Source of the DNA: Candidatus Iainarchaeum sp.
Lineage (GTDB): Archaea > Iainarchaeota > Iainarchaeia > Iainarchaeales > JAFCCW01
Assembly (NCBI GenBank): GCA_017609985.1
Contig: JAFCCW010000003.1
Coordinates: forward strand, 1-52,189
Reading direction: 5' to 3'
DNA: 52,189 nucleotides
The notes below the pieces were generated by a model that had not been told where the DNA came from, did no database searches, and saw only the letters and a list, made by a program, of their open reading frames with translations. A program made the position numbers and the translations under genes. This document shows positions 1-52,189 of the stretch, one piece after another (the stretch's first letter is position 1; each line of letters opens with the position of its first letter).

Positions 1-635
1 TTATTGCCGGAGCAGGGCTTGCAGCAGCACTGCCTGGAGCGATTGCAGCGTTGACAATAAAGCCGGTTATTGGAATTCCAGTCAAGGGAAACTACAATGG
101 ATTAGATGCTTTTCTTAGCATTGCCCAGATGCCACCGGGCATTCCCGTGCTTGCGACAGGACCGGAGAAAGTGCGAGTAGCAGCAGACTATGCAGAAGCT
201 TTCATTAAAGGTTTTGAAAAAGTCTGCGTTGTCAAGCCAGAGGGAAGCGAGGCAAGGAAGAGACTGGAAAAATGCCTTGGAGTTCTTGAAGGTCTTGGAG
301 CAGACTATGCTGTGGAAAAAGAGGGAAGCAAGTGTGACGAGAAAAGCATTTTCATTGAATTTGTAGAGCTTGACGGAACTAAATTTTCACCGAAGAAAAA
401 CACTATTTATGTGCCTGTGAAAAAGGATGTGCAGGCAGAATATGCTGAAAAAGCAATGAAATTAGCTGAGCAAGGCGGGCTCTGGCTGGGAGTCGGCAGG
501 GCAGAGAATGCAGCAATTGCAGCAGTTCAGGTGCTGAACATTACGAGTAATTTTTCAAGCAAACTTCAGAAAGACAGAATTCAGGGAAGAAAAAAGACGC
601 TTGAAGCAGATGAAAAAGAAAAAAACAAAAATTAG
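1..635 (+). CDS. purE: PurE-type AIR carboxylase / N5-CAIR mutase, 5' partial
   Basis: The reading frame is open from the window edge (codons from base 3), so the N-terminus lies upstream; a TTG at 51 is internal and not the start. The visible part has PurE core motifs: [16 protein letters not shown] (compare AGGAAHLPG), PVIGIPVKG, and [16 protein letters not shown]. PurE catalyses carboxyl transfer on aminoimidazole ribonucleotide in purine synthesis. After the PGIPVLATG segment the usual short GAxNAxLLAAxIL tail does not follow directly. About 85 residues intervene (including [18 protein letters not shown]) before [15 protein letters not shown]. The insert resembles a PurE-like beta-alpha-beta start, so this may be a tandem PurE with a degenerate second domain, as in some methanogens (inference). 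purC follows 81 nt downstream. Confidence 0.85.
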
Positions 636-716
636 AAAAAAAAGGAAAAAAATTGCTGAAAGGCAGTGTGTGAAAGCCTTAAAAAAAGAAAAGACATGGT
701 AATTTGAGGTGGTTTA

Positions 717-1685
717 ATGGGAAGCGTAAAAGACTTGATTGTGAAAAAGCCAGCAACTGAAACAGAAATGGGGTTAGGAATATTCAAGTTTACAGACGAT
801 TACAGTGTTTTTGATTATGGAAAAATGCCGGACAAAATTCCCGGCAAAGGAGAAGCACTTTGCTCAATGGCTTCGTTCAACTTCAAGCAGTTAGCAGAAA
901 TTGGAATAAAAAACCATTTTATTTCACAGCCTGCACTGAATGAAATGGAAGTTTCCCTTGTTCGCGTCCTGTATCCCCAGAAGAACGAGATTGAAGACGA
1001 GAGCAAAAACTATCTTGTTCCCCTTGAAATAATGTTCAGAAATTCTCTTCCAGATGGAAGCAGCGTATTCAAAAGATTGAAATCAGGGCAGATTACTCCA
1101 GCAGACCTTGGGCTTGACGAAATGCCAAAACCAGGAATAAAACTAGAAAAACCAGTTTTTGATGTTTCAACAAAACTGGAAGAATTAACAGACAGGTATC
1201 TTTCCTGGGAAGAAGCAAGAGAGATGTCAAAGATTTCAGAAGAACAGATGGAAGAGCTGAAAGAGAAGGCACTCAAGATTAACTCGTTTCTTTCCAAACG
1301 AGCAGAAGAAATCGGGCTAGAGCACGCTGACGGAAAAGTAGAGTTTGGATTGAATCCTGAAAACGAGCTAGTGCTTGTTGACGTTGCAGGAACGCTTGAC
1401 GAAAACAGGTTTTTGTGGAATAAAGTGCACATAAGCAAGCAGGTAATCCGCGACTACTATAAGACGATTCCCTGGGCAGAAGAAGTCACTAAAGCAAAGA
1501 ACCAGGAGCTGAGCAAAGACACGTGGCCTGTTCCGCCAAAACTTCCAAGCGAACTGGTTGAGATTGTGAGCAACATGTACAAGAGTGTTGCAGAAGCATG
1601 GATTGGAGAGAAGCACTGGGGTGCGCCAAGCATTGAAGAGACAATGAATTCTTACAAGAGCTTTCTTGAGAATTTAGAAAAGTGA
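717..1685 (+). CDS. purC: SAICAR synthetase (phosphoribosylaminoimidazole-succinocarboxamide synthase)
   Basis: Joins CAIR and aspartate with ATP to make SAICAR in de novo purine synthesis. The 322-residue product has a PurC N-terminus (GLGIFKFTDDYSVFDYGKMP, then the GKGEAL segment), the VSLVRVLYP and YLVPLEIMFRNSLPDGSSV strands that build the nucleotide site, and a late VDVAGTLDENRF segment matching the usual acidic metal/substrate loop. The length is that of the longer archaeal PurC. The ATG at 717 is supported by a purine-rich site, GAGGTGGT, at 705-712. It lies between purE and purB, so a purine gene group is likely although only purE and purC are close together. Confidence 0.92.
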   Translation: MGSVKDLIVKKPATETEMGLGIFKFTDDYSVFDYGKMPDKIPGKGEALCSMASFNFKQLAEIGIKNHFISQPALNEMEVSLVRVLYPQKNEIEDESKNYLVPLEIMFRNSLPDGSSVFKRLKSGQITPADLGLDEMPKPGIKLEKPVFDVSTKLEELTDRYLSWEEAREMSKISEEQMEELKEKALKINSFLSKRAEEIGLEHADGKVEFGLNPENELVLVDVAGTLDENRFLWNKVHISKQVIRDYYKTIPWAEEVTKAKNQELSKDTWPVPPKLPSELVEIVSNMYKSVAEAWIGEKHWGAPSIEETMNSYKSFLENLEK

Positions 1686-1689
1686 TTTC

Positions 1690-2407
1690 ATGCCGCCAAG
1701 GCGCCCTGCTGAAGTGCATCTCGGAATCAAAAGAAGCGATGTTGATAGAAAAAAAGGACTCAAAGAAAGAGCAAAAAAATTTCCTGACACTGATTTTCAC
1801 GGAATTGGACTTGAGGCAAAACCCCTCAACAAGAGAGACAGAAAAAAAACACCCAAACCTGTTTCTTCACAGAAAAGACGCAATTGAGCATTTGAAAGCA
1901 CTGGGTGATAAAATCGTTGACCACATAAACATACAGTTTCTTTTATGCAATCTAGGGTCAAATTCTGCAAGAGACGAACTAATGCGTGAACTTTCAAGAG
2001 TTCTTTCCGATAATGGAACAATGGAAATAATGAGCTATCAGACTTTTGCTGATTTGACTCAGAAATTGATTGAAAGCCATGGGTTCATAGGTGCTGGTTC
2101 TGTTCCAACTGAAGAGGCTCTAAAGTGAGGAAGAGCAAGCGACTATACCAGACGAGCAAATTTTGTTTCAGGAAAAGGAATGCGTGGAAAAAAACCATTT
2201 CTATTTCTTTGCAGAAAAGGGTATGTTAAACAAAAAGGGAAAAAGCTAGAATTATGGGCTGGCGGAAAATTAAGAGCCGCAATAGATGGAAAAAGTTCAC
2301 CAATTTCTCCTGAAAAAGACCAGAGAAGAATTGACGAAGAACTCAGAGCCGAGATTTTTAAAGTATTGGATGAACTTGGAAGAGATATAGCTAAAAGAAA
2401 CATTTAA
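1690..2407 (+). pseudogene. class I SAM methyltransferase, frameshifted and interrupted
   Basis: Three pieces look like one methyltransferase gene. Frame 1 from the ATG at 1690 (MPPRRPAEVHLGIKR...) runs to a stop at 1885-1887. A one-base shift in the AAAA at about 1873-1876 joins it to frame 2, SSQK then DAIEHLKALGDKIVDHINIQ. That continues through ELMRELSRVLSDNGTMEI, the usual late beta-strand region of class I methyltransferases, to an in-frame TGA at 2126. Frame 2 is then open again to 2407 and includes RGKKPFLFLCRKG, typical of a methyltransferase C-terminus. Without the shift and stop the product would be about 238 residues. The MPPRR start resembles several other genes here. Either a decayed gene or sequencing errors; a separate 75-residue gene from 2180 is less likely. 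Confidence 0.5.
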
Positions 2408-2427
2408 TAAAAAGAATTTCATTCAAT

Positions 2428-3775
2428 ATGTTCGTGAGCACTGTGAAAAAAGACTACTTTGACTGCATCTCCCCGCTTGACTACAGATATTATGGCAGGG
2501 GAAAAGACTTTGAAAAAATGAAGAAATTTCTTTCAGAAAATGCACGCATTAAATACCAAGCAAGGGTTGAAGCAGCTCTTGTGAAAGCTCTCTCAAAACA
2601 GGGAATTTGTTCAAAGGAAACAGCAAAAGAAATCGGAAAAGCCTCTGGACAGGTTAGTGCAGAAGAAGTTTATGCAGAAGAGGACAGAATAAAGCACGAT
2701 GTCAGGGCGCTTGCAAACTGCATCAGAAAAAATGTTTCAGACAAGGCAAAGCCATTTGTGCACTTTGGAGCAACATCCTATGACATCGTGGATACATCAA
2801 GCGCGCTCAGGTACAAGGAGGCAACAGAGCAGATTGTTCTGCCAGCATTGATTGACTTTGAAAAAACACTTATAAAAATTGCTTTGAGGGAAAAGGCAAC
2901 GCTTCAGATTGGAAGAACCCATGGCCAGCACGCAGAGCCAATAACCTTCGGCTTTGCAATAGCAGGATATGTAAGCAGGCTTGGAAGCAGGATAAAAGAA
3001 ATAGAGCGAGCAAAAAACAATCTCTCAGGAAAGTTTTCAGGAGCAGTCGGAGCATACAACGCAAGCTCCCTGATTGTGAAAGACCCGATTAAACTTGAAA
3101 AAGATATAATGGAAGAACTGGGATTGAAGATTAGCAAGTCTTCAACACAGATTGTGGAACCGGAAACACTGGTTGACCTTGTTCACTCAATGAACTCTGC
3201 TTTCGGTGTTCTAGCAAACTTTGCAGACGACATGAGACAGTTGCAGAGAAGCGAAATAAATGAGATAGCAGAAGCTTTTGAAAGCCAGCAGGTTGGCAGC
3301 AGCACAATGCCGCACAAGAGAAACCCGATAAATTTTGAAAATGTGAAAAGCTTTTACAAACAGTTCCTTCCAAGGTCAATGACTGTTTACCTTGACCAGA
3401 TTTCAGAGCATCAGAGAGACTTGACAAACTCTGCTTCTCAAAGGTTTGTGCCAGAGATTCTCGCAGGTCTTGCTCTATCAGCAAAGAGACTAAACAGGGT
3501 CTGTGGAAATCTTGTTGTTGACAAGGAAGCAATGCAAAAAAACTTTGATTTGAATGCTGGGATGGTTTCAGCAGAAGCAATTGACTCTTAAATCGCAGAA
3601 GATGGGAAAAGAACTGCTGGAGCTTGCACAGGAAGACAAGAAGGTCGGAAAGTTTTTGCAAAAGTTTTCCAAGCAAGAGCTTGACATCGTAAGCAACCCA
3701 GAGCACTACACTGGACTAGCTGAAAAGAAGACAGAAATGCTGTGCAAGGAATGGAAGAAAGAGCTTGGATTGTGA
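2428..3775 (+). CDS. purB: adenylosuccinate lyase with a frameshift near its C-terminus
   Basis: Catalyses two fumarate-releasing steps, SAICAR to AICAR and adenylosuccinate to AMP. The family signature GSSTMPHKRNPI is at about 290-301, RTHGQHAEP carries the catalytic His at about 160, and FGATSYDIVDT is at about 113. The first frame stops at 3589-3591 (VSAEAIDS, stop), about 60 residues short of the family length. The missing C-terminus is in the next frame: KMGKELLELAQ and the NPEHYTGLAE ending, to a TGA at 3773-3775. The expected continuation across the break argues for an indel near 3580-3592, either a sequencing error or a recent mutation. No leader or strong ribosome site is seen; the ATG at 2428 is the first in frame. 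Confidence 0.88.
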
Positions 3776-3784
3776 ACTTTTTGA

Positions 3785-4255
3785 TTAACTAAAAAGTAGC
3801 AGAGCAGTAAATACAGTATGTGCTAAATATGCAGGAAACAAATTTCTCTCACACTTTAGATATAGTAAGCCATAGAACAGACCGCCAATAAAAACTAGTG
3901 CAGTTAAGCCCAAAATTTCCTATGATGCAAACTTGCAAACACCAGCGATTGAATTATCAAACTGGTCACAATCCATTTCTTTCCTAAAATTATATTTTGA
4001 TTTTTTTCAATTATTTTCGGCAGTTTATTTAACAAAACAAAATCCAACAGCACAAATCTAAAAATAATTTCTTCTAGGAGTGAAAAAACTAAAATCCCAA
4101 TTATAAAAAAAGGAATCAGCGAAGGGATAAACTCAGATTGTTTGAAAAAAAACATCATGAATCCCATAAAGGAAAAATGCTACTGTCAAAGCCAGCCCAA
4201 ACACTCTCAACGAAAAAGAAATATTCAAATTCGAGTCAGATACTTTGAATTTCAT
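3785..4255 (-). pseudogene. CPBP (CAAX-type) intramembrane protease, two frameshifts
   Basis: Only an 87-residue middle piece (4167-3904) is open in one frame, but flanking pieces complete the protein. The ATG at 4255 gives MKFKVSDSNLNISFSLRVFG and a first membrane segment ending LYGIHDVFF. One T too many in an eight-T run (plus-strand A-run at 4145-4152) shifts into the middle piece. That piece has LLEEIIFRF, the EExxxR motif, and FASLHH, the second His motif. Near 3909-3913 one T too few shifts into GLTALVFIGGLFYGLLYL and the AHTVFTALLLFS end, stop 3785. These are opposite single-base slips in homopolymers. The corrected product of about 156 residues would be a small multi-pass protease of the Abi/CAAX family. 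Confidence 0.6.
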
Positions 4256-4392
4256 TGATTAAACACAATAAGCATACTCAGAATTATCATTAAAAATAGT
4301 TCACTGGAACTGCGGAGTCTCGGCACGTTTTTAAATGACGAGAACGTACTTGTATTGAGCAGGTTAGAAGAGCCAAAGGAGTTGGTTAAGAA

Positions 4393-5283
4393 ATGAATAA
4401 TTTAAATAGTGTTGGAACACAATGTCTTATTACTAACCAGAACAGAAATTATACAGAGGCGATTTTAATCGTTAAAGCAACACCGTTTGTTAAATGGGCT
4501 GGAGGAAAAAGACAATTACTTAGTGAATTAGACTATTCTTTGCCGAAAACATTTAACAACTATTTTGAACCGTTTGTCGGAGGAGGCGCATTGTTTTTTC
4601 ATTTAAAATCAAAAAGAATAGTTAATAAGGCTATTCTGAACGATTATAATCCTGATTTAGTGGGCGTTTACAAAATTGTAAAAAATGACGTGAATGCATT
4701 GATTAAGGAACTTGCTTCTCTAAAATACAAAAACAATGAAGAAACATTTTATCAAATCCGAAAAGAACAACCAAGCCAACCAGTTAAGAAAGCTGCTCAA
4801 TTTTTATATTTGAATAAAACTGCTTTCAATGGATTATATAGAGTTAATTCGAAAGGTAAATTTAATGTTCCTTTTGGAAAATATAAAAATCCAAAGATTT
4901 TAGATGAAAAAAACCTGCTTGCAGTCAGCAAAGCTTTGCAGATTGGTGAAATAACTTGTTTAGATTTTGAACAAGCCATTGAAAAAGCAAAGAAAGAAGA
5001 TTTTGTTTATTTTGACCCCCCTTATCAACCAATTTCCAAGACCTCAAATTTTACAAGTTATACTACAAAAGATTTTACTGAAAAAGACCAAGAACGTTTA
5101 TCACAATGTTTTAAGAAACTCGATAAAAAAGGTTGTTTTGTCATGCTAAGCAATTCTTATGTGCCTTTAATTAAAGAGCTTTATAAAGAATTTAATCAAA
5201 AGATTGTTATGGCTGGCAGAACAATAAATTGTAATGGTAACGGCAGAGGAAAAATTAAAGAATTATTGATAACAAATTATTAG
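4393..5283 (+). CDS. D12-class (Dam/DpnM-like) DNA adenine N6-methyltransferase
   Basis: Transfers methyl from S-adenosylmethionine to adenine N6 in a specific DNA site. The 296-residue product starts its fold with TPFVKWAGGKRQLL at about 31, has the SAM-binding FEPFVGGGALFF at about 57-68, and the catalytic FVYFDPPYQ at about 203, in the alpha-group order. The Dam family methylates GATC, but the target here cannot be read from sequence. Codon use is AT-rich compared with the adjacent pur and cysS genes, which suggests transfer. Downstream are a small Cys4 ORF and a convergent unknown protein that might be a partner endonuclease. The ATG at 4393 overlaps the stop of a short upstream frame (ATGA), so the real start could be later, nearer residue 25. 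Confidence 0.88.
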   Translation: MNNLNSVGTQCLITNQNRNYTEAILIVKATPFVKWAGGKRQLLSELDYSLPKTFNNYFEPFVGGGALFFHLKSKRIVNKAILNDYNPDLVGVYKIVKNDVNALIKELASLKYKNNEETFYQIRKEQPSQPVKKAAQFLYLNKTAFNGLYRVNSKGKFNVPFGKYKNPKILDEKNLLAVSKALQIGEITCLDFEQAIEKAKKEDFVYFDPPYQPISKTSNFTSYTTKDFTEKDQERLSQCFKKLDKKGCFVMLSNSYVPLIKELYKEFNQKIVMAGRTINCNGNGRGKIKELLITNY

Positions 5284-5291
5284 AGATTTAA

Positions 5292-5498
5292 ATGGTAAAT
5301 TATGAAAGTAATCGAACAGTTAATCAAAAGCACACGGTAAAATTTGAAAGAACTAAGCGATTAGAACAGGCTGAGAACTCCGGCTTCCCAAACTGCAAAG
5401 GATTATATCCTGATTGCCCTGAAGTTCCAAGCAAAAACAACCCTATGTGTAGAACTTGCCCCATATTAGAGGAATTAAAAGAATCATCAAAGCCATAA
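5292..5498 (+). CDS. small protein with a Cys4 zinc-binding-like motif
   Basis: A 68-residue product 8 nt after the methyltransferase gene, on the same strand. Its C-terminal half has four cysteines spaced C-x6-C-x10-C-x2-C (NCKGLYPDCPE, then CRTCP), a pattern that often binds one zinc. The N-terminal half is polar and basic. The function is not recognised. Close spacing and shared AT-rich composition suggest it travels with the methyltransferase; an accessory or regulatory protein of the modification system is possible, but that is inference only. Confidence 0.55.
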   Translation: MVNYESNRTVNQKHTVKFERTKRLEQAENSGFPNCKGLYPDCPEVPSKNNPMCRTCPILEELKESSKP

Positions 5499-5500
5499 AA

Positions 5501-6025
5501 TTATCTTCCAATTTGAGTTGCTTTGCTGACAATCACAAAAATCTCTTTTTCTTCAATCATCGCATCCATTAACTCTCTGAAAACTCTTGCTGGCTTTTCA
5601 GGAGGCGTATTTTTTTCCATTTTAATCATAAGCTCTATAAGATGTCCGATAAAATCAACCTTATATTCTCCATATTGATTTAATTTCCCAAAACGCTTTA
5701 GTTTTGTGTCAGTAGTTTCTTTAAGCTCGCAATTTTTTCTGTCATCCTTGCTCTTAAAAGCATCAACCCTCTCATACATATCTCGTAAGTAGTTCATAAA
5801 TTCCAAAGTAAGCACTCGATTATGCTCTTTTTTAATAAGTAAATCAATAACCCAATGAATGTGTTTTGGGGTTCTTAAACGCTTGCCTATCTCTTGATAT
5901 TTTATGAGAATATCATGATCTGGATTTGCCCCCCTATTACCCTCAAAAACTCCAATAACGGTGCCATCCTGCAATTTGATTTCCTTTATTGATTGATGCT
6001 CTTTGCCATCTTTATTAAATTTCAT
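5501..6025 (-). CDS. unknown protein convergent with the methyltransferase, possible partner endonuclease
   Basis: About 174 residues from the ATG at 6025 (MKFNKDGKEHQSIKEIKLQ); an ATG at 6049 would add eight residues. No signal peptide or membrane segment is seen. The region FEGNRGANPDHDILIKYQE places Asp residues and a Lys after two beta-strand-like stretches, loosely like a PD-(D/E)xK nuclease core, but the spacing is not canonical. The rest is charged and helical, with RTPKHIHWVIDLLIKKEHN. It ends 2 nt from the Cys4 gene and shares the low GC of this patch. A restriction-modification role is inferred from position only. Confidence 0.6.
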   Translation of the reverse strand: MKFNKDGKEHQSIKEIKLQDGTVIGVFEGNRGANPDHDILIKYQEIGKRLRTPKHIHWVIDLLIKKEHNRVLTLEFMNYLRDMYERVDAFKSKDDRKNCELKETTDTKLKRFGKLNQYGEYKVDFIGHLIELMIKMEKNTPPEKPARVFRELMDAMIEEKEIFVIVSKATQIGR

Positions 6026-6168
6026 ACAAAAACTAATGTACAAAAACATTAATTAAGATACAGGATACAATTAATATCCAAAGGTTTTCAATGAACTAGT
6101 GCAAACACACAACAAATCCAATAGCATTATGTTCATATTAAAACAGGCATTCAACAGTCAGTAGCTAA

Positions 6169-6180
6169 CTATTTTAATTA
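6169..6180 (+). promoter_or_regulatory. TATA-like box of cysS
   Basis: CTATTTTAATTA is centred about 28 nt before the cysS ATG at 6202, the distance expected for an archaeal promoter driving a leaderless mRNA. No ribosome binding site is seen between them. Confidence 0.45.
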
Positions 6181-6201
6181 ATTCCCCTCTTGATTCATAT
6201 T

Positions 6202-7593
6202 ATGTTAAAAGTCCATAACACTCTGTCACGGTCAAAGGAAGAATTCAAGCCGTTAAAAGGCAAGGCTGTGGGAATGTATATCTGCGGTCCGACTGTTCAG
6301 GGGCCTCCGCACATTGGTCACGCGCGAACATATGTTGCATTCGATTTCATCAGAAGATATCTTGAATGGAAGGGTTTCAAGGTAAAGTATGTCATGAACA
6401 TTACTGATGTTCACGACGACATCATCTCCAAGTCAAACGAATTAGGAATTGACTGGAAAGAATTAGCAGAGAAGAACACAAAGCTTTTCTTCAAAGAGCT
6501 TGATGGACTGCACGTTAAAAAAGCAGACAGCTATCCCTCTGTTTCAGGGCACATTAAAGAGATAATCGAGCTAGTGAAAAAGCTTGAAGAAAAAGGAATT
6601 GCTTACGAGACAGATGACGGAGTCTATTATAACATTAGCAAGTTTCCAGAATATGGAAAACTCTCAGGAATAAAGATTGACAAAAGCAAGACTGGAACAA
6701 GAGTGGAGACAGACAAGTACGACAAAGAAAATGCACAGGACTTTGCTTTATGGAAAAAAGCTAGAGAAGGAGAACCAAGCTGGGACAGCCCATGGGGCAA
6801 GGGAAGACCAGGCTGGCACATTGAATGCAGTGCAATGGGGGGAAAGCATCTTGGTGAACAGTTTGATGTTCACGGCGGAGCAGTAGATTTAGTGTTTCCG
6901 CACCATGAAAACGAGATAGCTCAGAGCGAGGGGGCAAGCGGGAAGAAACCGTTTGTAAAGTACTGGCTGCACTCTGGTTTCCTGAACGTGGAAGGAGAAA
7001 AGATGAGCAAGAGCTTGGGCAACTATATTGAGGTGCCTGAATTGCTGGAAAAATATAATCCAAAGGTTTTCAGATTCTTTGTTGCAGGCCTGCATTACAG
7101 GAGCAGAATTGATTTTTCAGAAAAAGCAATGGAGGAAGCAAAGGCTGGGCTGGAGAGATTCAACAGATTAATTGAAGCATTGCAAGAAGCAAATGGCAAG
7201 GATTCAGGAGAGATGAAGAAGCTTGTGGAAAAGGCAAAGACTGGATTTGAAAAAGCAATGGACAACGACTTTGACCTGCCGAGTGCATGGGCAAAGCTTT
7301 ACGATTTTGTGAGGGATGTGAACAAACTAATTGCAGAAAACAAAGTGGGAAACAAGGATAGTGAAATTGCTTTGAAATTCATGAAAGAGCTTGACAAAAT
7401 TTTTGAAGTTTTTTCCTTTGAACAGAAAAGCGGAACATTGACTGAGGAAGAGGAAAACCTGCTGGAAGAAAGAGAAAAAGCGAGGCAAGAAAAAGACTGG
7501 GCAAAGGCAGATGAGCTACGAGACAAGCTTGCTGAGAAAGGAATAGAGCTGACTGATTCTGCTGAAGGAACCAAGTGGAAGAAGACAGAGTAA
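6202..7593 (+). CDS. cysS: cysteinyl-tRNA synthetase
   Basis: Charges tRNA-Cys with cysteine. Class I signatures are clear: PHIGHAR (HIGH) at about 36-42 and GEKMSKSLGN (KMSKS at 267-271). Zinc ligands fit the family: Cys28 in YICGPT, the Cys in GWHIECSAM near 209, and the HHENE segment near 234. The C-terminal half is the helical DALR-type domain, and the product of 463 residues is standard. The ATG at 6202 is chosen over an upstream TTG at 6190 because it starts the family's usual MLKVHNTL-like strand and lies 28 nt after a TATA-like box. Confidence 0.96.
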   Translation: MLKVHNTLSRSKEEFKPLKGKAVGMYICGPTVQGPPHIGHARTYVAFDFIRRYLEWKGFKVKYVMNITDVHDDIISKSNELGIDWKELAEKNTKLFFKELDGLHVKKADSYPSVSGHIKEIIELVKKLEEKGIAYETDDGVYYNISKFPEYGKLSGIKIDKSKTGTRVETDKYDKENAQDFALWKKAREGEPSWDSPWGKGRPGWHIECSAMGGKHLGEQFDVHGGAVDLVFPHHENEIAQSEGASGKKPFVKYWLHSGFLNVEGEKMSKSLGNYIEVPELLEKYNPKVFRFFVAGLHYRSRIDFSEKAMEEAKAGLERFNRLIEALQEANGKDSGEMKKLVEKAKTGFEKAMDNDFDLPSAWAKLYDFVRDVNKLIAENKVGNKDSEIALKFMKELDKIFEVFSFEQKSGTLTEEEENLLEEREKARQEKDWAKADELRDKLAEKGIELTDSAEGTKWKKTE

Positions 7594-7595
7594 TG

Positions 7596-7603
7596 CTTAA
7601 ATA
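7596..7603 (+). promoter_or_regulatory. TATA-like box of the antiporter gene
   Basis: CTTAAATA is centred 28 nt before the ATG at 7628 and immediately follows the cysS stop. The same octamer, or a near variant, precedes other genes here at a similar distance, supporting leaderless transcription. Confidence 0.5.
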
Positions 7604-7627
7604 CTCAAATACACTAATTATCAGATT

Positions 7628-9403
7628 ATGTCTCTGGAAACAGCGCTTCTGATAGATTTAGCCAAGATTGTTGTAGCAGCAACAGTAATGAACTACATAG
7701 TCAGGATATTCAAACAGCCGTCCCTGCTTGGATACATTCTTGCAGGAATCATCATGGGCCCTATTGTACTAGGTTCAATGGTTTTTCCTTTCGGAGACGG
7801 AGTGATTACCCTTGGAATTCCAAATATTGAAGAAATAATTATTCTCTCAGAACTTGGAATTGCTTTCCTGCTTTTCTCGATTGGAATTGAAACAGATTTT
7901 TCAAGGCTAATCAGCATGGGAAAAACCGTGGTCATCGGAGGAACACTGCAGGTATTAGTTATCATTGCATCAGTCATTGGACTTTCAGAAGTCTTTGGAA
8001 TTCTTTCATTTGAGCAATCTGTTTTCATCGGAGTAATTCTCGCATTCTCATCCACAATGGTTGTAGTCAAGCAGTTGTCAGACTCGTTTCAGATAAACAC
8101 GCTTCACGGAAGGCTAATGGTTGGCTTTTTGATTCTTCAGGATATTCTAGTGGTTTTTGCAATTCCTCTCCTTCAGAATCTTGGAGCAGACGGAAGCTCG
8201 AATTTTTTCGGCATAATTTTGAACAGCGCAATTCTCATAATTTCTGCAGTCTTGCTGAATAAATATATTTTTCCGAGACTTTACAGGTTTTCACTCAAGT
8301 ACAGTGAGCTTTTTTATCTGACAGCTGTTTCAAATTGTTTTGTTTTTATTCAGCTCTCTCTTTTCCTTGGAATTCCAATTGCGATTGGGGCATTTTTCTC
8401 AGGACTTGCACTTTCAACTCTACCTTACAATATTGAAATATTCAGCAAGATAAGGGGGCTGAGAGATTTCTTTGTCACAATATTTTTTGTGACTCTGGGA
8501 ATGCAGTTAACCTTCAATTTTGGAGCATTTCCCATTGGCCTGCTGTTAATGATTGTGGGAATAGTGTTTATCCTAAAACCGCTTGCATTCTATCTTGTTT
8601 CTCTTGGAAGCGGTTTTGGAAGCAGGGTTTCATTCCTTGTTGCTGCCGGGCTTGCGCAGGTTAGTGAATTTTCTTTTATTCTTGCAGGCCAGGGAAGAAA
8701 TGCAGGAATTTTATCAGCAGACCTTTTTTCATTGCTTGTTTTTGTGATAGCTGTTTCAATGGTTATAACTCCGTACATGTTCAATTATTCAAACAGAGCA
8801 TATTCTTTGTTTTCCCGAATTTCAGAAAAAATTCCAAGAAAACTAAAGCACAAAAGATTTTCAAGCAGAATCAAAAAGCTTGAGAAAGTACCTGTTGAAC
8901 TTAAAGACCACGTGATAATCATTGGAGGCGGAACCACCGGGTATGGTATTGCAGCTTCCCTAAAGGGAAATGTACCGCTTGTGATTGTGGACCATGATTC
9001 AGAGGTTATCACATCGTGCATAAACAAGGGATTCAACGCAGTTTACGGAGCAGCAGACTCGGAAGAAATCATGGAAAAAATAAATCTAAAAGATGCAAAA
9101 CTTTTAGTGATTGCAATTCCAGATATCAAGAGTGCGATATTTTTAGCAGACCTTGCAAACAAGACAAATCCCAAGCTTGTTGTATTTGCAAGAGCTCACT
9201 ATTATAGAAATGCTCTCAGACTCTATCAAAACAATGTAGACTTTGTTGTTTTGCCTCACGTCATCGGAGCAAACGTTTTCTTGGAAAAGGTTGCCGAATT
9301 CCTAGAAACAGGAAAACTGTATCATGTTAGCAACTTGAAAAGTGAGTTTATAAAATTCCTTGAAGAAAAGAGTGCAGAAGAGCAGGAACATTTTGGACTT
9401 TAA
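7628..9403 (+). CDS. CPA2-family monovalent cation:proton antiporter with TrkA-N domain
   Basis: A KefB/KefC-like membrane transporter exchanging K+ or Na+ for protons. Residues 1 to about 385 are hydrophobic with about 12-13 membrane segments, including SLLGYILAGIIMGPIVLG near the N-terminus and the FSIGIETDF and FSSTMVVVKQLSD core motifs. From about 427 a cytoplasmic nucleotide-binding domain begins, HVIIIGGGTTGYG, a Rossmann glycine motif, with the acidic VDHD end of strand 2. This is an RCK-N/TrkA-N gating domain; no RCK-C domain follows in the 591 residues. The ion is not determinable from sequence. Confidence 0.9.
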   Translation: MSLETALLIDLAKIVVAATVMNYIVRIFKQPSLLGYILAGIIMGPIVLGSMVFPFGDGVITLGIPNIEEIIILSELGIAFLLFSIGIETDFSRLISMGKTVVIGGTLQVLVIIASVIGLSEVFGILSFEQSVFIGVILAFSSTMVVVKQLSDSFQINTLHGRLMVGFLILQDILVVFAIPLLQNLGADGSSNFFGIILNSAILIISAVLLNKYIFPRLYRFSLKYSELFYLTAVSNCFVFIQLSLFLGIPIAIGAFFSGLALSTLPYNIEIFSKIRGLRDFFVTIFFVTLGMQLTFNFGAFPIGLLLMIVGIVFILKPLAFYLVSLGSGFGSRVSFLVAAGLAQVSEFSFILAGQGRNAGILSADLFSLLVFVIAVSMVITPYMFNYSNRAYSLFSRISEKIPRKLKHKRFSSRIKKLEKVPVELKDHVIIIGGGTTGYGIAASLKGNVPLVIVDHDSEVITSCINKGFNAVYGAADSEEIMEKINLKDAKLLVIAIPDIKSAIFLADLANKTNPKLVVFARAHYYRNALRLYQNNVDFVVLPHVIGANVFLEKVAEFLETGKLYHVSNLKSEFIKFLEEKSAEEQEHFGL

Positions 9404-9405
9404 GT

Positions 9406-10086
9406 TTAATTAGCCAACCGCTTCTGAACAGCCTCGCTCTTCAATTCCCGCAATGCATCTCCAGCAATCCATTTGGCTGATGGGGTGCCCTGTTTTTTTA
9501 TTCTCTTGGCAGAAGCAATTGCTTTTTTGTTGAGTGCAGGGTTTCTCTTTCCAATCTGTCTCAAAGCCCAGTTGACTGACTTCTTCACCATTAACCGTTC
9601 ATCGCAAGCATGCTGTTCAAGCAATGGAATAAATTCTTCCAGCTTGCTGTTTTTTGCCTGCTTGTCTTTCCAGGCGAGAACAGCCAGCAGAGCAAAGCCA
9701 GCTCGCTTTTCAAACTCTTCTTTTCTTGAAGTCCACTCTCTTGCTTTCTCGTAAGCAAAGGGAAGCTTCCAGAAAAGATTCAGGCAACATTGATCACACA
9801 GTGCCCAGTTATCAAAATTCTTAATCCAAGAATCCGCATCTTTCTCCGTAAATTTTTCAGGATTCGCAATAATTGAGGCAACAAGTCTTGACTCTATTGA
9901 ATCAATAGCCCATAACTGGAGAGCAAGCTCGTGATCTTCTCCGATTTCTTTTGCAAGCTTTCTCAAATCAGGCATGCTTACGCCATAAATTTTGCTCTTA
10001 GAGGTTATTCCAAACCTAGCCATTCCCTCTGCATTTTTTTGGTCAGAAAGAGACTTGATTTTGTCAACTACTTGAGCTAAATTCAT
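9406..10086 (-). CDS. AlkD-like DNA alkylation repair protein (HEAT-repeat glycosylase)
   Basis: A 226-residue all-helical protein of the AlkC/AlkD family, which excises positively charged alkylated bases without base flipping. The active-site segment is present: FDNWALCDQCC holds the Trp and Asp matching Trp109/Asp113 of Bacillus cereus AlkD, and VKKSVNWALRQIGKRNP holds the later Trp. The early GVSMPDLRKLAKEI segment is also typical. It ends 2 nt from the convergent antiporter gene. Upstream, GGTTGTG lies about 10 nt before the ATG and a TATA-like run is near 10109. Confidence 0.88.
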   Translation of the reverse strand: MNLAQVVDKIKSLSDQKNAEGMARFGITSKSKIYGVSMPDLRKLAKEIGEDHELALQLWAIDSIESRLVASIIANPEKFTEKDADSWIKNFDNWALCDQCCLNLFWKLPFAYEKAREWTSRKEEFEKRAGFALLAVLAWKDKQAKNSKLEEFIPLLEQHACDERLMVKKSVNWALRQIGKRNPALNKKAIASAKRIKKQGTPSAKWIAGDALRELKSEAVQKRLAN

Positions 10087-10174
10087 TTTTTTTCACAACC
10101 TTGTTTTTATGATAATTTGCTAAGAAATTTAACACAGCAAAACAAGCACATCAAATAAAAAAGTAAAGCAAACG

Positions 10175-10183
10175 CTTAAAAAC
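10175..10183 (+). promoter_or_regulatory. TATA-like box 26 nt before the heptad-repeat mini-ORF
   Basis: CTTAAAAAC is centred at 10179, 26 nt before the ATG at 10205. This matches the spacing of the other leaderless genes here, so transcription probably begins at or next to that ATG. Confidence 0.5.
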
Positions 10184-10204
10184 ACAAGAATGATTAATTA
10201 TAAT

Positions 10205-10336
10205 ATGACTAAAAGAAGGTGTTGGCAAATCCTGCAAAGGATGCAGTGCCAGCAGGCGCTTGAAGAGTGCCAGCAGGTGCTTGAAGAGTGCCAGCAGGTG
10301 CTTGAAGAGTGCCAGCAGGTGCAAATCCAGGCATAA
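10205..10336 (+). CDS. 43-residue heptad-repeat peptide upstream of cimA
   Basis: An ORF of 43 codons with ATG at 10205 and TAA at 10334-10336. After a basic start (MTKRRCWQILQRM) it consists of 7-residue repeats of the form CQQVLEE: one CQQALEE, two CQQVLEE and a final CQQV. Cys falls at position a and Val (Ala in the first copy) at position d of a heptad, so a short amphipathic coiled coil with a line of cysteines is predicted. A TATA-like box lies 26 nt upstream and cimA begins 42-51 nt downstream. It could be a leader ORF affecting cimA, a free-standing small protein, or a chance frame over a minisatellite. No homologue is recognised. The opposite strand is also open here but lacks a promoter. 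Confidence 0.45.
   Translation: MTKRRCWQILQRMQCQQALEECQQVLEECQQVLEECQQVQIQA
10247..10321 (+). repeat. 21-bp tandem repeat, about 3.6 copies
   Basis: Unit TGCCAGCAGGTGCTTGAAGAG (21 bp). Copies lie at 10247-10267 (one T-to-C change), 10268-10288 and 10289-10309, with a partial copy at 10310-10321. The unit is exactly seven codons, so copy-number change keeps the mini-ORF in frame. There are no spacers, so this is not a CRISPR array. Confidence 0.9.
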
Positions 10337-10376
10337 GCTGGACTTTGACAGCTTTAAGACTTTTTTAACTAATTTT

Positions 10377-10383
10377 AGGTGGT
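10377..10383 (+). promoter_or_regulatory. ribosome binding site that decides the cimA start
   Basis: AGGTGGT lies 4 nt before the TTG at 10388, like the GAGGTGGT before purC. If it is a real site, the GTG codons at 10379 and 10382, which lie inside or over it, cannot be the start. The competing reading is a leaderless GTG start driven by a TATA-like GCTTTAAGAC at 10351-10360. Confidence 0.45.
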
Positions 10384-10387
10384 GTGC

Positions 10388-11926
10388 TTGAAAAAGCAAA
10401 AAATAGAGCTTGTAGATGTTACTCTAAGGGATGGAGAGCAGACAAAAGGAGTTAGCTTTAACACAAAGGAAAAGCTAAGCATTGCAAAAACTCTGCTTTT
10501 GGAAGTCAAAGTTGACAGAATAGAGATAGCAAGCGCTCTTGTTTCAGAAAAAGAAAAAAAATCTGTTCAAAAAATAATGCAATGGGCTAAAAAGCAGGGC
10601 TTCGAAAACAAGGTAGAGGTTCTTGGATTTACTGATGGGGAAAAAAGCTCTGACTGGATTTATGAAACCGGGTGCAGAAGAATAAACCTGTTGGTAAAAG
10701 GCTCAAAAAAGCACTGCGAAAAACAGCTTGGAAAAAAACCAGAAGAGCATTTCAAGGATGCAGAAAAAACAATCAAGTATGCATTAGGCAAGAAAATGAA
10801 AGTGAATGCTTATCTGGAAGACTGGAGCAATGGAATAAAGGAAAGCAAGGATTATGTTTACAAATTTACTGAAAGACTTTTCAATGCAGGAGTAGAGCGT
10901 GTTCTGCTTCCTGATACCCTGGGATTGCTTTCACCAGAAAAAACAAAGTATTATGTAGAAGAAATTGTTTCTGCGTTTCCAGGAAAACTGTTTGAATTTC
11001 ATGCTCACAATGATTATGGCCTTGCTACTGCCAACAGCCTTGCAGCTGCTAAAGCAGGAGCAAAAGCTCTCCACGTAACAATCAACGGGCTGGGCGAGCG
11101 GGCAGGCAATGCATCTCTTGACGAAGTAGTTGCATCAATAGCTGACCACACCAGTCTTTCAACCAGAGTGAATGAGAAAATGTTGCTCAAGTCAAGCGAA
11201 CTTGTTGAAAAATTTTCCGGAAGAAGGCTGGGAGAGAACAAGCCGATTTCCGGAAGAAGCTTTTTTACCCATGCAGCAGGAATTCATGCAGACGGTTCAA
11301 AAAAAGGAATGCTTTACGAAAACAAGCTTTTGCCGGAGCGATTTGGGCAGACAAGAGAGTATGCTCTTGGCAAACTGAGCGGAAAGGCTTCGCTTGAAAT
11401 GAATCTGAAGAAGATGGATATAAGCCTTGACGCAGAACAGAAAAAAAAGGTGCTTAACAGGATTGTTGAGCTTGGAGAAAAGAAAAAAAAAGTTACTCCT
11501 GAGGACCTGCCATTTATAATTTCAGACATTCTTGAAACTCCTGAAGACAAGAAGCTGGTTATTGAAAGCTTTGACTGTGTTTCAGCAATGGAAAAAGAGC
11601 CAAGGTCAACGATTTTGGTGAGATTCAATGGAAAGAAAGCAGAGGAAAGCGAGACTGGAGACGGAGGATACGACGCATTCATGAACGCGCTAAGGAAAGC
11701 TTCCGCAAAGCTCGGATTCAAAATTCTGAAACTCTTAGACTATGAAGTGCAGATTCCCCCCGGCGGAGAAACAGATGCAATAGTTGAGACAACAATAACC
11801 TGGAAAAAGAATGGTTCACAATTCAAGACAACTGGTGTTGACTCAGACCAGCTTGTAGCAGCAATCAAGGCAACGGAAAAAATGCTTAATATTGCTAATG
11901 CAGATCTTGAAAATAAAGAAATTTGA
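10388..11926 (+). CDS. cimA: (R)-citramalate synthase, Leptospira type
   Basis: Condenses acetyl-CoA and pyruvate to citramalate, the first step of the pyruvate route to 2-oxobutyrate and isoleucine. The N-terminal barrel has TLRDGEQTKGVSF, VDRIEIASALVS, YLEDWSNGIK, the HAHNDYGLA metal-binding motif near 206, and NGLGERAGNA. The C-terminal domain has GDGGYDAFMNAL and DYEVQIPPGG, the pattern I recall from Leptospira interrogans CimA rather than from canonical LeuA. That domain carries isoleucine feedback in Leptospira. A separate canonical leuA at 38512-40047 supports the split of roles. The TTG at 10388 is preferred over GTG at 10379 because AGGTGGT precedes it. Confidence 0.85.
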   Translation: MKKQKIELVDVTLRDGEQTKGVSFNTKEKLSIAKTLLLEVKVDRIEIASALVSEKEKKSVQKIMQWAKKQGFENKVEVLGFTDGEKSSDWIYETGCRRINLLVKGSKKHCEKQLGKKPEEHFKDAEKTIKYALGKKMKVNAYLEDWSNGIKESKDYVYKFTERLFNAGVERVLLPDTLGLLSPEKTKYYVEEIVSAFPGKLFEFHAHNDYGLATANSLAAAKAGAKALHVTINGLGERAGNASLDEVVASIADHTSLSTRVNEKMLLKSSELVEKFSGRRLGENKPISGRSFFTHAAGIHADGSKKGMLYENKLLPERFGQTREYALGKLSGKASLEMNLKKMDISLDAEQKKKVLNRIVELGEKKKKVTPEDLPFIISDILETPEDKKLVIESFDCVSAMEKEPRSTILVRFNGKKAEESETGDGGYDAFMNALRKASAKLGFKILKLLDYEVQIPPGGETDAIVETTITWKKNGSQFKTTGVDSDQLVAAIKATEKMLNIANADLENKEI

Positions 11927-11972
11927 CAAAAGCCTTAAAAGGAATTACTTCTTTTGTTATTAACGGGTTTTC

Positions 11973-13061
11973 TTGGACCGGCAAAAAAGAAAAAAAGCAA
12001 AATTGGTTCTGGAAGACGGTACTGTTTTTCAAGGCACATCATTTGGTGCAGAAGTTAATTCTGGTGGAGAAGTAGTCTTTAGCACAGGCATGGTTGGCTA
12101 TGAGTATTCTTTAACTGACCCAAGCTATGATGGACAGGTCTTGTGCATGACCTACCCTCTTGCAGGAAACTATGGCGTGCCAAAGAAGATTCTTGAAAAC
12201 GAAATCCTGAAATATTTTGAAAGCGACAAGATATGGATTAAGGGGCTTGTTGTTGTTGAATACTCTGAAAAACACAATCATTGGAATTCAGAGAAAAGCC
12301 TTGGAGACTGGTTAAAGGAAGAGAATGTTCCTGCAATAACAGGAATTGACGTAAGAGCCTTGACTAAAAAGTTGAGAGAGCACGGCACAATGCTTGGAAG
12401 AATAGAAATTGAAGGAAACGAAGAGGGAAAAGAATTTTACAATCCAGACGAAGAAAATCTCGTGGAAAATGTTTCAACAAGAAGGCTTACAGAGTACGGC
12501 AAGGGAAGTAAAAAGATTGCACTGCTTGACTGCGGAGTAAAAAACAACATAGTCAGATCTCTTGTCACAAGAGGAACAAAAGTAATCAAGGTTCCATGGG
12601 ATTATGATGTTTTTGAAAAAAAGATTGATTTTGACGGAATAGTTATTTCAAACGGCCCAGGAGATCCAAAAAAAGCAGTTGCAACAATTGAGACAGTAGC
12701 AAAAGCAATTGAAAAAGAAGTTCCTGTTTTCGGAGTTTGCCTTGGAAACCAGATTCTTGCACTTGCTGCAAGAGGAGACACTTACAAATTAAAGTACGGG
12801 CACAGGTCAGCAAACCAACCCTGCCGAATTTCAGGAAGCGAGAGATGTTATATTACTTCACAAAACCATGGCTTTGCAGTGAACCTAAAAAGCCTTGACA
12901 AGGAATGGGAGGCCTGGTTTGAAAACGTTAATGACGGAACAAACGAGGGAATAAAACACAAAAACAAGCCATTCATGAGCGTGCAATTTCATCCTGAAGC
13001 AAACCCTGGCCCAACAGACACAGGATTCTTGTTTGACGAATTTATCAAGGAGCTGAAATAG
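11973..13061 (+). CDS. carA: carbamoyl-phosphate synthase small (glutaminase) subunit
   Basis: Releases ammonia from glutamine and passes it to CarB for carbamoyl phosphate, used for pyrimidines and arginine. The N-terminal half has STGMVGYEYSLTDPSYDGQ, typical of CarA. The class I glutaminase domain has VISNGPGDP, the nucleophile Cys256 in FGVCLGNQ, and His340/Glu342 in FHPEANPGP. The start is a TTG at 11973 (no ATG is suitably placed), with a TATA-like CCTTAAAAGG about 36 nt before it. The stop TAG shares its last base arrangement with the carB GTG at 13061, so the two are translated together. Confidence 0.95.
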   Translation: MDRQKRKKAKLVLEDGTVFQGTSFGAEVNSGGEVVFSTGMVGYEYSLTDPSYDGQVLCMTYPLAGNYGVPKKILENEILKYFESDKIWIKGLVVVEYSEKHNHWNSEKSLGDWLKEENVPAITGIDVRALTKKLREHGTMLGRIEIEGNEEGKEFYNPDEENLVENVSTRRLTEYGKGSKKIALLDCGVKNNIVRSLVTRGTKVIKVPWDYDVFEKKIDFDGIVISNGPGDPKKAVATIETVAKAIEKEVPVFGVCLGNQILALAARGDTYKLKYGHRSANQPCRISGSERCYITSQNHGFAVNLKSLDKEWEAWFENVNDGTNEGIKHKNKPFMSVQFHPEANPGPTDTGFLFDEFIKELK

Positions 13062-16000
13062 TGAAAAAAGAAAAAACAGGCAAGCCAAAAAAGGTTCTTG
13101 TGCTCGGCTCCGGAGCACTTAAGATTGGAGAAGCTGGAGAGTTTGACTACAGTGGAAGTCAGGCGCTCAAAGCACTAAAGGAAGAGGGAATAAAAACTGT
13201 TTTAGTTAACCCAAATATTGCTACTGTTCAGACAAGCCAAGAGTTTGCTGACGCACTCTACCTGCTTCCGGTTAATGCTTATTTTGTTGAAAAAGTCATT
13301 GAAAAAGAAAAACCAGACGGCATTCTTCTTGGATTTGGAGGGCAGACTGCACTGAACTGCGGAATCGAACTTCACCGAAAAGGAATTATTAAAAAGCACA
13401 ACATAAAAGTTTTGGGAACTCAAATAGACGCGATTGAAACAACTGAGGACCGGGAACTCTTTGTAAATGCTCTTGCAGAAATTAATGTTAAGGTTCCAAA
13501 CAGTTTCGCAGTCAGCTCAAAAGAGCAGGCAATGGAGGCCGTGAAAAAAATTGGTTTTCCAACAATTGTCCGAGTTGCATATGCTCTTGGAGGCAGGGGA
13601 AGCGGAATAGCAAACAATAATGAAGAGTTCACTGAAATTGTTGAAAAGGCTTTTTCTCATTCAAAGCAAATTCTTGTAGAAGAATATCTTGAAGGATGGA
13701 AAGAAATTGAATATGAGGTTGTTCGAGACAAAGAAGACAACTGTGTTACTGTCTGCAATATGGAGAACTTTGACCCGATGGGAATTCACACAGGAGAAAG
13801 CATTGTTGTTGCCCCAAGCCAGACTCTTACAAACACAGAATACCACAAACTGAGAGAAATTTCAATAAAGGTTATAAGACATCTTGGGATTGTTGGAGAA
13901 TGCAATATCCAGTTTGCGCTTGACCCGAAAAGCGAGGACTATCGTGTTATTGAAGTAAATGCAAGGCTTAGCCGGAGTTCGGCCCTAGCATCCAAAGCAA
14001 CTGGTTATCCTCTTGCATTTGTTGCAACAAAGCTTGCTTTGAATTATCCGCTTACAAAAGTAGAAAACAAGATTACAAAAAAAACAATGGCTTGTTTTGA
14101 ACCAGCGCTTGACTACCTGGTAATGAAAATGCCAAGATGGGACTTGCAAAAATTTAAGAAAGTCAAGAAAGAAATTGGCACAGAAATGAAAAGTGTCGGA
14201 GAAGTAATGGCTATTGGAAGAAACTTTGAAGAAGTAATACAAAAAGCAATCAGAATGTTAAACATTGGAATGTACGGTCTTGTGTTAAACAAGGTTTCAT
14301 TTAAGGGTCTGGAAAAAGAGCTTTCAAGACCAACAGACAAAAGATTGTTTGCAATAGTTGAAGCAATCAAATCAGGATACAGTATTGACAAAATACACGA
14401 GCTTACAAGAATAGACAAATGGTTTCTTTACAAGATAGAAAATATTGTAAACATAGAGAAAAATATTTCTAAACAATCCCTTGAAGAAATTTCAAAAGAG
14501 CAAATGCTTAAAGCAAAGCAGGCTGGATTTTCAGATAAGCAGATTTCAATGCTTGACGGAAAAAAAGATGAATTATATGTCAGAAAAATAAGAAAAAAAC
14601 TTGGAGTAAATCCTTCGATAAAACAAATTGACACGCTTGCAGCAGAATATCCTGCAGAAAGCAATTATCTTTATGTGACATATCATGGAACAGAAAATGA
14701 CATTCCGCAAGACAAAGAAAATAAGATTATTGTTCTCGGAAGTGGACCATACTCGATTGGAAGCAGTGTTGAATTTGACTGGTGCTGTGTTAGTGCAATA
14801 AACACACTCAAAAAAGAGGGCGTGGGAACAATAATGATTAACTCTAATCCGGAAACTGTTTCAACAGACTATGATGTAAGTGACAAGCTTTACTTTGAAG
14901 AGCTTTCACTTGAAAGAGTTCTGGATGTTTATGAATATGAAAAAGCAAAAGGAATAATTATTTCTACAGGCGGGCAGATTCCGAATAATCTTGCAATAAA
15001 ACTTCACAAGGCAAATGCAAAAATTCTTGGAACAAGACCTGAAGACATTGACAGAGCAGAAAATAGAAACAAGTTTTCTGGATTGTGTGACAAACTGGAA
15101 ATTGACCAGCCAGCCTGGAGAGAACTTTCAACTGAGAAGAGTGCGTTAGAGTTTTCAGAAAAAGTTGGCTATCCTGTGCTTGTAAGACCAAGCTATGTTC
15201 TAAGCGGAGCAGCAATGAATGTAGCTTTCAAGGAAGAAGAACTCCGCTCTTTTTTGAAAACAGCTTCTGATGTTTCAAAAGAACACCCTGTTACAATTAC
15301 AAAGTTTATCACAAACGCCAAAGAAATTGACCTTGACGCAGTAGCAAACAATGGAGAAATAGTTGCCTGGGCAATAAACGAGCATGTGGAAAATGCAGGA
15401 GTTCATTCCGGAGACGCAACAATGGTTTTGCCACCGCAGAAGACTTACATTGAAACAATGAGAAGAATTAGACAGATCGCAAGCCAGCTTGCAAAAGAGT
15501 TATCCATTACTGGCCCATTCAATGTCCAGTTCATTGCAAAAGACAACGAAGTGAAAGTGATTGAATGCAATCTTCGTGCTTCACGTTCTTTCCCGTTTGT
15601 ATCAAAAGTTACTGGAAAAAACTTTATTGAAATTGCAGTAAAGTCAGCTCTTGGAAAAAAAGTAGAGCTTGTTGCAAATCCTTCGCTTGAACTTGATTAT
15701 GTTGGAGTAAAGGCACCGCAGTTTTCTTTCTCCAGACTTAAAGGAGCAGACCCGATTCTAAGTGTTGAAATGGCTTCAACTGGAGAAGTTGCTTGTCTTG
15801 GAAATGACTTAGAAGATGCTTTCCTTAAATCAATTATTTCGACTGGAATGAAAATGCCAAAGAAAAATGTGCTTGTAGCAATAAGTGGAGAAGAAAACAA
15901 ATGGGAACTTCTTGAAGAAATAAAGATGCTTAAAAAAGCAGGCTTTAATCTTTATGCAACACACCACACACACTATTTCCTTAAAGGAAATCTTCTCGAA

Positions 16001-16273
16001 AGTGAAATGCTACACAAGGTTTACGAAAAGAAAAAGCCGAATGTGTTGGAACATCTGACAAAGGGAGACATTGATTTTGTAATAAATATTCCCACATCTC
16101 ACCTGAGAAAAGAATACGAAGATGAATATGTGCTGAGACGAGCTGCAGTGGACTTTGGAATCCCACTTCTTACAAATGTACAGGTTACAAAAATGTTTGT
16201 CAAATCAGTTCTTGAAAAAAAGCTTGAGAATCTTGAAATCAAGAGCTGGCAGGAATATGTTGAAGGCAAATAA
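13061..16273 (+). CDS. carB: carbamoyl-phosphate synthase large subunit
   Basis: Makes carbamoyl phosphate from bicarbonate, ammonia and two ATP. The 1070 residues follow the full CarB plan: a first ATP-grasp half beginning VLVLGSGALKIGEAGEFDYS, with GGRGSGI near 178; a linking oligomerisation region; a second half beginning IIVLGSGPYSIGSSVEFDW near 553, with SGAAMNVAF near 715; and a C-terminal MGS-like allosteric domain from about 935. Acidic metal sites VIEVNARLSRSS and VIECNLRASRS are in both halves. The GTG start overlaps the carA stop by one base. Confidence 0.97.
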   Translation: MKKEKTGKPKKVLVLGSGALKIGEAGEFDYSGSQALKALKEEGIKTVLVNPNIATVQTSQEFADALYLLPVNAYFVEKVIEKEKPDGILLGFGGQTALNCGIELHRKGIIKKHNIKVLGTQIDAIETTEDRELFVNALAEINVKVPNSFAVSSKEQAMEAVKKIGFPTIVRVAYALGGRGSGIANNNEEFTEIVEKAFSHSKQILVEEYLEGWKEIEYEVVRDKEDNCVTVCNMENFDPMGIHTGESIVVAPSQTLTNTEYHKLREISIKVIRHLGIVGECNIQFALDPKSEDYRVIEVNARLSRSSALASKATGYPLAFVATKLALNYPLTKVENKITKKTMACFEPALDYLVMKMPRWDLQKFKKVKKEIGTEMKSVGEVMAIGRNFEEVIQKAIRMLNIGMYGLVLNKVSFKGLEKELSRPTDKRLFAIVEAIKSGYSIDKIHELTRIDKWFLYKIENIVNIEKNISKQSLEEISKEQMLKAKQAGFSDKQISMLDGKKDELYVRKIRKKLGVNPSIKQIDTLAAEYPAESNYLYVTYHGTENDIPQDKENKIIVLGSGPYSIGSSVEFDWCCVSAINTLKKEGVGTIMINSNPETVSTDYDVSDKLYFEELSLERVLDVYEYEKAKGIIISTGGQIPNNLAIKLHKANAKILGTRPEDIDRAENRNKFSGLCDKLEIDQPAWRELSTEKSALEFSEKVGYPVLVRPSYVLSGAAMNVAFKEEELRSFLKTASDVSKEHPVTITKFITNAKEIDLDAVANNGEIVAWAINEHVENAGVHSGDATMVLPPQKTYIETMRRIRQIASQLAKELSITGPFNVQFIAKDNEVKVIECNLRASRSFPFVSKVTGKNFIEIAVKSALGKKVELVANPSLELDYVGVKAPQFSFSRLKGADPILSVEMASTGEVACLGNDLEDAFLKSIISTGMKMPKKNVLVAISGEENKWELLEEIKMLKKAGFNLYATHHTHYFLKGNLLESEMLHKVYEKKKPNVLEHLTKGDIDFVINIPTSHLRKEYEDEYVLRRAAVDFGIPLLTNVQVTKMFVKSVLEKKLENLEIKSWQEYVEGK

Positions 16274-16278
16274 TTAGT

Positions 16279-16311
16279 CAAGTAAAATACTTGTCCTGTT
16301 TTCTAAAACAC
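16279..16311. terminator. inverted repeats between convergent carB and aroC
   Basis: The 38-nt gap between the two stops holds CAAGTA-AAA-TACTTG at 16279-16293 and TGTTTT-CT-AAAACA at 16298-16311. Both are perfect and both are followed by T-rich or A-rich sequence. They could end transcription in both directions; this is a structural guess. Confidence 0.4.
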
Positions 16312-17391
16312 TTATTCCATATTCTCTTTTCTAACAGACTGTGCCTGCAATGCATCAGCCAGAACAAGAGCAACCATTGATTCAGCGACTGGGACAATGC
16401 GTGGACAGATGCATGGATCATGTCTTCCCTCTGTTTTTATTTTACTGGGTCTTCCAGACTCATCAACTGTTTTTTGTTCAATAGAAATTGAAGCAGTTGG
16501 CTTAACTGCAATCCTTAGAACAATGTCTTGCCCTGTTGAAATTCCGCCAAGGACCCCGCCTGAGTTGTTTGAAGCAAATTTTGCCTTGCCTGACTTCATT
16601 GAAATAATTTCATCATCCATCTGTTTTCCATTCAATTTCGCAGAAGAAAAACCAGAACCGATTTCAACCCCCTTGACTGCTCCAATCCCCATCAAAGCCT
16701 TTGCGAGCTCAGCATCAAGTTTTCCAAAAACAGGTTCTCCAAGACCAGGGGGAGTTCCAGAAACAACTATTTCCACTATTCCTCCAAGAGAATTTCCCTC
16801 AGACTTTGCTTTAAGAATTGCTTTCTCAATCTTTTTTGCAATGCTACTGTCGGGACAGCGAACAGGATTCTTTTCAATCTCGCTGAAATCTATTTTAGTG
16901 CACTCTGTTCCTGCAACACTCTTGACATAAGCAGTTATTTTTATTTTTTCTTTTTTCAAAATCTTTTTCGCAACTGCTCCTGCTGCAACCCGCCCAATTG
17001 TTTCACGACCTGAAGAACGGCCTCCTCCACGATAGTCTCTTAACCCAAACTTTTTCCAGTAAGTGAAGTCAGCATGGCCTGGTCTAAACAAGTTCTTTAT
17101 TTTTTCATAGTCAGAAGGGTGAGCAGAAGTATTGCGAATCAAAACGCATATTGGAGTTCCAGTTGTTTTCCCTTCAAACACGCCTGAAAGAATTTCTGCA
17201 ACATCTCCTTCTTTTCGGGAAGTGGAAATATTTGACTGCCCTGGTTTTCTCTTATCCAATTCTTTTTGAATATCTTTTTCAGAAATTTTTAATCCAGATT
17301 TCACGCCGTCAATTACCACTCCAATAGCAGAACCATGGCTTTCTCCAAAAGTTGTTATTTTGAACGACTCTCCAAAAATATTTCCACTCAT
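16312..17391 (-). CDS. aroC: chorismate synthase
   Basis: Last shikimate step: anti-elimination of phosphate from EPSP to give chorismate, with reduced FMN. Signatures: FGESHGSAIGVVIDG near the N-terminus, RKPGQSNISTSRKE, DYRGGGRSSGRETIGRVA and GRHDPCICPRIVPVAE near the C-terminus. The product of 359 residues is normal. The start overlaps the aroE stop as ATGA. It is the last gene of the 11-gene run and ends 38 nt from convergent carB. Confidence 0.97.
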   Translation of the reverse strand: MSGNIFGESFKITTFGESHGSAIGVVIDGVKSGLKISEKDIQKELDKRKPGQSNISTSRKEGDVAEILSGVFEGKTTGTPICVLIRNTSAHPSDYEKIKNLFRPGHADFTYWKKFGLRDYRGGGRSSGRETIGRVAAGAVAKKILKKEKIKITAYVKSVAGTECTKIDFSEIEKNPVRCPDSSIAKKIEKAILKAKSEGNSLGGIVEIVVSGTPPGLGEPVFGKLDAELAKALMGIGAVKGVEIGSGFSSAKLNGKQMDDEIISMKSGKAKFASNNSGGVLGGISTGQDIVLRIAVKPTASISIEQKTVDESGRPSKIKTEGRHDPCICPRIVPVAESMVALVLADALQAQSVRKENME

Positions 17392-18248
17392 TCAGAAAAC
17401 CTCTCTTTCAGAACAGCCTGTCTCATTTCTTCTTCAGGTGCCTGTAACCCGGTGAAAATTTCAAACATTTCAAAAGCTTGTCCCAAAAACATTTCAACAC
17501 CTGAAACCGTGATGCATGCTTTTTCCTTAGCCTCTGCAAGAAGACGTGTGTGCATTGGAGTATGAACTGCGTCAAAGACCACCTTGCTCCTGCTTAAAGA
17601 CTCTGCAGGAAATGGTGTGTTAGCTGAGTCTTGCCCCATTCCAACAGAGGTTGCGTTCACAAGAATATCATATTCTGTGAAAAGCCTTTCAGCCCAATTA
17701 ACCTGTTTCGCTCCAAGCTCTTTGGCAAAATATTTTGCTTTTTCATTCGTTCTGTTGGAAACAATAATTCTTGCAGACTCCTGCTTTAAGCCAAAAGCAA
17801 TAGCTCTTGCAGCACCGCCTGAACCAAGGAGAAGCGCTTTTTTTCCGGAAACAGGTGTTGCGTTTTTTAGAGCACGCATTGCTCCGCCAACATCAGTATT
17901 GTGACCAGAAAGCAAGCCATCAGAATTAACAATGCAATTGACTGCACCAACCTGTTCAGCAACAGAGTCAAGAGAATCAAGAAAAGGAATTACTTTCTCC
18001 TTGAGAGGCATTGTAACAGAGTAGCCAGAGATGGAAAGAGCCTTCATTGCATTTATTGCTCTGCCAGCTTCCTCTGTTTCAAATGCAAGAAAAACTGAGT
18101 TCAGCTTTTTGGCAGCAAATCCTGCGTTCTGAGCAAGCGGAGAAAGAGAATGCTCTACTGGAGAACCAATTATTGCGTAAAGACTTGTTTTTGCATTAAT
18201 CTTGTTTGTGTTACCCTGATTTTCAGCAATCCTGTTTTCTGCAGTCAT
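17388..18248 (-). CDS. aroE: shikimate dehydrogenase
   Basis: Reduces 3-dehydroshikimate to shikimate, normally with NADPH. The 286-residue product has the substrate motifs SPVEHSLSPLAQN and VTMPLKEK (catalytic Lys), the NTDVGGAMRAL segment with the partner Asp, and the cofactor loop LLGSGGAARAIAFGL followed by IVSNRT. Asn-Arg-Thr at the end of strand 2 is the usual NADP-type ending. Its ATG overlaps the aroD stop (ATGA) and its stop overlaps the aroC start in the same way. Confidence 0.95.
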   Translation of the reverse strand: MTAENRIAENQGNTNKINAKTSLYAIIGSPVEHSLSPLAQNAGFAAKKLNSVFLAFETEEAGRAINAMKALSISGYSVTMPLKEKVIPFLDSLDSVAEQVGAVNCIVNSDGLLSGHNTDVGGAMRALKNATPVSGKKALLLGSGGAARAIAFGLKQESARIIVSNRTNEKAKYFAKELGAKQVNWAERLFTEYDILVNATSVGMGQDSANTPFPAESLSRSKVVFDAVHTPMHTRLLAEAKEKACITVSGVEMFLGQAFEMFEIFTGLQAPEEEMRQAVLKERFSE

Positions 18249-18937
18249 TTCTTCACCAAACCAAACTTTTTCAAGTCCTCAACAGTAATCTGTCCAGGAG
18301 CAGAATTCTTTTTTTCAGACAAAGAACCAAAAAAAGCAAAGCCCCCGTAAGCAGGCGCTAGAATTCTGCTTGCTTTTCCCAAATCACCCATGCAAAAAGA
18401 AATAAGATTTAATTTTTTTGCAGCCGCCATTTGAGAAAGCATTAGAGTACGGGCATTATCCTCAAAGTCTCTGGCAAAAGTTACAATCTTAAAAGCAAAT
18501 GCTTTCGGCCTTTGCTGTTGCATTCTGTCAAAAAGATTTGACAAATGAGAAAGCAACGGAGTGTCTTCAAAATCATGGTGTGAAAGAATAACTCTTGCCC
18601 CAAGGCCGGCGAGATAGTCACGCAGGTCAGCATGCATTGAAAGTTCCAAATCAACATACTTTGCCCCGGCCTGAATCGCATCCTCAAGCAATGCTGACTT
18701 TTCAATTTCAGTTCCCCTGAACTCCCCTCCCTCTCCCTTAAACCTGCAAGTAGCAATAACCGGCTTTTTTGATTTCTTAACCAATGCCTTGATGTTTCCA
18801 GAAGAAGGATTGTTAAGACAGTCAAGTCTTAGTTCAATCAAATCAGCCAGCTTGTTTGCTTTTGAAATATCTTTCAAAGCAGAAGCAGGAGTTTTTGCAG
18901 TGATGGGAATAATAAGTTTAGATTTTTTCAAAACCAT
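18245..18937 (-). CDS. aroD: 3-dehydroquinate dehydratase, type I
   Basis: Dehydrates 3-dehydroquinate through a Schiff base. Type I hallmarks: IELRLDCLNN near 34-43, the catalytic His in ILSHHDFEDTP near 120, and the Schiff-base Lys150 in AFKIVTFARD, with a GSLSEKKNSAPGQI tail for substrate. At 230 residues it is the short archaeal/bacterial single-domain form. The ATG at 18937 lies inside the end of aroK (20-nt overlap) with GGAGG just before it, which supports this start. Confidence 0.95.
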   Translation of the reverse strand: MVLKKSKLIIPITAKTPASALKDISKANKLADLIELRLDCLNNPSSGNIKALVKKSKKPVIATCRFKGEGGEFRGTEIEKSALLEDAIQAGAKYVDLELSMHADLRDYLAGLGARVILSHHDFEDTPLLSHLSNLFDRMQQQRPKAFAFKIVTFARDFEDNARTLMLSQMAAAKKLNLISFCMGDLGKASRILAPAYGGFAFFGSLSEKKNSAPGQITVEDLKKFGLVKK

Positions 18938-19466
18938 TCGCCTCCATTATCTTGATTACTTTTCCTGCAACCTCTTCAACTGAAAGAGAATCTGTTTCGA
19001 TTTCGAAATCAGACAATCGTTCATATGATTCTGCACGCGATGAAAGTACGCGCTCAATTTCATTCACAAGACCGTCTCCAGTTAAGCCAGGTCTTTGCTG
19101 TTTGTTCTTCTGCAAATCAAGCAAGAGACGCTGCTTTATTGTTTCAGGAGATGCCTTGAGCAATATAACCAGTCCGCTGTTTTTAATCTTTTCTGCATTG
19201 GATTGAGAAAGAATTGCTCCGCCTCCAAGAGCAACAAGTTTTCCGTTGCCTGAACAGGATTCTGTTACAGCATTTGATTCAATTTTTCTAAAACCCTGCT
19301 CTCCTTGTTCTTTAAAGATTTCAGAAATTGTTTTTTCAGCTTTTTTTTCTACAAGCTCATCAGTGTCAACAAAAATTAGGTTAGTTTGTTCTGCGACAAT
19401 CCTGCCAACAGATGTTTTTCCACACGTTCGATAACCAGTCAAAAAAATATTCCTTTGTCTGTTCAT
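18918..19466 (-). CDS. aroK: shikimate kinase, bacterial P-loop (AroK) type
   Basis: Phosphorylates shikimate with ATP. The 182-residue product has a Walker A GYRTCGKTS at 11-19, the shikimate-binding VDTDELVEKK, GFRKIES, and the VALGGGAIL loop. This is the P-loop kinase fold of bacteria. Most archaea instead use an unrelated GHMP-family shikimate kinase, so this copy points to transfer from bacteria, like the AroB beside it. The ATG overlaps the aroA stop (ATGA). Confidence 0.93.
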   Translation of the reverse strand: MNRQRNIFLTGYRTCGKTSVGRIVAEQTNLIFVDTDELVEKKAEKTISEIFKEQGEQGFRKIESNAVTESCSGNGKLVALGGGAILSQSNAEKIKNSGLVILLKASPETIKQRLLLDLQKNKQQRPGLTGDGLVNEIERVLSSRAESYERLSDFEIETDSLSVEEVAGKVIKIMEANGFEKI

Positions 19467-20743
19467 TTCTCTTCACCCCCAAGCTTGTTGAAAGATTCAA
19501 AGAAACCAGGAAAAGACTTTTTAACACAGGAAGGATTAGAAATTCTAGTGCCTGAAACTGCAAGACCCGCAACAGAAAAAGCCATTGCAATGCGATGGTC
19601 ATTGTATGTTTCAATCAAAGCAGGTTTTGGATTTCCACCCCTGACTTTTATGAAATCTTCTCCGAACTCTGCTTGAATTCCCATTTTTCTAAGTTCAAAA
19701 ACAGGAGCTTCAAGTCTGTTGGATTCCTTAAACTTTAAGTGAGAAATATTTCTGAAAACAGATGTTCCGGAAGCAAAAGCCGCAACAACAGCAGCAGTCG
19801 GAACAATATCAGGGCAGGAAGACAGGTCAACCTCAACAGCTGAAAGTTTTTTTCCTGCTTCAATTTTCACAGCATTGTCTTCAAAAACTGTTTTGCAGCC
19901 CATGTCTGAAAGAATTTCAAGAAATATTTTGTCTCCCTGAACAGATTCAGGGTTAAGATTTTTCACAGAAAGTTTTCCCCCAGTGACAGCAGCCGCTGCA
20001 AAGAAATAACCAGCACTTGAATAGTCGCCCTCAATAGAATAGTTTCTTGAAGAATAGTTCTGTCCTGCTTGAACAAAGAAATTTTTATAATCCTGATTTT
20101 CTGCCTTAACTCCAAAAGACTTCATTGAATCAATGGTTAGGTCAATATAGGGCTTTGACAAGAGACTGGCCGAGCACTCAAGCGAAACATCTTTTTCTGC
20201 ATAGGGTGCAGAAAGAAGAATCGATGAAAAAAACTGGCTGCTTTCATCACCTGAAAGAAAAGCATGTCCTCCGGAAAAAGAAGGTCCACAAATTGAATAG
20301 GGTGGAAAGCCCTGATTCGAGCTTGAAACAACTCCTAACTGCTCAAGTGCTGAAAGAAGCTTTCCAATCGGTCTGGAGTACATTCTTTCGTCGCCTGAAA
20401 CACTTGTTTTTCCCTGTGCAAGAGCAGCAAAAGAAGCAAGAAAGCGGGCAGTGACTCCAGAGTTTCCAACAAATATTTCTCCAGACGGAGCAGTCAATTT
20501 TCCAGAACATCCTGAAACTGAAACAAAATTTTGCTCAGGAGATACAGACACAGGAATATCAAATGCTTTTAGAGCATTGATTGCATGAACCTGGTCTTGA
20601 GCAATAAGAGGATTTGCAAGTCTTGATTCATTGTCTGCAAGAGCTGAAATAAACAAGGCACGCAAGGTAAATGCTTTCGATGGCGGAGCTGAAACAACAG
20701 CATCAAGCTCTTTGACTGGATTGATTTCAATGAAATTTGACAT
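19463..20743 (-). CDS. aroA: EPSP synthase (3-phosphoshikimate 1-carboxyvinyltransferase)
   Basis: Transfers enolpyruvyl from PEP to shikimate-3-phosphate. The 426-residue product has PPSKAFTLRALFISAL at the N-terminus with the conserved Lys, FVGNSGVTARFL (the usual GNSGTTxR with Val for one Thr), GDERMYSRPIGKLL, the middle FKESNRLEA segment, and TYNDHRIAMAFSVAG near the end. Start and stop both overlap neighbours by 1-4 nt. The product lacks any obvious insert. Confidence 0.96.
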   Translation of the reverse strand: MSNFIEINPVKELDAVVSAPPSKAFTLRALFISALADNESRLANPLIAQDQVHAINALKAFDIPVSVSPEQNFVSVSGCSGKLTAPSGEIFVGNSGVTARFLASFAALAQGKTSVSGDERMYSRPIGKLLSALEQLGVVSSSNQGFPPYSICGPSFSGGHAFLSGDESSQFFSSILLSAPYAEKDVSLECSASLLSKPYIDLTIDSMKSFGVKAENQDYKNFFVQAGQNYSSRNYSIEGDYSSAGYFFAAAAVTGGKLSVKNLNPESVQGDKIFLEILSDMGCKTVFEDNAVKIEAGKKLSAVEVDLSSCPDIVPTAAVVAAFASGTSVFRNISHLKFKESNRLEAPVFELRKMGIQAEFGEDFIKVRGGNPKPALIETYNDHRIAMAFSVAGLAVSGTRISNPSCVKKSFPGFFESFNKLGGEEK

Positions 20744-21846
20744 TAAAACACCTGCAAAGCAGACAATATTTCTTTTTCAGAAACAATTGATGAATTGGAA
20801 AGAGATTCAGGAGAGTATTTTCCAATTTTTTCAGGAAAAACAATTTTGATGTTTCCGCCTGTTGATTTCTTGTCTGACTTCATCGATTCCACAAGACTGG
20901 TGCGAGAAATCTTTGGAAGCTTTAATGAGAAATCAAGAGATTTTAGAAGAGAATTCTGCAAATTCAAATCCGCTTCTGAAAAAAAACCTTTTTCAACAGC
21001 AATTCTTCCCTCCACCGCCATCCCAATAGCAACAGCTTCACCATGCGAGACTTTGGAATAACCAGTAAGAGATTCAATTGCGTGACCAACAGTGTGCCCA
21101 TAGTTTAGAAGAACTCTGTTGCTATTTTCAAACTCGTCTTTCTCAACTAATGCTGATTTGATTATGCAGTTTTTTTCAACAAGCTCTGAAAAAATATTCG
21201 CGTCAAAAAGATTGAATTGAGAAGAATTATTTCTAATCATTGAAAAAAGAGAAGAGTCAAACATTACTGCGTGCTTTACTGATTCTGCAAGCCCGTTTTT
21301 GATTTCGCTATAAGGTAATGTTTTTAGATAAGAAACATCTGCAAAAACTGCTTTTGGCTGAAGAAAAGAACCTGCAAGATTTTTTCCCTGCTTGAAATCA
21401 ACTCCTGTCTTTCCTCCAACGCTTGAATCAACCATTGCAAGAAGGCTTGTTGGAACCTGCACAACAGAAATTCCGCGCATGAAAACAGAGGCAGCAAATC
21501 CCGCAAGATCTCCAGTGACCCCTCCTCCAAAAGCCACAACACAGCTTTTTCTATCAAGCTTGTGTGAAAGCATTTGTTCAAGAACAGACTCAAGAGTAGC
21601 AAGTGTTTTACTGGATTCGCCGGCAGGAAAAGAAATCAGGCTCGTGTTGATTTCTTCTTTTTCAAATTCATTTGCCAGGGATTCAGCTGAAGAAACAAGA
21701 TTTGAATCAGTAATTATTGCAAGACTGCTTGGATTAACCTGAGACACAAAAGAAGCTATTTCGCACGAAATACTTTCTCCGATAGATATCGTGTACGAGC
21801 TGTCAAGCTCTTGTTTCAGGGAAACCTGTATTTTTGTGTTTTTCAT
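20743..21846 (-). CDS. aroB: 3-dehydroquinate synthase
   Basis: Cyclises DAHP to 3-dehydroquinate with NAD and a divalent metal. Signatures: FPAGESSKTLAT, FGGGVTGDLAGFAAS, QVPTSLLAMVDSSVGGKTG, and the metal ligands in NYGHTVGHAIE and HGEAVAIGM. At 367 residues it is a full bacterial-type AroB. Many euryarchaea instead use the AroA'/AroB' (DHQ synthase II) route, so aroF plus aroB is the bacterial entry to the pathway. The start lies 6 nt after the aroF stop. Confidence 0.96.
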   Translation of the reverse strand: MKNTKIQVSLKQELDSSYTISIGESISCEIASFVSQVNPSSLAIITDSNLVSSAESLANEFEKEEINTSLISFPAGESSKTLATLESVLEQMLSHKLDRKSCVVAFGGGVTGDLAGFAASVFMRGISVVQVPTSLLAMVDSSVGGKTGVDFKQGKNLAGSFLQPKAVFADVSYLKTLPYSEIKNGLAESVKHAVMFDSSLFSMIRNNSSQFNLFDANIFSELVEKNCIIKSALVEKDEFENSNRVLLNYGHTVGHAIESLTGYSKVSHGEAVAIGMAVEGRIAVEKGFFSEADLNLQNSLLKSLDFSLKLPKISRTSLVESMKSDKKSTGGNIKIVFPEKIGKYSPESLSNSSIVSEKEILSALQVF

Positions 21847-21852
21847 AAGCGT

Positions 21853-22866
21853 TCAAAGAGTTCTTCCAACTGACTCGGCAACAGCTCGCATTTCCTTCAT
21901 CAGCTTGGAGAATTCTGGGGGCGTAAGCTGCTGAGGCCCGTCGCACAAAGCCTTTTCTGGACAGTTGTGAACCTCTATTAGCAAGCCGTCTGCTCCAGCA
22001 GCAATTGCAGCCTTTGAAATAGGAGCAATAAGACTTTTCTTGCCCATTGAATGGCTTGGGTCAGCAATGACTGGAAGATGAGTCTCTTGTTTGATTAAGG
22101 GAATTATTCCAATGTTAAGAGGAAATCTTATCTCTGGTTCAAAGGTTCTGATTCCCCGATTGCAAAGAATTACCTGAGAATTTCCCTCACTCAGGATATA
22201 CTCTGTAGCCATCAAAAACTCTTTCTTGGTTGAAGAGATTCCGTTTTTCAGAATAATCGGCTTGTTAATTTTTCCAACCTCTTTTAACAAGTTAAAATTC
22301 TGCATATTTCTTGCTCCAATGCGAACAATGTCAACGTATTTGGCAACAGTTTCAACATTGCGAATATCCATAACCTCTGTTTCAACAACAAGACCTGTTT
22401 CCTCTTTTGCTTTCGCAAGCAATTTCAAACCCTCTTCACCCATTCCCTGAAAATCATAGGGAGAAGTGCGGGGCTTGTAAGCAGAGCCTCTTAGAATTTT
22501 GACTCCTGCCTTTTTTACCTCGTGAGCAACAGTCATTAACTGTTCCTCTGATTCAATTGCACAAGGTCCAGCAATAATCTGGATTTCCTTGCCCCCGATT
22601 TTTACTCCATCAACATCGATAACAGTGTCAGCCGGATGAAATTCTCGCGAAGCAAGCTTATAAGGTTTTAGAACAGGCATTACTTTGTCAACAAAGGGAA
22701 GAGCCTTAAGCTGGTCTTGTGAAAGTTTTCTTTCATCACCAATTGCTCCAACAATTGTTACCTCGGTTCCCTCAGACACATGAGCTTTTAGACCACGCTC
22801 TTCAAGATAAGAGGAAAGAGCCTGAAGATCCTGCTTTGTTGAATTCTTTTTTAGAACAATAATCAT
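21853..22866 (-). CDS. aroF: DAHP synthase, type I-beta with N-terminal regulatory domain
   Basis: Condenses PEP with erythrose-4-phosphate, the committed shikimate step. Residues 1 to about 70 form the ferredoxin-like (ACT-like) domain known from Thermotoga maritima DAHP synthase, where it mediates tyrosine/phenylalanine inhibition. The barrel follows with IIAGPCAIES, RGSAYKPRTSPYDFQG, IGARNMQNF, ILKNGIS and IADPSHSMG. End-product control is therefore likely but inferred from domain content. Its ATG overlaps the stop of the transketolase C gene, linking it directly to E4P supply. Confidence 0.95.
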   Translation of the reverse strand: MIIVLKKNSTKQDLQALSSYLEERGLKAHVSEGTEVTIVGAIGDERKLSQDQLKALPFVDKVMPVLKPYKLASREFHPADTVIDVDGVKIGGKEIQIIAGPCAIESEEQLMTVAHEVKKAGVKILRGSAYKPRTSPYDFQGMGEEGLKLLAKAKEETGLVVETEVMDIRNVETVAKYVDIVRIGARNMQNFNLLKEVGKINKPIILKNGISSTKKEFLMATEYILSEGNSQVILCNRGIRTFEPEIRFPLNIGIIPLIKQETHLPVIADPSHSMGKKSLIAPISKAAIAAGADGLLIEVHNCPEKALCDGPQQLTPPEFSKLMKEMRAVAESVGRTL

Positions 22867-23813
22867 TTTTGCACATCCTTTTCAGCCAAGGCACTCTTTG
22901 CTGCACTGGCAATAGCAGTTGCAGTCAAACCATATTTTTCAAAAAGCTGTTCTGGAGGAGCGCTCTCTCCAAATCTGTCCCTGACTCCAACACGCTTTAC
23001 TGAAGAAGGTTTTTTTTCTGAGAGAAGTTCGCAGACTGCTCCGCCAAGACCTCCTACAATGCTATGATCTTCAGCAGTTACAATAGCTCCTGTTTCAGAA
23101 GCAGCTTTCAAGACAATGTCTTCATCAAGCGGTTTAATTGTAGCCATATTTATTATGCGTGCATTAATTCCCTCTTTTTTCAAAAGAGTGGATGCTTCCA
23201 TAGCTTTTGAAAGCATAATGCCTGTTGCAATAATGGAAACATCTGCCCCGTCTTCAACAACACTTCCTTTTCCAAACTCAAAAGAATACTTGTCGCCAAA
23301 AATAACAGGAGTCTTTAGCCTGCAGAGCCTTATGTAAAGTGGATTTTCAAGTTCAAGTGATTTCAAAACAAGACTTTTTGTTTCTACACCATCAGCCGGG
23401 CAGGCAACAATCATTCCTGGAAGAGTTCGCATCAAAGCAATATCCTCCAAAGCCTGATGGCTTGCTCCGTCTTCCCCTGTTGCAAGTCCTGCATGACTTC
23501 CAGCAAGCTTTACAGGAAGCATTGAATAAGCAATACTGTTTCTTATCTGGTCAAAAGTTCTTCCAACTGCAAAAACAGCAAAAGTGCTTGCAAAAACCTT
23601 CTTCCCAGATGCAGCAAGACCTGCAGCAGTGCCAATCATGTCCTGCTCAGCAATTCCAATATTGAAAAACCTGTCAGGAAATTTTTTCTGAAAACTAACT
23701 GACTTAGTTGACTTGCTCAAATCAGCATCCAGAACAACTACATCATTATCTTTTTCTCCAGCTAAAGCAAGTGCTTCACCATAAGCTTCCCTTGTTGCAA
23801 TCTCTTCAGTCAT
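22863..23813 (-). CDS. tkt: transketolase, C-terminal subunit
   Basis: Second half of a split transketolase, covering the pyrimidine-binding and C-terminal domains. It has TREAYGEALALAGEKD, LDADLSKSTK, NIGIAEQDMIG with the Glu that activates the TPP aminopyrimidine ring, and GLATGEDGASHQALEDIA. Split transketolases are common in archaea. The ATG at 23813 is preferred to an upstream non-ATG start because it leaves a 4-nt gap after the N-subunit stop and begins the domain normally (MTEEIATREA). With the N subunit it would make erythrose-4-phosphate for AroF. Confidence 0.93.
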   Translation of the reverse strand: MTEEIATREAYGEALALAGEKDNDVVVLDADLSKSTKSVSFQKKFPDRFFNIGIAEQDMIGTAAGLAASGKKVFASTFAVFAVGRTFDQIRNSIAYSMLPVKLAGSHAGLATGEDGASHQALEDIALMRTLPGMIVACPADGVETKSLVLKSLELENPLYIRLCRLKTPVIFGDKYSFEFGKGSVVEDGADVSIIATGIMLSKAMEASTLLKKEGINARIINMATIKPLDEDIVLKAASETGAIVTAEDHSIVGGLGGAVCELLSEKKPSSVKRVGVRDRFGESAPPEQLFEKYGLTATAIASAAKSALAEKDVQK

Positions 23814-23817
23814 GCTC

Positions 23818-24669
23818 TCACCTCTCCTCGCCTGTTTCAATATTACAGACTAAATCAAGCTCTCCAATAGCTTTCTGGAGCTCTTCGCTTGTGAGTGTCT
23901 TTCCATGATAGTCACAGACGTTCTCAATGAATGAAACACCCTTGCATTTTGTTGTTTTTGCAACAATTACTGTTGGCTTGTCAGTGCATTCCTTTGCCTT
24001 TGCAAAAGCGCTGATGATTTCTTCAAAATCGTGACCGTCAATTTCAATCGAATTCCACCCAAAAGCAGAGAACTTGTCTGCAATCGGTTCAACTCCCATT
24101 ACATCTTCCACAAAGCCATCAATTTGAAGCCTGTTAAAGTCAACGATTGCTAAAAGATTATCAAGCTTGTAATGAGCTGAAGTCATTGCGGCTTCCCAAA
24201 CCTGTCCCTCTTGCAGTTCCCCGTCGCCAAGAAGGCAGTAAATCCTTGAATCAGATTTATCAAGCTTTGAAGCAAGAGCCATTCCGTTTGCAACGCTTAA
24301 ACCCTGTCCAAGAGAACCAGTGCTTATTTCTATGCCAGGAGTCTTTGTTGAAGAAGGATGACCTTGAAGCATTGAGTTAAGTGTCCTAAGCTTTCCAAGT
24401 TCCTCTTTTGGAAAATATCCAAGGTCAGCAAGCACTGCGTAAAGAAGCGGACAAGCATGTCCCTTGCTTAACACAAATTTATCCCTGCCGCCCCACAAAG
24501 GATTGTCAGGCTTGTGCTTCATCTCACGATAGTATAGGGCAACAACAATGTCTGTTGCAGATAGGCTCCCTCCAGGATGACCTGAACCAGCGCAGGTGGT
24601 CATCTTCAAAATTTCTTTTCTCATTTCAGCTGACTTTACACTCAGTTGTTCTGCTCCAAGCTTTTCCAT
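23818..24669 (-). CDS. tkt: transketolase, N-terminal (TPP-binding) subunit
   Basis: First half of the split enzyme. TPP/metal motif LLGDGELQEGQVWEAA, ending VDFNRLQIDG, is present, as are CAGSGHPGGSLSATDI, LSKGHACPLLYAVL and GSLGQGLSVANGMA. The ATG at 24669 lies one base after the pheA stop; a GTG at 24678 would overlap pheA by 8 nt and is the alternative. The gene order N then C is that of other archaeal split transketolases. Confidence 0.94.
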   Translation of the reverse strand: MEKLGAEQLSVKSAEMRKEILKMTTCAGSGHPGGSLSATDIVVALYYREMKHKPDNPLWGGRDKFVLSKGHACPLLYAVLADLGYFPKEELGKLRTLNSMLQGHPSSTKTPGIEISTGSLGQGLSVANGMALASKLDKSDSRIYCLLGDGELQEGQVWEAAMTSAHYKLDNLLAIVDFNRLQIDGFVEDVMGVEPIADKFSAFGWNSIEIDGHDFEEIISAFAKAKECTDKPTVIVAKTTKCKGVSFIENVCDYHGKTLTSEELQKAIGELDLVCNIETGEER

Positions 24670-24670
24670 A

Positions 24671-25738
24671 TCAATCACCGTTCAACTCCCTCGGATAGCT
24701 TCCAAGTATTTTCAGGAAAGCAGTCCTCTTTTTCAGTTCATCCATCGCCTTCTTTACTTCTTCATCTTCAACATGCCCTGTAAAGTCAATGAAGAAAACA
24801 TACTCCCATTGCTTTTGCTTTGTAGGACGTGACTCAATTTTTGTCATGTTAAGATTGTTTTTGTTAATTGGTTCAAGGCTGTCAAACAGAGCGCCTGATT
24901 TGTGCGGCACGCTGTAAACAATTGAAGTTTTGCTGCGCTTTGCTTTTGGTGGAGCTTTCTTTCCAATAACCAAAAAGCGAGTAGTGTTGTGAGGGCTGTC
25001 TTCAATTGCTGGCGCAAGAATATTCAGTTTGAATTTTTCAGCAGCAAGCTCTGAAGCTATTGCAGCAGAGCTATGATAAAGCTGAGCAAGTTCAGCAGCC
25101 TTTGCAGTGCTGCTTGCTTCAATAAGCTCTGCTTTTGGAAGATTCTTGCTAAGCCATTCCCTGCACTGAGCAAGCGCCTGCGGATTGCTGTAAACACGTT
25201 TTATTTCTGAAAGCTTGTATTTTGAAATCAGGTTGTGGTTGATTTCAAGAGAAATCTCTGCCACAATCTGCAAGTCACTGTAGAGAAACATGTCCACAGT
25301 ATGAGTCACTGTTCCCTCAGTACTGTTTTCAATTGGAACAACCCCATAATCTGCCTGGTCTTTCTCCACAGCCTTAAATACATCTGAAATAGAATTCATT
25401 GCAACCAATTCTGACGAAGACCCAAATTTTTTAAGAGCAGCCATGTTAGTAAAGGTTGCCTCAGGACCAAGAAAAGAAATTTTCAGAGGCTGTTCAAGTT
25501 CACGCGAAGCAGACATTATCTCAGTGTAGACAGCCCGCAAGTGCTTTTTTGGAAACTTAACAGATTTTTTTGAAAGCTCTTCGATTATTTCCTGTTCTCT
25601 GACAGGATCATAAACAGGGCTGTTGCTTTTTTTCTTTTGCTCTGCGACCTCAAGGATAAGCTCGCTCCTCTCTTCAAGTGCAGAGAGAAGCTTTTCATCC
25701 ACTTCGTCTATTTTTTTTCTTAAGTCCTTGAGTTCCAT
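24671..25738 (-). CDS. pheA: chorismate mutase-prephenate dehydratase (P-protein)
   Basis: Bifunctional: chorismate to prephenate to phenylpyruvate. Residues 1-80 are an AroQ-type mutase (MELKDLRKKIDEVDEKLL, YDPVREQEII). Residues 85 to about 265 are the dehydratase (SFLGPEATFTNMAA, PIENSTEGTV, and SPHNTTRFLVIG with the catalytic Thr). The C-terminal ACT domain has GALFDSLEP and ESRP, the phenylalanine-binding motifs, so feedback inhibition is likely. The ATG at 25738 is chosen over the longer frame (from 25798) because GGAAGTG precedes it and it begins the mutase helix. Confidence 0.95.
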   Translation of the reverse strand: MELKDLRKKIDEVDEKLLSALEERSELILEVAEQKKKSNSPVYDPVREQEIIEELSKKSVKFPKKHLRAVYTEIMSASRELEQPLKISFLGPEATFTNMAALKKFGSSSELVAMNSISDVFKAVEKDQADYGVVPIENSTEGTVTHTVDMFLYSDLQIVAEISLEINHNLISKYKLSEIKRVYSNPQALAQCREWLSKNLPKAELIEASSTAKAAELAQLYHSSAAIASELAAEKFKLNILAPAIEDSPHNTTRFLVIGKKAPPKAKRSKTSIVYSVPHKSGALFDSLEPINKNNLNMTKIESRPTKQKQWEYVFFIDFTGHVEDEEVKKAMDELKKRTAFLKILGSYPRELNGD

Positions 25739-25799
25739 TTCATCACTTCCTTTGCCAACAGCCTTTCTCAGACACGGGCTTGGAGTGAGAAAAAGCAAG

Positions 25800-26444
25800 C
25801 TATTTGCTTACCTTCTCCCAGTCCTTCAAAAATTTTTCAATTCCTTCATCAGTCTTTGGGTGCTTAATTAATTTTTCCAGAATTTCAGGAGGAATTGTTG
25901 CAACATGAGCTCCAAGCAAAGCAGCATCAGTCACATGACGTGGGTGTCGAATGCTTGCAACGATTATTTCTGTGTCAAACTCGTAATTGTCTATTATGTC
26001 AGCCAACTCGCTGATTAATTCCATTCCATCCTGTCCAATGTCATCAAGTCTTCCCACAAACGGGCTAATGTATGATGCGCCAGCTTTTGCGCAAAGCAGT
26101 CCCTGGTTTGCAGAAAAGACAAGAGTTGCATTTGTCTTGATTCCCTTCTTCTTCAAAGCACTGATTACCTTCAATCCCTCTGCATCACAGGGAACCTTTA
26201 TTACAATGTTCTTGTGCATTGCAGAATACTCTTCTGCCTGCTTTATCATTTCCTCTGAATTCGTTGCTGTGACCTCTACACTGATTGGACCATCAACTAT
26301 TTCGCATATTTTCTTGACAGCATCCAGAAACGAAAGAGATTGCTTGCTCATAAGGCTTGGATTGGTTGTGACTCCGTCAACAACTCCCCAGGAAGCATAT
26401 TTTTCTATTTCTTTTACGTCAGCTGTATCTATAAAAAACTTCAT
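25800..26444 (-). CDS. tal: transaldolase, small (MipB/TalC-like) type
   Basis: A 214-residue class I aldolase-family barrel. The Schiff-base Lys83 is in NIVIKVP, with [26 protein letters not shown] and [13 protein letters not shown] as the other family motifs. Members act as transaldolase or fructose-6-phosphate aldolase, and sequence alone does not separate them. As first gene of the run, next to split transketolase, a role in balancing sugar phosphates for erythrose-4-phosphate is likely. The ATG is preceded by GGTGAGG and by a TATA-like box 28 nt upstream. Confidence 0.93.
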
Positions 26445-26468
26445 TGAACCTCACCCCAACATACAGTG

Positions 26469-26476
26469 TATTTAAG
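26469..26476 (-). promoter_or_regulatory. TATA-like box of the tal-aro operon
   Basis: Read on the minus strand, CTTAAATA is centred about 28 nt before the tal ATG. It is the only strong promoter-like site before 11 genes that overlap or abut, so it probably drives the whole aromatic run. Confidence 0.5.
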
Positions 26477-26554
26477 TTTTTTTAAAACCATAACTAAAAC
26501 CATCACGTTCCAGGCCAGCGCAATCCCAACAAGGAGATGCCTGACCATCAATAG

Positions 26555-26588
26555 AAGAAAAAGAAATTAAAAAACCAGGCAGCTGCCT
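26555..26588 (-). terminator. hairpin plus T-run upstream of tal
   Basis: The perfect palindrome AGGCAGCTGCCT at 26577-26588 is followed, on the minus strand, by GG, six T and further T-rich sequence. It sits about 92 nt after the stop of the truncated methyltransferase gene and before the tal promoter, as expected for a terminator. Confidence 0.5.
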
Positions 26589-26680
26589 CTGAGAAAAAAG
26601 AATTGAATAACTCTGTTTTAGGCAAACTGTTTGTTTTCATAAAAAAAAAACATGCTAAAATGTTTAAAAAGCTTGTTATT

Positions 26681-27013
26681 TCACTTTAGGCTTGTGCCCC
26701 CAATCTGAGCAACTTTCTTTCCTTCCAAAGTCTCAAACATTTCATTGACTGCGTGATTAAGTGAATGAAAATCGCTCGCATTGTTTAAGAAACAAGATTC
26801 AAGCTTATAATCAGCTGCTCGTTCACTTATTCGTGTTCTCTCAAAAAAAGAAACAACTCCTTTTGGATCAAGATTACTCTCTTTTTCTTTTTTTTGCAAT
26901 TCAGCTACTCGTTCTTTTATTCTTGTTCTCTGAAAAAAAGAGTCAACCTCTCTTGCATCAATACGAGCGCGAATTCCCTTTGGAACAAATAGTTTAGAAA
27001 ACCTTCGAGGCAT
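26681..27013 (-). CDS. truncated methyltransferase-like protein with internal repeat
   Basis: A 110-residue product starting MPRRFSKLFVPKG. Residues 25-35 (SFFQRTRIKER) recur at 55-65 (SFFERTRISER), so a 30-residue unit is duplicated. The C-terminus, MFETLEGKKVAQIGG, matches the region before and at SAM motif I of the next gene (MLETMG...AKKIAHIGSAAG), but the protein stops four residues later. No continuing methyltransferase sequence is found downstream in any frame. It therefore lacks most of the catalytic fold: a remnant, or a protein now using only the N-terminal helical part. TATA-like GATATAAAAAC at 27033-27043 is about 25 nt before the ATG. Confidence 0.6.
   Translation of the reverse strand: MPRRFSKLFVPKGIRARIDAREVDSFFQRTRIKERVAELQKKEKESNLDPKGVVSFFERTRISERAADYKLESCFLNNASDFHSLNHAVNEMFETLEGKKVAQIGGTSLK
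26811..26945 (-). repeat. diverged 90-bp in-frame duplication
   Basis: Segments at about 26811-26855 and 26901-26945 are similar at DNA and protein level and lie exactly 90 bp apart. They encode the two SFFxRTRIxER units of the truncated methyltransferase-like protein. Confidence 0.65.
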
Positions 27014-27086
27014 AGAAACAAAACACTATTCAGATATAAAAACAGTTCTACAAACATTAATTTTTTAAAAAGCGTGTGGAAAAAAC

Positions 27087-27743
27087 TTATTCTTTAACAA
27101 GAACAAGAGTAGACTTAAAATACCTCTCAATACGAAAGCCTGCCTCCGCGATTTTACTGATTTCTGACTCCAGAATAGGTTCTACTGAATTTGATATAAA
27201 CAGCCTTCCCCCTCTTTTGAGAACCCTTGCTGCTTCTTTTACAGAATCAAACTCAACCTTAGGATTCAGATATCCTGCAAAAAGAAAATGTTCTGATACA
27301 ACTGCGTCAAGGGAACCTTCTCTCACCGGAAGAGCTGTGGCAGATGCAACAACAGGGTTTTCAAGGTTTAGCTTCTCTTTCTTACCAACCTGAGCCGCTA
27401 TCCTCTGATGCCCTCTGTTAATATCAACCCCGATGGCTGTTGCGCCTTTTGTTTGAAGAAATCTTGCAAACAAGCCAGCAGCAGAACCAATATGTGCTAT
27501 TTTTTTCGCCCTTAAAGAGCCCATTGTTTCAAGCATTGAATGGTAAAGAGAAATATAATGAACTGTTTCCTTACGATCTCTTGTTGTTCCATTGCGTTTA
27601 AGAGCAAGGTTAATCTTTGAAATCAAATCAGTATTTCTAAAAGCATGGTCAAGGTCATCGAATCTTCTTAGAGATAACTCATAGGGAATTTGCTCAGGAA
27701 CTGGAAGAAAAATCCTTCTTTTTGTCCTTGGCATTGGAACCAT
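27087..27743 (-). CDS. class I SAM-dependent methyltransferase, substrate unknown
   Basis: A 218-residue protein. The first 80 residues are basic and helical (MPRTKRRIFLPVPEQ). Motif I is AKKIAHIGSAAGLFARFL, with an Ala-rich loop in place of the usual GxGxG; strand 2 ends GVDIN; SATALPVREGSLDAVVSEHF is the motif around strand 4; and AARVLKRGGRLFIS is the conserved late strand. It resembles ubiE-like methyltransferases but no substrate can be assigned. Two starts are possible: ATG 27743 is about 25 nt from a TATA-like CTATAAAAAC, and ATG 27734 would give the MPRT start seen in other unknown genes here. Confidence 0.82.
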   Translation of the reverse strand: MVPMPRTKRRIFLPVPEQIPYELSLRRFDDLDHAFRNTDLISKINLALKRNGTTRDRKETVHYISLYHSMLETMGSLRAKKIAHIGSAAGLFARFLQTKGATAIGVDINRGHQRIAAQVGKKEKLNLENPVVASATALPVREGSLDAVVSEHFLFAGYLNPKVEFDSVKEAARVLKRGGRLFISNSVEPILESEISKIAEAGFRIERYFKSTLVLVKE

Positions 27744-27763
27744 AAAAAAAGAACTTCTTCCAG

Positions 27764-29386
27764 CTATAAAAACCTATTCCTATAACTCTTAAGAACTCCA
27801 TTTGGAAGTTCCTTTAGTTCTGGCTTGAAAGAAGAAAGTCTTTTCTTTAGCTCTGCTTCATCAACCACTAAGTCAATTGTTTTCTTGTCCAAGTCAATGC
27901 GGATTCTGTCACCGTTCTCTACTACTCCGATTGCTCCGCCTCTTGCAGCTTCTGGTTCAACATGTCCAATGGAAAGTCCCTTGGTTGCTCCGCTGAACCT
28001 GCCGTCTGTGAGCAGGGCTATTTCCTTGTCCATGCCCAGACCGGAAATTGAAGCAGTCGGATAAAGCATTTCCCTCATTCCAGGCCCCCCGATTTTTCCC
28101 TCGTAGCGGATTATCAAAACCTGCCCTTTTGAGAGTTCCGGACCCTCAATATGTTCGGTTGCCTGTTCCTCTGAATTGAAGACACGCGCTTCGCCCTCAA
28201 AGACTCTTGGAAAATCATCAGAAAGAGCACTTTCCTTGAGAACCGAGCCTTCCATTGCAAGGTTTCCGTAAAGAATTGAAATCCCTCCTGTTTCAGAAAA
28301 GGGATTCTTTGCAGGGCGAATAATCTCTTTGTCTTTAAGCTCTGCTTTTTCCAGCCTTGCAAACATTTCCCCGTCAACAGTTGGCAGGTCGTGAATTAAA
28401 TCCTTCTTCTTAAGCTCCGCCATGACTGCAGGAATGCCGCCTGCATTGTGCAGGTCAATCATAAAATTGCTTGAAGCAGGGTTCAGCTTGACAAGATTTG
28501 GTGTCTCAGAACTCCAGTTGTTGATTTTCTTGAGATCAATGTCAACACCAGCTTCCCCTGCAATGTCTGGAATGTGCAAAACAGTGTTAGTGCTTGCGCC
28601 GATTGCCATGTCAACCCTGAAAGCATTTTCAAAAGACTCTTTTGTCATCAAGTCTCTTGCCTTCAAACCCTGCTTTACTAAGTCAAGAATCTTCTTTCCG
28701 GCGTTGAACGCCTGCTGTTTTTTCTCCTTGTGAACTGCATGGGTTGTAGCGCACATTGCCGTGCTTAACCCAAGAGCCTCTGTAACGCATGCCATAGAGT
28801 TTGCAGTGTACAGGCCGGCGCATGAGCCAGCTCCCGGACATGAACTGCAGACAATTTCTTCATATTCTTCGTTAGAAATCTTTCCCTTTTCATGCTGTGC
28901 CTTTGCCTCAAAAGAGTCCTTTACTCCAAGCTTTCTTCCCTTGTAGTCGCCTGGCATCATCGGCCCGCCTGTGACAAAAATGCTCGGAAGATTCAAGCGC
29001 GCGGCAGCCTTGAGATGACCCGGCAGGTTCTTGTCGCAGGCTGCAATAAAAACAATTCCCTCAAAAACTCCGTGCCCTGCAACCATTTCCTCGATTGAGT
29101 CAGCTATGGTCTCACGGCTGGGAAGAGAATACTTCATTCCCTGATGGCCCATTGCAATGCCGTCACAGATAGCGATTGTGTGAAACTCAAAAGGTGTTCC
29201 CCCTGCTTTTCTGACACCCTTTTTTGCCTCTTCACCGAGTTCGCGCAGGTGGATGTGCCCTGGAGTGATTTCGTTAAAGGAGTTGACTATGGCAATAGCT
29301 GGCTTGTCCAGCTCTTCCCTTTTCAGACCGTCTGCGTAAAGCAGTGAACGGGCTGCAGGCAGCTGCTTTATTTCGCTTGGTTTCAT
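27764..29386 (-). CDS. ilvD: dihydroxy-acid dehydratase
   Basis: Fe-S enzyme giving the 2-oxo acids for valine, leucine and isoleucine. Cluster and active-site cysteines fit the family: [10 protein letters not shown], and the [18 protein letters not shown] segment. [31 protein letters not shown] and [16 protein letters not shown] are also typical. Product of 540 residues. The ATG is about 25 nt after a TATA-like box with no ribosome site, so probably leaderless. It stands apart from ilvC and the leu genes, between two methyltransferase genes. Confidence 0.96.
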
Positions 29387-29403
29387 GCAAGAATTAGCAA
29401 GCG

Positions 29404-29416
29404 AAATATTTTAAAG
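29404..29416 (-). promoter_or_regulatory. TATA-like box of ilvD
   Basis: CTTTAAAATATTT on the minus strand is centred about 25 nt before the ilvD ATG, the spacing of a leaderless archaeal promoter. Confidence 0.45.
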
Positions 29417-29471
29417 AGCTGAGGAGTGAAAGAAGCAAAGATTTAACTTTGAACAAATGCTTTATTTTACA

Positions 29472-30128
29472 ATGGGACTAAGAAAAAGAATCAGGGACAT
29501 CCGACTAAGAAGATGGGTGGATCACACAAGAGACTTGAGAAACGCAGACCATTACGAGCTGGAACACAGAACAGGAATTGTCGGAGGAAAACACTTGTTT
29601 TTTAAGAGTCCATTGAGAGAAATTGATGAACTGTTCAGAGAATCAGGAAAATTCTCAATGAAAGATTTTATTTCAAAAAAACTCAAGCGCAGAAAAGCCT
29701 TTATTGGGGGAAGAGTTAAAATTCCGGTCAGAGTTCTTGACCTTGGGTGCGGAGACGGAACTGCCCTGAAAGGAATCAGAGAAAAGTTTCCAGAAGCTGC
29801 TGAAGCAGGCGGGCTTGAACTGCATGGCATTCTTGCAGAGTCAAGAATTCCTGGAAGCGGACTTGAAGGAATTGAAATTAAGAGAGCCTTGTTTAGGGAC
29901 ACAGCAGAACTATTCCCAGCAAAGCATTTTGACCTTGTTTACTCTCATTATGGACTGCTCCACGAACCACAGAATATAGTGCAAAATATTCAGGGAATAA
30001 AACAGGTTCTCAAAAAAGATGGAATTCTTGTGTTCAACTGTGATGGCAAGCGTGAAATTCCAAAAAAAGCATTTGAAGGATTTGAAGTCATGAATTCAGG
30101 CCAAGTGTATGTGCTGAGAAAAAAATAG
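29472..30128 (+). CDS. class I SAM-dependent methyltransferase with basic N-terminus, substrate unknown
   Basis: About 218 residues from the ATG at 29472 (MGLRKRIRDIRLRRW); an ATG at 29457 would add five residues. A basic helical region of about 75 residues precedes motif I, VRVLDLGCGDGTALKGI, a canonical SAM loop. FDLVYSHYGLLHEPQN and IKQVLKKDGILVFNCDG are the motif IV and post-motif regions. The fold is complete but the late substrate part is short. Divergent from ilvD with 85 nt between starts. Target unknown; the N-terminus resembles those of other unknown genes here in charge rather than sequence. Confidence 0.8.
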   Translation: MGLRKRIRDIRLRRWVDHTRDLRNADHYELEHRTGIVGGKHLFFKSPLREIDELFRESGKFSMKDFISKKLKRRKAFIGGRVKIPVRVLDLGCGDGTALKGIREKFPEAAEAGGLELHGILAESRIPGSGLEGIEIKRALFRDTAELFPAKHFDLVYSHYGLLHEPQNIVQNIQGIKQVLKKDGILVFNCDGKREIPKKAFEGFEVMNSGQVYVLRKK

Positions 30129-30196
30129 AAAGAAAAAATAGAAAACTGGAAATTGAAAGCAAACAAGAAAAGAGAAAAAAGGAATCTGGAAAAGAG

Positions 30197-31192
30197 CTAT
30201 TTGCTCTCTTCCTTTTTTTCAAACATCGCCCTTATCTTTGCACCGACAGTTTCAATTGAAGAATTCTTTTCCTCTTCCCTCAAGTTCTTCAGGTTTGGAA
30301 TGCCGTTCTTGAATTCCTCAATCCAGTCCTTTGCAAACTCGCCTGACTCAACATTTTTGAGAGCTTCCTTCATTGCATCCCTAACAGGTTGTCCGACAAT
30401 TTTCGGTCCAACAGTCCTCGAACCCCACTCAGCAGTATTAGAAACCCTCGAATGCATGTTCTGGATACCCCCTTCGTAGAACAAGTCAACAATTAGCTTG
30501 AGCTCGTTCATGCATTCAAAGTAAGCTATTTCTTCAGGATAACCTGCTTCAACAAGAGTGTCAAAGCCTGCCTTAACAAGCTCTGTTACTCCACCACACA
30601 AAACAGCCTGCTCTCCGAACAAGTCACTGTAAGTTTCCTGTTCAAAAGTGCATTCCATAACTCCAGCGCGGGTGAAACCCATTGCCTTAGCCATGCCAAG
30701 AGCAACTTCCTTTGCCTTGCCAGAAGAATCCTGCTTTATTGCAATCAAGCCAGGAACTCCGAAGCCTTCAAGAAAGCGTTTTCTTTCCTCGCTCCCAGGT
30801 GATTTTGGAGCAACCATGATAACATCAACATTCTCTGGAGGAACAATCTGCTTGAAAACAATTGAAAAGCCGTGCGAACAGCAAAGAATGTTTCCCTCGC
30901 TTATCTTGTCCTTGATTTGTTCCTCGTAGACTTTTCCCTGAACCTCATCAGGCAAGAGAATGTGAATGACATCGGCTTTTTCAGCAGCCTCTGCAATTGA
31001 ATAAACTTCAAACCCGTCTTCTTTTGCCTTGTCTGCTGCAGGCTCTGGCCTGCTTCCGACGATTACATTCAAGCCAGAGTCCTTCATGCACAAAGCCTGT
31101 GCTTCACCCTGGTTTCCATAACCAATAACAGCTATAATCTTGTCTTTTACTGCATCAAGTGATGCGTCATTTTCGTGAAAAATTTTTACCAT
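30197..31192 (-). CDS. ilvC: ketol-acid reductoisomerase
   Basis: Isomerises and reduces acetolactate and acetohydroxybutyrate. The Rossmann loop is IAVIGYGNQGEAQA, followed by IVGSRPEP. The knotted C-terminal domain has FEQETYSDLFGEQAVLCGG and YFECMNELKLIVDL, whose acidic residues bind two Mg ions, and SNTAEWGSR. Class I length of 331 residues from ATG 31192, which is supported by GGAGGTAA just upstream; an earlier start would overlap that site. Divergent from the pyrophosphatase gene with 109 nt between. Confidence 0.96.
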   Translation of the reverse strand: MVKIFHENDASLDAVKDKIIAVIGYGNQGEAQALCMKDSGLNVIVGSRPEPAADKAKEDGFEVYSIAEAAEKADVIHILLPDEVQGKVYEEQIKDKISEGNILCCSHGFSIVFKQIVPPENVDVIMVAPKSPGSEERKRFLEGFGVPGLIAIKQDSSGKAKEVALGMAKAMGFTRAGVMECTFEQETYSDLFGEQAVLCGGVTELVKAGFDTLVEAGYPEEIAYFECMNELKLIVDLFYEGGIQNMHSRVSNTAEWGSRTVGPKIVGQPVRDAMKEALKNVESGEFAKDWIEEFKNGIPNLKNLREEEKNSSIETVGAKIRAMFEKKEESK

Positions 31193-31301
31193 AGAAATTA
31201 CCTCCAAGCAGTTAAAAGAAAAATTCCTGCGCTAAGTTTTAAAACATTGCCCTTCAAATTTTTTACATCTAAAAAACGCATTACCTGAGAAAGGGATTAA
31301 A

Positions 31302-33377
31302 TTGATTGAACTTGTTTTTGTTGCGAGCGTCGTAGCCCTTCTCTTTGCCTTCTGGCTGTCCAGATTTGTGATGAAGCAGAGCGAAGGCTCCAAAGAAATG
31401 ATAGAAGTAGCAGAAGCAATCAGAGAAGGAGCAAATGCTTTCCTTGGAAGACAGTACAAGACAATCGCTATTTACTTTGCAATAGTTCTTGTGATACTGA
31501 TTGCACTTGTTGCACTGGGTCACCTGACAATCTTTGTTCCATTTGCTTTCCTCAGTGGAGGATTTTTCTCCGCACTAAGCGGCTATATAGGAATGAAGAT
31601 AGCAACAAACGCTAATGCAAGAACAACAGAGGGAGCAAAAAAATCTTTGAACCATGGTTTGAAAATTGCTTTTTCTTCAGGAGCAGTAATGGGCTTTATG
31701 GTTATCGGTCTTGCATTGCTTGACTTAAGCATCTGGTATGCAATACTTAACTGGTTTTATTCAGGATTAGAAACTGCAGCAAGAATGCAGCACATTACCT
31801 CTGCAATGCTGACTTTTGGAATGGGTGCCTCTTCAGTTGCATTGTTTGCAAGAGTTGGCGGAGGAATCTTCACAAAAGCAGCTGATGTTGGCGCAGACCT
31901 TGTTGGAAAAGTTGAAGCAGGAATTCCAGAAGATGATGCAAGAAACCCGGCAGTAATTGCAGACAATGTTGGAGACAACGTGGGGGATGTTGCTGGAATG
32001 GGAGCAGACCTCTACGAAAGCTATGTTGGAAGTGTTATTGCAACAATGGCTTTGGGAGTTGCAGCAGGACTGAGTGTGGAAGGAGTTACTCTGCCAATGA
32101 GCATTGCTGCTCTGGGAGTGATTGTATCAATACTTGGAACCTTCCTTGTCAAAACAAAAGAGGACGCAACACAACACGAGCTATTGAATGCGTTGAGAAG
32201 AGGAATGTATGGAGCATCAATCCTTCTTGCAATCGGAGCATACTTTGCAACAACAATGATTCTTGGAGCAGAGCATATTGGAGTTTATTACGCTATTTTG
32301 ATTGGGCTGATTACAGGAATAATTATTGGCTTTTCAACTGAGTACTTTACTTCAGCAAAATACAAGCCAACACAATTTATTGCAGAGTCAAGCCAGACAG
32401 GCCCTGCAACTGTTATAATTGATGGAATGAGCATTGGAATGCTTTCAACAGCTGTGCCAATTCTTGCAATTGGAGTAGCAATTCTTTTGAGCTTTAGCTT
32501 TGCAGGCGGATGGGACAACACTAATGCAGGACTTTACGGAATAGGAATTGCTGCAGTTGGAATGCTTTCCACCCTCGGGTTCACTCTTGCAACAGACGCT
32601 TACGGGCCTGTAGCAGACAACGCGGGCGGAATAGCTGAAATGACACACCAGAAACCGATTGTTAGAAAGAGAACAGATGCTTTTGATTCACTTGGAAACA
32701 CTACTGCTGCAACAGGCAAAGGATTTGCAATCGGTTCCGCGGCACTAACAGCACTTGCACTAATTGCAGCTTATCGAGAAGAAGTATTACTGCTTGGAAT
32801 TAGCATGGATCTTTCAATAATGAATCCAAAAGTAATGGTTGGATTGTTTATTGGAGGAATGCTGCCGTTCCTGTTCAGTTCAATGACTATGAGAGCAGTT
32901 GGCAGAGCAGCAGGAGAAATAGTTGAAGAAGTCAGAAGGCAATTTAAGGAAATTCCAGGAATAATGACTGGCAAAGGAAAGCCAGATTATCGCGCATGCG
33001 TTACAATCAGCACAAAGTCTGCTCAGAGAGAAATGATACTGCCTGCTCTAACAGCAATCGCTACACCAATTGTTTTCGGACTGTTAATTGGAGTAGAAGG
33101 AGTTGTGGGATTGCTCGCAGGAGCACTAGTTAGCGGATTTGTTCTCGCTGTTTTCATGGCAAACACTGGCGGAGCATGGGACAATGCAAAGAAGTTTATT
33201 GAAGACGGAAACTTTGGCGGAAAGGGAAGTGAAGGGCACAAAGCAGCAGTAATCGGAGACACTGTTGGAGACCCATTCAAAGACACATCAGGCCCAAGCC
33301 TAAATATTTTGATAAAATTAATGAGCATGGTTTCGCTCGTGTTCGCTTCAGTTGTAGTAACTTACGCTATTTTCTAG
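31302..33377 (+). CDS. hppA: membrane-bound pyrophosphatase, predicted K+-dependent Na+-pumping type
   Basis: Hydrolyses PPi and exports cations across the membrane. The 691 residues include about 16 membrane segments. PPi/Mg motifs are intact: [48 protein letters not shown] and the late [25 protein letters not shown] at 465-474 has Ala where K+-independent enzymes carry Lys, so K+ dependence is predicted. Glu239 in [10 protein letters not shown] is at the position typical of Na+-pumping members; plant H+ pumps have a shifted Glu. These rules come from family knowledge and are not proof. The start is TTG at 31302, about 9 nt after an AAGGGA site. Confidence 0.93.
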
Positions 33378-33383
33378 TTTAAG

Positions 33384-33397
33384 TTTAAGCTTAAATA
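33384..33397 (+). promoter_or_regulatory. TATA-like box inside a 12-bp palindrome
   Basis: TTTAAGCTTAAA (33384-33395) is a perfect palindrome overlapping the TATA-like GCTTAAATA, centred about 28 nt before the lipoprotein ATG at 33422. A second GTTTAAG lies just upstream. A repressor bound here would block TBP; no regulator is known. Confidence 0.4.
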
Positions 33398-33421
33398 CTT
33401 GTTTTGAATAGAATATAATTA

Positions 33422-34306
33422 ATGAAAAAAAATCTTATTTCAGGCTTTGCTCCATTAGTTATTTTTCTAATTCTTTTAAGTGGGTGCATCTTCTTTCCAA
33501 ATCCAGAGGATAACTCCCTAATTGTGAACCCTTTTCCGTTTATTGGATCAGACAACAGCAATGAACCTGGACCAGAACCAGTGGAGCCACAGCCAGAAAC
33601 AGGGCCAGTGCCAATTATTGAACCAGCTTCTAATCCAGACAAACCAGAAAATTCTGGGCCAACAGAACCTGTTAAACAAGAAGAAAAAGAAGAAAATGAA
33701 ACAGGAGACAAAGAAGAGGAAAATCCAGAAGACCCCGAGCCCCTAAAACCAGCACCCTCAAACTATTGCATTGAAATAAACGAACTGGACGGAAACGGAA
33801 TTGGATGCAAAGACCTATTGACAGGAGAAACCCATTACTCAGGCTGTGATGAAAGCACTCCATTTAACTGGAGATGTGAAACGCAAGAAGAAGAAAATGC
33901 AATAAAATGCACTTATTCAGTTAGTCAAGAATGTGAAGAATGCTTTCACTGTGGTTTATTTTATGAACAAGACAAGATCACAGTAACCTGTGTTCCAAAC
34001 AGTTCCACAAGAGTAATCAGCGAGGTTCAGATTAGCACAGATAATCCAATGCCAGAAAACGAGGAGCTTGTTGAACCTCTTACGCTTGAAATTTGTGAAG
34101 ACCTGGAAGAATTTTGCTGGCACAAGCTGACAGAAGAAACTATCAGTATTGTCTGCAAAGAATACTATGAAAACGTTGACTGCGGAAACAGATCCAGCTG
34201 GATCAACTGCGAAGACTGTCCTACAGACTGGATACAGGACTGTACAAGGCAAAGCTATTATTCAGAACATGAATTCCTTTGCAATTATTGTGAAGAAAAC
34301 TGCTAA
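33422..34306 (+). CDS. secreted Cys-rich lipoprotein, function unknown
   Basis: A 294-residue protein in three parts. Residues 1-22 are a lipoprotein signal peptide with lipobox LLSGC, so Cys22 is probably lipidated and the protein tethered outside the cell. Residues about 30-115 are a Pro/Glu-rich low-complexity linker (PGPEPVEPQPETGPVP and similar), likely extended. The rest is a domain with 19 cysteines, many in pairs such as ECEECFHC and NCEDC, suggesting disulphides or metal binding. No known family is recognised. A leaderless start at 33422 is supported by the promoter 28 nt upstream. Its stop overlaps the convergent next gene by 4 nt. Confidence 0.75.
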   Translation: MKKNLISGFAPLVIFLILLSGCIFFPNPEDNSLIVNPFPFIGSDNSNEPGPEPVEPQPETGPVPIIEPASNPDKPENSGPTEPVKQEEKEENETGDKEEENPEDPEPLKPAPSNYCIEINELDGNGIGCKDLLTGETHYSGCDESTPFNWRCETQEEENAIKCTYSVSQECEECFHCGLFYEQDKITVTCVPNSSTRVISEVQISTDNPMPENEELVEPLTLEICEDLEEFCWHKLTEETISIVCKEYYENVDCGNRSSWINCEDCPTDWIQDCTRQSYYSEHEFLCNYCEENC

Positions 34307-34767
34307 AGTTTTCCTTCAAAGACAATAGAATAAGCTTGTCTGGCAAAATTTCTTGTCTGAGAATCAGAGTCTGCTTTCAAGCGAGTTAGTCCTGACCTGA
34401 CACTGTTTCTTGTTGCCTCAGACCAGAAAGGAGCAAAACCAAGTTCTGCAAAAAACTTTGATACATTGCGCCTTATTTTTACATCAGGGTCTTCAGCGAA
34501 TCTGAGAAAAGCATTTACTGCCTGCTCGCGCTCTGCAGGGTTAGCAGCCGAGTTTGCAATCTGCTCAAGACCCACAAGAATAGAAATTCGTTCAGTATAA
34601 TCTAACTCAAAAATAGTTCTGCTGGAAATAATTTTGCTGACAGCAACCTGTCGTTCAGAAACTGAGCCCTTAATCAAAACTTCGGCTAATGTTTTTTTCT
34701 CAGGAGGCTTTGGAGATGCAGTGTGAAGTTCTCGCATTCTTTTCAAAAAATCAGATCGCCTAGGCAT
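34303..34767 (-). CDS. small helical protein with HEAT-like repeat, unknown function
   Basis: About 154 residues from the ATG at 34767 (MPRRSDFLKRMREL); a TTG at 34776 is a weaker start. After a basic N-terminus the sequence is all helical, with AFLRFAEDPDVKIRRNVSKF, which looks like one HEAT repeat, in the way of deoxyhypusine hydroxylase-like or phycobilisome-lyase-like scaffolds. No catalytic motif is seen. A TATA-like GATATAAAT is about 31 nt upstream on the minus strand. One of a set of genes with an MPRR-like start; role unknown. Confidence 0.65.
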   Translation of the reverse strand: MPRRSDFLKRMRELHTASPKPPEKKTLAEVLIKGSVSERQVAVSKIISSRTIFELDYTERISILVGLEQIANSAANPAEREQAVNAFLRFAEDPDVKIRRNVSKFFAELGFAPFWSEATRNSVRSGLTRLKADSDSQTRNFARQAYSIVFEGKL

Positions 34768-34820
34768 ACAAATCAATAAAATAATGATTCAGAGATATAA
34801 ATTTCTTTGCATGCAAAAGA

Positions 34821-34831
34821 ATTTATTAAAT
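34821..34831 (+). promoter_or_regulatory. TATA-like box of the gene at 34850
   Basis: ATTTATTAAAT is centred 24 nt before the ATG at 34850, favouring that start over an earlier ATG-led frame at 34784 that the transcript would not contain. Confidence 0.45.
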
Positions 34832-34849
34832 GAAAGAGATTCTATTAAC

Positions 34850-35605
34850 ATGGGCAAAAAACCAGGCTGGTTCAAAAAGCAGGTCAGAAGAGCAAAAGAA
34901 ACAGCAAGAGCAGAGGGAAAACGAGAACTCTTATCCTCTAACTTGCAAAGAACTACTTCTCAGCTGACAGAACTTAAAAAAATGCTCAAAGCAGAAAAAG
35001 ACCCAAGGCTAAGGCAGAGCCTTATCGCCCAGATTGTCTCAGCTCAAAACAGGATTCACACATCAAACTATCATATTGTTCTGGGGCTTGTGCTGGCAAA
35101 GTCAAGACCAAGCGAGATATACAAGAATTCAAGAACAATTGGATTAAATCCACAGGAACTCACAGGAATTCTTGTTGAATATGGCTGGCCAAGGCTTGAT
35201 ATAGTTGAAGAACTTATGCGAGCAGGCTATGAAGAAGAAGAAATAATGGAAACAACAGGACTGGATAATATTTCAAAAAAAGCACTTGAACCAACACCTG
35301 ACGAAAGAGTTGACAAATGGTGGAGAAAAAATTACACACACAGCATGGACCCTGACCAGGCACAAAGGGGAAGGCTGAGAGTAATGTTTCACGACTTCAA
35401 TGACTGGCTTGAAAGAACAGGGGAACAGCCAATAGACAAGAAAGGCGAATTTGATGAAGGAAAATTTGGAATGCTCTACGGGCAGTTTCTGGAAGAGCAT
35501 GGACTTGAACTAAGAGATCCAAAACTAAAAGATTTGAAAGGAAAAGAAAGAAGCAGGGTTGTTTTGAACAAACTGGTCAGACGATTTTGGAAACAGGAAA
35601 AATAA
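34850..35605 (+). CDS. unknown basic helical protein
   Basis: 251 residues from the ATG at 34850, MGKKPGWFKKQVRRAKETAR. The first 70 residues are strongly basic and predicted coiled coil (LQRTTSQLTELKKMLKAEKD). Then come short helical units, GLNPQELTGILVEYGW and LMRAGYEEEEIMETTGL, which look like small helix-turn-helix-like pairs. The C-terminal part is acidic then basic, ending LNKLVRRFWKQEK. No signal peptide or membrane segment. No family recognised; nucleic acid binding is a guess from charge. Convergent with leuB (3 nt between stops). Confidence 0.65.
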   Translation: MGKKPGWFKKQVRRAKETARAEGKRELLSSNLQRTTSQLTELKKMLKAEKDPRLRQSLIAQIVSAQNRIHTSNYHIVLGLVLAKSRPSEIYKNSRTIGLNPQELTGILVEYGWPRLDIVEELMRAGYEEEEIMETTGLDNISKKALEPTPDERVDKWWRKNYTHSMDPDQAQRGRLRVMFHDFNDWLERTGEQPIDKKGEFDEGKFGMLYGQFLEEHGLELRDPKLKDLKGKERSRVVLNKLVRRFWKQEK

Positions 35606-35608
35606 AAA

Positions 35609-36685
35609 TTATTCAATCTCTTCAGAGACAGCTTTTCCGATTTCCTTTGTGCCGACTTTCTTTGTGCCCGGCTCTTCAGTGAAAATATCTCCAGTCCTGT
35701 AACCCTGTTCAAGCACTTTCACAACAGCTGACTCAATTGCATCAGCCTCTTTCTCCAGACTAAAAGAGTGTCTGAGCATCATTGCGCCTGAAAGAATCTG
35801 AGCAAGCGGGTTTGCAATTCCCTGTCCAGCAATGTCTGGAGCAGAGCCGTGAATTGGCTCATACATTCCGAATTTTTTCTCATTAATGCTTGCACTTGCA
35901 AGCATGCCAATGCTTCCGGAAATGCAGGAAGCCTCGTCACTGAGAATGTCACCAAACATGTTTCCGGTAACGATTACATCAAACTGCTTTGGGTTGGAAA
36001 CCAGCTGCATTGCAGCATTGTCAACGTAAAGATGGTTTAATTCAACTTCTGGAAAATCCTTTGCAACTTCCTCAACAGTTGAACGCCAGAGCCTGCTAAC
36101 GCCGAGAACATTTGCTTTGTCAACAGAAGTGAGTTTCTTGCCTCGCTTCATTGCAGATTCGAAAGCAAGCCTTGCGATTCTCTCAACTTCCTTTTTGGAA
36201 TACCTCATCTCGTCAGCAGAAGAATCTTTTCCCTCTTCTTTTTTTCCGAAATAAATCCCGCTTGTCAACTCTCTTACAAACAAGATATCCATGCTGTCTC
36301 CGACAATCTCCGGCTTAAGCGGAGAAGCAGAAGCAAGAGGCCCGAAAATAACTGCAGGGCGAAGATTAGCAAACAAGTCATAGCGTTTTCTAATGGGAAG
36401 AAGTGCTCCGCGCTCAGGAGTAAGCTCTGGCGGAAGACTAGCCCATTTTTCTCCGCCAACTGCTCCGAAGAAAATTGCATCGGAATTGTCGCAGACTTCT
36501 TTTGTGTCTTCAGGAAAAGGATGCTTTTTTGCATCGTAAGCAGCTCCGCCAATTAATGCTTCAGTAAACTGGAATTCACAGCCGTGCTTTTCAGAAACCC
36601 TGTTAAGAACAGCTGTTCCCTGCTCCATTATCTCAGGGCCAATGCCGTCCCCTGCAAGAACAGCTATTTTGAAGTTTTTTGCCAT
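35609..36685 (-). CDS. leuB: 3-isopropylmalate dehydrogenase
   Basis: Oxidatively decarboxylates 3-isopropylmalate; may also act on erythro-3-methylmalate in the citramalate route. The 358 residues begin [15 protein letters not shown], include [16 protein letters not shown] with the substrate arginines, [24 protein letters not shown], the metal site [12 protein letters not shown], and the NAD segment [12 protein letters not shown], in which Asp of the following region fits NAD rather than NADP. This is the bacterial-length enzyme. Its ATG directly follows the leuD stop. Confidence 0.95.
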
Positions 36686-37177
36686 TTACTTTCCCTCCTT
36701 TTTAGCCCAGGCAAGCAGTCCGCCTGCGTCAATTATTCCCTGAATGAATTCAGGCAGTGGCTTTGCCTTGTAAGACTCGTTCTTTGAAATGTTTTTGATT
36801 TCCCCAGTGTCAGGATTGACTTCAACCTCGTCGCCTGATTCAATTGCTTTTGAAGCTTCCCTGGACTCGAAAAGAGGCAAGCCCATGTTGATGCTGTTTC
36901 GGAAGAAAATTCGTGCAAAGCTTGTCGCAATAACACAGGAGACACCAGCATGCTTTATTGCAATAGGAGCATGCTCTCTGCTGGAACCGCATCCAAAATT
37001 TTCCCCGCCCACAATAATGTCTCCCTTAGAAACCTTTTTGATGAATTCAGAATCAGCGTCCTCCATGCAATGAGCAGCAAGCTCAGTATAGTTAGACGTG
37101 TTCAGATATCGTGCAGGAATAATTGCATCAGTGTCAATGTTGTCTCCAAACTTGAAAGCTTTTCCTTTGTAAGTCAT
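36686..37177 (-). CDS. leuD: isopropylmalate isomerase small subunit
   Basis: Swivel-domain partner of LeuC. The 163-residue product has [19 protein letters not shown], the YLxT-type flexible loop that sets substrate range, and [15 protein letters not shown], the family signature. The ATG at 37177 is chosen over an upstream in-frame start because GAGGTTT precedes it and it begins the usual first strand. It lies 20 nt after the leuC stop and abuts leuB. Together with LeuC it could serve both leucine and citramalate pathways. Confidence 0.95.
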
Positions 37178-37197
37178 TTTAAACCTCTGATTTGAAT

Positions 37198-38463
37198 TCA
37201 TTCAACCACTTCCTCTGGATGAACAATCTTTCCCGCGATTGCGCTCGCAGCAGCAACAGCTGGATTGCTTAGGTAAACCTCGCTCTTTGGGCTCCCCATC
37301 CTGCCAACAAAGTTTCTGTTGGTTGTAGAGATTGCTTTTTCTCCTTCAGCAAGAACACCCATATGACCACCAAGGCATGGCCCGCATGTTGGAGTTGAAA
37401 AAACAGCTCCAGCTTCTACAAAAATTTGAGCAATTCCTGAATTCATGCATTCTTTGTGAATCTTCTGGGTTCCGGGAAGAATAATGCACCTGACTCCAGA
37501 GGCAACCTGCTTTCCCTTCATTATGGAAGCAGCCTCTTTCAAGTCCTCCATTCTGCCATTAGTGCAAGAACCAATAACTGACTGGTCAATTGGAACATAT
37601 CCAACTTCTGAAACAGGCTTTGTGTTCTCAGGAAGATGAGGAAACGAAACCTGGGGCTCGATTTTGGAAGCATCGTAATCGAATGACTCACAGTATTCTG
37701 CATCAGAATCGCTCTTGAAAATCTTAAATAGCTTGTCTGTTGCCTGCTTGACAAACGCCTCTGTTTTTGAGTCAGGCTCAATCAAGCCGGCTTTTCCACC
37801 AGCCTCAATCGCCATGTTTGACATTGAAAATCGTGAATCCATTGAAAGCTCACTTATTGTAGGCCCAGTGAACTCCATTGCCTTGTAAAGCGAACCGCTT
37901 ACCCCAATTTCCCCGATTGTGTAAAGAATCAAGTCTTTTCCTGAAACATGTTCTTGAAGCTTGCCTTCAAAAGAAAACTTCTGGGATTCAGGAACCTTAA
38001 ACCAGAGCTTGCCAAGAGCCATTGCAGCAGCAAGATCTGTTGAACCAACACCTGTTGCAAAAGCTCCCAAAGCACCGTAAGTACAGGTGTGAGAGTCAGC
38101 TCCAACTACAACCATGCCAGGTCTTACAAGCCCTTGTTCTGGAAGAAGCACGTGCTCTATTCCAACGCGACCAACCTCGAAATAGTTTTCAAGTTTTTGC
38201 TCTTGAGCAAACTCGCGCATAAACTTGCACTGTCCAGCAGACTTAATATCCTTGTTTGGAGTGAAATGGTCGGGAATAACAGTGACTTTTTCCCTGTCAA
38301 AAACCTCTTTGAAACCTGCTTTGCGAAATTCCTCAATTGCAATTGGAGCAGTAATATCGTTTCCAAAAGCAAAATCAACATCTGCAAGAATTATCTCACC
38401 AGGGCTAAGATTATCTTTACCAGAATGCTCTGCAAGAATCTTTTCCGAAATTGTTGCACCCAT
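37198..38463 (-). CDS. leuC: isopropylmalate isomerase large subunit
   Basis: [4Fe-4S] aconitase-family enzyme. The 421-residue product starts [17 protein letters not shown] and has [30 protein letters not shown] and the cluster cysteines in [15 protein letters not shown] and [12 protein letters not shown]. This is the shorter archaeal/thermophile HACN-type length, not the 466-residue enterobacterial form. The ATG at 38463 follows GGTGA by a few bases. It is second in leuA-C-D-B. Confidence 0.95.
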
Positions 38464-38511
38464 ACTGTTCACCAGATTTTATAAACAGGAAATCTTTTAT
38501 TACTTAATTAC

Positions 38512-40047
38512 TTATTTAGGCTTGCCTTCTTTAAATAAAGCCTTGTTATAACCATTAATTATTGCCTCGACAGACGCCATTATTACATCCTCATTGATTG
38601 CTTCAGCTAAAAACTCTTTTCCCCTGCTGTTCTTAACCTTTATTACTACATTCGCAAGAGCATCTGTCCCTCCAGTAATTGCCTTAAGATTGTATTCCTT
38701 GAGAGAAACTTTTTCAGAAATAACTGAAGCAATTGCTTTCGCGCTTGCATCAACTGGTCCGACACCTTTTGCTTTTCCAACAACCTGCTTTCCGTCAATC
38801 TTCAAAGAAACCTCTGCCTCAGGCTGAACCCTGTTTCCAGTAAAAATTTTTACTTCTTCAAGAACAATTCTCTTGTCTTCTTCCCGCATCTGGTCAGTCA
38901 CATCATTTGCTATTGCAACAATATCTTCTCTGAAAACCCGCTTTTGCTTGTCAGCAAGAGCCTTGATGCGAGACGTAATTTCTTCAACCTGATTTTCCTT
39001 CAAACCATAACCCATTTCCTTGAGAACTGATTTAACAGCATGCTTGCCAGAGTGCTTGCCTAAAACAAGCTCTGATTCCTTTCCAATCATTTTCGGATCC
39101 ATTATTTCATAAGCTTCTCGCTTGCAAAGCACGCCATGTTGATGAATTCCGGATTCGTGAGCAAAAGCATTTTCTCCAACAACAGCTTTGTTGCGCTGAA
39201 CCAAAAGACCAGTGAATGAAGAAACCATCTGGCTTACCCGATAGATTTCGCTGAGGTTGAGATTTGTTTCAGCACTATAATAGCTTGAACGAGTTTTGAG
39301 AGCCATGGCAAGCTCTTCAAGAGCAGCATTTCCTGCCCGCTCTCCGATTCCATTGACAGCACACTCCACCTGTCCAGCACCATGCCTCACTGCCTCAAGA
39401 GAATTTGATACAGCAAGTCCAAGATCGTTATGGCAATGCACGCTAATTGTTGCCTGCTCGATGTTTGGAACATTTTCAATTATTCCAGAGATTAAATTTC
39501 CAAATTCAGCTGGCTGGGCATATCCAACAGTATCAGGAATATTGACAGTTGTTGCACCAGCTTCAATTGTTTTCTCCAAAACCTCGTAAAGAAAAGCAGT
39601 TTCTGTCCGTGAAGCATCCTCTGGACTGAATTCAATATTCTTGCAAAACTGACTTGCATACTTGACACCAGCCACACCCATCTGTATTATCTCTTTCGGC
39701 GACTTCTTGAGCTTGAACTCACGATGGATTGGAGAAGTGGCTAAGACAACATGAATTCTTGGCTTTTTTGCAGGTTCTAATGCTTTTGCAAGCCTGTCAA
39801 TGTCTTTTTCAACAACTCTTGCAAGACCAGCAACCTCGCTTTTTTTTATTTCTTTGGAAATGTCCCTAACTGCCTTAAAATCGTCCTCGCTCGCAATCGG
39901 AAAACCAGCCTCAATTATGTCCACATTCATCTTTTCAAGATGCTTTGCAATGATAATCTTTTCCTGATGGGAAAGCGTGGCTCCGGGAGACTGCTCTCCG
40001 TCTCTAAGCGTTGTGTCAAAAATCTTTATTTTTCTTGGTTTTGCCAT
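38512..40047 (-). CDS. leuA: 2-isopropylmalate synthase
   Basis: Condenses acetyl-CoA with 2-oxoisovalerate, the committed leucine step. The 511 residues begin KIFDTTLRDGEQSPGATLS, followed by DIIEAGFPIAS, the metal motif SVHCHNDLGLAVSNSLEAV, NGIGERAGNAALEE and HESGIHQHGVL. The C-terminal domain of about 130 residues matches the leucine-sensing dimer domain. It differs clearly from cimA in the specificity region. The ATG is preceded by AGGGTGG. TATA-like runs lie at 40061-40070 and 40073-40084. It probably heads the leuACDB transcript. Confidence 0.95.
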   Translation of the reverse strand: MAKPRKIKIFDTTLRDGEQSPGATLSHQEKIIIAKHLEKMNVDIIEAGFPIASEDDFKAVRDISKEIKKSEVAGLARVVEKDIDRLAKALEPAKKPRIHVVLATSPIHREFKLKKSPKEIIQMGVAGVKYASQFCKNIEFSPEDASRTETAFLYEVLEKTIEAGATTVNIPDTVGYAQPAEFGNLISGIIENVPNIEQATISVHCHNDLGLAVSNSLEAVRHGAGQVECAVNGIGERAGNAALEELAMALKTRSSYYSAETNLNLSEIYRVSQMVSSFTGLLVQRNKAVVGENAFAHESGIHQHGVLCKREAYEIMDPKMIGKESELVLGKHSGKHAVKSVLKEMGYGLKENQVEEITSRIKALADKQKRVFREDIVAIANDVTDQMREEDKRIVLEEVKIFTGNRVQPEAEVSLKIDGKQVVGKAKGVGPVDASAKAIASVISEKVSLKEYNLKAITGGTDALANVVIKVKNSRGKEFLAEAINEDVIMASVEAIINGYNKALFKEGKPK

Positions 40048-40310
40048 TTATCCACCCTGAATTTTTTAAACAATAATTTTAAACATTAAACTTCAATCAA
40101 AATAAACTTGATTAAACTACTATTAATAGTTTGTTTATGATTCAAAGCCGCTGTTCCTCTGTGCAAGGCGCGGCTATCGAAGTAGAAGCAATAGCTTTTC
40201 AAGAACAGTCTTCGGTTTAGCAAAATCTTTTGAAACAGTTTTGTATGCATATTTTGAAGACATTTATAATCACATTTATTAATGGATAATTGGGTTTAAA
40301 TAGATAGTGG

Positions 40311-40616
40311 TCAGCCTCTTGCAAGAGACTCAACTGCTGCAATATACTCGCTCCTATTGGTTCCAACAGGCTTTTGGGCAAAAATTTTCACAAGCTCAGC
40401 TTCACGTCTTTTTCGTTTGATAAGGTCCAAAAGCTCTGGATTGGTTAGCTTTATTTCTTCAAGAACATTTCTAACCACGCCATATCTGTGTGCATTTTTT
40501 CGAACATCTGGGTTTGGAGCTCCGCCAATAGCTAAAATAACATTGCCAGTAATTGAATCGATTGTTCTCTTTCTTTGATAATCTCGAAACCAATTTGAAA
40601 ATCTTTTCAAAGGCAT
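40311..40616 (-). CDS. small basic unknown protein downstream of ilvE
   Basis: 101 residues from the ATG at 40616, MPLKRFSNWFRDYQRKRTID. It starts one base after the ilvE stop, so the two are probably co-transcribed. The sequence is basic and helical with GNVILAIGGAPNPDVRKNAH in the middle and no membrane segment. No family recognised. It belongs with the other M-P-basic genes in the window but is the one without its own promoter. A regulator or stabiliser of branched-chain metabolism is possible only by position. Confidence 0.6.
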   Translation of the reverse strand: MPLKRFSNWFRDYQRKRTIDSITGNVILAIGGAPNPDVRKNAHRYGVVRNVLEEIKLTNPELLDLIKRKRREAELVKIFAQKPVGTNRSEYIAAVESLARG

Positions 40617-40617
40617 G

Positions 40618-41535
40618 CTATTTACCCACAAAGTCCAGCCAGCTCTCGTATTCAAATACCTTGCCATGAATTGCGTCAAAGTATTTTTCCTGAATTAGTT
40701 TGGTTATTGACCCAGGCTTGCCTTCTCCAATCTGCTTTCCATCAATCTCTCTGATTGGAGTTACTTCAGCAGCAGTGCCTGTTAAGAAAACCTCTTCTGC
40801 TTTGAAAATTTCTTCTTGCGGGATATCTCGCTCAACTACTTCTATTCCATTGTCTTTTGCTATACGAATAACGCTGTCACGGGTTATTCCTTCAAGAATG
40901 TGGTCAAGAGGAGGAGTAACAAGCGTTCCGTCAAAAACTGCGAACACGTTTTCGCCTGTTCCCTCTGAAATGTTCTTGTTGTTGTCCAACAGCAATGCTT
41001 CATCAAAACCTTCCTTGATTGCCTCTGCTTTTGCAAGAGCAGAGCTGATATAAAAGCCTGAAATTTTTGCCTGATTAAGTTCCTTCTTCATGTTGAAAAG
41101 AGAATAGGAAGAAATCTTTGTAGTGATGCCGTTCTTGATTCCTTCTTCTCCAAGATAAGGGCCCCATGGCCAGACAGCAACTGCGACATCAACCTTGCAG
41201 TCAATAGGGTTTAAGCCCATCTTGCCGTATCCAAGATAAGCAATCGGACGAATGTAGCATTCCTTAATATTGTTAAGCTTGATTAAGTCAAAACTTGCTT
41301 TTCTCAAATCCTCTTTCTGAAAAGGCAGTTCCATTCCAGCAGTGTCTGCAGACTTGAACAGCCTGTCAAGATGTTCTTTGAATCGAAAAACAGCGGGTCC
41401 TTTTTCAGTGTCATAGCACCTGATTCCCTCAAAAACGCCAGTCCCATAATGGAGAGCGTGAGTCAGCATATGAATGCTTGCCTTGCTCCAGTCAACTATT
41501 TCCCCGTTCAACCAAATTTTTTCAACCTCATCCAT
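40618..41535 (-). CDS. ilvE: branched-chain amino acid aminotransferase
   Basis: PLP fold-type IV transaminase for the last step to valine, leucine and isoleucine. The 305 residues have IWLNGEIVDWSKASIHMLTH, HYGTGVFEGIRCY, the PLP Lys in NQAKISGFYISSALAKAEA, the EGTGENVFAV loop for phosphate binding, and FLTGTAAEVTPIREIDG. The ATG at 41535 is used, with AGGTG 6-10 nt upstream; one residue more would start on a TTG. It is followed without gap by a small unknown gene, then a 263-nt gap before leuA. Confidence 0.96.
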   Translation of the reverse strand: MDEVEKIWLNGEIVDWSKASIHMLTHALHYGTGVFEGIRCYDTEKGPAVFRFKEHLDRLFKSADTAGMELPFQKEDLRKASFDLIKLNNIKECYIRPIAYLGYGKMGLNPIDCKVDVAVAVWPWGPYLGEEGIKNGITTKISSYSLFNMKKELNQAKISGFYISSALAKAEAIKEGFDEALLLDNNKNISEGTGENVFAVFDGTLVTPPLDHILEGITRDSVIRIAKDNGIEVVERDIPQEEIFKAEEVFLTGTAAEVTPIREIDGKQIGEGKPGSITKLIQEKYFDAIHGKVFEYESWLDFVGK

Positions 41536-41626
41536 CAAAACACCTTTTTCGGATTGAATAATATTGTTTGCTAAAATTTAAATAAATAGGGTTTGTAACT
41601 ATATCATAAATTAAAAAGGTGATTTA

Positions 41627-42283
41627 ATGCCGTTGATTCCGAGAAGAATTGTTAATCGCTTATTCTTTGGAAAAGAAATTGAAGGAGAACATGCTAAAAT
41701 AAGGATTGAAACAAAAGGTAAACTAAAGGGATATGTCCGAAGATTTGGCAAAGTTCAAAAAAGAGAATACAGTTTAAGCATGGCTATGGCACATGTTATG
41801 TTTCCGGAAAATTTTCCAAAACCTATTGCTTCCGGAGACCCAGCACCCAAACAGAAAAGTATAAACCGGCAAGTAACCTATTCTGAGCCAGTTCTTCTTG
41901 ATGACCAAAGTCAGAGAGCAATAGAAGATATTTATGAAGGTATGAAAGAGAACAAAATAGCGAATGAAGTTGCTCCAGAACATATGGCAAAACTTGGCAA
42001 GCATGGAATTTATGAAGGTGGACAGAGACAAGAAAATTCAATACTTCATTCCTTTGAATCTGCAGGAATTAAAACAAATTCATTACCCACTAATGTTGGA
42101 TTTAATGTGCATGGAACTCCAATTTTTTTCGAAGTATTGGAGATTAATGTTTCCCTGCTTGAAAAAGCAATTAAGAAAGTTAAAGATCCCCTTAGAAAAA
42201 AACAAGCAATAAAAGTATTAGAAGGTCTTAAACAAATGATTCCTGAAAAAGACCACAAATATTTTGTTCAAGTTCACAATTAA
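41627..42283 (+). CDS. unknown protein with MPLIPRR start
   Basis: 218 residues, MPLIPRRIVNRLFFGKEI at the N-terminus. No signal or membrane segment. Possible ordered parts are a beta-rich start (HAKIRIETKGKLKGYVRRFG), a middle helix, and GFNVHGTPIFFEVLEINVS. It is more AT-rich in codon choice than neighbouring biosynthetic genes. AAGGTGA precedes the ATG by 5 nt, and an AT-rich promoter-like run lies at 41576-41590, so unlike its relatives it has a leader and ribosome site. No family recognised. Confidence 0.6.
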   Translation: MPLIPRRIVNRLFFGKEIEGEHAKIRIETKGKLKGYVRRFGKVQKREYSLSMAMAHVMFPENFPKPIASGDPAPKQKSINRQVTYSEPVLLDDQSQRAIEDIYEGMKENKIANEVAPEHMAKLGKHGIYEGGQRQENSILHSFESAGIKTNSLPTNVGFNVHGTPIFFEVLEINVSLLEKAIKKVKDPLRKKQAIKVLEGLKQMIPEKDHKYFVQVHN

Positions 42284-42290
42284 AAAATAA

Positions 42291-42908
42291 TTACAATCCA
42301 AGAACTTCTTCTAACTCAGGATATTCTCCAAAAAATAATTTTAACTGATTGTTAAAATCAGAGTGTTCCAAAAGTTCTGTGTTTTCAAGAAGCCGAATAA
42401 AAGATGCTCTGGCTATTTGGTTTTTTCTCAAAATATTTGCAAGTTGGGGTTTGTCATAGGCAAGAAGAAATTTTATTCTCGCAGGATTAACTCCACGAAA
42501 ACGTTTTGCAGAATCAACTATTTTTCCAAAACTTTCCAGTGCTTGTTTGTCTCCTTTTTTTGCAGAGGAAAGTAAATTTTTTGCAGCTTCAGCAGCAGTT
42601 TCGGAAGTAATTCTATGAGCAGAATAATTCCTAAGCAAATCAATTGTGAAACCATGCCCTGCAGAAACAAGCTTGGAAACTCCTGCTGAAAATTTGCCCC
42701 AATTGATTACTCCAATATCAGTAGCCAGCGGAGCCCTATAATCCTGCCTGCCGAAGCTTTCCATAATCAATTTAGCAGCACCCTCTCTCAGTTTGTTTGA
42801 TTCGATAAGATGTTGCCTTTTTGGATGTTTTTCAGGAAGAAAAGGAAATGGATTTCTCGGACGCTTTGATTTTCTTTTCCTATGCCTGTTTCTTCGTTCA
42901 GGAGGCAT
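42291..42908 (-). CDS. unknown basic-to-helical protein
   Basis: 205 residues. The first 30 are very basic (MPPERRNRHRKRKSKRPRNP), suitable for nucleic acid contact. The remainder is predicted all-helical with HEAT-like spacing: EAAKNLLSSAKKGDKQALES and RIKFLLAYDKPQLANILRK. No catalytic motif. A TATA-like AATTTAATT at 42930-42938 is about 26 nt before the ATG, with no ribosome site, so leaderless. Convergent with the gene at 41627 (7 nt between stops). Function unknown. Confidence 0.62.
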   Translation of the reverse strand: MPPERRNRHRKRKSKRPRNPFPFLPEKHPKRQHLIESNKLREGAAKLIMESFGRQDYRAPLATDIGVINWGKFSAGVSKLVSAGHGFTIDLLRNYSAHRITSETAAEAAKNLLSSAKKGDKQALESFGKIVDSAKRFRGVNPARIKFLLAYDKPQLANILRKNQIARASFIRLLENTELLEHSDFNNQLKLFFGEYPELEEVLGL

Positions 42909-42944
42909 AAAACATAAACAGAGTTGAATAATTTAATTCTTTCC

Positions 42945-43520
42945 CTATTCATAGATTCTGTTCTCTTTGATGAAGTCAGCAACTTTTGGAGAAACAAGAT
43001 GCGAAACATCTTCTCCGATTGCTATCTGAGAACGAACCATTGTGCTTGAAACATCAACCTTTTTTGCATGATTAAGAACAATCGGGCTTCCCTTCAAAAC
43101 CATCTCGTTTGTTATGGGAACATAATTTGGAAGAGGAACAACAACTAGCTGTATTTCACCCATGATTTTTTCAGGCTCTTGCCAGTTAGGAAACTGATCA
43201 ATCAGGTCAGAACCAATAATCCAGTAAAATTCATGCTCTGGGAACTTTCTCTTAAGGTCGCGAACAGTATCAATTGTGTATGTGAGATTGTGAATATCCT
43301 GCAAATCAGAAACTTTCAGGCGGGGAATTCCTTCAATAGCAAGCTCAATCATTTTGCACCGATCTTCAAAGGAAGCAATCAAGCCAGACTTCATTGGGTT
43401 TCTGGGACAGGGCATGAACCAGACCTCGTCTGTATGTGTTAACCTAAGCACTTCAAGAGCAGCACTTATATGCCCTTTGTGCACTGGATCAAAACTTCCG
43501 CCAAAAATTCCTATTTTCAT
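42945..43520 (-). CDS. nadD: nicotinate-nucleotide adenylyltransferase, bacterial NadD type
   Basis: Adenylates nicotinate mononucleotide to deamido-NAD. The 191 residues have GGSFDPVHKGHISAA at 7-21 (the HxGH ATP motif as HKGH), FMPCPRNPMKS, WIIGSDLIDQFPNW and the late VSSTMVR. Archaea normally use NadM, a shorter enzyme with a different substrate loop; this looks bacterial. GGCGGTG precedes the ATG. It lies 96 nt after nadC, the gap holding a 16-bp tandem repeat. Confidence 0.93.
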   Translation of the reverse strand: MKIGIFGGSFDPVHKGHISAALEVLRLTHTDEVWFMPCPRNPMKSGLIASFEDRCKMIELAIEGIPRLKVSDLQDIHNLTYTIDTVRDLKRKFPEHEFYWIIGSDLIDQFPNWQEPEKIMGEIQLVVVPLPNYVPITNEMVLKGSPIVLNHAKKVDVSSTMVRSQIAIGEDVSHLVSPKVADFIKENRIYE

Positions 43521-43546
43521 TAAACAACACCGCCATAAAATTCCAG

Positions 43547-43626
43547 TTAATCTTTGTTTGATTTAATCTTTGTTTGATTTAATCTTTGTTCATTCAATCT
43601 TTACTTGAATTAATTTTTATTCAATC
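43547..43626 (+). repeat. 16-bp AT-rich tandem repeat, five units
   Basis: Unit TTAATCTTTGTTTGAT. Copies at 43547-43562 and 43563-43578 are identical; 43579-43594, 43595-43610 and 43611-43626 are increasingly diverged. The last unit covers the nadC stop codon, so the array grew out of or into the end of that gene. Confidence 0.8.
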
Positions 43627-44453
43627 ACAACCTCTACAAGCAATGAAAAATCAATTCCGTTAACTGAATGAGTTAAAGAACCCATTGAAACAATATCTGC
43701 TTCAACTCCATTGTATTTGGAAATGTTTTTCATTGTAACCCCTCCGGAAATCTCAATTTTTGCATTGCACTCTTTTTTAATGAGCGGGATTGCTTTTTTG
43801 ATTTCAGCCAGGGAAAAATTGTCAAGCATTATTATATCAGGTTTTGCTGTTGCTGCTTCAAGAGCTTCTTCAATGGACGAGACTTCAACCTCGATAAATT
43901 TTTTCTTCCTGCCAAACTTTTTCCTTGCCTTTTCGATTGCTTGTGCAGGAGAATCAAAAAAAAGCAAGTGGTTTTCCTTAAAGAGCACGCCATCACTCAG
44001 ATTTTCTCGATGAGGCCAGACTCCAGCAATAACTGCTGCTTTTTTGTCAAAATAGTTAAGGAGCGGAGCTGTCTTTCTGGTCAAGGCAACTCTTGTTTTC
44101 TTCCCAAGCTTTGACTGAGCCAGAGAAGCAGAGCTTGCGACTCCGGACATTCTCCCAAGAAAGTTCATTGCAGTGCGCTCAAGCTTGAGAATAGAGTGAT
44201 TGTTTCCACTCAATGCAATTATTTTTTCTCCCTTCTTCACTTTTGCCCCGTCTTTCTTCAACAGCCTTGCATCAACCTTGAAGTGATTGAAGAGAAAAAC
44301 TGCTTCCTCTGCCCCAGCAAGCAAACAGTCCTGCTTGGAGTAAACAGAAGCAGTGCATTTTTTTAACGGAGTAACAGAAGAAGTTGAGTCCCCTTTTCCG
44401 ACATCTTCTCTAACCGCTAAGATAAGTTTTTTCTTTTCTCGTGCAGGAATCAT
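43617..44453 (-). CDS. nadC: nicotinate-nucleotide pyrophosphorylase (quinolinate phosphoribosyltransferase)
   Basis: Makes nicotinate mononucleotide from quinolinate and PRPP. The 278 residues have ERTAMNFLGRMSGVAS, VALTRKTAPLLNYFDKKA, HRENLSDGVLFKENH, EVEVSSIEEALEA, IIMLDNFS, EISGGVTMKNI and DIVSMGSLTHS, all family landmarks. The usual GGGxxxHR loop reads AGVWPHR, losing the glycines; this may be a lineage feature or may mean altered substrate (the related ModD family has other variants). The ATG overlaps the nadE stop (ATGA). Confidence 0.9.
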   Translation of the reverse strand: MIPAREKKKLILAVREDVGKGDSTSSVTPLKKCTASVYSKQDCLLAGAEEAVFLFNHFKVDARLLKKDGAKVKKGEKIIALSGNNHSILKLERTAMNFLGRMSGVASSASLAQSKLGKKTRVALTRKTAPLLNYFDKKAAVIAGVWPHRENLSDGVLFKENHLLFFDSPAQAIEKARKKFGRKKKFIEVEVSSIEEALEAATAKPDIIMLDNFSLAEIKKAIPLIKKECNAKIEISGGVTMKNISKYNGVEADIVSMGSLTHSVNGIDFSLLVEVVIE

Positions 44454-45205
44454 TCAACCAACTCAGCAATGGGTGTGGGAGAGCTCTTGTGCATGTTTTT
44501 TCCAACAAGAGCAATTACTTTTTCAACAAGATTAATATCAAACATTGTTTTAAGCTCTGCCTCGCTTTTTCTCTGTTCAATTGCTCGAAGAACCGGGTCA
44601 AGCACTGCATAAGAGTAACCAAGCTCCTGTTCATCAGTCTGGCCTTCAAAAAGTCCTGCAGACGGGGGCTTTGAAATCACTTCTTCCGGAACTCCCGCTA
44701 CTCTGGCAACTTCAAAAACATCTGTCTTGAACAAGTCTCCGATTGGCAGAAAGTCACAGGCTCCGTCACCATGCTTTGTAAAATAGCCAAGCATTAGCTC
44801 GCTTTTGTTTCCTGTACCGATAACAAGAGAATTGTTAGAGTTTGCAAAATTGTAAAGGAGAAGCATCCGGACACGTGCTTTGGAATTTGCTTGTGCAAGA
44901 CTGGGCTGTTTCCAAGGCAGTGAAGAAATTGGTGAAAGAATTTTGTCAATTGGCTGAACAGAATAATTGATTCCCATAGCAGCAGCAATTGAGGACTCAT
45001 CTTCAAGAGTGCAAGAGGCAATGGAAGCGTCTGGCATGAGAATAGCAGTTACCTTCTTCTTTGGAAGAGCTTTTGCAAGAATATAACCGACAAGAGCAGA
45101 GTCAATTCCACAGCTTAATCCAAACACAGCTGTTTCAGCATTGCTTGCGTCAAAATATTCTTTTGTTGCTTTGACTATTTCCTTAAATTTTTCTTCAGGA
45201 GTCAT
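44450..45205 (-). CDS. nadE: NAD synthetase, ammonia-dependent
   Basis: Amidates deamido-NAD, the last step of NAD synthesis. The 251 residues lack a glutaminase domain. The PP-loop reads GLSCGIDSALVG, with Cys32 replacing the first Gly of SGGxDS, while LVIGTGNKSELMLGYFTKHG, the DFLPIGDLFKTDV segment and PPSAGLFEGQTDEQELG are standard. A TATA-like run at the end of the RuBisCO gene, about 27 nt before the ATG, may give it a separate start of transcription. It is coupled to nadC. Confidence 0.94.
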   Translation of the reverse strand: MTPEEKFKEIVKATKEYFDASNAETAVFGLSCGIDSALVGYILAKALPKKKVTAILMPDASIASCTLEDESSIAAAMGINYSVQPIDKILSPISSLPWKQPSLAQANSKARVRMLLLYNFANSNNSLVIGTGNKSELMLGYFTKHGDGACDFLPIGDLFKTDVFEVARVAGVPEEVISKPPSAGLFEGQTDEQELGYSYAVLDPVLRAIEQRKSEAELKTMFDINLVEKVIALVGKNMHKSSPTPIAELVE

Positions 45206-45230
45206 TGCATTATTGGGAAAGAAAAAGTTA

Positions 45231-46523
45231 TTAAATGCCTTTCCACTTTTTCAAAGCCTGTGCTAGTTCCTTGTTTGCTTTTGAAAAATCTTCAAGACTA
45301 ACTCCATGCATTGTAGCAGAAACAGCTTGCCTCATTGCCTTTGCTCCAGCAATGCTTCCATTTGGGTGCCCGTGCACACCACCACCTGCCTGAATTATTA
45401 TATCATTTCCCATATATTTCATCATTGCGGGAATTTTGCCGGGGTGAACTCCACCAGAAGCAACAGCAAAAACAGGTTTTAAATCAAGCCAGTCTTCTTT
45501 GAGCACGTGATCTGCAGGAGAAGCTTCGATTAACTGTTTTTCAACTTCCTGGTCAATAAACTGGACTTCTCTCTTGCCGCCCTCCATCTTGCCCACAATT
45601 GCGCCAATGTGAAGCTGGTCAACACCAATTAGCCTGCAAAGCTTTGCAATCAAAAGCATTGAAATACCATGCCTGTGCGAGCGAGTGAAAGCCGCATGCC
45701 CAGCACGATGAGCATGAATAATTAAACCAAGATTTTCATTGCGCAATTCCTGCAAAGCACTCCATCCAACTGTGAGAACATCAACCATCATATAGTCTCC
45801 GCCGTGTTCTCGCACAAACTTTGCCCGCCTGACCATCTCCTTATAAGGCGCAGTGACGTTAGGCATGTAAATCTTGACCTCTCCTGTTTCCTTCTCACAG
45901 GTGTTGCGCATTTTCAGAGTTTGCTTGATTCTTTTTTCAAAATTATTAAACTTCATTGAAGAAAGATTTTCATCATCCTTGACAATATCACAGCCTCCAA
46001 GCCAGGCATTGTAAGCAGCTTTTGCATGTTCTTTCTCGTTAAGACCAAGTTTTGGTTTAATAATAGTGCCAACCAATGGCCTGTCTTCAACTCCAGTGAA
46101 ACTGCGAATACCTGGGATTCCGAAAGCAGGACCCTTAAAGCTTTTTATGTAGAAGTCAGGAAAGTTTATGTCTTCAAGGCGAAGATTGTTAACTATCTTC
46201 ATGCCAAAAACATTCCCTGCAATTGAACTCATCAACTGAGGAATATTGCCTTCTTCAAACAAGTCTCCTGGATAGGCTATTCGAATTGTCTTTGTCTTTG
46301 GATTCGAGTAAACCACTGTTGGAGCAAGAGTCTTGCGAATGCGAGGCACAGAAGTGCAAACATCAGTCCATGTTCCAACAGAACTTTCCCCTGCAATCGC
46401 CTCGGCGGATGTCTTGAATGAGACACCGCGAGCTGGCTCTACGCGAAATTCTGCAACAAAGTCTGTTTCCTTTGGCTTGTATTTTTTATTAGTAAACCCA
46501 GTGTAAGCTTCTTTCTTTTGCAT
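45231..46523 (-). CDS. rbcL: ribulose-1,5-bisphosphate carboxylase, form III type
   Basis: Carboxylates ribulose bisphosphate, in archaea mainly made from AMP by AMP phosphorylase and ribose-1,5-bisphosphate isomerase. Catalytic residues appear intact: Lys156 in IIKPKLG, the carbamylated Lys182 with Asp/Glu in DIVKDDEN, His270 in IHAHRAGHAAF, loop-6 Lys312 in GKMEGG, and the ASGGVHPG and QAGGGVHGHPNG phosphate loops. Overall it resembles archaeal form III or II/III; HRAGHAAF replaces the usual HRAMHAVF. The ATG at 46523 is preferred over 46532 because it lies 24 nt from the TATA-like box. Its AMP-pathway partners are not in the window. Confidence 0.93.
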   Translation of the reverse strand: MQKKEAYTGFTNKKYKPKETDFVAEFRVEPARGVSFKTSAEAIAGESSVGTWTDVCTSVPRIRKTLAPTVVYSNPKTKTIRIAYPGDLFEEGNIPQLMSSIAGNVFGMKIVNNLRLEDINFPDFYIKSFKGPAFGIPGIRSFTGVEDRPLVGTIIKPKLGLNEKEHAKAAYNAWLGGCDIVKDDENLSSMKFNNFEKRIKQTLKMRNTCEKETGEVKIYMPNVTAPYKEMVRRAKFVREHGGDYMMVDVLTVGWSALQELRNENLGLIIHAHRAGHAAFTRSHRHGISMLLIAKLCRLIGVDQLHIGAIVGKMEGGKREVQFIDQEVEKQLIEASPADHVLKEDWLDLKPVFAVASGGVHPGKIPAMMKYMGNDIIIQAGGGVHGHPNGSIAGAKAMRQAVSATMHGVSLEDFSKANKELAQALKKWKGI

Positions 46524-46543
46524 TGAAATCATAGTTATTATGA

Positions 46544-46558
46544 TTTATCTTTTTAATA
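46544..46558. promoter_or_regulatory. overlapping divergent promoters of rbcL and the kinase gene
   Basis: Only 56 nt separate the rbcL ATG at 46523 from the kinase ATG at 46580. One AT-rich block (ATCTTTTTAATA) is about 24 nt from the first start on the minus strand and 26 nt from the second on the plus strand, so both leaderless genes may share or compete for TBP binding. Confidence 0.45.
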
Positions 46559-46579
46559 ACTTTTGCTTCTGGTTAGTGT

Positions 46580-47155
46580 ATGATAATCATTGTTTCAGGT
46601 TTTGCGGGGAGCGGAAAAAGCACTCTTGCAAAAAAGCTTGCAAAAAAGCATGGATTAAAGGCAGTTCACGCTTCAGACATCCTGCGCAAGCTTAAGGGGA
46701 AAGAAATTCAGGAAATTGATGCAGGAAATACAAGTGCTAGTTCTGGCTGGTGGGAATCAAAAGAAGCAGAAGAATATCTTAAGAAAAGACTAGAAGACGG
46801 AAGTATGGACCTGGCTCTTGACAAAAAGCTAGAAGAAATCATTGAAAAAGACGCTGTTGTTCTCGACAGCAAGACAATGGGAAATTTGAGCAATAAAGGA
46901 TTTAGAATTTGGCTGGACGCATCAGCTGAGAAAAGAGCAGAGAGAATAGCTGAAAGAGACAAGCTGAATGAAAAAGAAGTGCTTAGAAAGATAACTGAAC
47001 GGGATGAGGCAGACAAGAAAATTTACAAAAAATTATATAAATTCAATCTTGGAGAAGACCTTGAAGGATTTGACTTAGTTATTCACTCAGACAAACTGAC
47101 TGCGGAAGATGTTTTTGAAAAGGCAGTTAAGGCAATTGAGGAAAAAACAAAGTGA
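46580..47155 (+). CDS. cmk: archaeal-type cytidylate (nucleoside monophosphate) kinase
   Basis: 191 residues of the P-loop kinase fold: Walker A GFAGSGKST at 7-15, HASDILRKL near the nucleotide-binding helix, a GWWESKEAEEYLKKRL substrate region, VVLDSKTMG for the second Mg/base site, and RIAERDKLNEKEVLRKITER with the LID arginines. This matches the short archaeal CMP kinase family; the related AdkA-like kinases are the alternative. Leaderless ATG 26 nt after a TATA-like run. It lies divergent from rbcL, which consumes a product of nucleotide breakdown. Confidence 0.85.
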   Translation: MIIIVSGFAGSGKSTLAKKLAKKHGLKAVHASDILRKLKGKEIQEIDAGNTSASSGWWESKEAEEYLKKRLEDGSMDLALDKKLEEIIEKDAVVLDSKTMGNLSNKGFRIWLDASAEKRAERIAERDKLNEKEVLRKITERDEADKKIYKKLYKFNLGEDLEGFDLVIHSDKLTAEDVFEKAVKAIEEKTK

Positions 47156-47161
47156 AAAAGA

Positions 47162-47989
47162 TTATCCTCTTTTTTTAAGCACTCTTTTTGCCAATACTGC
47201 AGCAGCAATCAAAGCAACCAAAACCACTGCAATCATCAGATAATTTTCATCTATTTCACCTGAATCCTGAGCAGGACTCTCTGAAGAAGGCTGTTCTTCA
47301 ACAAACCTTGTTTGAATGCACTCGTTGCTCTGGCATACCATTTCTTCACCGCACTCCGAACCATCAGGCAATTCCGTGAAAACACACTCTCCGCCGGCAC
47401 AGCTGTCAGAAGTGCATGGATTAAAGTCATTGCAGGTCATTCCAACACAGGTTCCCTCTTCAAGCTTTATCAATGCAGATGGTTTTGGCATTTCCTTGAA
47501 ATCTGTTTCCTCTATCCTGCTGTCCTGCTGAGAACTATAGCTTATCTTTACTGTCGCGTTCATTGGAATCTTCTTGAATGAAAACTTTATTATCGGATCT
47601 TCTTCCAGGATTTTGAAATCCTGTTCGCTCCTGATTAATGAAGCACTGCTGATTATGTTCTTTGGAATAGATTCAATCAAGGAAATGTTTTCAAGATCTC
47701 TTCCTGAAACATTTGTAAGATTTATTATCAGCTCGTTGTCGTATCCTGAGATTCCTTCATCGCCAAGCAATAGTTTCACTCTCATTGCTCTGCTAAAAAA
47801 CAAGTCGGCTTTTTCAGCAAGCCTTTTTTCAATTGGAACACCGTCCTGGGTTATCTCCACAATAATCAGGTTTTCTTCAGGAGGAACATAGTCTGAGTCT
47901 TTCAGCAATGAAACAAAACCAGTCATGCTGAGAGCAGAAGCTGTGGCAAAAAGCAGCAGCAAAAACAAAATTACCCTGCTGTTTCTCAT
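47162..47989 (-). CDS. membrane-anchored protein with Cys-rich module, paralogue of the neighbour's C-terminus
   Basis: 275 residues. A signal peptide spans about 7-22 (RVILFLLLLFATASA). A beta-rich domain of about 130 residues follows, with SGYDNELIINLTNVSG and IIKFSFKKIPMNATVKISY. Next is a Cys-rich segment (GMTCNDFNPCTSDSC and CGEEMVCQSNEC), then an acidic linker and one C-terminal membrane helix (MIAVVLVALIAAAVLAKRV) ending in basic residues. The same order (LIEGIPK..., EEDPVIKF..., CNDYDPCTRDYC, membrane helix) ends the preceding large gene, so the two are paralogous there. The ATG overlaps that gene's stop (ATGA). Surface location is likely; function unknown. Confidence 0.75.
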   Translation of the reverse strand: MRNSRVILFLLLLFATASALSMTGFVSLLKDSDYVPPEENLIIVEITQDGVPIEKRLAEKADLFFSRAMRVKLLLGDEGISGYDNELIINLTNVSGRDLENISLIESIPKNIISSASLIRSEQDFKILEEDPIIKFSFKKIPMNATVKISYSSQQDSRIEETDFKEMPKPSALIKLEEGTCVGMTCNDFNPCTSDSCAGGECVFTELPDGSECGEEMVCQSNECIQTRFVEEQPSSESPAQDSGEIDENYLMIAVVLVALIAAAVLAKRVLKKRG

Positions 47990-50900
47990 TTTTTCAACCC
48001 CTTAATCGCTTTTTCCAGCGACCTGGGTTTTCTTCCTTTCAGGGAAAGGAATATTGAGACTATAATCACTAACACCATTAATAATGTTATTATAATCATG
48101 TCTGGAAAACCTCCTGAAACAGTAAAACCCGCTGGCTTGACTGCTTGTTTTTCAGGAAGCAGGCTTTCTTCACTTACGCAGCTTCCCTGAGAGCAAACCA
48201 TCCCAGCACCGCACTTTGCGCCCTCGTTCATTTCGGCATAAACACAATCCCCTTCAACACAATAATCGCGGGTGCAGGGGTCATAATCGTTGCAGTAAAT
48301 CCCCATGCAAACATCCCCCAGCTCCAGCTTGACCAAAGCAGCCGGAGCACTCATTTTTGCGAACATTTCCTCGGTTAACGTGCCCTTTTCTTTTTCCCTG
48401 TTGAAATCATAGCTTACAACAGCTTTTTTCCCGGGCAAAATGTCTCCAAGCAAAAACTTAATCACAGGGTCTTCCTCCACTACTACAAAGTTTACATCGC
48501 TTACAATCATTAACGCACTTTCTGCAAGCTCTTTGGGAATTCCTTCAATCAAATCCAAGTCACGCAAAGTCTCGCTACCGGTGTTTTCCAGAGAAACAGT
48601 TACAGTATTCCTATACTTTGTGATTCCCGTTGCCCCAAACAATGCCTGAACCTTCAGGCTTCTTGAAATCTTTAATTCTTTGCCAGTGACAAGCCTTTTA
48701 ATCCTTAAACCAACATCTTTTTCAGTCTGGTCAAGGACCGGAAGGTTTTCCTCTTCCAGCGGGCTGTACATTGCTTCAACAAACATTTTTTCCTTTACCT
48801 CAACAACCGCAGCTTCTCCACAAACTCCTATACAGCACCTGCTTGTGTCGCTTGCAAAAACCCAGGAACCGGTACAATCTTCATCTTCCTCGCAGATTAT
48901 TCCGCCTCTGTGCAGTTCGCATAGGATTCTTCCGCTTCCACCGGCTTCTGGGCTGCCAGAGGAAGAAGTAATGGCAATGGAAACGCTTGAGTCAGCACTG
49001 TTTGCGTCAGCATTGTTCTCTGCTTTTACATGAAACATATGAGAACCAACTGTTTGGCTTTGGAAGCTGTAGCTTTGGCTCAGGTTGTTGTCAATCCAGG
49101 CACCAGTGTCTGCTTTTACCCAGTATCTCTTAATTCCCGATTCTGCATCGTTTCCTGAATAAACAAGGTTCACATCCACAGCGCTTTGAGAAGAACCATC
49201 CGCAGGCAAAGAAATAGAAACAACCGGGACATTGTTGTCAACAGCAAAGCTTGCATCGCTTGAATCCACTGCATTAGCATCTGAATCATCAGACACATTT
49301 ATGTCAATGAAATAGTTTCCGTCTGCCATGTTAAAGTTCAGGTCATAAAAGCACCTGGTTGTGTTGGAGAAGTCTGCATCGTCACAGTTCGCGTCAACAG
49401 TCTTAACAGAACCCAAATAATTCAAATCCAGGCTGATTATGCTGTTTTCAAAACCGCCTGCTGTAGAAGAATAATACAGGTTAGCAGTTAGCAGATTATC
49501 ATTCGGGTCGGACACATCAAACACAATCATGTTGTTCCCGTCAACAAAAGAATACCATTTTCCCCCATTTGGTTCAACCACACCCACAACAGGGTCAGAA
49601 TTCGCAGCCAACCTGACAGTCAACACCTTGTTCTCATCAACATTCAAAGTCATTCCGTTTGAGTCATAACCTGAAGCAGTAACATTTATGTCGTAAGGAG
49701 AGTAAGATTGCTGCCCGCCAGAATCCTGATTGTAGTCAAACACGTATTGCCGGGAAATCACTCCATTCGCATTCGTTGAGCCAGAAAACTTCTGGTCTCC
49801 ATGCTGGTCGGTTACAGTCACGACCGCACCAGACAAAACAGCAGAAGTGGAATCGTCAACCACGTTCACGTCCAGCCACCAGCCGACGTAAAAAGTGCCT
49901 CTTACATCATTAAAACTAACATTCGTAAAAAGAGAATCAATAAAGAAAAGATTTGTATCAGTATCTGCATTTGCTGAAAGATAGACATCAGTTGAATTTT
50001 TAGAAATATTGCAATCAAAGAACCAGTTAGAATGAGATTTATAACCTGTGCCAGTCAAAGAACGCACTCCATAAGTTGAATTACCTTTTATTGTGTTATT
50101 ATAAAAGTTGTTGTCTCTTGTAGTTCCTCCTCCCGAATATTGAGAACCCAAAACCATAACTCCAGAACCAGAATTATTTATTATTTGGTTATTTGACAAG
50201 TTACAATCATAAGCCCCATCAAATCTCATACCATCGTTAGCATTATTTGAAATATTATTATCAAAAACAACTGCCCCATAAGAATCAAAATCAATAATAA
50301 TTCCAAAAGCCGAATTGGAAACAAGTTGGTTTCCAAAAATATTCACATCATTAATTCTTGAACCAGAAATTCCATCCGCATTCCCAGAAATAATATTGTC
50401 TTTAACTGACCCAACATTGTTAAAGCCCGAATTTCCAAAATTAATTCCATCTGATGAGTTGTTGAGTATCTTGTTGTTAACAATCGTGAAATAATCAGCA
50501 TCTCCCATTGCTGAAACCGAAATTCCATAATTATCATTGTCATTGATATTATTGTCAGATATGTTTTGGTCATCACCATAAACATAAACACCGGCACTGA
50601 TGTTGTTTGAAATGTTATTGTCAAAAACGTTAACAGTATTTGCAACAGTCTGAATTCCATAAGATAAATTGTTTGTTATTGTGTTGCCTAAAATATTCAC
50701 ATCAGACAAACTATTCACATAGATGCCCCCGGAACCGTTTCCTGAAACATTGTTGTTTTCTATTACTGTTCTGTCAGCATCATCTAAATAAATTCCATGG
50801 CTAATGCTTTGAGTCACGTTGTTGTCTGAAATATTAGAATCTGTTCCGCCATTGCTTGAGGCAATTCCAAGATAAAACCCGTTTATATCACAATTCTTTA

Positions 50901-52189
50901 TCGTAATCGTGTTATAACTTCCAAAATCAACACCGTTCTCCCCAGAAACAGCAGCTGTTGCATCAGAGTAGATTCCATACCCATCACAATCCAATGTAAT
51001 CGAGTCTGCTCCGATGATTATCCCGTCGCCTGTGCAGCCGATTAAGTCTGCTGAGAGGGTTGTGTTCTCAGTAATCGTTGAACCGCACTGGAACTCAGGG
51101 TCAGAAGTTGAAATGAAAGTGGACGGAGCATTCTGGTTATTATATTCTGTCAAAATCCAGTTGCCGTCGCGGGCTTTGTTGGAGATGCGAATCTCATCTA
51201 TGTTTCCATCAAAACAGATAAGTCTGCCAGGCCTTAAATCTCCGACCGTGAAGATATTAGCCCAAGTTACCTCCCCGTCATTTGTGAAAGAGAGTTTTTC
51301 CACGCCATTAACATATACTTTAGTTGCTCCACCACTAATGGCTGTAGCTGCAATATGAAACCAGTTTCCAGTAGTTAATCCTGCACCTGTTGTTTCTCTG
51401 TAACCTCCTGAAGCTGCTATCTCAAAAGCATAAAGTCTTATTTCTGTTCCTTTCGCTAGTAACCATAAAGGATAACCTTCTTTAGAAACAGCCGAAGCCA
51501 TTATTGTAAATCCGTAAATGTCATAGTCGCCTCCACCTATAAGAGTGTCTGGTTTTATCCATGCTTCCGCTGTATATTGTGTGATTGAACCAAGATCTCC
51601 ATGTGATATATAATCATTGCTTCCGTCAAAATTCTGCGCATCACCTATTTTGCCGCTTGCCACTACTGCAGGTTCACCAGAACCCTTTTTTGCCCCATCT
51701 TTATCATTGGCGGTGCTATCTTTGGTATTAGATGTATCTGGATCATCTTTCATATGGGTTACAAATTCATAGTTTACATCCCAGACGCCAGCATCGTCTG
51801 TTTCACTCGCACCAGAGTTGCCCCAGTAGATGAAAAAGTTCGTGTCAGTGCCCCAGTTGACGTTCAGGTCAACCCACGCTTCAAACGTCTCGGAAGCAGT
51901 GTTGCAGTCTACTACTTCACGATTCAGCTTGGAAGAGCCGTCTGCAGCAGTGAACACGACATCCGTGCCGGTATCATTCACGTTGTCCCAGAATTTTGTC
52001 GGAAGATTTGCCTCAGTCACAAGCACAGGAAACTTCGTATGATTAGCATCAGTATTATTATCCGCTACAAAACCATGGTTAACAGTCAGCTTCGCCCTGT
52101 AATCCCAGTCAGTGTTGTACCATCCTGCGTGAAAACAGGGAATCAGGAGTAAGAGAAACAGAAATATTAACCATGTGTTTCTAGGTGGA
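47986..52189 (-). CDS. large surface protein: DUF2341, LamG, beta-helix, Ig-like and Cys-rich domains (5' partial)
   Basis: The frame is open to the window edge; about 1400 residues are visible and the start codon lies beyond. Order: a hydrophobic signal segment (WLIFLFLLLIPCFHAG); a DUF2341-like domain beginning WYNTDWDYRAKLTV; a LamG-like lectin fold with AEAWIKPD and VDGSNDYIS-type strands near 51.65-51.2 kb; a right-handed parallel beta-helix of about 12 coils (49.95-51.05 kb) with Asn-rich turns and many NxS/T sites; a carboxypeptidase-regulatory-like domain; two Ig-like domains; a Cys knot (CEEDEDCTGSW, RCCIGVCGE); the module shared with the next gene; and one membrane helix (MIIITLLMVLVIIVSIFLSL) with a basic tail. 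An adhesin or cell-surface glycan-binding role is plausible. Confidence 0.85.
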   Translation of the reverse strand, partial: PPRNTWLIFLFLLLLIPCFHAGWYNTDWDYRAKLTVNHGFVADNNTDANHTKFPVLVTEANLPTKFWDNVNDTGTDVVFTAADGSSKLNREVVDCNTASETFEAWVDLNVNWGTDTNFFIYWGNSGASETDDAGVWDVNYEFVTHMKDDPDTSNTKDSTANDKDGAKKGSGEPAVVASGKIGDAQNFDGSNDYISHGDLGSITQYTAEAWIKPDTLIGGGDYDIYGFTIMASAVSKEGYPLWLLAKGTEIRLYAFEIAASGGYRETTGAGLTTGNWFHIAATAISGGATKVYVNGVEKLSFTNDGEVTWANIFTVGDLRPGRLICFDGNIDEIRISNKARDGNWILTEYNNQNAPSTFISTSDPEFQCGSTITENTTLSADLIGCTGDGIIIGADSITLDCDGYGIYSDATAAVSGENGVDFGSYNTITIKNCDINGFYLGIASSNGGTDSNISDNNVTQSISHGIYLDDADRTVIENNNVSGNGSGGIYVNSLSDVNILGNTITNNLSYGIQTVANTVNVFDNNISNNISAGVYVYGDDQNISDNNINDNDNYGISVSAMGDADYFTIVNNKILNNSSDGINFGNSGFNNVGSVKDNIISGNADGISGSRINDVNIFGNQLVSNSAFGIIIDFDSYGAVVFDNNISNNANDGMRFDGAYDCNLSNNQIINNSGSGVMVLGSQYSGGGTTRDNNFYNNTIKGNSTYGVRSLTGTGYKSHSNWFFDCNISKNSTDVYLSANADTDTNLFFIDSLFTNVSFNDVRGTFYVGWWLDVNVVDDSTSAVLSGAVVTVTDQHGDQKFSGSTNANGVISRQYVFDYNQDSGGQQSYSPYDINVTASGYDSNGMTLNVDENKVLTVRLAANSDPVVGVVEPNGGKWYSFVDGNNMIVFDVSDPNDNLLTANLYYSSTAGGFENSIISLDLNYLGSVKTVDANCDDADFSNTTRCFYDLNFNMADGNYFIDINVSDDSDANAVDSSDASFAVDNNVPVVSISLPADGSSQSAVDVNLVYSGNDAESGIKRYWVKADTGAWIDNNLSQSYSFQSQTVGSHMFHVKAENNADANSADSSVSIAITSSSGSPEAGGSGRILCELHRGGIICEEDEDCTGSWVFASDTSRCCIGVCGEAAVVEVKEKMFVEAMYSPLEEENLPVLDQTEKDVGLRIKRLVTGKELKISRSLKVQALFGATGITKYRNTVTVSLENTGSETLRDLDLIEGIPKELAESALMIVSDVNFVVVEEDPVIKFLLGDILPGKKAVVSYDFNREKEKGTLTEEMFAKMSAPAALVKLELGDVCMGIYCNDYDPCTRDYCVEGDCVYAEMNEGAKCGAGMVCSQGSCVSEESLLPEKQAVKPAGFTVSGGFPDMIIITLLMVLVIIVSIFLSLKGRKPRSLEKAIKGLKK

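Follow-up and report, generated by a model that had tools for sequence, protein, structure and literature searches.

A short leader reading frame conserved before cimA and tRNA-Ile genes in Diapherotrites, with a probable role in coupling isoleucine supply to cimA expression

Results

The window analysed in this study, meaning the whole stretch of 52,189 nucleotides, is contig C32 of an archaeal genome of 1.16 Mb in 37 contigs. A short open reading frame lies on its forward strand at 10205-10336 and, as the initial annotation had stated, consists of 43 codons plus TAA, with the translation MTKRRCWQILQRMQCQQALEECQQVLEECQQVLEECQQVQIQA; homologous leaders precede cimA, tRNA-Ile and ridA-thrC genes elsewhere. 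The TATA-like box that had been proposed for it was also recovered: the stretch TTAAAAA (10176-10182, forward strand) begins 29 nt ahead of the leader ATG, a spacing shared with most homologous leaders, in which TTTAAA-type boxes are matched at about -28 to -32 from the ATG. Because of this TATA-type box 28-32 nt before the ATG, the transcripts of the cimA leaders are probably leaderless, and the transcript of 10205-10336 probably has its 5' end at, or beside, the leader ATG.

Inside the frame, the conserved core AGAAGGTGTTGGCAAATCCTG (10214-10234, forward strand) encodes RRCWQIL, and differs from the family consensus AGAAGGGATNNNCRRATHCTN at the Asp codon and the codon that follows it. A Shine-Dalgarno-like stretch, AAGAAGGTGT (10213-10222, forward strand), is placed 6 nt before the first Ile codon, being part of a signal that is weak and collective. 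We observed two Ile codons that had previously been overlooked, both of them ATC on the forward strand: codon 9 (10229-10231), which is the proposed sensor codon, and codon 41 (10325-10327), which lies in QVQIQA and adjoins the stop. The frame runs through a tandem repeat to reach this second Ile codon, whereas the stops of the relatives normally fall a few codons past the Ile. Downstream of the leader, the U-rich tract TTTTTTAACTAATTTT (10361-10376, forward strand), which begins with TTTTTT at 10361, is a candidate archaeal terminator.

The cimA gene, for (R)-citramalate synthase, follows at 10379-11926 on the forward strand, with GTG 10379, GTG 10382 or TTG 10388 as its start, and these candidates lie 42-51 nt past the leader stop, in agreement with the gap given earlier. 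The cimA product scored 661 bits against the Leptospira-type CimA model and 340 against the best isopropylmalate synthase model, while the product of the bona fide leuA of the window gave the opposite result (204 and 701 bits, respectively); the assignment as cimA therefore stands, with the limit that 661 bits is below the curated cut-off of the CimA model, 950. Carbamoyl-phosphate synthase genes are found 3' of cimA. The named relatives of this cimA are Candidatus Diapherotrites MAGs, and a phylum-wide search disclosed no additional cimA outside the order. Separately, five contigs labelled as Alphaproteobacteria (L038, L039, L047, L051 and L052) carry a CimA that is 54-56% identical to the archaeal CimA, and no leader was seen before it in the two that were inspected (L038 and L039).

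With regard to the tandem repeat, Tandem Repeats Finder reported an array at 10245-10322 (forward strand) with period 21, 3.7 copies, 98% match and score 149, which is the best array of the window; as the period equals seven codons, the in-frame repeat of CQQVLEE described before is borne out, the heptads reading CQQ[AV]LEE. Each 21-bp unit carries AGCAGGTG. As RNA, a unit is able to form a hairpin of 7 bp around a GAA loop, at -9.5 kcal/mol, an energy that 4.8% of the shuffled sequences also reached, and the RNA of the whole leader is more structured than shuffles (z -2.9). The array is single copy in the genome and private to it, being absent from the cimA leaders of relatives. In the initial annotation it was suggested that the frame might encode a small functional protein, a Cys-lined mini coiled coil with a variable number of heptads, and in this one genome the translation does show a heptad periodicity, in agreement with that. 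However, the homologues, mostly of 8-17 codons, lack such heptads and the cysteine pattern in every case, nothing was obtained above the Pfam cut-offs, and the repeat unit doubles as an RNA hairpin. At the cimA loci of the order, conservation covers the short N-terminal stretch that surrounds the Ile codon, namely the first ten codons (MTKRRCWQIL), and not the repeat, a point that the earlier work had missed; we regard the coiled-coil protein as highly improbable. The repeat is instead a private in-frame expansion that separates the two Ile codons as a spacer. Lengthening by entire 21-bp units is in keeping with the family, because the leaders of three other genomes (G065, G010 and G063) also contain internal core duplications, 21, 21 and 60 nt apart and all in frame.

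Across the order, the typical leader before cimA has the pattern M-x-x-RRD-x-[RQ]-I-L, and a related leader was present 5' of cimA at 19 of the 20 loci with a readable upstream region. Examples are MTARRDGRILE, MSKRRDGRILL, MANRRDLRILPQ, MPARRDLQILP and MAERRDGQILPQRGF, each followed by a stop codon, and the cimA leaders of family f10 are shorter relatives (MSDSAIQV, MSDFAIQFYF and MKSELAIRQ, likewise ending at a stop). Most leaders possess a single Ile codon. No leader was found upstream of the cimA of G017, and in the cimA leader of G014 the canonical Ile position is occupied by Leu. Scanning 75 genomes with the motif ATGNNNNNAAGAAGGRATNNNCRRATYCT (ATG plus core, at most one mismatch) returned 18 matches against 0 in reversed-pattern controls, and all 18 lie before Ile-related genes: cimA (12), tRNA-Ile(GAU) (four), tRNA-Ile(UAU) (one) and ridA-thrC (one). 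The core without the ATG gave 18 exact matches, again all inside leaders of Ile-related genes, and this core-only scan exposed an AUA form before tRNA-Ile(UAU) genes. After surveys of the tRNA-Ile genes, the full set reached 37 leaders from 30 genomes. In the genome of the window itself, a one-mismatch match (G000:C26) showed no leader layout, and no leader was recognised upstream of the tRNA-Ile genes.

Among the surveyed tRNA-Ile genes, leaders were present at about 5 of 44 for GAU and 12 of 47 for UAU, the majority being without a recognisable leader, and several of the leader-bearing tRNA genes have, in addition, a separate TATA-like box some 45-50 nt ahead of them. Four tRNA-Ile(UAU) leaders (L291, L288, L275 and L188) have two or three Ile codons, of which the first is AUA and the last AUU or AUC; from their sequences, they apparently arose by in-frame duplication of the core unit. 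In G062 (L147:1500-2000), an Ile-type leader, MSKRRGLRILP followed by a stop, stands before a ridA-like gene and threonine synthase, and cimA was not found in that assembly.

The identity of the first Ile codon was observed to follow the gene downstream. It is ATA in all 12 tRNA-Ile(UAU) leaders (families f2, f8, f11 and f16), ATT in all five tRNA-Ile(GAU) leaders, and ATT or ATC in 19 of the 20 cimA and ridA leaders, with G014 as the exception, against a background in which ATA makes up 24% of the Ile codons in the genes of the window. The difference in codon choice gave a Fisher's exact p of 1.6e-4 for UAU against GAU leaders and of 8e-10 for UAU against all others with the one cimA exception left out, both values ignoring shared ancestry. 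The concern over phylogeny is reduced since the UAU leaders span four families and the pairs within single genomes fit: all six within-genome contrasts agree with their own downstream gene, three between GAU and UAU (G001, G030 and G044) and three between cimA and UAU (G039, G055 and G056). The anticodons were confirmed by ARAGORN for five of the five GAU genes and six of the 12 UAU genes, while for the remaining six UAU genes, five of them intron-like or uncalled and the sixth, that of G063, at a contig end, the CTTATA anticodon loop was the sole basis of assignment. This third-base rule is explained if the codon is read by a tRNA, a peptide, an operator or a hairpin offering no reason for it, and it suggests that the ribosome senses isoleucine supply at the leader Ile codon.

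Three other explanations were weighed against the same data. In the first, an Ile-responsive repressor or activator would recognise the conserved stretch as a DNA operator just 3' of the TATA box, and the frame would be incidental. Such a site would account for the constraint at the nucleotide level, where AGAAGG and GAT are nearly invariant and A is the usual third base of the variable codons 3 and 7, and for the distance to the TATA box, which is fixed in most members. However, a shared site would not switch one base depending on whether tRNA-Ile(GAU) or tRNA-Ile(UAU) is downstream. The core sits at +9 or +3 from the ATG, with additional cores 21, 21 and 60 nt beyond it, and the frame is always kept; the ATG and the frame thus persist where the spacing is 0 or 2 codons and where the core is duplicated, and the UAU leader of G001 has a Shine-Dalgarno sequence, CAGGTGAGACAATG, without a TATA box at the usual place. 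An operator is expected to be independent of gene and frame, and here the third base of the Ile codon tracks the downstream isoacceptor; we consider this explanation unlikely.

In the second, the peptide RRDxRIL would be an arrest peptide that senses free isoleucine as TnaC senses tryptophan. The conservation of R-R-D and [RQ]-I-L in most leaders, with a stop soon after, is what such a peptide would show, but the peptides are very short, and RRD is lost, with the context kept, in MQGECRILA, MYKNSQILGECRILA, MQMTKGGSRILP and MSDFAIQFYF. Moreover, AUA and AUU/AUC specify the same residue, yet the choice between them tracks the tRNA isoacceptor. Arrest peptides of the TnaC or SpeFL type conserve residues irrespective of codon, whereas in these leaders it is the Ile codon that is constrained, and we hold this possibility to be decidedly unlikely.

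The third is a small untranslated T-box-like RNA that pairs with the tRNA-Ile anticodon. A codon-anticodon match is a T-box specifier trait, and the leaders do precede tRNA and Ile genes. Nevertheless, no Rfam match was obtained in the window, the downstream fold is not conserved, and the start, stop and duplications are in frame. From the cimA leaders alone, a core hairpin of the form GGGAU-N6-AUHCU looked plausible, but covariation was not seen in GGGAU/AUHCU, and 8 of 26 sequences, chiefly the AUA leaders, cannot form the third pair. Neither a stem I specifier nor an antiterminator fold was recognised, the core having no covarying structure, and a T-box-like RNA is accordingly very unlikely.

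Concerning the sequence beyond the leaders, T amounts to 41% of the 35 nt after the leader stop, compared with 29% A in the same interval (Wilcoxon 4e-4) and with 29% T in the 35 nt beyond it (Wilcoxon 7e-5). No conserved fold was detected downstream of the leaders, the mean folding z being about 0 over the family, unlike several leuA leaders. Near the end of the window leader, ahead of the TTTTTT, there are two small hairpins with the same predicted energy, only one of which can form at a time (10326-10330/10338-10342 and 10336-10340/10349-10353, forward strand); they make up a candidate attenuator switch that is not conserved in the family. As a guess from these predicted folds, the leader may have turned into a hairpin-type attenuator in this genome, with the repeat as the spacer between the Ile codons. 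We did not class the leader as a classical hairpin attenuator because the competing hairpins of the window are missing in the relatives; mutually exclusive terminator and antiterminator hairpins are not a feature of the family.

Across the leaders, an internal Shine-Dalgarno-like AGAAGGGAU mostly lies 4-6 nt before the Ile codon. Its pairing energy averaged -6.7 kcal/mol against -5.2 kcal/mol in a synonymous-codon null (0/200), in a test that assumed the anti-Shine-Dalgarno, applied the codon usage of the window to all genomes and treated leaders that are not independent. The individual pairings are weak, and as a weak collective signal this stretch might hold the ribosome near the Ile codon as an anchor.

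At the five f10 cimA loci (L012, L013, L014, L118 and L119), CimA occupies the +1 frame relative to the leader in every case, with that frame open into the leader, and the CimA of G046 (L012) lacks any ATG, GTG or TTG over the first 20 codons of the aligned region. In f10, a +1 frameshift into CimA might be provoked by a hungry Ile codon; a non-standard start or a sequence error are possible alternatives to a programmed event.

Discussion

With reference to the evidence above, 10205-10336 is likely to be a translated leader frame that acts in cis to link cimA expression to the supply of isoleucine. From the conservation, the genomic context, the frame and the codon-anticodon match observed, we infer that the leader is translated, that the ribosome stalls on it, and that premature termination is the output. 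The original proposal of a leader frame is strongly supported by the leaders at cimA loci throughout the order and before tRNA-Ile genes with the matching codon, while its coiled-coil alternative is not supported.

In the proposed mechanism, the first ribosome would initiate at the leader ATG, at or next to the transcript start. When tRNA-Ile is charged, the ribosome would complete the short frame and depart, and RNA polymerase would terminate at the U-rich tract downstream; this termination would be of the U-tract/FttA type, perhaps assisted by a small hairpin in this genome. When Ile-tRNA is scarce, the ribosome would wait on the Ile codon behind the polymerase and fend off the termination factor or the hairpin, and transcription would proceed into cimA. 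Before tRNA-Ile genes, the same arrangement would let the cell raise the output of whichever isoacceptor runs short. Since the downstream tRNA genes are not translated, the output should be at the RNA level, which favours stalling against termination. Archaea are known to terminate at poly(U) or U-tracts and with FttA (PMC8116511, PMC8716108), steric exclusion between the ribosome and FttA has been put forward as a hypothesis (PMC11616081), and the genome studied here encodes FttA/aCPSF1, above the family cut-off.

On a wider scale, we tentatively propose, with slightly less than even confidence, an isoleucine regulon of Diapherotrites in which cimA, ridA-thrC and individual tRNA-Ile genes each lie behind a minimal, hairpin-free, isoacceptor-matched leader with U-tract/FttA-type termination, and in which f10 possibly uses a +1 frameshift. 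If this is true, a leader codon matched to an isoacceptor would be a new way to balance tRNA supply with demand, and the codon match makes the leader model directly testable by synonymous changes. It had been supposed earlier that leader-peptide control of branched-chain synthesis was undescribed in archaea, and our search agrees: in the open-access literature, subscription-only papers being outside the search, we found no report of leader-peptide attenuation in archaea or Diapherotrites, or of leader peptides governing tRNA genes, and such control is also absent from a review of transcription-translation coupling in archaea (PMC8116511).

Other leaders of a more familiar appearance occur in the same window. 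A Leu-rich leader, MSSKYAYKTVSKDFAKPKTVLEKLLLLLR (40174-40263, reverse strand), precedes leuA and is followed by a GC hairpin (z -2.4), and Leu-run leaders stand before leuA in 15 other genomes of the order, for instance MKTAGSFGTKSTNYLLSLLVLLLVLLLG, many with an inverted repeat past the stop; judged by sequence, these leuA leaders seem to represent bacterial-style leucine attenuation in archaea. Likewise, a Phe-rich leader, MKTNSLPKTELFNSFFSEAAAWFFNFFFFY (26548-26640, reverse strand), fronts an aromatic operon of talC-like aldolase, prephenate dehydratase, transketolase and DAHP synthase; a TATA-like box lies roughly 30 nt ahead of this leader, and its stop is followed by a hairpin (z -2.2). 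With the leuA and aromatic leaders of the window and the order taken together, classical-looking leader peptides seem to be common in this archaeal group.

In bacteria, the control of amino-acid synthesis by leader peptides is textbook knowledge. Control monitored by a ribosome on a leader is accordingly of a known kind, and the real finding of this study is the archaeal family, its tRNA context and the codon matching. Bacterial leader-peptide attenuators include trpL, hisL, leuL and ilv, as well as the leuA and ilvB leaders of Actinobacteria (PMC1262725, PMC10272879). The leaders reported here resemble them in having a short frame with one or more codons for the end product directly 5' of a biosynthetic gene, followed by terminator-like sequence, and the leuA and aromatic leaders of the window look just like them. 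The archaeal isoleucine leaders differ in that they mostly contain one Ile codon and not a run, mostly have a probable leaderless start, have no conserved alternative hairpins, and also front tRNA genes with an isoacceptor-matched codon.

In TnaC, the stalled ribosome blocks Rho-dependent termination. The output proposed here is similar, as a ribosome held on the leader would keep a termination factor off the nascent RNA. Stalling of the ribosome on the TnaC leader is documented (PMC8429421), but the stall proposed in Diapherotrites would be caused by a hungry Ile codon and not by a nascent peptide with a free amino acid, and the factor excluded would be FttA/aCPSF1 and not Rho. Finally, the leaders share with T-box riboswitches the match between a leader codon and the anticodon of the monitored tRNA, together with the control of amino-acid genes; they depart from them in that the leader element is an open reading frame and no T-box structure was found.
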